A program made the translations under genes and the position numbers. 42,911 nt of DNA from Fusobacterium sp. (GTDB lineage: Bacteria; Cyanobacteriota; Vampirovibrionia; Gastranaerophilales; Gastranaerophilaceae), in assembly GCA_023662905.1 (NCBI GenBank), contig JAMPIJ010000010.1, positions 1 to 42,911 on the forward strand. Reading direction: 5' to 3'. Shown here one piece after another: positions 1-42,911 of the stretch (its first letter is position 1; each line of letters opens with the position of its first letter). The notes under the pieces were generated by a model. It was not told the origin of the DNA. It saw only the letters and a list, made by a program, of their open reading frames with translations, and did no database searches.

Positions 1-779
1 TAATGCCGGCGCTTAACGGTTACGGAACCTTAGACGACACAACTGACACTGCGGCAGAAACTTTTATCACAGCAGGACTTTCAAAAGTTCTTAAAATTAA
101 TAATATTTGTGATAACGAACACCTGACTGATTGCGGGCTTCCGACAAAAATTAGCACTTTGAAAGCTAATACTATGAGTTTCCCAAAGACGTTTGCGGAC
201 TTAAATCCTACTAACACCTCCGTTTCAGCAGGCAGTGATAGCTTTACTAAAACAAATACTAAAGCCGCGGCGTTTGAAACTGGCAATGGTGAAAGTATTG
301 CCGTTTACTACAATCCAAAATGCGTTTCAGATATGAACGAATCAACAGCTTATAGGGTACATAATAAAGTTTGCGCTAACTTCGTTTATGATTTGAACGG
401 AAGCAAAGGCCCGAATACTGTCGGAAAAGATATTGGTATTATGACGGTGCTTTATCCGTCTGATAGTGTCGTTGTTGCCCCATTTCCTGCAATACAGCTT
501 GGCGGACTCGGAGTTGGAGCAGGAAGTTCATCTATTTCGCAGTATGAAGCCAGCGGGTATTGTCGTAAGCAAGGTGATGAGTACAGAATGCCTAATAGAG
601 AGGAATCAATAGCACTTTTTACAAATAATTCTCTTTTAGGTGATTACGCTTTGACCGCTTGGACGGCTTCTCGTTCGGAGGATAATTATAATTGGTTTAT
701 GCGCTATAATACCGGCGTTATGAGTTTACATAACACAACTGTTACAGGAACTGCAAACGTAATTTGTATTCAACGATAA
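1..779 (+). CDS. Prepilin-like protein with C-terminal lectin-fold-like domain, copy 1 (5' truncated by window)
   Basis: This is the 3' part of a type IV pilin-like/pseudopilin gene; the start, leader and hydrophobic N-terminal helix lie before the window. The visible residues begin at MPALNGYG, which aligns with the same motif in the copies at 24997 and 39514. Conserved blocks follow in order: [23 protein letters not shown] with [21 protein letters not shown] then VLYPSDSVVV, and a C-terminal stretch with RMPNREE, WTAS and a final CIQR. The last part resembles the Lcl C-terminal/DUF1566 domain, whose hallmarks are R(L/M)PN, W(S/T)(S/A) and C(V/I). Segments between blocks differ strongly from the other copies. 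Family assignment is solid from internal comparison; the surface adhesin role is inference. Whether this copy also has a G tract cannot be seen. Confidence 0.85.
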   Translation, partial: MPALNGYGTLDDTTDTAAETFITAGLSKVLKINNICDNEHLTDCGLPTKISTLKANTMSFPKTFADLNPTNTSVSAGSDSFTKTNTKAAAFETGNGESIAVYYNPKCVSDMNESTAYRVHNKVCANFVYDLNGSKGPNTVGKDIGIMTVLYPSDSVVVAPFPAIQLGGLGVGAGSSSISQYEASGYCRKQGDEYRMPNREESIALFTNNSLLGDYALTAWTASRSEDNYNWFMRYNTGVMSLHNTTVTGTANVICIQR

Positions 780-781
780 AT

Positions 782-808
782 AATTGGCCGCGTTTAACGC
801 GGCCAATT
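782..808 (+). terminator. Intrinsic terminator after prepilin copy 1
   Basis: A perfect 11-bp inverted repeat AATTGGCCGCG / CGCGGCCAATT with a TTTAA loop starts 3 nt after the stop codon. The 3' side is only modestly T-rich, so it is a strong hairpin with a weak U tract. Confidence 0.75.
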
Positions 809-829
809 TCGCTATCTAACGCTGAGGGC

Positions 830-858
830 TTGCAATTATTTACACTTTGTGCTATTAT
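830..858 (+). promoter_or_regulatory. Sigma-70-type promoter for the zinc-ribbon protein-rimM-trmD operon
   Basis: TTGCAA (830-835), a 17-nt spacer and TATTAT (853-858) lie about 105 nt before the first gene. The predicted start is near 865, giving a roughly 98-nt AT-rich 5' UTR. That UTR holds a GAGGAG motif at 901-906 and a short frame opening with TTG at 911. Confidence 0.55.
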
Positions 859-962
859 TTATATAGCGAAGTGAAATTTTTTTATATATTTATCATTTAC
901 GAGGAGAATATTGAATTTTAAATTCAAAATGCAATTTTTAAATTAAGAGGCTATTTATTGTT

Positions 963-2027
963 ATGTATGTAAACAAATGTATTAAATGTGGTCGTGAATT
1001 TGAGACCAAAAACCCTAAGAGAGTTATTTGTCCTGAATGCTTATACCCTGACAAAAATATGATGTTAAACAATGATGCACCGTCATCTAATCCTGCACCA
1101 CAACAATCTTATTCTGCAGGTGGCAGCGATAACAGGCCTCAAGAGGAAGTTCCAAGATTTTACAGCGCAGGCGGTAATGATGAGCATCAACAAAGATATT
1201 CAAGACCGCAACGCCCGTCTTACGACAACAGAAATAACAATTATAACCGTGGCGGATATAATAACAATCGTCCGCAAAATAATAACCGCTATCAAAACAA
1301 CAATAACAATCGCGGTGGATACGGTCAAAGACCACAAAATAACAATCGTTATCAAAATAACAACAACCGTGGTGGTTACAACAATAATCGTCCTCAAGGC
1401 GGTGGAAACCGTTTCCAAAACAATAACAGACGCCCTATGCAAAACCGCAACAGAGCGCCTAAGCAATTACTCGTAAGTAAAGAACAACTCGCTCAAATTG
1501 AATTGTTATACAAAATGATGATGCCGCTTCCAAACCCTGATGCACATGAAGTTATCGGGGAAAAAATCGGTTTGGAACCAAGAAAAGTATTCTTTGGTAT
1601 CAACTTGATTAGACAAAAGATGATGTTGCCGAAACTTCCGTTCCCGAAACGTAAGCTTGCAATTTCACCTGATCAATTGTTCGCAATCAAAAATCTTTAC
1701 GGATTATTGTTGCCATTGCCTCCAATCGGCTGCCACAAAATTATTGCGGCGCAATTAAAAATGGATGAATGGCGTGTTCACGTTGGTATCGGTTTAATCC
1801 GTGCGCAAATGGGACTTCCACGTTGGAACGAAGAAAGAACTGATGTTCCTGAAGTTTTAATCGAAAAAACTAAGCAATCTAACGCGGCAAAAGCTCAAAA
1901 AGAAGCTGAAAAACTTGCTAAAGTTGCGGCTGAAAAGGTTGAAGAGCCGAAAGTTAAAGAAGAAGCGCCGGTTGAAGAAGTAAAAGAAAAACCAAAAAGA
2001 GGCAGAAAACCGAAAGCTCATGAGTAA
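963..2027 (+). CDS. Zinc-ribbon, Asn/Arg/Gly-rich protein with duplicated C-terminal domain (probable nucleic-acid-binding protein)
   Basis: No named family is recognised. Residues 6-26 form a CxxC...CxxC zinc ribbon (C6, C9, C23, C26). Residues about 60-165 are low complexity, rich in Asn, Arg, Gly and Gln with many RGGY/NNNRPQ units like RGG-box RNA-binding segments. Residues about 167-228 and 229-290 are two tandem copies of one domain: each has a KEQL/PDQL start, a LLP(L)P or MMPLP turn and a (I/L)GxxLIRxxMxLP end. The tail is Lys/Glu-rich and ends in KPKRGRKPK. The last 8 bases overlap rimM, so translation is probably coupled to rimM-trmD. A small RNA-binding KH-domain gene occupies this kind of position in many bacteria, so a role in ribosome or tRNA maturation is a reasonable inference, not shown. 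The ATG at 963 has AGAGG 12 nt upstream. Confidence 0.8.
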   Translation: MYVNKCIKCGREFETKNPKRVICPECLYPDKNMMLNNDAPSSNPAPQQSYSAGGSDNRPQEEVPRFYSAGGNDEHQQRYSRPQRPSYDNRNNNYNRGGYNNNRPQNNNRYQNNNNNRGGYGQRPQNNNRYQNNNNRGGYNNNRPQGGGNRFQNNNRRPMQNRNRAPKQLLVSKEQLAQIELLYKMMMPLPNPDAHEVIGEKIGLEPRKVFFGINLIRQKMMLPKLPFPKRKLAISPDQLFAIKNLYGLLLPLPPIGCHKIIAAQLKMDEWRVHVGIGLIRAQMGLPRWNEERTDVPEVLIEKTKQSNAAKAQKEAEKLAKVAAEKVEEPKVKEEAPVEEVKEKPKRGRKPKAHE

Positions 2028-2532
2028 ATTCGTTTCAGTCGGAAAAATTCTTAATTTTCATGGGATTAAGGGGGAAGCTAAGGTTGGCTTTTCGAAAAAT
2101 CAAGAGGAATTTTTCCTTGGATTGAAGTCTGTTTTTATCAAAAAAGACAGCGAATATTTACCTTTTGAGATTGATTCTATTCGTTTGAACAAGACTTTTG
2201 CGCTTGTAAAGTTCAAAAATATCACTTCTATCAATGAACTTCTTGAGTTCAAGGGCTGTTTGATTTTTGTGGAAGAAGAGATTATCCGTGAAACTCTTGA
2301 TGAGGATGAGTTTTTGATTGATGAACTTGTCGGCCTTGGTGTTTTTGATACGGAAGATAAAAGCTTAGGGTTTGTTGTCGGAGTTTCTAATAATGGCGCG
2401 ACTGATTTGTTGTCAGTGAAAACAAAATCCGGTAAAATCTCGCTTATTCCGTTTGTGAAAGCGATTGTGCCGTCAGTGGATATCAAAACTAAAAAAGTTG
2501 TTGTCAATAATATTGAAGGGCTTTTGGACTAA
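2020..2532 (+). CDS. rimM: Ribosome maturation factor RimM
   Basis: A 170-residue protein of normal family length. The N-terminal RimM domain begins with VGKILNFHGIKGEAKV, the typical G-x-(I/V)xxxHGIKGExKV signature. The C-terminal half is the PRC-barrel, with LVGLGVFD and a late LIPFVKAIVPSVD motif. RimM binds ribosomal protein S19 and helps assemble the 30S head domain. It overlaps the upstream zinc-ribbon gene by 8 nt and shares one base with trmD (TAATG), so the three genes form one tightly coupled operon; rimM-trmD adjacency is widespread in bacteria. Confidence 0.95.
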   Translation: MSKFVSVGKILNFHGIKGEAKVGFSKNQEEFFLGLKSVFIKKDSEYLPFEIDSIRLNKTFALVKFKNITSINELLEFKGCLIFVEEEIIRETLDEDEFLIDELVGLGVFDTEDKSLGFVVGVSNNGATDLLSVKTKSGKISLIPFVKAIVPSVDIKTKKVVVNNIEGLLD

Positions 2533-3221
2533 TGCGTTTTGATGTTTTGACACTTTTCCCTGAAATTATTGAGGGTTATTGTAACGTTAGTATTATGAAA
2601 CGCGCACGTGAGAGCGAAGTTTTTTCTGTAAACACGGTGAATCCGCGTGATTTTACGTTAGATAAACACAAAAAGGTTGATGATACGCCTTACGGCGGTG
2701 GCGCCGGAATGGTTTTAATGCCGCAGCCTTATGTTGATGCATACGAAAGCGTTGAGCGTGTTGAAAATTCTGTGACCGTAATGCTTACGCCGCAGGGAAA
2801 ACCGCTTACTGACAGCGTTGTGAACGAACTTGTTAAATTTGACCAGATTGTCATGCTTTGTGGGCATTATGAAGGGTTTGATGAGCGAATAAGGGAGATT
2901 ATAAAACCGGTTGAGATTTCTGTCGGAGATTTTGTTTTGACAGGCGGCGAACTCCCTGCGCTTTGCCTTATCGACGCTGTGAGCCGTAAGATTGAGGGAA
3001 CGCTCGGCAAAATTGAATCAGCGGATTATGATACGTTTTCAAACGGACTTATTGAGTATCCGCATTACACAAAACCGCGTGTTTATCGTGGCTTAGAAGT
3101 TCCTGAGGTTCTTTTGAACGGAAACCATAAACTTATCGACGAATTTCGTTTACAAGAAAGTCTGAAGCGTACTAAAGAAAAACGTCCTGATTTATACGAA
3201 AAATATTTAGATCGCGGCTAG
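2532..3221 (+). CDS. trmD: tRNA (guanine-N1-)-methyltransferase TrmD
   Basis: A 229-residue SPOUT-class methyltransferase that makes m1G37 in tRNAs reading CNN codons and so prevents +1 frameshifting. Diagnostic motifs are RFDVLTLFPE at the start, DDTPYGGGAGMV, LCGHYEGFDERI, and ISVGDFVLTGGELPAL, which forms the trefoil-knot SAM site. It starts on the A of the rimM stop codon. Its 3' end overlaps the convergent recO gene by 15 nt (3207-3221), leaving no room for a separate terminator. Slightly shorter than the usual 240-250 residues at the C terminus but apparently complete. Confidence 0.96.
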   Translation: MRFDVLTLFPEIIEGYCNVSIMKRARESEVFSVNTVNPRDFTLDKHKKVDDTPYGGGAGMVLMPQPYVDAYESVERVENSVTVMLTPQGKPLTDSVVNELVKFDQIVMLCGHYEGFDERIREIIKPVEISVGDFVLTGGELPALCLIDAVSRKIEGTLGKIESADYDTFSNGLIEYPHYTKPRVYRGLEVPEVLLNGNHKLIDEFRLQESLKRTKEKRPDLYEKYLDRG

Positions 3222-3971
3222 AATTTCGGTCGTTTTGATTTTTCTTGCACTGTGTTGTGCGATACATTGTTTCAATAGGTTGAAACAAACTTCGCAAACT
3301 TTTTCGGTGGCTTTTGTTTCGTAATCGGTTACAGCGTTGAAGTCGGCAGTTGTGAGATAGTTCAAAAATTCTCTAATTTTGCTGTGAATGCTTAGCTTGC
3401 CGCGTGTGTCGTTTATGCAATCTTCACAGATGATTCCGCCCTCGTTGAAAAGAAAATAGGCGTTAGACTCCACTTTACAGCCGCATTTGAGGCAGGTGTT
3501 GAACTCAGGTGAAAACCCTGAAATATACATCATTTTTAGTTGAAATTTCAGGACTGTTAAGAGAATATCTTTTTTCTCAGGTGCTTCTGCGATTGTTTTT
3601 AAAGCGTTATAAAGCGTGTCGTAAGTTTCGGCTGAACACGGGTCATTTTCAACGCCAAAATTATTTACTACTTCTGTGAGATACATTGAATAAAATATTT
3701 TGTCTAAATCTTTTCTTGTTCCGCCAAAAGAATTGAGAGTTTCGGCCTGTGAAACAACGTCCATATTGCGGCCTTTGGCTAAGAGAAGATTGTTTGCGAT
3801 AAACGCTTCCATTCTGGCACCGAGTGAACTTTTAGGCTTTTTAATCCCTTTGGCAACTGCGTGGATTATGCCTTTGTCGCGTGAGTACATCACGACAATC
3901 TTATCGGATTCCTTGAGTGGATAAGATTTAAGATTAATCGCGTTAGTTGTGTAGGTCTGCCTAGTTGTCAC
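3207..3971 (-). CDS. recO: DNA repair protein RecO
   Basis: A 254-residue protein with the RecO layout. The N-terminal OB fold includes KSYPLKESDKIVVMYSRDKG and VAKGIKKPKSSLG; a helical core follows, then a zinc finger (CLKCGC ... CEDC, about residues 160-182). RecO loads RecA onto SSB-coated single-stranded DNA together with RecR in recombinational gap repair. It lies 3' of pilT on the same strand, its start overlapping the pilT end by 11 nt (3961-3971), so the two are probably co-transcribed and translationally coupled. Confidence 0.92.
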   Translation of the reverse strand: MTTRQTYTTNAINLKSYPLKESDKIVVMYSRDKGIIHAVAKGIKKPKSSLGARMEAFIANNLLLAKGRNMDVVSQAETLNSFGGTRKDLDKIFYSMYLTEVVNNFGVENDPCSAETYDTLYNALKTIAEAPEKKDILLTVLKFQLKMMYISGFSPEFNTCLKCGCKVESNAYFLFNEGGIICEDCINDTRGKLSIHSKIREFLNYLTTADFNAVTDYETKATEKVCEVCFNLLKQCIAQHSARKIKTTEILAAI

Positions 3972-5097
3972 GAGAAACTCCGTGGTACATGCCTCTGAGC
4001 ATTTGTTGAAGTTCGTTTTTATTGTCAGAGTATTCGACTGCGGTTTCAGCGGTAATAATTCCTGCTTTATAAAGTTGGAATAGTGATGTGTTCATAGTAA
4101 TCATCTGGTTGAAAGAGTCGGCTTTAACTAGCGAATAAATGCCTTCTATTTCATCTTTTACAATCATGTCTTTAATCGTAGAGGTTACGACTAAAAGTTC
4201 GCATGCCGGTCTTCTTGATTCGCCATCGACGGTTGGAACAAGTTTTTGCGCTAATGTGGCTCTGAGAGTTGAGGCGAGTTGTTGGCGCAGAAACTGGCGT
4301 TGTTCAGGCTCAAACATGTTAACGATACGGTTGATTGTCTGAACCGCGTCGTTTGTGTGAAGTGTTGAGAACACTAAGTGACCTGTTTCTGCGGCTTTAA
4401 GCGCGGCGTTGAGTGTTTCCATATCACGAATTTCACCGATAAAGATGATATCTGGGTCTTGACGGAGTGCGTATTTGACACCGGTAGAGAAGCTTTCTGT
4501 ATCAAATTCTACCTGACGTTGCGAAATTACACATTTTTTATTATTAAACACAAATTCAACAGGGTCTTCGATAGAGATTATGTGTTTTTGTTGCGTTTTA
4601 TTGATTTGTTCAATAATTGAGGCCAGAGTTGTAGATTTGCCTGAACCTGTTGGGCCGGTTACAAGTACAAGCCCGTTGTTATATCCTGTAATATTGGATA
4701 CTGCAGGCGGAAGATGTAAGTCTTCAAGTGCAACGGGTTCAAACGGGATAATTCTTATTACCATACCTTTTTTGTACATTCTGCTGCATACGTTTACGCG
4801 GAATCTTGAAAACCCTGGGATTTCATAGCAGAAGTCAAAGTCGTTAGAGGTTTCCATTTTCATCGCAATGTGGTTTGGAATGGATTGTACTGGCAGAATT
4901 TGTTTTATGGCAGTAAGAATCGCTTCTTCTGTGAGAATTGGGTAATTATTTGCCTGTTGAATTTTGCCGTTTTTGCGGTAAATCGGGTATGAGTCAGCAA
5001 GTAGATGTACATCTGATACTCCAAATCTTACCATTTCTTCAAGACATTCGTTAATTTCAAATAAATCGTGTTTAACTAATTGGTATTCGTTTTCCAA
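3961..5097 (-). CDS. pilT: Type IV pilus retraction ATPase PilT
   Basis: A secretion-ATPase (GspE/PilT superfamily) protein of 378 residues. It carries GVSDVHLL near the N terminus, Walker A GPTGSGKSTT, an Asp box around ISIEDPVEF, Walker B DPDIIFIGEIRD and a His box GHLVFSTLHTND. PilT hexamers power pilus depolymerisation and twitching. The frame is open up to a TTG at 5154, but that TTG is the -35 box of the gene's own promoter. The TTG at 5097 is preferred: AGGAG lies 8 nt upstream and the peptide then begins with the usual PilT N-terminal helix. Its presence shows that retractable type IV pili are likely, which gives the prepilin-like genes in this window a machine to work with. Confidence 0.93.
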   Translation of the reverse strand: MENEYQLVKHDLFEINECLEEMVRFGVSDVHLLADSYPIYRKNGKIQQANNYPILTEEAILTAIKQILPVQSIPNHIAMKMETSNDFDFCYEIPGFSRFRVNVCSRMYKKGMVIRIIPFEPVALEDLHLPPAVSNITGYNNGLVLVTGPTGSGKSTTLASIIEQINKTQQKHIISIEDPVEFVFNNKKCVISQRQVEFDTESFSTGVKYALRQDPDIIFIGEIRDMETLNAALKAAETGHLVFSTLHTNDAVQTINRIVNMFEPEQRQFLRQQLASTLRATLAQKLVPTVDGESRRPACELLVVTSTIKDMIVKDEIEGIYSLVKADSFNQMITMNTSLFQLYKAGIITAETAVEYSDNKNELQQMLRGMYHGVSRDN

Positions 5098-5125
5098 TTC
5101 TCTATCTCCTATATTCCCAACATTA

Positions 5126-5154
5126 ATTATATTTTTTACCGATTTTGCGGGCAA
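5126..5154 (-). promoter_or_regulatory. Promoter of pilT-recO
   Basis: On the minus strand TTGCCC (5154-5149), a 17-nt spacer and a consensus TATAAT (5131-5126) precede the chosen pilT start by 28 nt. The promoter falls inside the longest open frame, which argues for the shorter PilT. Confidence 0.65.
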
Positions 5155-5182
5155 ATTTTTTACAATAAATTAATAAAAGTGC

Positions 5183-5211
5183 TTGAACAAAATCTTAAAA
5201 AATAGTACAAT
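5183..5211 (+). promoter_or_regulatory. Promoter of the exported protein gene at 5219
   Basis: TTGAAC (5183-5188), a 17-nt spacer and TACAAT (5206-5211). The predicted first transcribed base is about 5218, immediately before the ATG at 5219, so the mRNA is probably leaderless. It is divergent from, and close to, the pilT promoter. Confidence 0.6.
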
Positions 5212-5218
5212 ATTTCAT

Positions 5219-6052
5219 ATGAGAGAGATTATTTTAATACTTCTTATGTTATTATTGTTTACCCCGTCGGTGCAGGCCAAGAATAAGAACCCTGACGGAT
5301 ATATTCCCAATGTTTTTATTTATGAGATTCCGGACGAGGAAGAAGAGGAGCATCCTGTTGTTCAAGAGATTGGTAACACTGATTTGAAGACTAATACAGC
5401 TGTAAAAACTCCTGTTTTAAAAACTGAAATTCAGTATTTCGACAACCTTGATGTCGTTAGCCTTGACAAAACGGCAAATTCTAAAAAAATCAATATTGCG
5501 CAACCGCAAAAGATTTCTGCGACAAGTTTGAAAGATTATAATAAGAAACTTGAGGCAAATAAGGCTGCGAGGGTTTCAAATAAAGTTGTTCAAGCCGCTT
5601 ATAGAGGCGATGAAGAAAGTTGGATTGCGGGCAACTACAAAGGTGTTGAAGAAAAATACGGTGATTTCTCTTTTGGTACTAATTTCTCAACAGAAGTTTC
5701 ATCGCTCTCGAGCCTTGAGTATTCATCAGGCCTATTTTCTAAGTATCAGAAAAAGAATTTCTCTTTAAAAACTCAGGTGTATAAGGATCAGGTAGCGACT
5801 TACGGGCTTACGACGAATAATATTTCTATTGCACCGGAATTGCGTTTGAATCAAGCACTTGCTATCAAAAATGTCTTGAAAGCTGATTTAACCCGCCAGC
5901 GTAAAACCGCACAGTTAATCCTGCTTTTGACCCCGTTTGCATATCAGGGAAACGACAGGTTTAATGTCGAACTCGGAGCAAGCCAGACCTATGACGACAC
6001 TAATTCGCTTATGCGAACTAAGTTTGAATTCTCAACAAAACTCGAATTGTAA
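5219..6052 (+). CDS. Exported protein of unknown function, possibly outer-membrane associated
   Basis: Not recognised. The protein has 277 residues from the ATG at 5219. It opens with a signal peptide (MREIILILLMLLLFTPSVQA, cleavage expected after QA). An acidic Glu-rich stretch lies near residues 30-45, followed by a Lys/Asn-rich linker. From about residue 155 a series of alternating polar/apolar segments with Tyr/Phe resembles beta strands, ending KFEFSTKLEL; a small beta barrel or outer-membrane-associated fold is possible but unproven. An upstream TTG at 5183 keeps the frame open, but it is the -35 hexamer of the promoter, so it is rejected as a start. No Shine-Dalgarno precedes 5219, consistent with leaderless translation. 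Confidence 0.7.
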   Translation: MREIILILLMLLLFTPSVQAKNKNPDGYIPNVFIYEIPDEEEEEHPVVQEIGNTDLKTNTAVKTPVLKTEIQYFDNLDVVSLDKTANSKKINIAQPQKISATSLKDYNKKLEANKAARVSNKVVQAAYRGDEESWIAGNYKGVEEKYGDFSFGTNFSTEVSSLSSLEYSSGLFSKYQKKNFSLKTQVYKDQVATYGLTTNNISIAPELRLNQALAIKNVLKADLTRQRKTAQLILLLTPFAYQGNDRFNVELGASQTYDDTNSLMRTKFEFSTKLEL

Positions 6053-6068
6053 ATTTATTAAAACAATT

Positions 6069-6097
6069 TTGTACATGCGCTGTATTTTGTTTATAAT
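6069..6097 (+). promoter_or_regulatory. Promoter of the divIC-like/TPR operon
   Basis: TTGTAC (6069-6074), a 17-nt spacer and a perfect TATAAT (6092-6097), 19 nt before the GTG start. Confidence 0.65.
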
Positions 6098-6115
6098 TGA
6101 TATAAGAGGTGTTTT

Positions 6116-6496
6116 GTGGACAAAAAGAAGCGTACAAAAGTTTTCGATAAGATTAAGAAAATTGGCAAGAAAAATTCGGCTAAACCGCACGAAAAGATTT
6201 ATTATTCAGGGTTAACGCTGTTTTTACTTTTTGCGCTTATTCAGGTCGGGTGGAGTGTTTTAATTAATTTCTCAAAAGTTGTTGCGTTTAATGGCAAAAT
6301 TTCGGATTTAGAACGCCTCAAAAATATATCTGCCGCAAGAAACGAACAGCTTAAAAATGAGATTAAAGCTTATTCGCAAGTGTCTCAGCTTGAAGGTATC
6401 GCGCGTAACTCCTTGAAAATGGCGAGTGAAGATGAGGTTTTAATCCTGATTAACGAACAACAGGCAGAAGATTTACAGGAAAACAAACAGGAATAG
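6116..6496 (+). CDS. DivIC/FtsB-like septum formation protein
   Basis: A 126-residue single-pass membrane protein with a GTG start and AGAGG 6 nt upstream. A basic cytoplasmic N terminus (about residues 1-28) leads to one transmembrane segment (about 30-52, LTLFLLFALIQVGW), then a coiled coil (about 60-90). It ends with LEGIARNSLKMASEDEVLI, matching the (I/L)ExxAR..LgM...gE.(V/L)I signature of the FtsB/DivIC family. These proteins bridge FtsL and FtsQ/DivIB in the divisome. Sequence alone does not decide between FtsB and DivIC naming. It is followed after 3 nt by the TPR gene, with which it must be co-transcribed. Confidence 0.8.
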   Translation: MDKKKRTKVFDKIKKIGKKNSAKPHEKIYYSGLTLFLLFALIQVGWSVLINFSKVVAFNGKISDLERLKNISAARNEQLKNEIKAYSQVSQLEGIARNSLKMASEDEVLILINEQQAEDLQENKQE

Positions 6497-6499
6497 TTT

Positions 6500-8068
6500 A
6501 TGGTCGGAAAAGAAGTAGATGAGCTTAAATTGAATTATGATAAAGCGTGCGAACACCGCGAAAATGGTGAATACAAATTAGCCGTTGAATCGTTTTATAA
6601 AGCGCTGGATGTTGAGCCGGAGAATATTGATGTTATGACACAGCTTGCGGAACTTTATTCGCTTATGAACGATATAGAACGCTCTATCCGCTACTATAAA
6701 GATATTCTTGAGGTTGATGAAAACAACCTGTGCGCAATTTGTGCGCTATATAACAAAAATTTTGCCGCCGAAAAATTCAAGGATGCGCTTGAATTTGCGC
6801 TTCGTGCTGTTCAAATTTCGCCGTCTGATAAAACTTATATTCAACTCGTGAATGTGTTGGATAAGTTTGCGGATATCAAGGCGCTTAGAGATTTAGTTAA
6901 TGCGGCAGATTTGAGTGAAAACGTTCGCCTGAAAATCTCCGATGTTTATGTGAAACATGCGTTTGTGGCTGACGCTGAAGCTTTGCTTCAAAATATCTCT
7001 GATTCTGATGAGAAAAAAGCTGTTCAGGCACTGATTGCGTTCAACAAAAATGAACTTGAAACCGCAAGAAATCTTGTTATGGGCTTGAATATAGAAAATG
7101 TCGATGTTTTGAACCTCAAAGGACTTTTCTTTATCGAAGATATGAAATTTATCGACGCGGTAAAATGTTTTGCAAAAGCCGCGGCGCTTGAACCGGCTAA
7201 CCCAAAACTTTATTTTAACCTTGGTAACGCTTATTTTTATAACGGTTGGCTCGAAGAAGCAGGAGAAGCTTATAGAAAAGCTGTGTCGCTCGATGTTTCG
7301 AATGTTGATTATCGTTTTGCGCTTGCAAACCTTTATTATGAATCAAAAGATTTTGCAAAAGCCCGTCTTGAGGTCGCGAATATTCAGCACATTGACGACG
7401 AACACCTTGACACAAAAGTTCTTGATGCGCTTTTGAAATATCAACAAAAAGATTATCTCGGCGCGAAAGAGGAGTTGGAAAAAGCTCTTGCGCTTGCGTC
7501 TGATAAGAAATTTGTCAGAACTTCGCTTGCGCGTGTTCTTGTTGACTTACAGCTTTTTGAGCGCGCAGAATCGCTTATAAAAGACGAAAATGATATTGAA
7601 TCGCTTTGCGTTCTGGCGTATCTTTTTACAGAACAGAAAAAATATAGCGAAGCGCTTGAACTCGTCGAAAAACTTATTGCGGATAATCATTTTTACATGC
7701 CGGCATATTCTGTTGCGATGAAAGCGGCTTATGGCGCTGAAGATTTGGAAAAAGTTCAGCATTTTGCGCAAAGTTCTTTAGAAATTGATATTAATTTTGC
7801 GGCAGGGTACTATTATCTAGCCTTGGTTCGCAAAAGTAAACAGGATTATGACGAAGCGATTGAATGCTTAAAGCGTGCGATTACATTTGATTTGACTAAT
7901 CCTGAATACTACGCTGAGATGGCAAGAGTTTATCTTGCTAATGAAGATGTGAAATCCGCGCTTGAATACGCTAACGAAGCCGTCACAATCGACAGTACTT
8001 CTGCTGAATATATGCAGTTGTACTCAGATTTGGCCGCAAAGAAAAGAAATATTTGCCGAAATAAATAA
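6500..8068 (+). CDS. Large tetratricopeptide-repeat (TPR) protein
   Basis: A 522-residue protein made almost wholly of TPR-like helical hairpins. Typical units include YKLAVESFYKALDVEPENID, KCFAKAAALEPANPKLYFNLGNAYF and DEAIECLKRAITFDLTNPEYY, with the A-x-x-P spacing of the consensus. There is no signal peptide or transmembrane segment, so it is presumably a cytoplasmic scaffold. It follows the DivIC-like gene after only 3 nt (AGGAA upstream of the ATG at 6500), which hints at a cell-envelope or division role, but the partner is unknown. The middle third (about residues 115-200) has degenerate repeats. Confidence 0.85.
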   Translation: MVGKEVDELKLNYDKACEHRENGEYKLAVESFYKALDVEPENIDVMTQLAELYSLMNDIERSIRYYKDILEVDENNLCAICALYNKNFAAEKFKDALEFALRAVQISPSDKTYIQLVNVLDKFADIKALRDLVNAADLSENVRLKISDVYVKHAFVADAEALLQNISDSDEKKAVQALIAFNKNELETARNLVMGLNIENVDVLNLKGLFFIEDMKFIDAVKCFAKAAALEPANPKLYFNLGNAYFYNGWLEEAGEAYRKAVSLDVSNVDYRFALANLYYESKDFAKARLEVANIQHIDDEHLDTKVLDALLKYQQKDYLGAKEELEKALALASDKKFVRTSLARVLVDLQLFERAESLIKDENDIESLCVLAYLFTEQKKYSEALELVEKLIADNHFYMPAYSVAMKAAYGAEDLEKVQHFAQSSLEIDINFAAGYYYLALVRKSKQDYDEAIECLKRAITFDLTNPEYYAEMARVYLANEDVKSALEYANEAVTIDSTSAEYMQLYSDLAAKKRNICRNK

Positions 8069-8099
8069 ATGAATTATACTATTACTATGGTAGTAATAG
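8053..8099 (+). promoter_or_regulatory. Promoter with overlapping 9-bp inverted repeat (candidate operator)
   Basis: TTGCCG (8053-8058) with TATACT (8075-8080, spacing 16) or TACTAT (8077-8082, spacing 18) forms a probable promoter. A perfect inverted repeat, CTATTACTA (8079-8087) and TAGTAATAG (8091-8099) around a TGG centre, covers the -10 and expected transcription start, which is where a dimeric repressor would act. The gene start follows at 8112. Confidence 0.5.
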
Positions 8100-8111
8100 A
8101 AAGCGAGAGTT

Positions 8112-8789
8112 ATGAGGAAGATTAAGAAACTTTTATGTATTTCATTGATGGCCTGTATGGTTTCAACGGCCGCAATTGCCGCCGAAAAGTCTGCGGTTTA
8201 TAACAAAAAATACCCTGCAAAATATACTGAAGAGTATGTTGAAAACCTTAAGCCTATTTACAAGAAAAATACTAAAGAAGAAGTTTTATATGTTGCGCTC
8301 GATATGTTGAAAGGCACAAACGGCGAGTTTTCAAGAAAAGCTATTCTTGGCAATAACCTTTCTGGCCAACCTGTGAAGATTGAGTTTAAGGATTTGAGCG
8401 AAATCGGCAAGGAATATGCGAGTTTTGACGCACTTGGCTGGAAAAAAAGTAATAAATTGTACATTTTTATCAACCAGAAACACAAGAATGCACCTCCAGG
8501 GGCGTTAGCAGCACTTTTGGCACACGAGGCACTGCATCAGGACGAATATAATTCACTGGCAGAAGAAACTTATGCGTGGACGATGGAAGCGTCTGTATGG
8601 TGTGAAATTTTAAGAGTTTTCCCTGAAAGCGGCGACGATACTCACAATGCGCTTGTCGCACGTGAAAACACGTTGAAAAAGTTATTTGAACGCGGAAAAT
8701 ATTCTGATAAATACATCAAGAAAACCGTTTGGTCAAACGACGGCTACAAAAATCTTCCGACAACCTCTCCGGGGTTTGAGGATTTATGA
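8112..8789 (+). CDS. Exported protein with HExxH (zincin-like) motif
   Basis: A 225-residue protein with a clear signal peptide (about residues 1-23, ending TAAIAA). Residues 138-142 read HEALH, the HExxH zinc-binding signature, followed by an acidic run around SLAEETYAW that could supply the third ligand, as in gluzincin-like metalloproteases. The surrounding helix LAALLAHEALHQDEYN is typical of such enzymes. A secreted or periplasmic zinc metallopeptidase is therefore plausible; no specific family is recognised and no substrate can be named. Its stop codon abuts the convergent methyltransferase gene. It has its own promoter with a palindromic site at the transcription start. Confidence 0.7.
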   Translation: MRKIKKLLCISLMACMVSTAAIAAEKSAVYNKKYPAKYTEEYVENLKPIYKKNTKEEVLYVALDMLKGTNGEFSRKAILGNNLSGQPVKIEFKDLSEIGKEYASFDALGWKKSNKLYIFINQKHKNAPPGALAALLAHEALHQDEYNSLAEETYAWTMEASVWCEILRVFPESGDDTHNALVARENTLKKLFERGKYSDKYIKKTVWSNDGYKNLPTTSPGFEDL

Positions 8790-9359
8790 TTATCGTAACT
8801 TCCTTGCGAACGAAAGACCTGCAGGAAGTTCAAGAACCACGTTTTCGTAATCCGGATGTGCATTGATTGCGTCGATGAACGGCTGAACCTTTTCTTTGTG
8901 TGATAAAACATTGTCGCAGGTGTAAATTCCGCCTTTTACAAGGTTCGGGTGAATAAGGTTGAAGTAGTCGATGGATTCGCGTTTATTAGCGTCAACAAAA
9001 ACAAAATCAAACTTCTGTTCTTCTGGCAAATCTCTCAAAACATCACACGCAGAACCTATAATCGGGGTTACAACATCGATTGTGCCGCATTTTGTGAAGT
9101 TTTCAATCGCAATATCCTGACGTTTCGGATAGTATTCGATTGTTGTAAGGTGTCCACCCGTTTGCTTCAAGGCTTTTGAAATCCAAAGCCCTGAATATCC
9201 GTTTGAGGTTCCGACTTCCAGAACACTTTTGGCTTTGTGTTCGATTATTGAAATATATAAAAATTCCGCGGTTGCACGTGAAATATTCCAGAAATCACGT
9301 TGTGTTTTTTCTAAAGAAAGCATTGTTTCTTGTGTTATTTCATCAAATTTATTTATCAT
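8790..9359 (-). CDS. SAM-dependent O-methyltransferase (COG4122/class I, catechol-type family)
   Basis: A 189-residue class I methyltransferase. SAM motif I is VLEVGTSNGYSGLWI, an acidic motif II follows at TTIEYYP, FVDANKRESIDYF supplies the metal-binding Asp region, and GGIYTCDNVL is typical of the caffeoyl-CoA/catechol O-methyltransferase-like group including bacterial YrrM. Some members of that group modify tRNA hydroxyuridine, so a small-molecule substrate should not be assumed. It is the last gene of the grpE-dnaJ operon on the minus strand; its start overlaps the beta-propeller gene's end by 11 nt. Confidence 0.85.
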   Translation of the reverse strand: MINKFDEITQETMLSLEKTQRDFWNISRATAEFLYISIIEHKAKSVLEVGTSNGYSGLWISKALKQTGGHLTTIEYYPKRQDIAIENFTKCGTIDVVTPIIGSACDVLRDLPEEQKFDFVFVDANKRESIDYFNLIHPNLVKGGIYTCDNVLSHKEKVQPFIDAINAHPDYENVVLELPAGLSFARKLR

Positions 9360-10779
9360 TGAACTTCCTGATTACTTTTCCTATTTCTATTTGTGTTACC
9401 GGTTCGTCGATTTCCTGTGTTAAGACGATTGTGTTTGAGTTCATATCGAGAACATAAAGCGCGCAGCGCGCAGAATCGCTAATCAACAGATACGGTGTGT
9501 CTTTTAGTCTGTAAAACTTGTTCGGGAAACCGTCGGTTGCAGGAAGTTGGATTTCGCCTGTGAAGTCGTCGGTTTCTGTGTTCATTACCTGAATTTTACC
9601 GGTTTTGGCGGACAGAATAAAAAGTTTGTCGTTGTAAGCGTACAGGTCAACCGGTTTTTCTTCGACATCATATTCGCCCGTGAGGTTCAACTCAAGATAA
9701 TCAATAATCGCAACGCGGTTTTTTGTGCGGCTTGTAATATAAACTTTTCCGTTAGTGTAAGCAATTTTTGACACGTTAGGGAAAAGCCCGATATCTTTTA
9801 AAAGATAATCGTTATCTATTTCGACGCCCCAGAGCGTTTTGGTTTGTTTATCGTAGTAGAAGAGTTTTGTGCCGTCTTCTGATATGATTAATTTTTCGCA
9901 CATTCCGTTGATGAGAATTTGTTGAGTCGGCGTCATGTTAACAAGGTCGATGACATAAATGCAGTGGCCCTCGGAACTTGTCACATAAGCTTTGTCACCG
10001 TAGATTACAATTTCATCCGGTGTTGTTTTTAGCGGAATTTCTTTGATTAACGCGTCGTCGTAGATTGAGATAACATTCAACGCTTTGCGGCTATAAGAGC
10101 TTACGAGAAGATATCTGTCATCATAAAGCGCGATTTTGTTCGGTGAACTCTTTTGTTGATAGATGAAATATCCTTTTTTATTGTTTGAAGACATCACTTT
10201 GATGTTTTTTGAAATCGGTGTTGTTATATAGAACACACTATTTTTGAGCGCCGGCAGGTTGAAATACATTTTGGTATAATCTTTTGCCGCGTTGGTATTC
10301 TGGCGTAAATCGTCGATTTCAGGTGAGTAGGTTTCGAGTGTACCTTTGATGTTGTTAAGCCCCTCAGGGATTTCGAGTCGTCTAGGGAGCAAAATATCCT
10401 GCGGCAGAATACCTGACTTGATTTCGGTCGGGTAATTCGTTTGATTTAACAGAGTTGCACCGCCGTTTTTATCTCTGAGAACCTTTAACAGAACAAATTC
10501 ATTGTTGAAAATTACCGCGTCAGGAAGCTTTGTCAGATCCTTGTTTGCAGGAATTGTTTCTTTAATCTCCAAATTTTCCACATCAATGTCAAATTTAGCA
10601 GGGATTACAGGCAGATAAACGGTGTTATCCGGTAGGATTATGACACCGTCGTATCTGAAATATGCGTCTTTGAAAGAATTTTTTACAAAATCCTGAACAT
10701 TTTGTGGTAAGCATTGCGCATAAACTGCGCTAAAAGAGCCGAAAATGGCTGTCAGGATTAGTAAAAATATCTTTTTCAT
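9349..10779 (-). CDS. Exported YVTN/YncE-like beta-propeller protein
   Basis: A 476-residue protein with a signal peptide (MKKIFLLILTAIFGSFSAVYA). Repeating strand-turn units such as YLLVSSYSRKALNVISIYDD, IYGDKAYVTSSEGHCIYVID and AYTNGKVYITSRTKNRVAIID match the YVTN/YncE seven-bladed propeller pattern. About the first 120 residues are outside the propeller. The protein probably acts in the periplasm or on the surface as a binding platform; its ligand is unknown. It starts on the last base of the dnaJ stop codon and overlaps the methyltransferase, so it belongs to the grpE-dnaJ transcript. Co-transcription with chaperones is unusual and may reflect an envelope-stress role (inference). Confidence 0.8.
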   Translation of the reverse strand: MKKIFLLILTAIFGSFSAVYAQCLPQNVQDFVKNSFKDAYFRYDGVIILPDNTVYLPVIPAKFDIDVENLEIKETIPANKDLTKLPDAVIFNNEFVLLKVLRDKNGGATLLNQTNYPTEIKSGILPQDILLPRRLEIPEGLNNIKGTLETYSPEIDDLRQNTNAAKDYTKMYFNLPALKNSVFYITTPISKNIKVMSSNNKKGYFIYQQKSSPNKIALYDDRYLLVSSYSRKALNVISIYDDALIKEIPLKTTPDEIVIYGDKAYVTSSEGHCIYVIDLVNMTPTQQILINGMCEKLIISEDGTKLFYYDKQTKTLWGVEIDNDYLLKDIGLFPNVSKIAYTNGKVYITSRTKNRVAIIDYLELNLTGEYDVEEKPVDLYAYNDKLFILSAKTGKIQVMNTETDDFTGEIQLPATDGFPNKFYRLKDTPYLLISDSARCALYVLDMNSNTIVLTQEIDEPVTQIEIGKVIRKFNDK

Positions 10780-11906
10780 TAGTGGAATACTCCTTTGACT
10801 TTTTCGAGAATGTTTTCGTGGGCTTTTTTGCCGGTGTTTAATTCATACAATTTTTTGTATAAATGACGTTCTTCTTCGCTGATACTTGTTGGAATCGCAA
10901 CGTTAACAATGACCACATGATCACCGCGTTGTGACGGTCTTGAGATTACCGGAACACCTGCACCTTTGATTTTTATTGTGTTGCCGTTTTGACAACCCGC
11001 CGGAATGCTGATTGTGCTTTCGCCATCAAGTGTTTTTATTGTGACTTCGTCGCCTAAAACCGCTTGAGCCGGTGTGATGTCTAGCCTTGTGAAAACATTT
11101 ATTCCGTCGCGTTTGAAGTAATCTGACGCTTTAACGTGGATTACAACGAACAAATCACCTGCCGGCCCGCCGTTTGTGCCTGCGTCGCCCTCGCCTGAAA
11201 CTCTGATTTTAGAGTGGTTGTCAACGCCTGCAGGGATTTTTATATCAATACTTTTTTCTTTTTCGATTTTACCTGCACCTTTACAGCCTTTGCAAGGTTT
11301 AGAAATCTTCTGGCCAGACCCGCCGCAATCAGGGCAAGTGGTAATTTGAGAGAATGCGCCAAGCGGTGTTCTCATCACCTGTTGAACCTGACCTGTGCCG
11401 TGGCAAGTCGGACAGGTTTCCGGCTTAGAACCTTTTTCTGCACCGGTTCCGCCGCATTCAGGGCAGACCTCAAGATGGTCAAATTTGATGTTTTTCTTTA
11501 ATCCAAAAACTGCTTCTTCAAAAGTGAGTTCAACGTCTAGTCTTAAATCATCGCCCTCTTGTGGTGCATTCGGGTCGCGGCGTGAATTAAATCCGAAACC
11601 AAATCCGCCCATGCCACCCATAAAAGAGTTCAAAATATCGTTCAAATCGCCAAAACCGCCGTCGAACGGGCCGCCTGTGTAGCCTGCGTTTTGCAAGCCG
11701 TCCTCGCCGTAACGGTCGTAAGTTGCGCGTTTGTTATCGTCTATTAATGTTTCGTAAGCTTTTCCTAATTCTTTAAATTTTTCTTCTGCGTCAGGAGCCT
11801 TGTTGACGTCGGGGTGAAGCGTTCTGGCTTTCTTACGGAAAGCGGATTTTATTTCATCTTTCCCTGCGTCTTTTGCAACTCCAAGTATTTCATAATAATC
11901 TGTCAT
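10779..11906 (-). CDS. dnaJ: Chaperone protein DnaJ
   Basis: A full-length 375-residue type I DnaJ. The J domain (residues 1-70) contains HPD at 31-33. A Gly/Phe-rich linker with GGMGGFGFGF follows, then four zinc-binding CxxCxGxG repeats (CPECGGTG, CPTCHGTG, CPDCGGSG, CKGCKGAG), then the two-barrel substrate-binding domain. DnaJ delivers unfolded clients to DnaK and stimulates its ATPase. It lies 25 nt downstream of grpE. No dnaK or hrcA is in the window. Confidence 0.97.
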   Translation of the reverse strand: MTDYYEILGVAKDAGKDEIKSAFRKKARTLHPDVNKAPDAEEKFKELGKAYETLIDDNKRATYDRYGEDGLQNAGYTGGPFDGGFGDLNDILNSFMGGMGGFGFGFNSRRDPNAPQEGDDLRLDVELTFEEAVFGLKKNIKFDHLEVCPECGGTGAEKGSKPETCPTCHGTGQVQQVMRTPLGAFSQITTCPDCGGSGQKISKPCKGCKGAGKIEKEKSIDIKIPAGVDNHSKIRVSGEGDAGTNGGPAGDLFVVIHVKASDYFKRDGINVFTRLDITPAQAVLGDEVTIKTLDGESTISIPAGCQNGNTIKIKGAGVPVISRPSQRGDHVVIVNVAIPTSISEEERHLYKKLYELNTGKKAHENILEKVKGVFH

Positions 11907-11931
11907 TTTATCCCTATATCTTCTGTGCTAT

Positions 11932-12495
11932 TTACATACTTGTCGCAACGTTAACCAACGCCGGACGAAGCACTTTATCGCCTAGTTTGTAACCTTTTTG
12001 TAATTCGTTCAAAATTGTGTGTTCCGGAACATCATTGTTCGGTGTTTGCATTACTGCATCGTGGAAGTTCGGGTCAAACTCCTTACCCTCGGTGTCGATG
12101 GCTTCTAACCCAAGTTTTTCGAGAGTTTCAAGGACTTGTTTGTGTACAAGGTTGAAACTGTCTTTTACAGTCTGACAATCTTCAACTTTTTCAAGCGCTT
12201 TTTGCCCGCGTTCAAAGTTATCCAGAACTTCAATCATTTTCTTTAATGCGTTTTCACTACCGTATTTAAGCAGGTTTTCGCGCTCTTGGGCCTGACGTTT
12301 TCTGTAGTTGTCGAAATCAGCCGCAAGCCTTACATACTGCTGGTTTAGAACATCTAACTTTTTCTGTAATTCTTCGACTTCATTATTATTTTGTTCTTCT
12401 ACAACAGGTTGTTCTTCATTTTCTGTCGGAACTTCCCCTGCGAATAAATTATCTTTATTTTCTTCGTTAAAAGGGTTTTCTTTGTTTTCTACCAT
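11932..12495 (-). CDS. grpE: Nucleotide exchange factor GrpE
   Basis: A 187-residue GrpE. An acidic, Asn/Glu-rich N terminus (about 1-40) leads to a long coiled coil containing LAADFDNYRKRQAQERENL, the family signature FxNYRKR. The C-terminal beta wing has DPNFHDAVMQ and LQKGYKLGDKVLRPALVNV, matching the GrpE signature. It releases ADP from DnaK. It is the first gene of grpE-dnaJ-propeller-methyltransferase. The start is preceded by AGGAG two bases from the ATG and another GAGG further up. Confidence 0.96.
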   Translation of the reverse strand: MVENKENPFNEENKDNLFAGEVPTENEEQPVVEEQNNNEVEELQKKLDVLNQQYVRLAADFDNYRKRQAQERENLLKYGSENALKKMIEVLDNFERGQKALEKVEDCQTVKDSFNLVHKQVLETLEKLGLEAIDTEGKEFDPNFHDAVMQTPNNDVPEHTILNELQKGYKLGDKVLRPALVNVATSM

Positions 12496-12523
12496 ATCTC
12501 CTACCTCTTATTCTAATATTACC

Positions 12524-12551
12524 ATTATAAGTTATAAAGATAAATTCTCAA
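12524..12551 (-). promoter_or_regulatory. Promoter of the grpE-dnaJ operon
   Basis: On the minus strand TTGAGA (12551-12546), a 16-nt spacer and TATAAT (12529-12524). I see no CIRCE element (TTAGCACTC-N9-GAGTGCTAA) nearby, so regulation by HrcA is not supported here. Confidence 0.55.
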
Positions 12552-12589
12552 GGTAAATTTATTATTTCTTAATGATTATAGTTAAAAAT

Positions 12590-12610
12590 AAGACCCGCAT
12601 TGCGGGTCTT
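12590..12610 (-). terminator. Intrinsic terminator of the RND efflux operon
   Basis: Arms AAGACCCG and CGGGTCTT around a 5-nt loop, followed on the minus strand by a run of T (12589-12585), beginning 2 nt after the tolC-type stop codon. Confidence 0.85.
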
Positions 12611-12612
12611 TA

Positions 12613-14049
12613 TTATTCTGTAAGCTGCAGCATTTCATCACTGCAAGAATTTAGGTTCTTACCGATTGCCATCTCAACCTGCGCGCGTGCTGAATTGTAT
12701 TCATATAGTGCAGAATAGTAATTCAACTGCGCTGTCTGGTAAAGGTTTTGAGCGTCCTTTAACTCAATCGGGCTGGCTTCGCCGACCTTATAACGTCCAT
12801 AAGAAAGTTCATAGTTTTCTTTGGTTTGTTTTACCTGCAAAAGCGCAACCGGAACAGAGTTTTTCTTTTCTTGAAGTTTCAGATATGCGTTTCTGATTTC
12901 AAGATAAATATCGTTTTGAACCTTTTTCGCGGTCGCAAGTTGTTTATCATAGAGGTATCTTGCTTCTTTAATTTCGTTTTTGATAAGCATACCGTTGATT
13001 GTCGGGAATGTCAGGTATGCGCCGTAGTTGTAACCGTAGTTTGATGTCCAGTGTTTACCACCGACTGCGTATTGGCCCTCTGCCGTAATCGTTGGGAAAT
13101 AAGATTTTTTGACGAGTTTAAGCGTCTGTCTTGCCGCTTCTACTTGAAGTTCTGCCTGTCTGAGTTCTGGACGTGCCTCACGCGCAACATCAATTAATTC
13201 ATCAAATGTCATGTCAAACGGTGTGAATACCAGTGCGTCTTTTGGCGAGTATTTATCAATAAAAGGTATTCCCATTACGTTGTTGAGGCGCGCAATCGCA
13301 AGGTGTACGGCGTTTTCTGCGCGAATTAGTGTTAACTTTGCATCAGAAAGGTTCGCTTCTGCAATAGTAACGTCAACTTTAGGGTTTAAACCTATTTCGT
13401 AGAATGATTTTGCCTGATTGTAGAAAAGTTCGAATTTTCGAACGGTGTCAAGCGCAACTTCTTTCTGCTGGTTCGCGTAAAGCAGGTTGAAATATGCATC
13501 TTTTGTCTGATAAATTACGTTGTTAATGACAGAAGCGAGTGTTTGTTTTGAGTTTTCAAACTCTAAACGTCTGATTGTTGCCTGATTCTGTGTTACTCCA
13601 AAGTCGTAAAGCATTTGTTGTAACGTTGCCTGCCCCAGAATAAAGTAGTTGAATGTCAGGTTTCTTCCCAAAGCATCTGACAATTGAAGTTGTTTTATTT
13701 TTGTATAGCCAGTTTGCCAGCTGAATTTAGGGAAGTAATTTGACCAGACCTGTCTGATTCTTGTGTCAGATGCGAGTGTATCGTGGAACGCAACGTTAAT
13801 ATCAGGGTTGTTTCCGAGCGCAAGTTCAATACAGTTCATTAGGGTAAGGTTAACTGTTTTTTCAACGCCTGCTTCGATAACAACTTTACCGTCTTCGTTT
13901 TCGGTTATGTCGTAGGGCAGAACTTCTTCGGCCTGTGGAAACTCTTCTGAATCAAGTTCGTTCCAGAAGTCGTCATCATCTTGTGCTTTTACCGCTTGAG
14001 TGGCAAATAGCGCAAAAATTATATTTAAGAGTAGTAACTTTTTTAACAT
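12613..14049 (-). CDS. TolC-family outer membrane efflux channel
   Basis: A 478-residue outer membrane factor with signal peptide MLKKLLLLNIIFALFATQAVKA. An acidic stretch follows, then two OEP repeats. Typical features are NCIELALGNNPDINVAFHD, the coiled-coil repeats with EARPELRQAELQVEAARQTL, and YGRYKVGEASPIELKDAQNLY near the C terminus. It forms the trimeric outer membrane duct of a tripartite pump, which implies a diderm envelope. It starts 1 nt after the permease stop codon and is the last gene of the operon, followed by a terminator. Confidence 0.92.
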   Translation of the reverse strand: MLKKLLLLNIIFALFATQAVKAQDDDDFWNELDSEEFPQAEEVLPYDITENEDGKVVIEAGVEKTVNLTLMNCIELALGNNPDINVAFHDTLASDTRIRQVWSNYFPKFSWQTGYTKIKQLQLSDALGRNLTFNYFILGQATLQQMLYDFGVTQNQATIRRLEFENSKQTLASVINNVIYQTKDAYFNLLYANQQKEVALDTVRKFELFYNQAKSFYEIGLNPKVDVTIAEANLSDAKLTLIRAENAVHLAIARLNNVMGIPFIDKYSPKDALVFTPFDMTFDELIDVAREARPELRQAELQVEAARQTLKLVKKSYFPTITAEGQYAVGGKHWTSNYGYNYGAYLTFPTINGMLIKNEIKEARYLYDKQLATAKKVQNDIYLEIRNAYLKLQEKKNSVPVALLQVKQTKENYELSYGRYKVGEASPIELKDAQNLYQTAQLNYYSALYEYNSARAQVEMAIGKNLNSCSDEMLQLTE

Positions 14050-14050
14050 A

Positions 14051-17000
14051 TTAAGCTTGTCCTTTTTTGGATTTTATATATTTAGCGACATTGACTTTCA
14101 TCTCTTCTATCATTACGTAGAATGCAGGTACAAGGAATGTACCGATGAACGCAACGGCCATCATACCGCCGAATACTGTCATACCGACGGAGTGTCTGCT
14201 TGCCGCACCTGCACCCGTTGCAGTAACGAGCGGAACCAAACCTAAGATGAACGCGATGTTTGTCATCATTACCGCGCGGAAACGCAAGTAAGCGGCCTGA
14301 ATCGCGGCTTCTTTTATCGGTAAACCATCGTTTTCGTGGGCTTCTTTTGCAAATTCAATAATCAAGATTGCCTGTTTTGTACTCAAACCAATCAACATTA
14401 CAAGTCCGATTTGTGCGTAAATGTCAAGCGCGCCGCCGAATTGTGCCTGAATAGCAATGAATGCAAGCGCACCTACCATCGCAATCGGTGAAATCAGAAG
14501 TACCGCAACAGGCAGCATCCAGCTTTCGTACAAACCTACTAAGAATAGATAGACGAACACCAGTGACATCGCAAGGATTGCGCCGATTTGGCCGCTAGAA
14601 TCTTTTTCCTGCAATGAACTTCCTGACCACTCATAACCAACATCGCGCGGAAGAACTTTATCTGCAATTTCTTCAAATTTTTTCATCGCCTGACCGGAAC
14701 TCTTTCCGGCTTTAACACTGGCGTTTACAGTTACTGCTTCGTACATATTGAAACGTGTTAAGCTGTAAGGCCCTGTAACGTTTTTGTATTTTACGACGGC
14801 GTTGAGCGGAACCATTTTGCCCTGATTGTTTTTGACATAGATTTTATCTATATCAGCGGGTTTTTCACGGAATGGTGCGTCAGCCTGCAGGTAAACACGA
14901 TAAACACGGCCGAACTTGTTAAAGTCGTTTACATAAGATTTCCCGAAATATCCTGCAAGTGCAGAATAAATGCTTGAGATTTCAACGCCCTGAGAGAGTG
15001 CTTTTTCTTCGTCGATAAGCATCATCAATTGTGGCAGGTTCGCTGTGAATGACGTATAAACCATTGAGTATTCAGGTTCGTGCATAGCCGCAGCAATGAA
15101 TTTCAATGCTTCCTGATACATTTCCTGTGGAGTTCTTTCGCCTTTGTCCAAAAGTTGGAATTCCAGACCGCCGAACATACCTAAACCGGAAATTGACGGA
15201 GGCGGGAACGATGCTATAATCGCTGATGGATAGTTTGCAAACATTCTGTTTATTTGCCCCAGAATGCTTTCCATTGAACGGTCTTTTTTCTTTCTATATT
15301 TGAATTCTTCAAGTTCTGTTACGATGAACGCTGTATTTTCACCGTTCATACCAACAAGAACGATAGTTCCCTCAACCCCCGGAATTGTGCGGATTTTTTT
15401 ATCAATTGCGTCGGCAACTTCACTTGTTCTTGACGCAGATGAACCCTCTGGAAGCTGAATTTGCGAGAAAATTGTTCCTTTATCTTCTGTCGGAATAAAG
15501 CCTGATGGAACAGAGAGGAAAAATACTCCGATTAAAGCCAGAATCGCCGCATAAGTCATTAATGTCAGCGGAATATTATTTATAAATGTTTTAGCGACTC
15601 CGAGGTATTTTTCACGGATATCGTTAAACCATACGTTGAATTTATCAATGAAAGCATAATCAGCTTTTTCAGAGTTTGAGTCTAATATCATCGCACAAAG
15701 CGCCGGTGCCAATGTCAACGCAACAACTGTTGAAAGCCCGATGGAACTTGCAATACAGAGTGCAAATTGGCGGAACATTTGTCCCGTAATCCCTGCCATA
15801 AATGATACCGGAACGAATACCGCCATCAATACAAGAGATGTCGCAACAACAGGGCTTAATACCTCTTTCATTGTGATTTCGGTCGCTTCTTTAGGTGATT
15901 TGCCGTCCTGAATATGCCGCTGGGTGTTTTCAAGTACAACAATCGCGTCGTCTACAACCAGACCGACCGCCAATACCAGTGCAAACAGGATTAACAGGTT
16001 TATTGAGAACCCGAACATGTTCATAAATATAAATACACCGATGAGTGAAACCGGAATCGCACAGAACGGAATTAATGCTGCTCTTTTACTTCCTAAGAAC
16101 AGATATGTTACGATACCAACGAGTAATACGGCCAATCCAATTGCACTGATAACCTCGTTAATGGATTCGCGTACGAATTCGGTTTCGTCGTACTGAATGT
16201 GGTATTCGATACCTTGCGGAAGGCTTTTTCCAAGTTGTGCCATTTTTTTCTTAACTTTATTTGCAAGGTCAATAGCGTTTGCTTCAGGAAGTTTGTTTAC
16301 AGCGATAATCGCGGCGTTTGCACCGTTAATTCTTGAGAAGAAAGAGTAACTTTCAGCGCCGAGTTCAACGCGTGCAACATCTTTTAATCTTACGTTTGAA
16401 CCGTCTGATTTTGATTTGACAATGATGTCTTCAAAGTCTTCAACTGTTGTTAAACGTCCTTTTGTACGGAGTGTTAATTTTATCATCTGCTTGTTAACCA
16501 TAGGTTCAACCCCTAGGTCACCGGCAGGAGCTTGAGTGTTTTGTGATTGTATAGCTTTTGAAACTTCTTCTACAGATATCCCGAGGTTCGCCATTTTGTT
16601 CGCATCAAGCCATATTCTCATTGCATAACTTGATGAACCAAAAACGGAAATATCACCGACCCCTTTGATACGTGCAAGTTCGTCTTTTAAGTAAATTGAG
16701 GCGTAGTTCGCGATATAAAGGTTATCGTAAGTGCCAGTTGGCGAGTTTACGGAAATCATCATGAACCCTGGGCCGCCTGTTGATTTTTTTACAGAAAGAC
16801 CATATCGCTTAACTTCTTCGGGCAAACGCGGGGTTACGAGTTGTAACTGGTTTTGGACGTTGACAACTGCCATATCTGGGTCAGAACCTACGTTAAAAAA
16901 CAAGGTTAATTTATATTGACCGTTTTGGGAAGTTGAGGACATATAAATCATATCTTCAACCCCGTTCAATTGTGCTTCAACCGGAGCAGCGATTGTTGAT

Positions 17001-17185
17001 TCGATAACGTCAGAACTTGCGCCTGCATAAGTCGCTGTTACAACAACCTGAGGCGGTGTGATTGATGGATATTCTTCTAATGGCAGAACATTTACCATCA
17101 ATAGACCCGCAAGTATGATGACAAGCGAAATTACTATTGCTAATTTCGGGCGTTGTATAAATAAATTACCTTTATTTTCTGCCAT
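14051..17185 (-). CDS. RND multidrug efflux permease, AcrB/MexB (HAE1) family
   Basis: A full-length 1044-residue inner membrane transporter. The N terminus (FIQRPKLAIVISLVIILAGL) is the first transmembrane helix. GLVVDDAIVVLEN carries the paired Asp residues of TM4 used for proton relay, and GLSTKQAILIIEFAKEA carries the TM10 Lys partner; together these place it in the HAE1 drug-exporting group rather than the heavy-metal group. Two large periplasmic loops follow TM1 and TM7. Its start overlaps the adaptor's last base at 17185. Substrates cannot be inferred from sequence. Confidence 0.95.
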   Translation of the reverse strand: MAENKGNLFIQRPKLAIVISLVIILAGLLMVNVLPLEEYPSITPPQVVVTATYAGASSDVIESTIAAPVEAQLNGVEDMIYMSSTSQNGQYKLTLFFNVGSDPDMAVVNVQNQLQLVTPRLPEEVKRYGLSVKKSTGGPGFMMISVNSPTGTYDNLYIANYASIYLKDELARIKGVGDISVFGSSSYAMRIWLDANKMANLGISVEEVSKAIQSQNTQAPAGDLGVEPMVNKQMIKLTLRTKGRLTTVEDFEDIIVKSKSDGSNVRLKDVARVELGAESYSFFSRINGANAAIIAVNKLPEANAIDLANKVKKKMAQLGKSLPQGIEYHIQYDETEFVRESINEVISAIGLAVLLVGIVTYLFLGSKRAALIPFCAIPVSLIGVFIFMNMFGFSINLLILFALVLAVGLVVDDAIVVLENTQRHIQDGKSPKEATEITMKEVLSPVVATSLVLMAVFVPVSFMAGITGQMFRQFALCIASSIGLSTVVALTLAPALCAMILDSNSEKADYAFIDKFNVWFNDIREKYLGVAKTFINNIPLTLMTYAAILALIGVFFLSVPSGFIPTEDKGTIFSQIQLPEGSSASRTSEVADAIDKKIRTIPGVEGTIVLVGMNGENTAFIVTELEEFKYRKKKDRSMESILGQINRMFANYPSAIIASFPPPSISGLGMFGGLEFQLLDKGERTPQEMYQEALKFIAAAMHEPEYSMVYTSFTANLPQLMMLIDEEKALSQGVEISSIYSALAGYFGKSYVNDFNKFGRVYRVYLQADAPFREKPADIDKIYVKNNQGKMVPLNAVVKYKNVTGPYSLTRFNMYEAVTVNASVKAGKSSGQAMKKFEEIADKVLPRDVGYEWSGSSLQEKDSSGQIGAILAMSLVFVYLFLVGLYESWMLPVAVLLISPIAMVGALAFIAIQAQFGGALDIYAQIGLVMLIGLSTKQAILIIEFAKEAHENDGLPIKEAAIQAAYLRFRAVMMTNIAFILGLVPLVTATGAGAASRHSVGMTVFGGMMAVAFIGTFLVPAFYVMIEEMKVNVAKYIKSKKGQA

Positions 17186-18369
17186 TATTTATTTCCTTTT
17201 TTCTTCTTTTTGTCTTTTTGTTCGTCAAGTGCAACCATTTTGGCTTTTTCTTCCGGAGTGATTTCTTGAACCGCAGAACCCGGAACTACTTTTTGCAAAC
17301 CGTCTACAACGATTCTGTCGCCTACTTTTACACCGTCTGTGATAATCCAGTTGTCACCTGATTGAATACCTGTTTTGATGTAGGTAAGGTTTGCGATATT
17401 GTTTTCGTCAACAGTGTAAACATATTTGCCAGCCTGATTTTCCTGAATTGCGACCTGTGGTACAATCGGCGCTTTGATTTTGTTGTTTGAGAATAATTTT
17501 ACATTAACGAATTCACCGTGAAGCAGGATGTTTTTAGGGTTAGCGAAAGTTGCACGCATTGTGACTGTGCCTGTTGTTTCATCAACTTTGTTGTCGTGGA
17601 AATCCTGTGTTCCGTCGAGTTCGTATTTTGTCCCGCCGGAAAAGTAGAGTTCAACTTTGCGCGGGCTGTTGTTATCTTTATCTGTATGCATTAATGTAGC
17701 AAAATCCGCTGTATCCATAGGGAAAGTAACGTAAATCGGATCCATGCTGTTAATTGTCGTGAGTGCGCCGGAAGTCGGTGTAACATAGTTTCCGAGTGTT
17801 ACTGTGATAATCCCAACTCTTCCATCTACCGGTGCTTTTACATTTGTGTAGCCGAGAATTCTGTTTGAATCAGAGTTTGCAGCTTTGGCTGATGCAAGTT
17901 GTGCTACAAGAGAATCTCTTTTGGCAACCATTTCATCATGTTGCGCTTTTGAAATATAGTCATTTTTGACAAGTTCCTGCGCACGTTTAAGCTGTTTTTC
18001 CGCATAAGTTAACTGTGCCTGAATATTTTTTACGTTAGCCTGTGCAACCTGCGCAGCGTTGTTAAATTCGTCCGGCTCTATTTTGAAGAGGTTTTGCCCC
18101 GCCTTAACGTAGTCACCCTCTTTAAAGTAGCTTTGCGTTAAATAGCCTGATATACGTGCAAGAACTTTAACCTGATATTTAGAAACTACACGTCCTGGAG
18201 CCTCGTAAGTCCAGGTGATTTCTTCTTCACCAACAGGTTCAACAATAACCTGCGGTGCCGGTCTGCCTTTTGGGCCTGAGGTCTTAGATTTTATTAATTT
18301 AAAGATGCCAAAGCCAGACAGCAGTATAATTACAGCTAAAACGGCAATGTATATATTATTTTTGTTCAT
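17185..18369 (-). CDS. RND efflux periplasmic adaptor (AcrA/MFP family)
   Basis: A 394-residue membrane-fusion protein. An N-terminal membrane anchor (residues about 5-25, IAVLAVIILLSGFGIF) leads to split lipoyl halves (VSGYL-like ISGYLTQSYFKEGDYVKAGQNLFKI and NVKAPVDGRVGII), a coiled-coil hairpin between them, then beta-barrel and MP domains. The Lys-rich tail is unusually basic. It links permease and TolC-type channel. The frame stays open to a TTG at 18435, but that region holds the promoter; ATG 18369 has GGGAGAG upstream and is chosen. Confidence 0.92.
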   Translation of the reverse strand: MNKNNIYIAVLAVIILLSGFGIFKLIKSKTSGPKGRPAPQVIVEPVGEEEITWTYEAPGRVVSKYQVKVLARISGYLTQSYFKEGDYVKAGQNLFKIEPDEFNNAAQVAQANVKNIQAQLTYAEKQLKRAQELVKNDYISKAQHDEMVAKRDSLVAQLASAKAANSDSNRILGYTNVKAPVDGRVGIITVTLGNYVTPTSGALTTINSMDPIYVTFPMDTADFATLMHTDKDNNSPRKVELYFSGGTKYELDGTQDFHDNKVDETTGTVTMRATFANPKNILLHGEFVNVKLFSNNKIKAPIVPQVAIQENQAGKYVYTVDENNIANLTYIKTGIQSGDNWIITDGVKVGDRIVVDGLQKVVPGSAVQEITPEEKAKMVALDEQKDKKKKKGNK

Positions 18370-18406
18370 TACACTCTCCCTTATAATTTCAATATCCCTT
18401 ATAACT

Positions 18407-18435
18407 TTTATAACAGAGTAATTTTGACATGTCAA
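18407..18435 (-). promoter_or_regulatory. Promoter of the RND efflux operon, sharing a palindrome with panD
   Basis: On the minus strand TTGACA (18435-18430), a 17-nt spacer and TATAAA (18412-18407). The -35 lies in the 12-bp palindrome TTGACATGTCAA (18424-18435), so an identical TTGACA faces panD on the plus strand, where TAACAT at 18447-18452 is a weaker -10. Confidence 0.7.
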
Positions 18436-18471
18436 CTTGTTTGATATAACATTAAGTCAAGTGAGGAATAT

Positions 18472-18822
18472 ATGTTGAGAGAATTTTTAGAATCAAAAAT
18501 ACATAGAGCCACAGTTACAGACGCAAACTTGAACTATGTCGGCTCAATTACTATCGATGAAGATTTAATGAACGCGGCCAAAATGCGCGAATGGCAAAAA
18601 GTTGAGATTTTAGACATCAACAACGGCGAACGCTTTCAAACGTATATTATTAAAGGCGAAGCCGGAAGTGGTGTTATTTGTCTGAATGGTGCGGCTGCAA
18701 GAAAAGTTCAAAAGGGCGATAAGGTTATTATTGTAACATACGCGATTTTGAACGAACAGGAAATTCAAAATTACAAACCGAATATTGTCATCGTTGATGA
18801 CAATAATAAAATCGTTGGCTAG
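18472..18822 (+). CDS. panD: Aspartate 1-decarboxylase PanD (pyruvoyl enzyme)
   Basis: A 116-residue protein of normal length. It converts L-aspartate to beta-alanine for pantothenate and CoA. The proenzyme self-cleaves at Gly24-Ser25, visible in NYVGSITID, so Ser25 becomes the pyruvoyl group. [16 protein letters not shown] is the conserved core motif. GTGAGGA lies 4-11 nt before the ATG at 18472. It is divergent from the efflux operon and is followed by an AsmA-like gene on the same strand after 31 nt. The pairing with AsmA looks like simple co-transcription. Confidence 0.96.
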
Positions 18823-18853
18823 GGACCGGCGTAATTTTCAAGGAGTATTAGGG

Positions 18854-21800
18854 ATGAAATTATTTTTTAAGATAGCAGGGATAACTGTGGGCGTATTATT
18901 AATAGGCCTTTATCTGGCGTTTTTATTTTTACTGCCTAAATTTGATTTGAACCAATTTAAACCTGAGATTCAGAAAATTGCTAAAGAACAGGCAAAATTG
19001 GATATTAATTTTGAAAACGCAAAAATAATTACAACTCCGCTTTTAGGTGTTGGCGTTAAGGCGGACGATATTTCTGTAAAACTTCCTGACGGTTCTGTTT
19101 TATTCAGCGCGGACGGGGTAAAAGGACGTGTTGCTTTGCCAAGCCTTCTCCTTTTGACCGTTAAAGTTTCTTGCGCGGAAGTTTATTCGCCGTTTGTGAA
19201 TGTTGAAATCGTTGATGATAAAGCGTTTAAAATTGTTCAGGTTATTGATGATATCTTAAGCGCTCAGGAGGTCGTTCTTGAAGAGGCTGAACAATCAGCT
19301 GAAACTGAAGCGCCTGCATTCAATCCTGCGTGGATTAGAATAAAAGTTCCTTGCGTTAAATTAACAGACTACAAAGTTCTTATTAACGACTTGAAATCTA
19401 AGCACTATTTGACGCTTAAAGGTGATGAGTTAAAACTCGCATACCTTAACGGCAAAATTTTTAAGTTCAAAACTTATGCTGAATTTTTCTCTGATGAGGA
19501 CAAAAATATTACGGCAAATCTTGATATAAACACGTTTATTCCGCCGGCTGTTGAACTTGATGAGGAAGACGACGAGGCACAGCGTGTTGAAATTCCGTTT
19601 ATCAATCCGGTTTCTATGTATAGAAATTACGACTTGAAATCTAACGTGGATGTTAAAATTCGCCTGCGTGAGCGCGCTAAGAACCTTGTTTCTTTCGGGC
19701 ATGTGAATGTTGATGGCGTAACTCTGAAATTATCTCAATTACAGTTGCCGGAAAGTTACTTTCACCTGAAAACTCGTGGTTTCTGGGCTGATATCGATAC
19801 TAATTTGAACCTTATTAAAGATCAGCATATCGCGTTATTGGGTAAACTTAACTACAGCCGCCGCCCTAAATTCGATATGAATATCAAGACAAACGAAATT
19901 TATTTTAACGATGTAATCATGCTAACAAAAGCGCTTCTTGATTCACTTCATATTCAGAATGATTTGAATAAAGTTAATATGGCAGGCTTTGTTAAAGCTG
20001 ATACTCATATTAAAACTAACTTTAAAAAGTTGATTTCTAATGGTGAAATTGACGTTAAAGATGGTGCATTGACAATCAAAGGTGTCGGCAATGTGATTTC
20101 TGACCTGAAAGCGTTGGTGCTTCTTGATAATAACGTTATGGAAATCAAAGATACATCGTTGAACCTTGCGGGTGCAAAAGTTCTTGCGGACGGTAAAATT
20201 GATGAAAAATCTGTCGCTGATATTAATATTAAAACAGAGAGAATTTCTCTGCCGATGTTGTTCAACGCGTTTGCGCCTGATGATGTGAAGCGTGCGTTTA
20301 ATTTTGCGTCTGGCGATTGCGCTTTGAACCTTGATATCAAAGGTAAACTAGATAACGCCGTTGCAAAACTCGGTTTTGACCTTGTAAACCTTAATTTTGC
20401 AGACCGTGCAAGAACATTTGTTGTGACAAATAACAAACTTAACGCTGATTTTTCTTGCGATAAAAAGGATTTGGTCGGGGCGGTTAACAATGAAAATATG
20501 AAAATTACGCTTCCGGCAACAAAATCAAACATTGCATTGCCTAAATTTGAGATGAATATCGCAGAGAAAAACGTTGTTATTCCTGAAAATTCGCTTGTAT
20601 TGAATAACAACTCAAACATTCTTTTCCGCGGCGAAATCACAAATTATTTGAAATTATCAAATATTGACCTGTCGGCTGATGGCAGAGTTCTGGCAACTGA
20701 TTTGATTAGCCTTATGGGTAGAGAATTTGCACCGTTCTTCAATATGAAAGGCCAGCCGTCAGTGAAAGTTGCGGTTAACGGTAATGGCAAAAAACAAACC
20801 CTGAACGCTGAAATTCTTGCGGACAAAGACAACTACTTCACGCCGGTTAATATTGATTTGCTGCGCGATAAAATTACTGCATTGCGTTCCACAATCGACT
20901 TTAAAGGCGACAGAATTAAGATAAAAGATACAGGTATTTTTACAAAAAATATTGTGGTTGATGATAAAGGCAACGAAAAACCTGTATATAAAGAGGTTCT
21001 TGGTGTTGATGGAACAATCGTCGGCAATAATATTAATTTATTAAAGATTACCATGCCAGAAGCAATGAAAGTTTCTATTCAGGCGTTCAAAAATTCCTTG
21101 ATGGACGTGAAAGGTCATTTGTATGTGTTTGGTGATATGGCATCACCTAGATTCAGAGGCGAATATACAGTTAAAAACCTTACGATACCTGATTTGATGA
21201 TGACAATGGAGAACGCAACGCTTGGCTTTAAGGGCAAAGAACTTGCGGCAAGAGTGAGAAACCTCCTTGTGAACGGTTCTGATTTTGCAATCGACACCAA
21301 TGTAAGCCTTGTACCGGCACCAGTTTTGAATATTACATCACTTGATGTGAAATCAAATCTTGTTGATGCGGATAAATTAATGCAGGTAAGCGACGCGGCG
21401 ATGAAATTTGTTCCGGCGGCTCCGGCTTCTGCGGCGGCTTCACAACCGGCAGATATTCCGGTTGCGCTCAGAAACGGACACTTCAGCGGTAGAACTCTTA
21501 AAAGCGGCGCCATCGTGACCGGTCAAACGGACACCGATATCGCGTTGAACAGAAACATTCTTGTCTTAAATAATTTACGTACACGCGTTTTTGACGGCGC
21601 TGTTCGTGGTGATATTTCGATGAATTTACTTTCAACTTTAATGCAAATTAAAGTTAGCGGTAATAATTTAGATGTTCAAAAAGCACTTCTTCAAGCCGCG
21701 GCGATGGATAACATGCTTTACGGTACGGCAGAATTTGACACGGATATTTCACTTCGCGGTGTAACTTATGAAGAACAGATGAAAACTCTCAAGGGTGATG

Positions 21801-22618
21801 TTAATTTCAAAGTTAAAGATGGTCAATTCGGGCCGTTCGGAAAACTTGAAAACCTTATCATCGCAGAGAACATCCGCGAATCAGAGTTCTTCCAAACAAC
21901 GCTCGGCGGTGTGCTTGACTCTTTAACTAAGATTGATACAACTCACTTTGACACGCTTCAAGGACATTTGACATTCAATAACGGAATCGCCAACATTGAT
22001 CCGATTACATCAATCGGCGACGCGTTAAGCTTGAAAATCTTTGGCGATATGGATTTACTCGGAAACTCTGTTGATATGAAAGTCCGCGCAAGATTGACAT
22101 CTACTATCGCAAATCTTCTCGGCCCATTGAACGCGATTAACCCGATAAACTTGATGAATCAGGCAGGCGGCATGAATATATTAACCGCAAAAGCATTCTC
22201 TCTTTTCTGTGAAGCTGTTTCGCAGGAGGAAATGGATTCAATTCCGGCGTTTGAAAACGGTTATATTGACTTCAACGCAACAAAATTCCAGCTTGTAGTC
22301 CGTGGAGATCTCGCAAAACCGCTTACGCTTGTAAAATCTTTCAAATGGCTCGCTTTAGCGTCTGATGTTGAAAAGGCAAACGAATTTGTTAAAACTCTTC
22401 CAACAGCAAAGGACGGTGCGGATTATGTTCTCGACACCAAGAGCCTTGAAAAAGCTAAAGAAAACGCTAAAAAAGAAGCCAAAGAAGCTGCAAAAGCTGC
22501 GGCTAAAAAAGTTATAGATGAGAAAATTGATACTGAAAAACAACAAAAAGTCCTTAATTTCTTGAAAAAAGCTAAAGAAGTAAAAGAACAAATCGACGCT
22601 ATTGAGGCACAAGAATAA
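18854..22618 (+). CDS. Large AsmA-like envelope protein
   Basis: A 1254-residue protein starting at ATG 18854, with AAGGAG 8 nt upstream; the open frame reaches back to 18785 but overlaps panD and lacks a ribosome site. One N-terminal transmembrane helix (about residues 5-28) is followed by an AsmA-type opening (LPKFDLNQFKPEIQ, FENAKIITTPLLGVGVKADD), long repetitive beta-rich segments, and an AsmA C-terminal-like region near residues 960-1110 (VNFKVKDGQFGPFGKLENLI, SIGDALSLKIFGDMDLLGNS). A Lys/Ala-rich coiled tail ends it. Relatives (AsmA, TamB, YhdP) are elongated bridges moving phospholipid between membranes. The specific paralogue cannot be assigned. Confidence 0.8.
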   Translation: MKLFFKIAGITVGVLLIGLYLAFLFLLPKFDLNQFKPEIQKIAKEQAKLDINFENAKIITTPLLGVGVKADDISVKLPDGSVLFSADGVKGRVALPSLLLLTVKVSCAEVYSPFVNVEIVDDKAFKIVQVIDDILSAQEVVLEEAEQSAETEAPAFNPAWIRIKVPCVKLTDYKVLINDLKSKHYLTLKGDELKLAYLNGKIFKFKTYAEFFSDEDKNITANLDINTFIPPAVELDEEDDEAQRVEIPFINPVSMYRNYDLKSNVDVKIRLRERAKNLVSFGHVNVDGVTLKLSQLQLPESYFHLKTRGFWADIDTNLNLIKDQHIALLGKLNYSRRPKFDMNIKTNEIYFNDVIMLTKALLDSLHIQNDLNKVNMAGFVKADTHIKTNFKKLISNGEIDVKDGALTIKGVGNVISDLKALVLLDNNVMEIKDTSLNLAGAKVLADGKIDEKSVADINIKTERISLPMLFNAFAPDDVKRAFNFASGDCALNLDIKGKLDNAVAKLGFDLVNLNFADRARTFVVTNNKLNADFSCDKKDLVGAVNNENMKITLPATKSNIALPKFEMNIAEKNVVIPENSLVLNNNSNILFRGEITNYLKLSNIDLSADGRVLATDLISLMGREFAPFFNMKGQPSVKVAVNGNGKKQTLNAEILADKDNYFTPVNIDLLRDKITALRSTIDFKGDRIKIKDTGIFTKNIVVDDKGNEKPVYKEVLGVDGTIVGNNINLLKITMPEAMKVSIQAFKNSLMDVKGHLYVFGDMASPRFRGEYTVKNLTIPDLMMTMENATLGFKGKELAARVRNLLVNGSDFAIDTNVSLVPAPVLNITSLDVKSNLVDADKLMQVSDAAMKFVPAAPASAAASQPADIPVALRNGHFSGRTLKSGAIVTGQTDTDIALNRNILVLNNLRTRVFDGAVRGDISMNLLSTLMQIKVSGNNLDVQKALLQAAAMDNMLYGTAEFDTDISLRGVTYEEQMKTLKGDVNFKVKDGQFGPFGKLENLIIAENIRESEFFQTTLGGVLDSLTKIDTTHFDTLQGHLTFNNGIANIDPITSIGDALSLKIFGDMDLLGNSVDMKVRARLTSTIANLLGPLNAINPINLMNQAGGMNILTAKAFSLFCEAVSQEEMDSIPAFENGYIDFNATKFQLVVRGDLAKPLTLVKSFKWLALASDVEKANEFVKTLPTAKDGADYVLDTKSLEKAKENAKKEAKEAAKAAAKKVIDEKIDTEKQQKVLNFLKKAKEVKEQIDAIEAQE

Positions 22619-22707
22619 TTTTGTAACGATTATTTAATATACTAGCAAAAAAATCTTGTTACCGATTTTACTTTTTGAGAGAATAGTAGAAATAGGATTT
22701 TGAAAAA

Positions 22708-24930
22708 GTGTTAGTAAGTAGTATTAATATACAGCCGAAACATACGCAACGAATGCCGCTAGCTGAGAGACAGCGACACAAGGAACAGTTTTCTTCAATT
22801 AATAATTTTAATAAAATAAACACAGAGGGACCTTCAAAAATAAATTCACAGGATTTATCATTTGGGGTCTCTCTTTTATCCGTAAAAGTTGATAAGATTA
22901 AGCCGGTCAAGGCCGAGGAAATTTTTGATTTTTATAAAAATTCACCTCTTGGTGACATGCCTAAAAAACTTTATGACAGCCTTTCAAAGTCAGAATCTGC
23001 GAAAAAATATATGCAGGTCGGACAGGACGGAAATATTACTTTCCACAAAAAATCTATTCTGCGTTTAATATGGGATGGTGCTACTTATCCATTCGTTCAG
23101 CTTCCGCAGGATATGCTTAACGGTGCGGTTGAACTTTTAGGCAAATTTAAGCCGCTCGAAAAATGGTCAAAAGAAGTTTTAGACACGCCTTTGTTTAAAG
23201 GTATTCGCAGACGTTCAAAAGAAGACGCTAAAGTTAACTCTTTCCGCGGACTTGCTGAACTTAAACAAAAACTTCAAACTGAGGGTAAAACGGAAGAAGA
23301 AATTAGAAAAATTCTGTTTGAACGCAGTACAAAAATGTTTGACCCGAAAACCGGTAACTATGACACCAAACACGAACGTGCGCTTAACCGTTTGGTAACA
23401 GGTTTGCCGCCTGCAATTTTCCTTGCAAACGATGCGTATAACCTTTCTCGCATGATGGATGATAACAAAGAACAGGCTGAAAAAGAACGTAAACAACGTT
23501 TCAAACAAGAAACAAGCCGTATTTTAACAAGCGGTTATCTGACATTGATTACGCTCGGTGCGCTTCAAAAATATATTAACAATTCACAACTCGGTATTAT
23601 GTTGATGACCGGTTCGACCGTATTGGTTACAGAAATGTTCTCACGTTTGAGCAACGGTAAACATATTACACGACTCACTCCGGAACAGGCAAAAGCTATC
23701 AATGCCAAAAATGCAAAGAAAGATGGCGTTGAGCCTCAGGCAGAACCTAAAAAAGTTTCGTTCAAATCTAACGAAGTGAAAACAGAAAAAGATAAGCAAC
23801 AGCAAAAGCCTTTGCTTTCATTTGATACTGTGGTAAAAGCTTCTTTAGGCATAATTGGTGCCGGATTAATGTTAAAAGAGTTGCGCCGTGTGCCGAAAAT
23901 TGACAAATTCTTCAACGATATTTCTAAAAATTATGACGATATCTATAAAAATTTAACTGTTAATAAAGACTACACAATTTCTAAAGATAAATTTGACAAA
24001 ATTGTTAATGTCTTGAACGAAAACGGATTTAAAGAACTTGCCGCACAATATGAAAAGGCTGGCAAAAAAGCTCTTGGTAAAGAAGATAACCTTATTCACC
24101 TCGGAGAAAAAGATAAAAAGATTAAACCGTTTGTGAACTTTGTTATCGCACCGTTTAAGTTCGCGAAGAACATAATCACATTGCCTTATCGCTTAACACA
24201 AAAAATGATCGGTGCAATGATGCCGAAACAGGCTAAGGCAGAGAAACTGCCAGAAGATATCAAATCTCTTGCGATGAGTATTGATAAAATCGCTCAAAAA
24301 GCTCTTGATAAAAAGCTTCCGCCGCAAAAATTCAAAGATTTCGTTAGCGATAATATTCTTAAAGGTTTCAACTCTGACAGTATGTCTAATGTTTCTAACG
24401 CAGAGTTGTCAAACCTTGCAAAAACTGCCGCTGCAGCAGCGACAATCTGGTTCTTGATGACAGATAACTACAACATGGTTATGCTGAAATCAAACGGTGA
24501 AGATAAAGAAGGCGCTGATACCAAGTTTAAAGAACGTTTTGTTCAAGAGGGTTCAAGACTATTTTATCAAACATTGCTGATTGACCTGTTTAACTCTACG
24601 TTCAGAAACCAATATAACGCATCATTGTTCGGTATGAGTTGGATTTCATTGACGAATACAACAATGGGTGAATGGCTGACAAGAAAATCCGTAGGTGTTG
24701 CGGTAAAACCACATACACGTGATGAACTTCTTGCAATGGAAAAAGAAAAGAATGAAGCAACCGGCTTCACGAAAAAATATTATAACTTTATGACCAGATT
24801 AACCGGTAAGCGTTCAATCGAATCATATAACGTGAAGAAAGATGTTGCAAAACCGCAAGAGAAAGAAGAAGTAACTGCCCAAGCACTTAAAACGGCAGAT
24901 TATATGGAAATGATAAGGAAGGCTCGTTAA
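22708..24930 (+). CDS. Unrecognised 740-residue protein, possibly lineage specific
   Basis: Not recognised. It starts at GTG 22708 with AGGA about 10 nt upstream. The first 55 residues are Asn/Gln/Lys-rich without a signal peptide and contain a short DLSFG motif. A central hydrophobic stretch (about 270-320, LTSGYLTLITLGALQKY then LGIMLMTGSTVLVTEMF), a second near 377-392 (VVKASLGIIGAGLML), and a third near 565-590 (AKTAAAAATIWFLMTDN) may be membrane or membrane-reentrant helices. Lys-rich linkers with a KKVSFKSNE element separate them. The C terminus is charged. No catalytic motif is seen. It has upstream and downstream intergenic spacing and ends in a terminator hairpin that overlaps the stop codon, so it appears monocistronic. 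Confidence 0.75.
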   Translation: MLVSSINIQPKHTQRMPLAERQRHKEQFSSINNFNKINTEGPSKINSQDLSFGVSLLSVKVDKIKPVKAEEIFDFYKNSPLGDMPKKLYDSLSKSESAKKYMQVGQDGNITFHKKSILRLIWDGATYPFVQLPQDMLNGAVELLGKFKPLEKWSKEVLDTPLFKGIRRRSKEDAKVNSFRGLAELKQKLQTEGKTEEEIRKILFERSTKMFDPKTGNYDTKHERALNRLVTGLPPAIFLANDAYNLSRMMDDNKEQAEKERKQRFKQETSRILTSGYLTLITLGALQKYINNSQLGIMLMTGSTVLVTEMFSRLSNGKHITRLTPEQAKAINAKNAKKDGVEPQAEPKKVSFKSNEVKTEKDKQQQKPLLSFDTVVKASLGIIGAGLMLKELRRVPKIDKFFNDISKNYDDIYKNLTVNKDYTISKDKFDKIVNVLNENGFKELAAQYEKAGKKALGKEDNLIHLGEKDKKIKPFVNFVIAPFKFAKNIITLPYRLTQKMIGAMMPKQAKAEKLPEDIKSLAMSIDKIAQKALDKKLPPQKFKDFVSDNILKGFNSDSMSNVSNAELSNLAKTAAAAATIWFLMTDNYNMVMLKSNGEDKEGADTKFKERFVQEGSRLFYQTLLIDLFNSTFRNQYNASLFGMSWISLTNTTMGEWLTRKSVGVAVKPHTRDELLAMEKEKNEATGFTKKYYNFMTRLTGKRSIESYNVKKDVAKPQEKEEVTAQALKTADYMEMIRKAR

Positions 24931-24941
24931 TAACGAGCCTT
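24919..24941 (+). terminator. Terminator hairpin overlapping the stop codon of the 22708 gene
   Basis: Perfect 10-bp arms AAGGCTCGTT (24919-24928) and AACGAGCCTT (24932-24941) with a 3-nt loop. The TAA stop is in the stem/loop. The next promoter -35 begins 4 nt later. Confidence 0.75.
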
Positions 24942-24945
24942 TGGC

Positions 24946-24974
24946 TTGACATAATTTAAAACATGGTTCATAAT
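24946..24974 (+). promoter_or_regulatory. Promoter of prepilin copy 2
   Basis: TTGACA (24946-24951), a 17-nt spacer and CATAAT (24969-24974). The same -35/spacer length/-10 recurs before copies 3 and 4. The predicted start, about 24981, leaves a very short 5' UTR with AGAAAGG 9 nt before the ATG. Confidence 0.75.
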
Positions 24975-24996
24975 AGCTACAGAAAGGATGGAAAAT

Positions 24997-25963
24997 ATGA
25001 ACAAACGAAATGTATTAAGTTGCGCAGGGGGGGGGGGGGCGTGCTGAACAGGCCTTCACTATGGCAGAGATACTCTTATCTCTAACAATTATTGGCGTAG
25101 TTGCGGCGATAACGCTACCGTCGCTGACTGGTAACATCAACGAACGGACTTGGAACACTCAGCGAAAAGCGCTTTATGCTCGTATGTCACAGGCAATTGC
25201 CCTAATGCCTGCTTTAAACGGATATGGTTCTACAACTGAAAATATGGCAGAAACTTTTGTTACTGCAGGACTTTCGAAAGTTCTTAAAATCAACAATATT
25301 TGTGACTCTCAACATCTTGAAAATTGTGGTATTTCGTCTTCTTTCACTGATATGCATGGCAGTAAGAAGAGTATTCCTCGTTCTTTATATAATTTAAATC
25401 CAAAATTTCATCTTACATTTGTAGAATCTGATGGAACTTCTAAAACTTATTCACAACTTGATACTAAGGCTGCTGGATTTGAAACTGCTAATGGTGAAAG
25501 TATATTAACATTTTATAATCCTGCGTGTCAGTCAGAATTACAGCGTGATAGACTGGAAGATTTTTCACAAGATAAAATGTGTGTGAATTTTATATATGAC
25601 TTGAATGGTAATAAAGGGCCAAATACAGTAGGAAAAGATATGGGATTTATTACTGTTTTGTATCCCAGTGATTCTGTAGTTGTTGCTCCGTTTCCTGAAT
25701 TTCCATTATCTGAAACTGTTTCACAGCAGTTGGCTAGTTCTTCATGTCGTAATAAGTCAGATGATGCTAGATTGCCAAATTTGTACGAATATATGTCAAT
25801 ATTTTATAATATGGATATGATTGGAGAGATGGGAACTCATACTCATTTTTGGACAAGTACAGTGATAAGTTCTACATTAGCCAAATGTTTTCATATGGAT
25901 TTAGGACGAATATATGAAAAACCTCGAAATGAAGAATATTCTGTCCAATGCGTAAAACGTTAA
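24997..25963 (+). CDS. Phase-variable prepilin-like protein with C-terminal lectin-fold-like domain, copy 2 (13-G, frame OFF)
   Basis: The ATG at 24997 has AGAAAGG 9 nt upstream and opens MNKRNVLSCA. A run of 13 G (25027-25039) then shifts the frame to a TGA at 25045-25047, giving a 16-residue peptide. With 12 G the frame would continue [21 protein letters not shown], a 19-residue leader with Ala at -1, Phe at +1 and Glu at +5 as prepilin peptidases require, and give 321 residues in total. The mature part has the hydrophobic pilin helix, [29 protein letters not shown] and a Lcl/DUF1566-like end (ARLPN, FWTST, QCVKR). From about 25320 on, third positions are more A/T-rich than in copies 1 and 3. 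Starting at ATG 25061 would remove the leader and cannot yield a processed pilin. Confidence 0.85.
25027..25039 (+). repeat. G13 homopolymer tract in prepilin copy 2
   Basis: Thirteen consecutive G between codon 10 and the prepilin cleavage site. Tracts of this length are prone to slipped-strand mispairing during replication; 12 or 15 G would restore the frame. Confidence 0.9.
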
Positions 25964-25966
25964 TCT

Positions 25967-25991
25967 ACAGTCCGCGAAAATCGCGGACTGT
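25967..25991 (+). terminator. Terminator after prepilin copy 2
   Basis: Perfect 11-bp arms ACAGTCCGCGA and TCGCGGACTGT with an AAA loop, 3 nt after the stop codon. Confidence 0.8.
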
Positions 25992-25993
25992 TA

Positions 25994-26038
25994 CAAATTG
26001 TTTAACAATTTGCTAGGCCGTAAGCTTTAGTATATGAT
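25994..26038 (+). promoter_or_regulatory. Promoter with palindromic operator candidate before the sensor kinase
   Basis: CAAATTGTT (25994-26002) and AACAATTTG (26004-26012) form a perfect 9-bp inverted repeat around one T, overlapping a -35 TTGCTA (26010-26015). After 17 nt, TATGAT (26033-26038) is the -10. The predicted start coincides with the ATG at 26045, suggesting a leaderless message. The palindrome is a candidate binding site for a dimeric regulator, possibly the LuxR-type protein encoded downstream. Confidence 0.55.
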
Positions 26039-26044
26039 TATTAT

Positions 26045-27640
26045 ATGGACATGGGGAAGAATATCTTAGTTGTAGATGATGATGTCATTGTTACCTCCGC
26101 TTTGAAAACTCTTTTTAAAGTAGAAGGTATCAAGAACTTTGTCACCTTTAATAATCCGGTTGAGGCTGTTGAATATCTTAAAAATAACAAGCCTTGTGTT
26201 ATCGTGTCTGATTTTATGATGCCGCAGATGAACGGGTTGGAATTCCTCACCGAAGCTAAGAAGCTTTATCCTGATGTTAGTATGATTTTGCTCACCGGTT
26301 ATGCCGACAAAGAAAACGCTATCCGCGCGATTAATGAAGTCGGACTTTATCGGTATATTGAAAAACCTTGGGATAACGACGATTTATTGATTAATATCAA
26401 AAACGGTATTGAGAGAAGTTATCTCGTTGAAAAGCTTAACGAAAAGATTTCAGAACTTGAAGTCGCGAACAAAAAACTTGAGGATTACTCGAATAATCTT
26501 GAAAAACTTGTCGAAGAGCGTACAAAATCCCTTGCCGTTGCAAATATGAAGCTTTCAGGGATTATTGAAAACTGTGCAGACGGTATTATTCTGCTTGATA
26601 AAGATGGCAGAATTAATGATATCAACCCTGCGTGTGAAAATTTAATCGGCTACTCAAATAAAAGCGTTGCAGGCAAACTTTTTGCAGAATTCGTAGAATT
26701 TGAAACGCTTGCGGCCCGCCAGAGATTTATGGATGAAAACGGATTTTTGCCGCCGTTGAGGGCTGATAATTCTGAGGTTTTAGTTAAGGATTTATTTGTT
26801 GTAAACGCTTTATCAACAGACAGAACGCCTGTTGAAATTAATTTTGCCCTCTGCTCGCTTGATGCGGAAGAGCGTCAGTATGTCGGGGTTATAAGAGATG
26901 TCCAGACCCGAAAAGAAGCAGAAAAATTGCGCGATGATTTTATCGCGACACTTACCCACGATTTAAGAACTCCGCTTCTGGCGGCAATTCAGACCCTGAG
27001 ATTTTTCCTTGAGGGCGCGATGGGTGCGTTGAGTGAACAGCAGAAACTTTTGCTTTCAACAATGCTTCAAAGCAACGAGGATTTACTCGGGCTTGTTAAC
27101 GCGCTTCTTGAGGTTTATCGCTTTGAAAGTGGAAAACTTTCACTTTGTAAGACGAATTTCCCAGTAAAAAATCTCATTAACCAGTGTTATGAAGAGATTA
27201 AACCGCTTGCGGACGCTAAAAATCTTGCGCTCGAACTTGAATGTGAAACTTCTGAAAATCCGTTTATATACGCTGATAGAGGCGAATTGAAGCGTGTAAT
27301 AATAAATCTTTGCGGTAATGCGGTTAATTACACGAACAAAGGCGGCGAGATTAAAATTATTCTAAAAGAGAAAGAAGATGACATTATCTTCTCAGTTATT
27401 GATAATGGAAACGGAATTCCGAAAGAGGATATTCCGCATCTGTTCAAACGTTTTTCGCAGGGAACAAGCAAAAAACGTTCAACAGGAACCGGTTTGGGCT
27501 TGTATCTTTCAAGACAGATTATTGAAGCCCACAACGGCAAAATTTGGGTAGATAGCAAAATTGATAAAGGCAGTGAGTTTTCGTTTCTGCTTACTGATGT
27601 AGTCACGACTGAAAAAGAAAGACAGGAAATTAATGGCTAA
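26045..27640 (+). CDS. Receiver-PAS-histidine kinase (hybrid sensor)
   Basis: A 531-residue soluble kinase. An N-terminal receiver (residues 1-120; acidic pocket VVDDD, phosphoacceptor D56 in SDFMMPQMNG, conserved K107 in EKPW) leads to a coiled-coil linker (about 130-165), a PAS domain (about 170-290), then HisKA with H305 in THDLRTPLLA and HATPase_c (N box NLCGNAVNY, DNGNGIP, GTGLGLYLS). There is no transmembrane segment, so it senses cytoplasmic or PAS-borne signals. Receiver-first architecture implies input from another kinase. It overlaps the downstream response regulator by 8 nt, its likely partner. Confidence 0.92.
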   Translation: MDMGKNILVVDDDVIVTSALKTLFKVEGIKNFVTFNNPVEAVEYLKNNKPCVIVSDFMMPQMNGLEFLTEAKKLYPDVSMILLTGYADKENAIRAINEVGLYRYIEKPWDNDDLLINIKNGIERSYLVEKLNEKISELEVANKKLEDYSNNLEKLVEERTKSLAVANMKLSGIIENCADGIILLDKDGRINDINPACENLIGYSNKSVAGKLFAEFVEFETLAARQRFMDENGFLPPLRADNSEVLVKDLFVVNALSTDRTPVEINFALCSLDAEERQYVGVIRDVQTRKEAEKLRDDFIATLTHDLRTPLLAAIQTLRFFLEGAMGALSEQQKLLLSTMLQSNEDLLGLVNALLEVYRFESGKLSLCKTNFPVKNLINQCYEEIKPLADAKNLALELECETSENPFIYADRGELKRVIINLCGNAVNYTNKGGEIKIILKEKEDDIIFSVIDNGNGIPKEDIPHLFKRFSQGTSKKRSTGTGLGLYLSRQIIEAHNGKIWVDSKIDKGSEFSFLLTDVVTTEKERQEING

Positions 27641-28298
27641 AGTTTTAATCGTTGAAGATCATGATATGACGAGGTTGGGGTTGTCGGTTATTCTGGGAAA
27701 CAGTCCTGATATTGAGGTTGCAGGCATGGAGGCTGACGGGCAGGATGGCGTTGATAAAGCGCTTGAGATTAATCCGGATTTAGTTATTATGGATATCGGA
27801 CTGCCAACAATCGACGGGATTAACGCAACTCGTAAAATTAAAGAAGTTAATCCGAATATCAAAGTTCTTATGTATACTTCTCGCGAGGAAGAGGACGACA
27901 TTATCGACTCTTTTCAGGCGGGTGCTGACGGGTATATTACAAAAGGTTCTTCAAGCGAACAGACAATTAACGCTGTTCTGGCGGTTAGTCAAGGTGTTGC
28001 ATGGTTAGACCCTGCGATTGCAAAGGTCGTGCTTTCTAATATTAAAAAGACGACGATTGTTCCTGAGAAAAAAGGCGAAATTGATTATAAACGCGGCAAA
28101 AACCTTTACGGACTTACAGAACGTGAAATGGAGGTTTTATCGCTTATCGTTGACGGGCATTCTAATCCGCAGATTTCTGAAAAACTTGTTATCTCTATTT
28201 CAACGACGAAAACTCATGTTCATAGTATTTTGCAAAAACTTTATGTAAAAAGCCGTTCAAAAGCTATTAGTATGGCTATGCAAGAGGGTTTGGTATAA
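27633..28298 (+). CDS. NarL/FixJ-family (LuxR-HTH) response regulator
   Basis: A 221-residue regulator. The receiver domain (residues 1-120) has acidic residues E8/D9, phosphoacceptor D54 in IMDIGLPTIDG and the conserved Lys in YITKGSS. A linker leads to a LuxR-type HTH (about 155-217; GLTEREMEVLSLIVDGHSN, ISISTTKTHVHSILQKL). It binds DNA as a dimer. The 8-nt overlap with the kinase gene supports a cognate pair. Targets are unknown; the inverted repeat at 25994 upstream of the operon is one candidate autoregulatory site. Confidence 0.93.
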   Translation: MAKVLIVEDHDMTRLGLSVILGNSPDIEVAGMEADGQDGVDKALEINPDLVIMDIGLPTIDGINATRKIKEVNPNIKVLMYTSREEEDDIIDSFQAGADGYITKGSSSEQTINAVLAVSQGVAWLDPAIAKVVLSNIKKTTIVPEKKGEIDYKRGKNLYGLTEREMEVLSLIVDGHSNPQISEKLVISISTTKTHVHSILQKLYVKSRSKAISMAMQEGLV

Positions 28299-28299
28299 A

Positions 28300-29664
28300 A
28301 TGTATAAATTTGTGTCGTTGTGTCTGGCGTTGGCGTTGGCTTCAAACCTCGCCTATGCTGAATTATTTGAAACAAAGGATTATACAAAGCGCAACGAGGC
28401 ATATTTGCGCGACGTGAAAAAACGCGACGCAAAACGTAAATATAACAAAGCGAAAGAAGACAGACTTCCGTCGGGAAAAATGACTGTTGAAGAGTATAAT
28501 CGCCTTGCAAAACATAAAAATCCGGAATCGCCTGAGGATTTGAAACCGATTGAAATTCCGACGATTCCTCTCCCGTCTGAGATGAAATATGTTCCGCAGC
28601 CTACTTACAAAATCGTTCGTTATAACGATCCGCCGGGGAGTCCTGAACTTTCATTAAATAAAAATTTCTACCGTGAAAAACAACAAAACGCTCAGGGAAT
28701 TGTTTCTCCTGATTTAACGAAACTTGTCTATCCTGCGATTTATTATTCTCCGGATAGCGCTTCAACCTCTGCCGAGTTGTTTGTTATTCCGCTTGACACA
28801 AGCGAGAAAGAACTTGATAGAATTTTAAAAGCCCATACCTCTAACAGGCATGAAAAACCGCTTATGGAAACGAGTAAGACTATTGATAACTTCGCAACTT
28901 TCCGGACACTTACGCCTGTTGATTTCTCGGCCGACGGTACAAAACTTCTAGTCAAACAAAAGACCGGAAACTCTTACGATGGAATCTGGGAAACCGATGT
29001 TTTTATCTATGATTTTGAAACCGGTGAGGCAAGAGAATTGTTAGAAGTTCGTGACGCTATAACTCATCACTGGACAACATACCGTGGGCTTCCGCTATAT
29101 GACAAACGCTGGGATATCGTGCCATTAGGTTTTTCTGATGAAGAACCTGACAGAATTATTTGCACCGGTTATGCTTACACCGGTAGCAAGCCTGTGTTTC
29201 TGGGAGTTTGGAGTGTTGACTTGAAAGGGGAACAATCACGCCTTGTTTCGTTTGAAAATATTGATATCCCTATTTCAATCAATGGCTATAAAATCGTTAA
29301 ATCCGGTGTAAAACCTTACACGCTTGTCGAACAGGAAGAAAAACAGTTAAAGGAAATCGACAAAAAGAATAAAAAGGCTCAAAAAGAAAAGGAAAAAGAG
29401 TATTACAAACAGTGTAAAGTTGATTACAAAGAAGAATTCAAACAAATTGACGCTGAATACCGCGAAAATATCAAAGAATACAACCGCTTGCAGCGGTTTA
29501 AGGGTTCGACGACTTATGATGAAGCCGTGAATCAATATCGTGATGCGAAGATTAAAGAATTAGAAAAAACTATTCAAAAAGAAGAAAAGGCTATTGAAAA
29601 ACTGAATGCCCAAATCGAGGCAGTGGATGGAAAACTACAGCAATTCGGGCAAACAGAAGAATAA
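28300..29664 (+). CDS. Exported TolB/WD-like protein with C-terminal coiled coil
   Basis: A 454-residue protein not assigned to a named family. The signal peptide is MYKFVSLCLALALASNLAYA. Basic linker residues 25-75 are followed by a region (about 100-340) with beta-propeller-like units reminiscent of TolB/WD40: LTPVDFSADGTKLLVKQ, WETDVFIYDFETGEARELLE, VPLGFSDEEPDRIICTGYAYTG and GVWSVDLKGEQSRLVSF. Residues about 345-450 form a long Lys/Glu-rich coiled coil. It begins 1 nt after the response regulator stop codon, so it is the third gene of the two-component operon and could be an output or accessory of that signalling system. Periplasmic or surface location is inferred. Confidence 0.72.
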   Translation: MYKFVSLCLALALASNLAYAELFETKDYTKRNEAYLRDVKKRDAKRKYNKAKEDRLPSGKMTVEEYNRLAKHKNPESPEDLKPIEIPTIPLPSEMKYVPQPTYKIVRYNDPPGSPELSLNKNFYREKQQNAQGIVSPDLTKLVYPAIYYSPDSASTSAELFVIPLDTSEKELDRILKAHTSNRHEKPLMETSKTIDNFATFRTLTPVDFSADGTKLLVKQKTGNSYDGIWETDVFIYDFETGEARELLEVRDAITHHWTTYRGLPLYDKRWDIVPLGFSDEEPDRIICTGYAYTGSKPVFLGVWSVDLKGEQSRLVSFENIDIPISINGYKIVKSGVKPYTLVEQEEKQLKEIDKKNKKAQKEKEKEYYKQCKVDYKEEFKQIDAEYRENIKEYNRLQRFKGSTTYDEAVNQYRDAKIKELEKTIQKEEKAIEKLNAQIEAVDGKLQQFGQTEE

Positions 29665-29806
29665 CACAAGGAGGGGGGATAGACAGCGTAGCCACGGGTT
29701 GGCAAACCGCGTTTGACAAGCAGGTGGCGAAGAACTGCTTTTCAAATTATTATGCGGTATATATTACCCTGATTCATTAGAGGAAAGTAGTATTTTTAAA
29801 AACTTA
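29665..29806 (+). other. Intergenic segment with pseudoknot-capable structure
   Basis: No gene is seen. GCCAC (29691-29695) can pair with GTGGC (29724-29728), enclosing a small GGTT/AACC hairpin (29697-29708). AAGCAG (29718-29723), inside that loop, can pair with CTGCTT (29735-29740) outside it, an H-type pseudoknot topology. The AAGCAG/CTGCTT hairpin alone could also be a weak terminator of the upstream gene. I do not recognise a known RNA family. Confidence 0.35.
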
Positions 29807-29835
29807 TTGACAATCGAGTGTGTTTATCATACTAT
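29807..29835 (+). promoter_or_regulatory. Promoter of the tRNA-Leu transcript
   Basis: Consensus TTGACA (29807-29812), a 17-nt spacer and TACTAT (29830-29835); predicted start about 29842, 115 nt before the tRNA. Confidence 0.75.
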
Positions 29836-29841
29836 GAACTT

Positions 29842-29956
29842 ACGCAATACAAGCTCTAGTGGCACTCTGCCGACGAGAACGATTAAGTATCGTTCGAGGA
29901 GAGGAGAGGTAGATGTTCTACAGATTCCGCAAGGGCATGACAATTGAATACATTAA
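29842..29956 (+). other. Structured leader of the tRNA-Leu transcript
   Basis: About 115 nt between the predicted start and the tRNA. It contains an exact copy of the first 11 tRNA bases, GCTCTAGTGGC (29853-29863), and stable hairpins GAACGAT/ATCGTTC (29877-29895) and GTAGA/TCTAC (29909-29921). It may be only a precursor 5' extension or a separate small RNA. Confidence 0.4.
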
Positions 29957-30042
29957 GCTCTAGTGGCGGAATCGGTAGACGCGTTGGACTTAAAATCCAA
30001 TCGGGAGCAATCTCGGTGCCAGTTCAAGTCTGGCCTGGAGCA
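29957..30042 (+). tRNA. tRNA-Leu (anticodon UAA)
   Basis: An 86-nt class II tRNA. Acceptor strands GCTCTAG and CTGGAGC pair with one G-U. The D arm contains GGCGGAATCGGTAGACGC, the anticodon stem-loop is TTGGA-CTTAAAA-TCCAA with anticodon TAA, there is a long variable arm (CGGGAGCAATCTCG), and the T arm is GCCAG-TTCAAGT-CTGGC. The discriminator base is A, as expected for leucine. CCA is not encoded, so it must be added post-transcriptionally. Confidence 0.97.
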
Positions 30043-30048
30043 AACTTT

Positions 30049-30076
30049 AAAAGACTCACTTAGGTGGGTCTTTTTT
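30049..30076 (+). terminator. Terminator of the tRNA-Leu transcript
   Basis: Arms AAAAGACTCAC and GTGGGTCTTTT (one G-U) with a TTAG loop, running into six T. Confidence 0.88.
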
Positions 30077-30098
30077 GTTGCAATTCGTTAATATTCCC

Positions 30099-30127
30099 TT
30101 GACTATCTCTGACGCTTTGTCGATAAT
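30099..30127 (+). promoter_or_regulatory. Promoter of the pyr operon
   Basis: TTGACT (30099-30104), a 17-nt spacer and GATAAT (30122-30127). The predicted start near 30134 is about 107 nt before pyrK and just ahead of the leader reading frame. Confidence 0.75.
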
Positions 30128-30144
30128 ATTTAAAAAGGGTCAAA

Positions 30145-30189
30145 ATGAAACGAAAAATTTTTGCATATTTCAATATAATTAAGATTTAA
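30145..30189 (+). CDS. Putative pyr leader peptide (14 residues)
   Basis: ATG at 30145, preceded by AAAGGG about 5 nt upstream, encodes MKRKIFAYFNIIKI and stops at TAA 30187-30189. The message is very U-rich (clusters UUUUU, AUAUUU). The intrinsic terminator begins 3 nt after the stop codon, so a ribosome finishing this frame would cover the ascending arm. This is the arrangement of the E. coli pyrBI leader, where UTP shortage makes RNA polymerase pause at U clusters so that the translating ribosome catches up and blocks termination. The peptide itself probably has no function. Existence is inferred from geometry; no homologue is known to me. Confidence 0.55.
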   Translation: MKRKIFAYFNIIKI

Positions 30190-30192
30190 CCG

Positions 30193-30225
30193 AAAAAGGG
30201 GAAAGTATTTACTTTCCTCTTTTTT
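30193..30225 (+). terminator. Attenuator/terminator ahead of pyrK
   Basis: Arms AAAAAGGGGAAAGT (30193-30206) and ACTTTCCTCTTTTT (30211-30224/5) with a single G-U pair and a 4-nt loop, with the T run in the descending arm. It lies 15 nt before the pyrK ATG, so every pyr transcript from the promoter at 30099 must pass it. Confidence 0.85.
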
Positions 30226-30240
30226 GTATGTGGGGTAGAA

Positions 30241-30996
30241 ATGACAATTGAAAAACACAAAAAAATGAACAAAGGGGAAGTCACGCTGATTGAGCGCGTG
30301 GCGAACGAAATGTTTTTGATTAAGATTAAGGTCGCGGCGGATTTTGAGTCAAAGCCGGGGCAGTTTGTGTCAATCTTGTGCGATAATCACACAATGCGCC
30401 GACCTTTCAGTATTATGAACTTTGAGGATGGCGAGATTAGTGTTTTGTTCAAGAAAAAGGGCGATGGAACGGCTTATATTGCAAGCCTTAATGTCGGTGA
30501 TACTGTCGATTTTATCGGGCCAAACGGCAATGGCTTTCATTGTATAGACGAAAAAACTTTGTTAGTAGGAGCGGGCGTTGGTGTCGCTCCTGTTTTTTAT
30601 TTGAAGAAAGTTCTTGGCGATAAGGCAAGATTAATCGCAGGGTTTCAGAATGAAAACGAAATTCCGTCATGCCTGCTGCACGAGATTGATTTTATTTCGA
30701 CGGACGATGGTTCAGCAGGCGCTAAGGGAAGCATTATTGCTTATCTGGACGCGCAAATTGAAGAATTTAAACCGGAGAGAATTTGTACCTGCGGGCCGCA
30801 TATCGTGTTGAAACTTGTGGCCGAAACGGCTAAAAAGCATGGGATTCCGTGCGAGGTTGCGATGGAAAAAACAATGGCATGCTCAATCGGGGTTTGCAGA
30901 GGGTGTGTTGTGACGCTCAACCGTAACGGAAAAATCGACAACGCGTCTGTTTGCAAAGATGGGCCAGTGTTTTTAGGGGAGGAAATCGTATGGTAA
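30241..30996 (+). CDS. pyrK: Dihydroorotate dehydrogenase B electron-transfer subunit PyrK
   Basis: A 251-residue ferredoxin-reductase-like protein. RRPFSIMN is the FAD-binding motif, LLVGAGVGVAPVFYL the nucleotide loop, and the C-terminal cluster CSIGVCRGCVV with a further Cys in ASVCKDGP holds the 2Fe-2S centre. It passes electrons from PyrD to NAD in class 1B DHODH. First structural gene after the leader terminator. ATG 30241 has GGGG about 6 nt upstream; a second ATG at residue 9 is possible. Its stop overlaps the pyrD start by 7 nt. Confidence 0.94.
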   Translation: MTIEKHKKMNKGEVTLIERVANEMFLIKIKVAADFESKPGQFVSILCDNHTMRRPFSIMNFEDGEISVLFKKKGDGTAYIASLNVGDTVDFIGPNGNGFHCIDEKTLLVGAGVGVAPVFYLKKVLGDKARLIAGFQNENEIPSCLLHEIDFISTDDGSAGAKGSIIAYLDAQIEEFKPERICTCGPHIVLKLVAETAKKHGIPCEVAMEKTMACSIGVCRGCVVTLNRNGKIDNASVCKDGPVFLGEEIVW

Positions 30997-31904
30997 GTTT
31001 AGCGGTAAATAAAGGTAAATTACAGTTAAAGAACCCTATAATGACAGCGTCAGGGACTTTCGGGTATGCGGATGAATTTGATGATTTTATTGATGTTTCA
31101 AGACTTGGGGCGGTTGTCACAAAGGCGATTTCCCTGAAGCCGCGTTCAGGCAATTCGTGGAACCGTGTAATCGAGGTGACTTCTGGCATGATTAATTCAA
31201 TCGGACTTGAGAATGTCGGGGTTGAGCGATTTATGGCGGAAAAACTGCCAGTGTTAAAGGCGAAAAATATAAATTTTGTGATGAATTTAGCGGGTTCCGG
31301 CATGGATGAATATGTGGAACTTGCGAGGATTTGTGAGGCGAACAAAATCGAAGCGGTCGAATTGAATGTTTCCTGCCCGAACGTTAAATCAGGATGTTTG
31401 GAGTTTGGAACAGACGCTAGAACCCTTGGAGAACTCGTGAAATCTGTGCGCGCGGAGTATAACGGGTGTTTGATTGTGAAATTGACACCGAACGTTACGC
31501 GAATTGAAGATATTGCGCTTGCGGCACAGGAAAACGGTGCGGACGCTGTTTCGGCAATTAATACACTCAAAGGTCTGGGGATGAAATTGACTTTCAGAAA
31601 CGGTAAGTTTTCGCGTGAGCAGGTTATCGGCGGATTTTCAGGCATGGCTGTTAAGCCGGTTGCGCTTGGGGTTGTGAACCGTCTTAAACAGGTTTTGGAA
31701 ATCCCGATTATCGGTCTTGGCGGAATCGCCTCTATGCAAGATGTTTTGGAATTTTTTGCGGTCGGAGCGGAAGCCGTTCAGATAGGAACCGCGAATTTTA
31801 CCACTCCTGATATTTCGGAGTGGATTATTGATGAACTCGAAAGCTTTATGAGCGAAAATGGGTTCGCAACATTAGATGAATTGAAAGAAAGGTTAAGAGC
31901 ATGA
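30990..31904 (+). CDS. pyrD: Dihydroorotate dehydrogenase B catalytic subunit PyrD
   Basis: A 304-residue FMN TIM-barrel enzyme oxidising dihydroorotate to orotate. ELNVSCPNVKSG carries the active-site Cys characteristic of class 1 enzymes, rather than the Ser of class 2, consistent with PyrK next to it. GLGGIASMQDVLEF and EAVQIGTA are the phosphate-binding motifs. The ATG at 30990, preceded by AGGGGAGG, is chosen over an in-frame upstream start at 30951 inside pyrK. It overlaps pyrK by 7 nt and pyrE by 4 nt (ATGA). Confidence 0.95.
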   Translation: MVSLAVNKGKLQLKNPIMTASGTFGYADEFDDFIDVSRLGAVVTKAISLKPRSGNSWNRVIEVTSGMINSIGLENVGVERFMAEKLPVLKAKNINFVMNLAGSGMDEYVELARICEANKIEAVELNVSCPNVKSGCLEFGTDARTLGELVKSVRAEYNGCLIVKLTPNVTRIEDIALAAQENGADAVSAINTLKGLGMKLTFRNGKFSREQVIGGFSGMAVKPVALGVVNRLKQVLEIPIIGLGGIASMQDVLEFFAVGAEAVQIGTANFTTPDISEWIIDELESFMSENGFATLDELKERLRA

Positions 31905-32461
31905 GTAATGAAGTTTTAGAATTGTTAGAATCAGCAGAGGGCGTTTTGCACGGTCATTTTTGTCTGACATCAGGCTTGCACTCTGATATTTATTTTCAGT
32001 GTGCGAAATTGTACCAGTACCCTGAAACGGTTGAAAAGATTGCAAAAAGAATCGCAGAACAGTTGAAAGACGTTGAGTTTGATACTGTCGTTGCGCCTGC
32101 AATCGGTGCGGTAATCATCGGATACGAAACCGCGAAACAAACAGGCAAGAGAAACCTTTTTGTAGAGAGAAAAGACGGAGTTATGCAGCTTCGCCGCGGC
32201 TACAGCCTTAAAAAAGGTGAAAGAGTCGTGATTATGGAGGATGTAATCACAACGGCTAAAACAATTCACGAAACAATCGACGCGCTCAAAGAGTTTGAAG
32301 TTGAAATTGCGGCTGTTGGCTGTATTGTTGACAGAACCTGCGGAAAAACAGGTTTGAATATCAAATCACTTTTGCAAATCGAACCTGTAACTTACGAGCC
32401 TGACAACTGCCCGCTTTGTAAAGAGGGTTTGCCGCTAGTTAAACCGGGAAGTAGAAAATAA
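31901..32461 (+). CDS. pyrE: Orotate phosphoribosyltransferase
   Basis: A 186-residue type I PRTase joining orotate and PRPP to OMP. The PRPP-binding loop is VVIMEDVITTAKT and the N-terminal half holds the orotate-site stretch LTSGLHSDIYFQCAKLYQ. A C-terminal CPLCKEG segment with two further Cys residues is a small extra feature. Its start overlaps pyrD (ATGA) and pyrB begins on the next base after its stop. Confidence 0.93.
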   Translation: MSNEVLELLESAEGVLHGHFCLTSGLHSDIYFQCAKLYQYPETVEKIAKRIAEQLKDVEFDTVVAPAIGAVIIGYETAKQTGKRNLFVERKDGVMQLRRGYSLKKGERVVIMEDVITTAKTIHETIDALKEFEVEIAAVGCIVDRTCGKTGLNIKSLLQIEPVTYEPDNCPLCKEGLPLVKPGSRK

Positions 32462-33343
32462 ATGAAGCATTTAATCGACATTAATCGTTTAGAAAAATCT
32501 GAAATCGAGCGGATTATTGAGGTTGCGCGCGAATTTAAAATCGGTGCTCGTCAATCAACAGTTGTTGGTAAAACCGCTTGTTTGATGTTTTTTGAAAACT
32601 CAACGAGAACGAAGATTTCATTTGACCTTGCAGCGCAGAAACTTGGTATGAACGTAATACATTTTGACGGTGCGACTTCCTCGCTTTCGAAGGGCGAATC
32701 GCGTAAGGATACGTTTGAGAACCTTAGCGCAATCGGGATTGATACTGTGATTGTGCGCACAACGGAAAACCATTTTATTGATAATTCGTTGAAAGAGTTA
32801 TCATTGCCGCTCTCGTTTGTGAACGCGGGTGACGGAGTCACTGCGCACCCGACACAAGCGTTGCTTGATTACTTCACAATGAACGAAAAATTCGGCGAAA
32901 TCGCGGGCAAAAAAGTCGTAATAATCGGCGATATCGCGCATTCACGCGTGGCAAAATCTAATTTTGCACTTCTGACTAAGTTCGGCGCGGAACTTCACGC
33001 GGTTGCGCCGGCTTATTTCATGCCTGAAGAGAGTTTGCCTGTGACTTATCACGACAATTTGGCAGAGGGGATTAAAGACGCTGATGTCGTAATGCTTTTG
33101 CGGGTTCAGAAAGAACGTTTGGAGCGCGAATTTGACGGCGGAGATTATATTGAAAAATATCAGTTGAACTCCGAAATCCTGCAAAAATATGCGCCGAATG
33201 CGATTTTGATGCACCCGGGGCCTGTGAATCGCGGTGTAGAGATTACGTCGGAACTTCTTGACAGCGAAAAGGGCAAGACAGTGCTTGAACAGGCACACAA
33301 CGGAGTATTTGTGAGAATGGCTGTACTGGAGATTCTGGGATGA
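32462..33343 (+). CDS. pyrB: Aspartate carbamoyltransferase catalytic subunit
   Basis: A 293-residue ATCase. The carbamoyl-phosphate site is FENSTRTKISFDLAAQKLG, and further motifs are GDGVTAHPTQALLDYFT and MHPGPVNRGVEI for aspartate binding. It makes carbamoyl aspartate, the committed step in many bacteria. No pyrI regulatory chain follows, so it should be an unregulated trimer or a complex with dihydroorotase. The start abuts pyrE; the stop overlaps pyrC by 4 nt. Confidence 0.95.
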   Translation: MKHLIDINRLEKSEIERIIEVAREFKIGARQSTVVGKTACLMFFENSTRTKISFDLAAQKLGMNVIHFDGATSSLSKGESRKDTFENLSAIGIDTVIVRTTENHFIDNSLKELSLPLSFVNAGDGVTAHPTQALLDYFTMNEKFGEIAGKKVVIIGDIAHSRVAKSNFALLTKFGAELHAVAPAYFMPEESLPVTYHDNLAEGIKDADVVMLLRVQKERLEREFDGGDYIEKYQLNSEILQKYAPNAILMHPGPVNRGVEITSELLDSEKGKTVLEQAHNGVFVRMAVLEILG

Positions 33344-34359
33344 TAACAAAAGGGTTTGTAGAACTTCATTGCCACCTGAGAGAACCGGGGCTTGAATATA
33401 AAGAAACAATAGAAACCGGCATGGCGGCGGCAAAAGCCGGCGGTTACGGAATAATTTGTCCGATGCCGAACACAAAGCCTGTGTGCGATAACGTCGAAAC
33501 ACTGAGATATATTCAGGCGCGTGCGGCGCAAGTTGGCGGCGTGAAAGTTCTTCCTGTCTGCGCGATGACAAAAGGCTTGAATAGTGATGAACTAGTGGAT
33601 TTTGAGGCTTTACACAAGGCAGGCGCGATAGCATTTTCAAACGACGGCAGACCTGTGGAGAATATGGAAACTTTCAGACGAATTTTGCAAGAGGGCAAGC
33701 GTTTGGGCTTAGTGCTGATGTCACACGCGGAAAACACGGAGTTTTCACCTTATGACAAACGCTCTGAATACACAGCGGTTGAGCGCGAACTCAAAGTAGT
33801 TGAAGAAGTCGGCGGTCAGTTGCATTTTTGTCATATTTCAACAAAAGAGTCGCTTGAACTTATCCGCGCGGCGAAGAAAAAAGGGTTGAAAGTTACTTGT
33901 GAAACCGCGCCGCATTACTTCACATTAACGAGTAGATGTGACGAGGCTCGGTTCAAGATGAATCCGCCTTTGCGCAGCGCAGAGGATGTAAACGCGGTGA
34001 TTGAAGCGTTAAAGGACGGAACAATTGACGCGATTGCAACGGATCATGCGCCGCATTCGCTTGAGGAAAAAACAAAGCCGTTTGATGAGGCTCCGTTTGG
34101 TATCGTCGGTTTGGAAACTGCGTTTGCGCTTTCATACACAATCCTTGTGCGTGCCGGTCACCTGACATTAGAACAGCTTTTAGGAAAAATGATTGATAAC
34201 CCTGCGCGTATTATCGGTGTTGAGCCGTTCGGGCAGGTGGAAATAGATTTAGATACGGAGTGGGTCGTTAAGGCATCCGAGTTTAAGACAAAGGCGAAGA
34301 TTTCGCCGTTTGAGGGTATGAAATTAAAAGGAAAGATAAAAGGGGTACAATATGTTTAA
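33340..34359 (+). CDS. pyrC: Dihydroorotase, N-terminally short
   Basis: A 339-residue amidohydrolase closing carbamoyl aspartate to dihydroorotate. The metal motif HCHLREPG is at residues 10-17, with PMPNTKP, HFCHIST, CETAPHYF and AIATDHAPHS following. Usual class I enzymes have about 45-55 residues of beta-sandwich before HxH; here the protein begins MITKGFVELHCH. Upstream DNA is pyrB coding sequence, so this is not a missed start or frameshift. The C terminus is also trimmed (ending KGKIKGVQYV). TIM-barrel catalytic residues appear intact. It may need PyrB as partner (inference). Overlaps pyrB (ATGA) and pyrF by 8 nt. Confidence 0.92.
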   Translation: MITKGFVELHCHLREPGLEYKETIETGMAAAKAGGYGIICPMPNTKPVCDNVETLRYIQARAAQVGGVKVLPVCAMTKGLNSDELVDFEALHKAGAIAFSNDGRPVENMETFRRILQEGKRLGLVLMSHAENTEFSPYDKRSEYTAVERELKVVEEVGGQLHFCHISTKESLELIRAAKKKGLKVTCETAPHYFTLTSRCDEARFKMNPPLRSAEDVNAVIEALKDGTIDAIATDHAPHSLEEKTKPFDEAPFGIVGLETAFALSYTILVRAGHLTLEQLLGKMIDNPARIIGVEPFGQVEIDLDTEWVVKASEFKTKAKISPFEGMKLKGKIKGVQYV

Positions 34360-35089
34360 AATTAATCCGAAAATTAAAGAAAAAATCGTGCTTGCGCTTG
34401 ACGTTGACACAGTCGACGAGGCGAAGAAGCTTATAACAGAGTTGAAAGATTATGTCGGCGTTTTCAAAGTTGGTCTACAATTCTACACAGCAAACGGCGG
34501 AGAGGTTTTTGAGTTTATGAAAGAAATCGGCGCGGAATTTTTCTTTGACGTAAAGTTGATGGATATTCCAAACACGGTGAAAAAGGCGTCAGAAAATATT
34601 ATCAAATCCGGCGCGACTTTTTACAATCTCCACGCACTTGGCGGAAGCGAGATGATGAAACAGTCTGCGCAAGGCGCGCGCGAAATGGCTCAAAAACTCG
34701 GCGTGAAAGACCCTACAATTTTGGCGGTTACGGTTTTGACAAGTATAAGTGATGAAATTCTTTCTGATGAATTGAAGATTAACCAAACCGCGCTTCAATA
34801 CGTCGAAACTCTTGCAAAGCTTGCAAAAGAGAGCGGACTTACCGGCGTTGTTGCGTCAGTATTTGAAGCAAGAAGAATTAAAGAGGTTTGCGGTGCGGAC
34901 TTTAAAGTTCTCTGCCCCGGAATTCGTCCTGAATGGTCTGTGAAAGGCGATCAGAAACGCCTTGCGACTCCAGCGTTTGCAATACAAGAGGGCGCGGATT
35001 ATCTTGTTATCGGACGTGCGGTAACGGCGGCTGAAAACAGGGTTGAAGCTATGCAAAAGATTTATGAAGAAATAGAAAGTGTATTATAA
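34352..35089 (+). CDS. pyrF: Orotidine 5'-phosphate decarboxylase
   Basis: A 245-residue TIM-barrel OMP decarboxylase, giving UMP. The catalytic array is FFDVKLMDIPNTVKKA: the Lys and Asp are kept, while the usual His between them is Met. LALDVDTVDEA at the N terminus and LCPGIRPEW for phosphate binding are typical, as is YLVIGRAVTAAENRVEAM at the C terminus. It starts inside pyrC (8-nt overlap) and its stop shares one base with the carA start. Confidence 0.95.
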   Translation: MFKINPKIKEKIVLALDVDTVDEAKKLITELKDYVGVFKVGLQFYTANGGEVFEFMKEIGAEFFFDVKLMDIPNTVKKASENIIKSGATFYNLHALGGSEMMKQSAQGAREMAQKLGVKDPTILAVTVLTSISDEILSDELKINQTALQYVETLAKLAKESGLTGVVASVFEARRIKEVCGADFKVLCPGIRPEWSVKGDQKRLATPAFAIQEGADYLVIGRAVTAAENRVEAMQKIYEEIESVL

Positions 35090-36219
35090 TGGCGAAATTA
35101 TTATTATCTAATGGAGAAATTTTTGAGGGAAAGTCGATTGGCTATGACGGAACAGCGTTTGGCGAAATCTGTTTTAACACCTCAATGGCAGGATATCAGG
35201 AAATTCTTACAGACCCCTCTTATGCCGAACAGGTAATCGTGATGACTTACCCTGAAATCGGCAATTACGGGATTAACAAGGACGATTTTGAAAGTTCTAA
35301 GGTTCACGCAACAGGCTTTGTGATGAAGAATTTTTGCGAAAAGGAAAGCCACTATCTTTCATCAATCAAACTTGATGAGTATTTGAAACAAAAGAAAGTT
35401 GTTGCGATAACGGGCGTTGATACAAGACGTTTGACCTCGATTATCCGCGAAACCGGTGCTATGAATTGCGTTATCACATCGGGTGAAATAACCGACGAAC
35501 ACCGCGCGGGGCTTAAAAATTACGCGATGGATAAAAATATTGCCGAAATTGTTTCGCGCAAGTCCAAAGAGGTTATAAAAAGCAAGGCGGTAAACAAGAA
35601 AATTAAAATCGCCGTAATCGACTGCGGTATCAAAAAGAGTATTCTTGATAATTTGATTAAACAAGGATGCACTTTGACGATTTACCCGTCAGATGTCAGC
35701 GCAAAAGAAATTTTAAAAGAAAAATTCAACGCTGTGTTGATTTCCAACGGCCCCGGAGACCCTGCGGACGCTTTGAAAACAATTCAGACAGCCAAAGATT
35801 TAATCGGCAAAATTCCAGTGTATGGGATTTGTTTGGGGTATCAGATTTTGAGTATCGCATTGGGCGCGAAAACTTACAAACTCAAATACGGTCACCGCGG
35901 CGGAAACCACCCTTGCATAAACAAACTTACGAATAAAGTTATTATGACGTCGCAAAACCACGGATACGCGGTTGATGTGGACACGTTGCCGAAAAATGCT
36001 TACGCGACTTACGTAAACCTCAACGATGGAACCCTTGAGGGCTTTGCCTGCCCCGAACTTCAAATTGAGGCGGTTCAATTCCATCCTGAAGCCGCTCCTG
36101 GGCCGGACGATGCCGCGCAGATTTTTGATGAGTGGGTTGCGCAGATTAAACAAGATAGACAAGACAAAAAGTTTTTCGGACTCGTAAAGAAATTAGGAGG
36201 CAAAAATGCCAAGAAATAA
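35089..36219 (+). CDS. carA: Carbamoyl-phosphate synthase small subunit
   Basis: A 376-residue glutaminase subunit. The N-terminal CPSase_sm domain starts LLLSNGEIFEGKSIGYDG and includes TSMAGYQEILTDPSYAEQ. The C-terminal class I amidotransferase has the nucleophile Cys in YGICLGYQ, then GHRGGNHPC and VQFHPEAAPGP for the His-Glu pair. It releases ammonia from glutamine for CarB. It starts on the last base of pyrF; carB begins 14 nt before its end. Confidence 0.96.
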   Translation: MAKLLLSNGEIFEGKSIGYDGTAFGEICFNTSMAGYQEILTDPSYAEQVIVMTYPEIGNYGINKDDFESSKVHATGFVMKNFCEKESHYLSSIKLDEYLKQKKVVAITGVDTRRLTSIIRETGAMNCVITSGEITDEHRAGLKNYAMDKNIAEIVSRKSKEVIKSKAVNKKIKIAVIDCGIKKSILDNLIKQGCTLTIYPSDVSAKEILKEKFNAVLISNGPGDPADALKTIQTAKDLIGKIPVYGICLGYQILSIALGAKTYKLKYGHRGGNHPCINKLTNKVIMTSQNHGYAVDVDTLPKNAYATYVNLNDGTLEGFACPELQIEAVQFHPEAAPGPDDAAQIFDEWVAQIKQDRQDKKFFGLVKKLGGKNAKK

Positions 36220-39200
36220 TGATATTAAAAAAGTTTTAGTAATCGGCTCAGGGCCAATCGTAATCGGTCAGGCGGCTGAATTTGACTATGCGGGCGTGCA
36301 GGCATGCAGAGCGCTCAGGGAAGAGGGGATTCAAGTGGTCCTCGTCAACTCAAACCCTGCAACGATTATGACGGATGAGAATATCGCCGATAAGGTTTAT
36401 ATCGAACCGCTGACGGTTGAGGCGTTTAACGATATAATTTCCCGCGAGCGACCTGACGGGCTTCTTGCAGGTCTTGGCGGTCAAACGGGCTTGAACCTCG
36501 CCGTTGAACTTCATAACGCCGGAATTTTAGACAAGTACGGCGTGAAACTTCTCGGCACTACGATTGAGTCAATCCAAAAAGCCGAAGATAGAGAACTTTT
36601 TAAAGAATTAATGCTTGAAATCGGCGAACCTATTCCGGAAAGCATTACGGTTTCAAATCTCAAAGATGCGCAGAAATTCGCGGACAAAATTGGGTTCCCG
36701 CTGATTATCAGACCGGCGTTTACCCTTGGCGGTTCTGGCGGCGGTATCGCAACGACTCAGGAAGAGTTTGAAGAAATCGTTCACAGCGGACTTCTCAGAA
36801 GTCCTATTTCTCAAATCCTTGTTGAGCGCAGTATTGCTGGCTTTAAGGAAGTTGAGTATGAGGTTATGCGCGACGCCAACGACACAGCAATTGCGATTTG
36901 TAATATGGAAAATATCGACCCGATTGGTATCCACACCGGCGACAGCTTTGTTGTTGCACCGTCGCAAACGCTTACGAACAAAGAATATCAAATGCTTAGA
37001 AGTTCGGCGTTAAAAATCATTCGGGCGCTCAAAATCGAGGGCGGATGTAACGTTCAATACGCGCTTGATACCGTCAGCAACCAGTATTACGTAATCGAGG
37101 TTAACCCGCGGGTGAGCCGTTCATCAGCGCTTGCGTCCAAAGCCACAGGCTACCCAATCGCAAAAGTTACAACAAAAATCGCTATCGGCTACCACTTACA
37201 CGAAATTCCAAACTCAATCACGCAAAAAACAGTCGCGGCGTTCGAGCCTGCGCTGGATTACGTGGTTACAAAAATTCCGAAATGGCCGTTCGATAAATTC
37301 GATCAGGGCGACAGACTTCTCGGCACCAAAATGAAAGCCACAGGCGAAGTCATGGCAATCGGAAGAACCTTTGAAAGTTCGTTCAAAAAAGCTATCACGT
37401 CGATGGAGGACAAAAACACAGGACTTGTTCGCCGCCAATACACTGCGTTCAGCGACGAAGAACTAAAAGCCTTACTTTCAGTTCAGGATGACAGAAGAAT
37501 TTTCCGTGTAGCAGAAGCGCTTACGCGCAGAATTTCAGTCGACGAAATTAACCACATCACAAAAATTGACAAGTGGTTTATCAACAAAATTAAGAACCTT
37601 GTTGATTTTGAACAGCGTCTGAAAGAGAAAAATCTTACGCCGGAACTTTACCTTGAAGCGAAAGAAAAAGGTTTCCTTGATACCGAAATCGCGGTGTTTG
37701 CGCGTAAGCGTCTTGCAGATGTCGAAGCGCTCAAAAAAGAAGCCGGCGTAAAAGCTTCGTTCAAAATCGTCGACACCTGTGCGGCGGAATTTAAAGCCTG
37801 CACGCCTTACTATTACTCGACTTACAACGAGTTTAACGAAAACGTTGTCGATAAATCCAAAGAAAGTATCTTAATTCTCGGCTCCGGCCCAATCAGAATC
37901 GGTCAGGGGATAGAATTTGACTACTGTTCTGTTCACGCTGCGTGGAGTGTCAGAAATAACGGCTATCAGTCGTTAATTGTAAACTCCAACCCTGAAACGC
38001 TTTCAACCGATTTTGACGTCGCGGATAAACTCTATTTTGAACCGATGAATATCGAAAATATTATGAATATTATCGAACAAGAGCAACCAAAAGGCGTTAT
38101 GGTTCAGTTTGGCGGGCAAACAGCGATTAACTTGGCGGAAAAACTTCACGAACGCGGTGTGAATATCCTCGGAACCTCAATCGACGCAATCCGCAAAGCC
38201 GAGGACAGGAAACAGTTTGAAGCGCTTTTGCAAGAACTTGGAATTCCTCAGCCACAAGGTCGTGCGGTCAGAAAACAGGAAGAAGCCATCGCCGCGTATA
38301 AGGAACTTGGCTTCCCGCTTCTTGTTCGTCCGTCTTACGTAATTGGAGGACGCGGAATGCAGGTTGTTTACAACGAAGAAGAACTTTTGACCTACTTCAA
38401 TTCAGCCTTGAAGTTCTCCGACGAACACCCTGTTTTAATCGACCAGTACATTGAGGGCAAAGAGGTTGAACTCGACGCGATTTCCGATGGCGAAGATGTT
38501 TTAATCCCGGGGGTTACGGAACACATTGAGCGTGCCGGAATTCACTCGGGAGACAGCATGGCAATCTATCCGACCCAAAAGGTTAAGCCGGAAGTTATCA
38601 ATAAACTTGTCGAACACACAGAAAAATTAGCCAAAGCGCTCAAAATCAAAGGCGTTATGAATATTCAATTTGTCCTCAAAGACGATATCGCATACGTAAT
38701 CGAGGTTAACCCTCGTGCGTCACGTACAATGCCGATTATGAGTAAAGTCACCGGAATTCCGATGATTGATATAGGTGTCAACGCGGCACTCGGAAAATCT
38801 ATCAAAGAACAAGGCTTTGGAACTGGCTTAGCGCCGACAACAGACTTGGTTTGTGTGAAAGTTCCTGTGTTCTCGTTCCAGAAATTGAACCGTATTGACC
38901 CTGCGCTTGCGCCTGAAATGAAATCAACAGGCGAAGTTCTCGGCGTTGATAGAGTTTATGAAAAAGCACTCGTAAAAGGCTTTTTAGCTGCAGGCTATTC
39001 GTTCCCAGAAAGACGCGGCGACGTTATGCTTTCGCTCAACGACCACACAAAATCCCAATGTGACGATATCGCGGCGGATTTTGCGGAACTCGGCTACAGA
39101 ATAGTCGCGACAACCGGAACCCACAAGTATTTGAAGTCAAAAGGCATTCCGTCAAAAGAAATAGCGAACTTTGACCTTGAAAAAATGCAGGCGCATATGA

Positions 39201-39439
39201 AAAAAGGCCAGTTGTGTTTTGTTATCAACACGCCGACAACAAACGGCAACTCTGCGCGTATCGGCTCAGAAAACCGCGGTTTCTTAATAAGAACCATTGC
39301 GGAAATGTATTCAACGCCGTGTTTCACCTCGCTTGACACCGCGCGTGCATACCTGAAAGCGATGAAATACCGGATTCAAAACCCTGAAATGACCTACGAG
39401 GGAATTTCAGATTATAAGAAATCAAAAGTTTGTGTTTAA
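36206..39439 (+). CDS. carB: Carbamoyl-phosphate synthase large subunit
   Basis: A full-length 1077-residue synthetase of two homologous ATP-grasp halves. Half one starts KKVLVIGSGPIVIGQAAEFDY and half two repeats SILILGSGPIRIGQGIEFDY at about residue 551. VNPRVSRSSALASKATG and VNPRASRTMPIMSKVTG are the paired ATP-grasp signatures. The C-terminal MGS-like domain (about residues 935-1077) is where UMP or ornithine act allosterically in relatives. AGGAGG precedes the ATG. Last gene of the pyr operon, followed directly by a terminator hairpin and prepilin copy 3. Confidence 0.97.
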   Translation: MPRNNDIKKVLVIGSGPIVIGQAAEFDYAGVQACRALREEGIQVVLVNSNPATIMTDENIADKVYIEPLTVEAFNDIISRERPDGLLAGLGGQTGLNLAVELHNAGILDKYGVKLLGTTIESIQKAEDRELFKELMLEIGEPIPESITVSNLKDAQKFADKIGFPLIIRPAFTLGGSGGGIATTQEEFEEIVHSGLLRSPISQILVERSIAGFKEVEYEVMRDANDTAIAICNMENIDPIGIHTGDSFVVAPSQTLTNKEYQMLRSSALKIIRALKIEGGCNVQYALDTVSNQYYVIEVNPRVSRSSALASKATGYPIAKVTTKIAIGYHLHEIPNSITQKTVAAFEPALDYVVTKIPKWPFDKFDQGDRLLGTKMKATGEVMAIGRTFESSFKKAITSMEDKNTGLVRRQYTAFSDEELKALLSVQDDRRIFRVAEALTRRISVDEINHITKIDKWFINKIKNLVDFEQRLKEKNLTPELYLEAKEKGFLDTEIAVFARKRLADVEALKKEAGVKASFKIVDTCAAEFKACTPYYYSTYNEFNENVVDKSKESILILGSGPIRIGQGIEFDYCSVHAAWSVRNNGYQSLIVNSNPETLSTDFDVADKLYFEPMNIENIMNIIEQEQPKGVMVQFGGQTAINLAEKLHERGVNILGTSIDAIRKAEDRKQFEALLQELGIPQPQGRAVRKQEEAIAAYKELGFPLLVRPSYVIGGRGMQVVYNEEELLTYFNSALKFSDEHPVLIDQYIEGKEVELDAISDGEDVLIPGVTEHIERAGIHSGDSMAIYPTQKVKPEVINKLVEHTEKLAKALKIKGVMNIQFVLKDDIAYVIEVNPRASRTMPIMSKVTGIPMIDIGVNAALGKSIKEQGFGTGLAPTTDLVCVKVPVFSFQKLNRIDPALAPEMKSTGEVLGVDRVYEKALVKGFLAAGYSFPERRGDVMLSLNDHTKSQCDDIAADFAELGYRIVATTGTHKYLKSKGIPSKEIANFDLEKMQAHMKKGQLCFVINTPTTNGNSARIGSENRGFLIRTIAEMYSTPCFTSLDTARAYLKAMKYRIQNPEMTYEGISDYKKSKVCV

Positions 39440-39444
39440 AAAAA

Positions 39445-39460
39445 GGGGGCTTATGCCCCC
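39445..39460 (+). terminator. Terminator hairpin after carB
   Basis: GGGGGC-TTAT-GCCCCC begins 5 nt after the carB stop, preceded by a run of A. The same hairpin, one G-C pair longer, stands before prepilin copy 4. The T tract is short. Confidence 0.7.
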
Positions 39461-39462
39461 TA

Positions 39463-39491
39463 TTGACATGTTTTAAAACATGTTACATAAT
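39463..39491 (+). promoter_or_regulatory. Promoter of prepilin copy 3 with perfect 18-bp palindrome in the spacer
   Basis: TTGACA (39463-39468), a 17-nt spacer and CATAAT (39486-39491). ACATGTTTTAAAACATGT (39466-39483) is a perfect palindrome running from within the -35 across the spacer. Copies 2 and 4 keep mainly its right half (TTTA-AACATG). Confidence 0.75.
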
Positions 39492-39513
39492 GTGTAAAGA
39501 AAGGATGAAAAAT

Positions 39514-40483
39514 ATGAACAAACGAAATGTATTACCTTGCACAGGGGGGGGGGGGGCGTCCTGAACAGGCCTTTACTATGGCGGAGATACTCTTATCTCT
39601 AACAATTATTGGTGTGGTCGCTGCGATAACGCTTCCGTCGTTAACTGGTAACATTAACGAGCGGACTTGGAACACGCAGAGAAAAGCTTTATATGCGCGT
39701 ATGTCACAGGCCATTGCGCTAATGCCAGCGCTCAACGGCTATGGGACTTTTGACGGAACAACTGATACTGCCGCGGAAACTTTTATCACCGGCGCTTTAT
39801 CAAAAGTTCTCAAAATTAACAATATTTGCGATCCTGAACATGTTTGGGATTGCGGGTTTGCTAGTAAAATTACGACATTGGATGCAAGAACCAGTGCTTT
39901 GCCGTTAAAAATTAGCAATTTGAATGTGGGCGTTCCTGGAACTTCTGTACCAAACACAAAAGCTGCAGCGTTTGAAACAGCAAATGGTGAGTCAGTATTA
40001 ACTTTTTACAATCCTAAATGTGTTTCTTCGGGTGTTGTAGTGTCTGGGGCGGATGCTGCTGGTAATCCTGGTGCCTATATGAAACAGCATTTATGTGTAA
40101 ATTTTGTATTTGACTTAAACGGAGCAAAAGGGCCGAATACTGTAGGAAAAGATATCGGAGTTATTTCGGTTCTTTATCCTACGGATTCCAATGTCGTTAT
40201 GCCTGTAACTACTCAGGTTTTGAATAGTTCGTATGACCATCAGACTGCCGCTAAAGAATGTTCTAAATTAGATTCTGACAATAGACTTCCTAATATTGAG
40301 GAGTTGTTGGGGATTTATTATAATGGAAATTTATTTGGCTGGGGCGATGATGTGGCGACTGGAAAATTCTGGTCTGCAACAGTTACAGACAGCAGTAATG
40401 CTTATGCGTTTGGATATAATATGGGGATAAAATATGAACGCCCTAAGACAGAATCCAATCGTGTACAATGCGTTAAACGTTAG
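39514..40483 (+). CDS. Phase-variable prepilin-like protein with C-terminal lectin-fold-like domain, copy 3 (13-G, frame OFF)
   Basis: ATG 39514, with AGAAAGG 9 nt upstream, opens [10 protein letters not shown]. Thirteen G (39544-39556) then lead to TGA at 39562-39564 after 16 codons. With 12 G the product is 322 residues: leader [19 protein letters not shown], then [19 protein letters not shown] with Glu at +5. Later blocks are [34 protein letters not shown] and a Lcl/DUF1566-like end ([23 protein letters not shown]). A frame from ATG 39527 ([10 protein letters not shown]...) is open through the 13-G state, but it has no Shine-Dalgarno and the equivalent frame in copies 2 and 4 stops at once. 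The stop overlaps the convergent ruvB stop. Confidence 0.87.
39544..39556 (+). repeat. G13 homopolymer tract in prepilin copy 3
   Basis: Thirteen consecutive G at the same codon position as in copy 2; one base out of frame for the conserved start. Confidence 0.9.
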
Positions 40484-41568
40484 AAAAGCGCTTGTTGCGC
40501 GTTGAAATTATTTACTTCGTACCCTAGGTGGCGGTAGGCTTCAGGTGAAACCTTTCTGCCTCTTGGGGTTCGTTGTAATAAACCCGCCTGTAATAAATAA
40601 GGCTCGCAAACATCTTCGATTGTACGCACATCTTCACCGATTGCCGCTGCAATTGTTTCGATACCAACCGGCCCGCCGTTATATTTTTCGATGATGAGTT
40701 TCAATAGTGCGCGGTCAGTGTTATCAAGTCCGTATTTGTCGATTTTGAGGACTTCTAGCGATTCTTTTGCAACTTCTTCTGTTATTTCTTCGTTATATTT
40801 TACAAGCGCAAAATCCGCCGCACGTTTTACAAGTCTGTTGGCAATACGCGGAGTTCCGCGTGAACACTTTGCAATAGCTTTTGCACCGCCGTCAGTGATT
40901 TTTATGTCTAAAATTCCGGCTGTACGTTTGACCACTTCTGTTAATTCTTCTATTGTATAAAATTCAAGTCTGTTTATTATCCCAAAACGGTCGCGCAGAG
41001 GACTTGAAAGTTCGCCGGCTTTTGTTGTCGCGCCAATTAGCGTGAATTTCGGAAGCGGAACACGTAATGTCTTTACTGTCTGGCTTTTACCGGTTGTCAT
41101 ATCAAGATAAAAGTCTTCCATTGCAGGGTAGAGAATTTCTTCTGTTACTCGGTTTAGACGGTGGATTTCGTCGATAAAAAGGATTTCGCCGCCTTTTAGT
41201 GACATCAAAATCCCGATAATGTCGCGCGGACGTTCAAGTGCAGGAGCGGACGTGATTTTTATATCAACTCCCATTTCTTCTGCGATGACACCCGCAATTG
41301 TTGTTTTACCAAGCCCCGGAGGCCCGTAAAAAAGCAGGTGATCTAGCGGCATATTACGTTTTTTTGCTGCAGCCGTCGCAATCTTAAGGTTTCCTTTGAG
41401 CGCAGTCTGACCAATATAACTGTCAAAAGTTTTTGGGCGGATTGTGTTTTCAAAATTTCTGTCAAAATCCGTATCCTCAGCGTTTACGGCAGTTTCTTTT
41501 TTTGCCTGTTCTATACTTTTCAGGGGCTGCTGTTGTTCGAAAAAATCGTCATCTGAAATTATACTCAT
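40480..41568 (-). CDS. ruvB: Holliday junction branch migration helicase RuvB
   Basis: A 362-residue AAA+ motor. Walker [10 protein letters not shown] is at residues 82-90, Walker B is [12 protein letters not shown], sensor 1 lies in [20 protein letters not shown], and the C-terminal winged helix has [17 protein letters not shown]. It drives Holliday junction migration with RuvA. About 40 extra, Gln/Glu/Asp-rich residues precede the conserved [11 protein letters not shown] start. AAGAGG is 7 nt before the ATG at 41568. The 3' end overlaps prepilin copy 3 by 3 nt, without a terminator between these convergent genes. Confidence 0.97.
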
Positions 41569-41616
41569 TGAAAAACCTCTTATTTTATGATATCATGAAC
41601 CTTACCAAATGGGCAA
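41568..41616. promoter_or_regulatory. Overlapping divergent promoters of ruvB and dapL
   Basis: Plus strand: TTGAAA (41568-41573), 17 nt, TATCAT (41591-41596). Minus strand: TTGCCC (41616-41611), 18 nt, TATCAT (41592-41587). The two -10 elements form one palindrome, ATGATATCAT (41587-41596), so polymerase probably cannot open both at once. Confidence 0.6.
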
Positions 41617-41634
41617 ATTTTTAAGGAGAATTAA

Positions 41635-42804
41635 ATGAGAGTATCTGAAAGATTAGAAAAAATTCCGCCGTACCTTTTTGCTGAGATTGATAGAAAAATC
41701 GCAGAAGCAAAAGCTAAAGGCGCGGATGTTATAAGTTTAGGAATCGGCGATCCTGACACACCGACGCTTGCACCTGTTGTTGAAGCTATGCACAAAGCCA
41801 TCGACAACCCTGCAAACCACGATTACCCGCCGTACAACGGTACCGCAGCGTTCAGAAAAGCTGCTTGCGAATGGATGAAAAAACGCTTTGATGTTGAACT
41901 TGATGCTGACACCGAAATGCTTGCGAACATTGGTTCCAAAGAAGCAATTGCTCACGTGTTCTTTGCGTTTGTTGATAAAGGTGATTACACATTAATCCCT
42001 GACCCTGGGTATCCTGTTTACAAAAACGCAACGATTTTTGCAGGCGGAATCCCATTCTCTATGCCGCTTTTAGAAGAAAACGGATATCTTCCTGATTTCG
42101 ATAAAATTCCAGAAGATGTTGCGAAAAAATCAAAATTGATGTTCCTCAACTATCCAAACAACCCTACAGGTGCGGTTTGCGATTTGGATTTCTTAAAAAA
42201 AGCAGTTGATTTCTGTAAAAAATATGATATTTTACTCTGCTTTGACCAAGCTTACTGCGAAATGACTTATGACGGATATGTTGCACCGTCAGTTTTACAG
42301 GTTGAGGGCGGAAAAGATGTAGCGTTAGAATTCTACTCACATTCAAAATCTTACAATATGACCGGCTGGCGTGTTGGCTGGGTTTGCGGTAACAAAGACG
42401 CCGTCAAGGCACTAGGCACAATCAAAAATAACATTGACAGCGGAACATTCAAAGCTATTCAAGACGCGGCAATTGCGGCGTTTAACGTTGACAAAGCGGA
42501 AATCGAAAAGCTTAATAAAATGTATCAAGAACGCCGTGACGCTGCAGAAGAAGGTTTACGCGAACTCGGTTGGGATATTAAACCATCAAAAGCAACTTTC
42601 TACCTCTGGCTTCCTGTTCCCAAAGGTATGACTAGCGAAGAGTTTGTCACCCTTATGCTTGAAAAAGCAAATGTTGTTGTACCTCCTGGAAACGGTTACG
42701 GAAAATACGGCGAGGGGTACTTCCGTGTTGCATTAACAAAAGATGTTGAAACAATCAAGAAATGTATTCAGCGAATGAAAGACGCAGGAATTAGATATAA
42801 TTAA
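41635..42804 (+). CDS. dapL: LL-diaminopimelate aminotransferase
   Basis: A 389-residue class I/II PLP aminotransferase converting tetrahydrodipicolinate directly to LL-diaminopimelate, the short lysine/peptidoglycan route. The PLP Lys is K238 in SHSKSYNMTGWRVGW; LNYPNNPTGAVC and GIGDPDTPT are fold-type I motifs. The N terminus (RLEKIPPYLFAEID) matches the short DapL group. DapL in place of the acylase routes fits the cyanobacterial/chlamydial lineage. AAGGAG lies 6 nt before the ATG. It ends 5 nt before a GC hairpin and prepilin copy 4. Confidence 0.9.
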   Translation: MRVSERLEKIPPYLFAEIDRKIAEAKAKGADVISLGIGDPDTPTLAPVVEAMHKAIDNPANHDYPPYNGTAAFRKAACEWMKKRFDVELDADTEMLANIGSKEAIAHVFFAFVDKGDYTLIPDPGYPVYKNATIFAGGIPFSMPLLEENGYLPDFDKIPEDVAKKSKLMFLNYPNNPTGAVCDLDFLKKAVDFCKKYDILLCFDQAYCEMTYDGYVAPSVLQVEGGKDVALEFYSHSKSYNMTGWRVGWVCGNKDAVKALGTIKNNIDSGTFKAIQDAAIAAFNVDKAEIEKLNKMYQERRDAAEEGLRELGWDIKPSKATFYLWLPVPKGMTSEEFVTLMLEKANVVVPPGNGYGKYGEGYFRVALTKDVETIKKCIQRMKDAGIRYN

Positions 42805-42809
42805 TAAAA

Positions 42810-42827
42810 GGGGGGCTTATGCCCCCC
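42810..42827 (+). terminator. Terminator hairpin after dapL
   Basis: GGGGGGC-TTAT-GCCCCCC, nearly identical to the hairpin after carB, again placed a few bases after a stop codon and directly touching the -35 of a prepilin promoter. Confidence 0.7.
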
Positions 42828-42856
42828 TTGACTATTTTAGAAACATGCTACATAAT
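42828..42856 (+). promoter_or_regulatory. Promoter of prepilin copy 4
   Basis: TTGACT (42828-42833), a 17-nt spacer and CATAAT (42851-42856). AGAAAGG follows 9 nt before the ATG, as in copies 2 and 3. Confidence 0.72.
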
Positions 42857-42878
42857 AATCGTAGAAAGGATGAAAAAT

Positions 42879-42911
42879 ATGAACAAACGAAATGTATTAA
42901 CTTGCACAGGG
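42879..42911 (+). CDS. Prepilin-like protein, copy 4 (only the first 11 codons; cut by window end)
   Basis: ATG 42879 begins MNKRNVLTCTG, identical to copies 2 and 3 apart from residues 8 and 10. The window ends after three G of what is very probably another G tract, so its length and frame are unknown. Promoter, upstream hairpin and ribosome site match copy 3. Identification rests on this near-identity alone. Confidence 0.8.
   Translation, partial: MNKRNVLTCTG

Follow-up and report, generated by a model that had tools for sequence, protein, structure and literature searches.

About 96 loci in the genome of a member of the Gastranaerophilales probably make up a pilin/adhesin repertoire in which each gene is switched independently, by slipped-strand phase variation of a G tract lying between its start codon and its prepilin cleavage site. 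The assignment is made from sequence; live switching, pilus assembly, ligand binding and a benefit to the cell are what we infer from it.

The window, i.e. the whole 42,911-nucleotide stretch of DNA that was analysed, forms contig 1 of a genome of 1.74 Mb (G000); among named genomes, its closest relatives are MAGs of Candidatus Gastranaerophilales. It holds two members of the family, here called copy 1 and copy 2. The initial annotation had recognized the switch anatomy of one of these pilins, and that part stands; it missed the scale (about 96 copies, of which it saw two), the lectin-like domain and the lineage.

Leader tracts of the window copies

The features of both copies are listed in Table 1. 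In copy 2 a leader preceded by a Shine–Dalgarno sequence runs into exactly 13 G residues. As assembled, the copy reads MNKRNVLSCAGGGGAC, a product of 16 residues, before TGA ends the frame; translated with 12 G it gives 321 residues, comprising a leader of 19 and a mature protein of 302. It had been claimed that 13 G separate the leader from the cleavage site and are followed by TGA, and that one G fewer restores a full leader ending in Ala before FTMAE together with a 321-residue protein. The sequence and the 12-G reading, respectively, bear this out. Copy 2 is OFF, as had been proposed, its 302-residue mature ORF being out of frame with 13 G; copy 1, which had not been flagged, likewise has 13 G and is OFF too. 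Both copies have a near-consensus promoter.

Table 1. Positions in the window of the two pilin copies, their control elements and a type IV pilus gene
Feature	Position	Strand	Evidence
PilT-type ATPase (T2SSE family), type IV pilus machinery	3961–5154	−	PF00437, E 2e-50
Copy 2 sigma-70-type promoter, TTGACA-17-CATAAT	24946–24974	+	11/12 consensus match; end 22 nt upstream of ATG
Copy 2 Shine–Dalgarno, AAAGGA	24983–24988	+	Sequence
Copy 2 start codon (ATG 24997) and first ten prepilin leader codons (MNKRNVLSCA)	24997–25026	+	Sequence
Copy 2 G13 putative switch tract, +1 (OFF) phase; multiple of three required for ON	25027–25039	+	Sequence, frame reading
Copy 2 leader end after tract: RAEQA in ON frame; present frame TGA 25045–25047	25040–25054	+	Sequence
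Copy 2 predicted mature pilin: cleavage at A|FTMAE, then a long N-terminal helix, a body and a C-type-lectin-like domain (residues ~211–302)	25055–25963	+	AlphaFold2 model, PDB matches, alignment
Copy 1 promoter, TTGACA-17-CATAAT	39463–39491	+	Sequence
Copy 1 start codon (ATG 39514) and leader	39514–39543	+	Sequence
Copy 1 G13 putative switch tract, also +1 (OFF) phase	39544–39556	+	Sequence, frame reading
Copy 1 leader end after tract; present frame TGA 39562–39564	39557–39571	+	Sequence
Copy 1 predicted mature pilin, weak Lcl_C match	39572–40483	+	Profile match, alignment

Chance or composition was considered as the origin of the tracts and rejected: the window has 12 matches to G8, all from the two tracts, against 0.08 expected, and the genome has 118 runs of at least nine against 0.65. 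Initiation at the ATG inside FTMAE is unlikely, since no Shine–Dalgarno sequence precedes this codon and the product would lack the F and T with which the cleavage motif begins. The window also carries a tRNA-Leu (taa) at 29957–30042.

Predicted pilin helix and lectin-like domain

We model the mature protein as a type IV pilin helix joined to a C-terminal C-type-lectin-like domain. The AlphaFold2 model of mature copy 2 (pLDDT 91.6) is helical over residues 3–50, and residues ~211–302 adopt a C-type-lectin-like fold for which the closest structure is the C-terminal domain of Legionella Lcl (8Q4E; 1.2 Å over 89 residues, Z 11.2). A Foldseek comparison with the PDB gave E 3.5e-5 for an Lcl-type domain, the PDB matches covering the C-terminal domain only. 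The Lcl_C (DUF1566) profile (PF07603) scores copy 2 at 18.3 bits, below the gathering cut-off of 34.9, and matches 60 of the 88 aligned family members with E values of 0.01 or less (lowest 1e-7). To our knowledge, Lcl is without the calcium and carbohydrate motifs usual in C-type-lectin folds. It binds host glycosaminoglycans (PMC11162425) and resembles the copy 2 model in the fold of the C-terminal domain, but carries collagen-like repeats where our family has a pilin helix.

At the N-terminus, residues F1, T2, M3, A4 and E5 are invariant in 88 of 88 aligned members, which were chosen for FTMAE. The features of a class III signal peptide are present, namely Gly or Ala before a cleaved F-x-x-x-E motif and a hydrophobic N-terminal helix. 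Membership of the TIGR02532 prepilin model was judged on natural ON copies, one of which scores above the cut-off (17.5 versus 16.3); no TIGR02532 match is listed for the second. The short N_methyl profile (PF07963), run on a 77-residue N-terminal piece, falls below gathering (16.1 versus 21.2 bits). The assembly machinery is represented in the genome by PilB, PilC, PilT and a PilD-type peptidase, and type IV pilus genes were reported earlier in the Gastranaerophilales group (PMC5877343).

The tract family in the genome and its relatives

The tract survey of G000 covers 1.676 Mb of readable sequence; a 66-kb contig (C51) was masked and the counts are therefore minima. There are 122 runs of at least eight G, about one tract per 14 kb. 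G/C runs of lengths 5 to 8 number 270, 31, 5 and 3, and those of lengths 9 to 16 number 5, 12, 32, 39, 21, 3, 3 and 3, a bimodal distribution with its low point at 8 and a second peak at 11–13. Both the pilin leader and the FTMAE motif flank 57 of the 122 tracts, 26 have the leader only, 13 the motif only and 26 neither; the 96 with leader and/or motif all belong to one prepilin family. A G/C tract lies within 150 nt of 40 of the 106 contig ends, and since tract loci missing the leader or the motif are mostly cut by contig ends, a few loci may have been counted twice, once for each half.

The roughly 26 tracts outside the pilin family (on contigs C2, C12, C20, C22, C33, C44, C50, C53 and C54) are in many cases near the N-terminus of other long ORFs, in mixed phases, and a few are poly-C (proline) on the coding strand. 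They show a weak post-tract likeness to the pilin tracts (first 16 nt, about NNTNCTTAACCGG), about half of them ranking in the best 6% of background. A dispersed element that would carry the tract was considered; it is at most a possible source, the likeness being weak. Upstream of copy 2, a 740-aa protein (window 22708–24930) has a homologue in the related genome G004 with a G-run in its linker (L154, near 222–247), and the G000 copy has none, which indicates that the gain or loss of tracts extends to non-pilin genes.

The family numbers about 100 in G000, with 103 matches in G006, 124 in G001, 96 in G002, 95 in G003 and 6 in G005. Six genomes of the genus have 86–118 runs of at least nine G, and G005, which is of the same genus and has the six family copies, has 0; counts are 0 to 89 in other genera of the family and 0 to 6 in other families of the order. 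Two genomes from other genera of the family (G009 and G019) have some 90 poly-G runs apiece, and the contexts of these differ; in G009 a repetitive sequence family beginning CGTTAGGTTCC follows the tract. The poly-G habit may be family-wide, on other proteins. In another genus (G018, locus L058) a different FTMAE prepilin has the same layout, with 12 G in its leader.

At 53 family loci TTGACN and YATAAT stand exactly 17 nt apart, the end of the −10 box mostly lying 21–26 nt upstream of the ATG. With promoters of their own, most copies seem to be transcribed separately, and the OFF state would be imposed at translation.

In G000, start, tract and motif are all clear in 57 copies. Of these, 23 are ON, 19 are in the +1 phase and 15 in +2, no different from equal thirds (p 0.42, 56-copy set). 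Between tract and motif the ON frame is free of stops in 57 of 57, and a stop falls within 25 codons after the tract in the +2 frame of 55 and the +1 frame of 36. The frame is decided by the length of a mononucleotide tract in coding sequence, and both ON and OFF lengths exist. The OFF reading frames are nearly all intact: downstream of the cleavage motif the ORF extends over at least 250 aa in 37 of 38 OFF copies and in all 23 ON copies. For pairs of orthologues dN/dS is 0.036 (a syntenic OFF/OFF pair), 0.048 and 0.091 (ON/OFF) and 0.113 (ON/ON), so that synonymous change greatly exceeds amino-acid change between orthologues regardless of phase state. This is not what permanently silent genes would show.

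The comparison of tract lengths in related genomes, which had been put forward as a check, revealed differences between syntenic orthologues of sister species (15 versus 13, 11 versus 10 and 11 versus 12), with one pair equal at 12. Such orthologues keep the body of the gene and have often exchanged the module of leader, tract and post-tract sequence; post-tract 12-mers recur in non-orthologous copies, and family copies are gained and lost at conserved slots. At a histidine-kinase locus with 96% DNA identity between G002 and G003 (L155 and L156), the slot holds a tract-bearing pilin in G002 and none in the fetched flank of G003, a difference that we read as rapid gain and loss. No same-species counterparts of the tracts were found in viral contigs, and there was no PHROG match.

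The phases are distributed differently in the relatives. G006 and G001 together have 73 copies in +1, 16 ON and 4 in +2 (93 copies; +1 versus +2, p 2e-17), examples being loci L188–L217 and L259–L278, and G004 has 13, 9 and 2 respectively (24 gapless copies, states taken from match lengths); the bias is absent in G000. Tract lengths in G006 and G001 track the frame class: 13 where ON needs a multiple of three and, where it needs n = 1 or 2 mod 3, 11 or 14 in the one class and 12 in the other. Among loci of these last two classes the +1 phase still leads by 23 to 2 (p 2e-5). Since +1 is kept while lengths move to 11, 14 and 12, a phase is favoured and not one length, and a preferred length of 13 was rejected as the only cause. 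In some leaders an insert of up to about 80 codons separates the tract from the cleavage site; leaders of G006 and G001, for example L161, L169 and L199, have dispersed repeats (HAELVSAS...SRNKFGMT and similar) inserted there, which mostly keep the ON frame open.

Probable phase variation, its rivals and its parallels

The earlier proposal of phase variation by G slippage is supported by the anatomy of the loci, by the three phases among paralogues, by OFF copies that are intact and under purifying selection, and by the length changes in orthologues; the variation in tract length is that seen among paralogues and between species. At each of about 96 loci, mostly with its own sigma-70 promoter and Shine–Dalgarno sequence, about 9–16 G stand between start codon and cleavage site, and replication slippage would alter the tract one G at a time. 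With leader, tract and cleavage motif in frame the gene would be ON, and the prepilin made, cut before FTMAE and presumably handed to the machinery of the type IV pilus. In either of the two remaining phases, translation would mostly end within tens of codons. As the genes have separate tracts, a clonal population should show many combinations of lectin-tipped pilins. Against this reading, leader inserts of up to about 80 codons are odd for a prepilin signal, and the +1-biased phases of G006, G001 and G004 are not random.

The bias may reflect biased slippage together with recent descent from ON, selection for OFF with something that spares +1, recoding that makes +1 productive, or a consensus error of exactly one base. 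Recoding would make +1 the normal genomic state, with some transcripts yielding in-frame protein because RNA polymerase slips and drops one G or the ribosome shifts by +1 on the G-run, and the tract would then set a level and not act as a switch. The phase counts of the relatives, including the persistence of +1 across frame classes, favour it, and because of this strong preference polymerase slippage during transcription, which the initial annotation had offered as an alternative, is still a live rival. Against recoding stand the unbiased phases of G000 and the ON copies, which account for 16 of 93 in the relatives and 23 of 57 in G000, and we regard it as unlikely. A mixed version, in which +1 is both favoured and productive in this genus, would have poly-G recoding supply about a hundred lectin-pilins at low, tract-tuned levels, replication slippage shifting each gene among three outputs, low at +1, full at 0 and silent at +2; we hold this, too, to be an outside chance. 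As a further rival, short-read assembly would have misstated G-run lengths, most genes being truly fixed in frame; a uniform +1 error in G001 and G006 would account for their bias. The genomes of the named relatives are MAGs, scaffold gaps interrupt tracts in G004, and many contig ends of G000 lie close to tracts, as noted above. However, each true length from 8 to 13 would have to have gained exactly one G, and even tracts of only 9 are at +1; G000 spreads lengths of 9 to 16 over three phases; and a one-base error cannot create tracts at 96 leaders. An artefact of this kind is improbable.

The exchange of modules between copies, the shared post-tract 12-mers and the turnover at conserved slots would also suit a recombination hotspot, a quadruplex-prone G-run that swaps leaders or bodies between copies as does the G4 of gonococcal pilE. 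We give little credence to this as the function of the tracts, although it is compatible with phase variation: pure tracts a few codons past the ATG, in coding frame and with a single-base spread of lengths, are slippage-like, and most copies have their own promoter and Shine–Dalgarno sequence, hence there is no sign of a single expression locus. That the OFF copies are decaying pseudogenes might be thought from the proportion out of frame, about 60% of copies in G000 and about 80% in the relatives, but nearly all OFF copies keep full-length ORFs and dN/dS is 0.036–0.09 in pairs with an OFF member. Intact bodies and low dN/dS lead us to reject decay, which is very improbable indeed.

Most known adhesin families that switch by slippage come from pathogens and comprise about a dozen members. 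The opa genes of Neisseria have CTCTT repeats in the signal-peptide region, where Neisseria pilC has a poly-G run. The latter is thus a G-run in the leader of a pilus-related adhesin, as here, but PilC is a tip protein of one or two copies and not a pilin, whereas in our family it would be the pilin-like proteins themselves that are switched. Like Opa, the family has numerous unlinked paralogues, adhesin-like proteins with a repeat tract in each leader, and would switch the frame of each independently. It differs in having a mononucleotide G tract in place of CTCTT repeats, a pilin helix and modelled lectin-like domain in place of an outer-membrane β-barrel, and about 96 loci against about 11 unlinked opa genes in the gonococcus (PMC3745409). 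The family is Opa-like in design and much larger, and is not Opa itself. Campylobacter jejuni similarly has poly-G/C coding tracts across a small genome in a near-neutral ON/OFF mix, but its poly-G loci, 18–39 genes per strain with one outlier of 81 (PhasomeIt; PMC6321876), span many functions, while here 96 of about 122 tracts are in one family. The total is comparable to that of N. meningitidis, with 115 genes and variation confirmed in single colonies (PMC5084427); those genes serve many functions with mostly expression-level effects, in contrast to the proposed frame switching of one adhesin-like family. No report of phase variation in the Gastranaerophilales was found in the openly licensed literature. 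What is unusual is the scale within one family, and the lineage; mechanism and design are already known elsewhere.

In an uncultured, non-photosynthetic gut lineage near the Cyanobacteria, nearly the whole of a hundred-member pilin/lectin-like family thus appears to be under individual G-tract control. The +1 bias in sister species makes bacterial recoding at G-runs testable on ~100 natural replicates per genome. If the switching is true, clonal gut populations would show vast numbers of surface combinations, which would bear on the recognition of host, phage or food particles.
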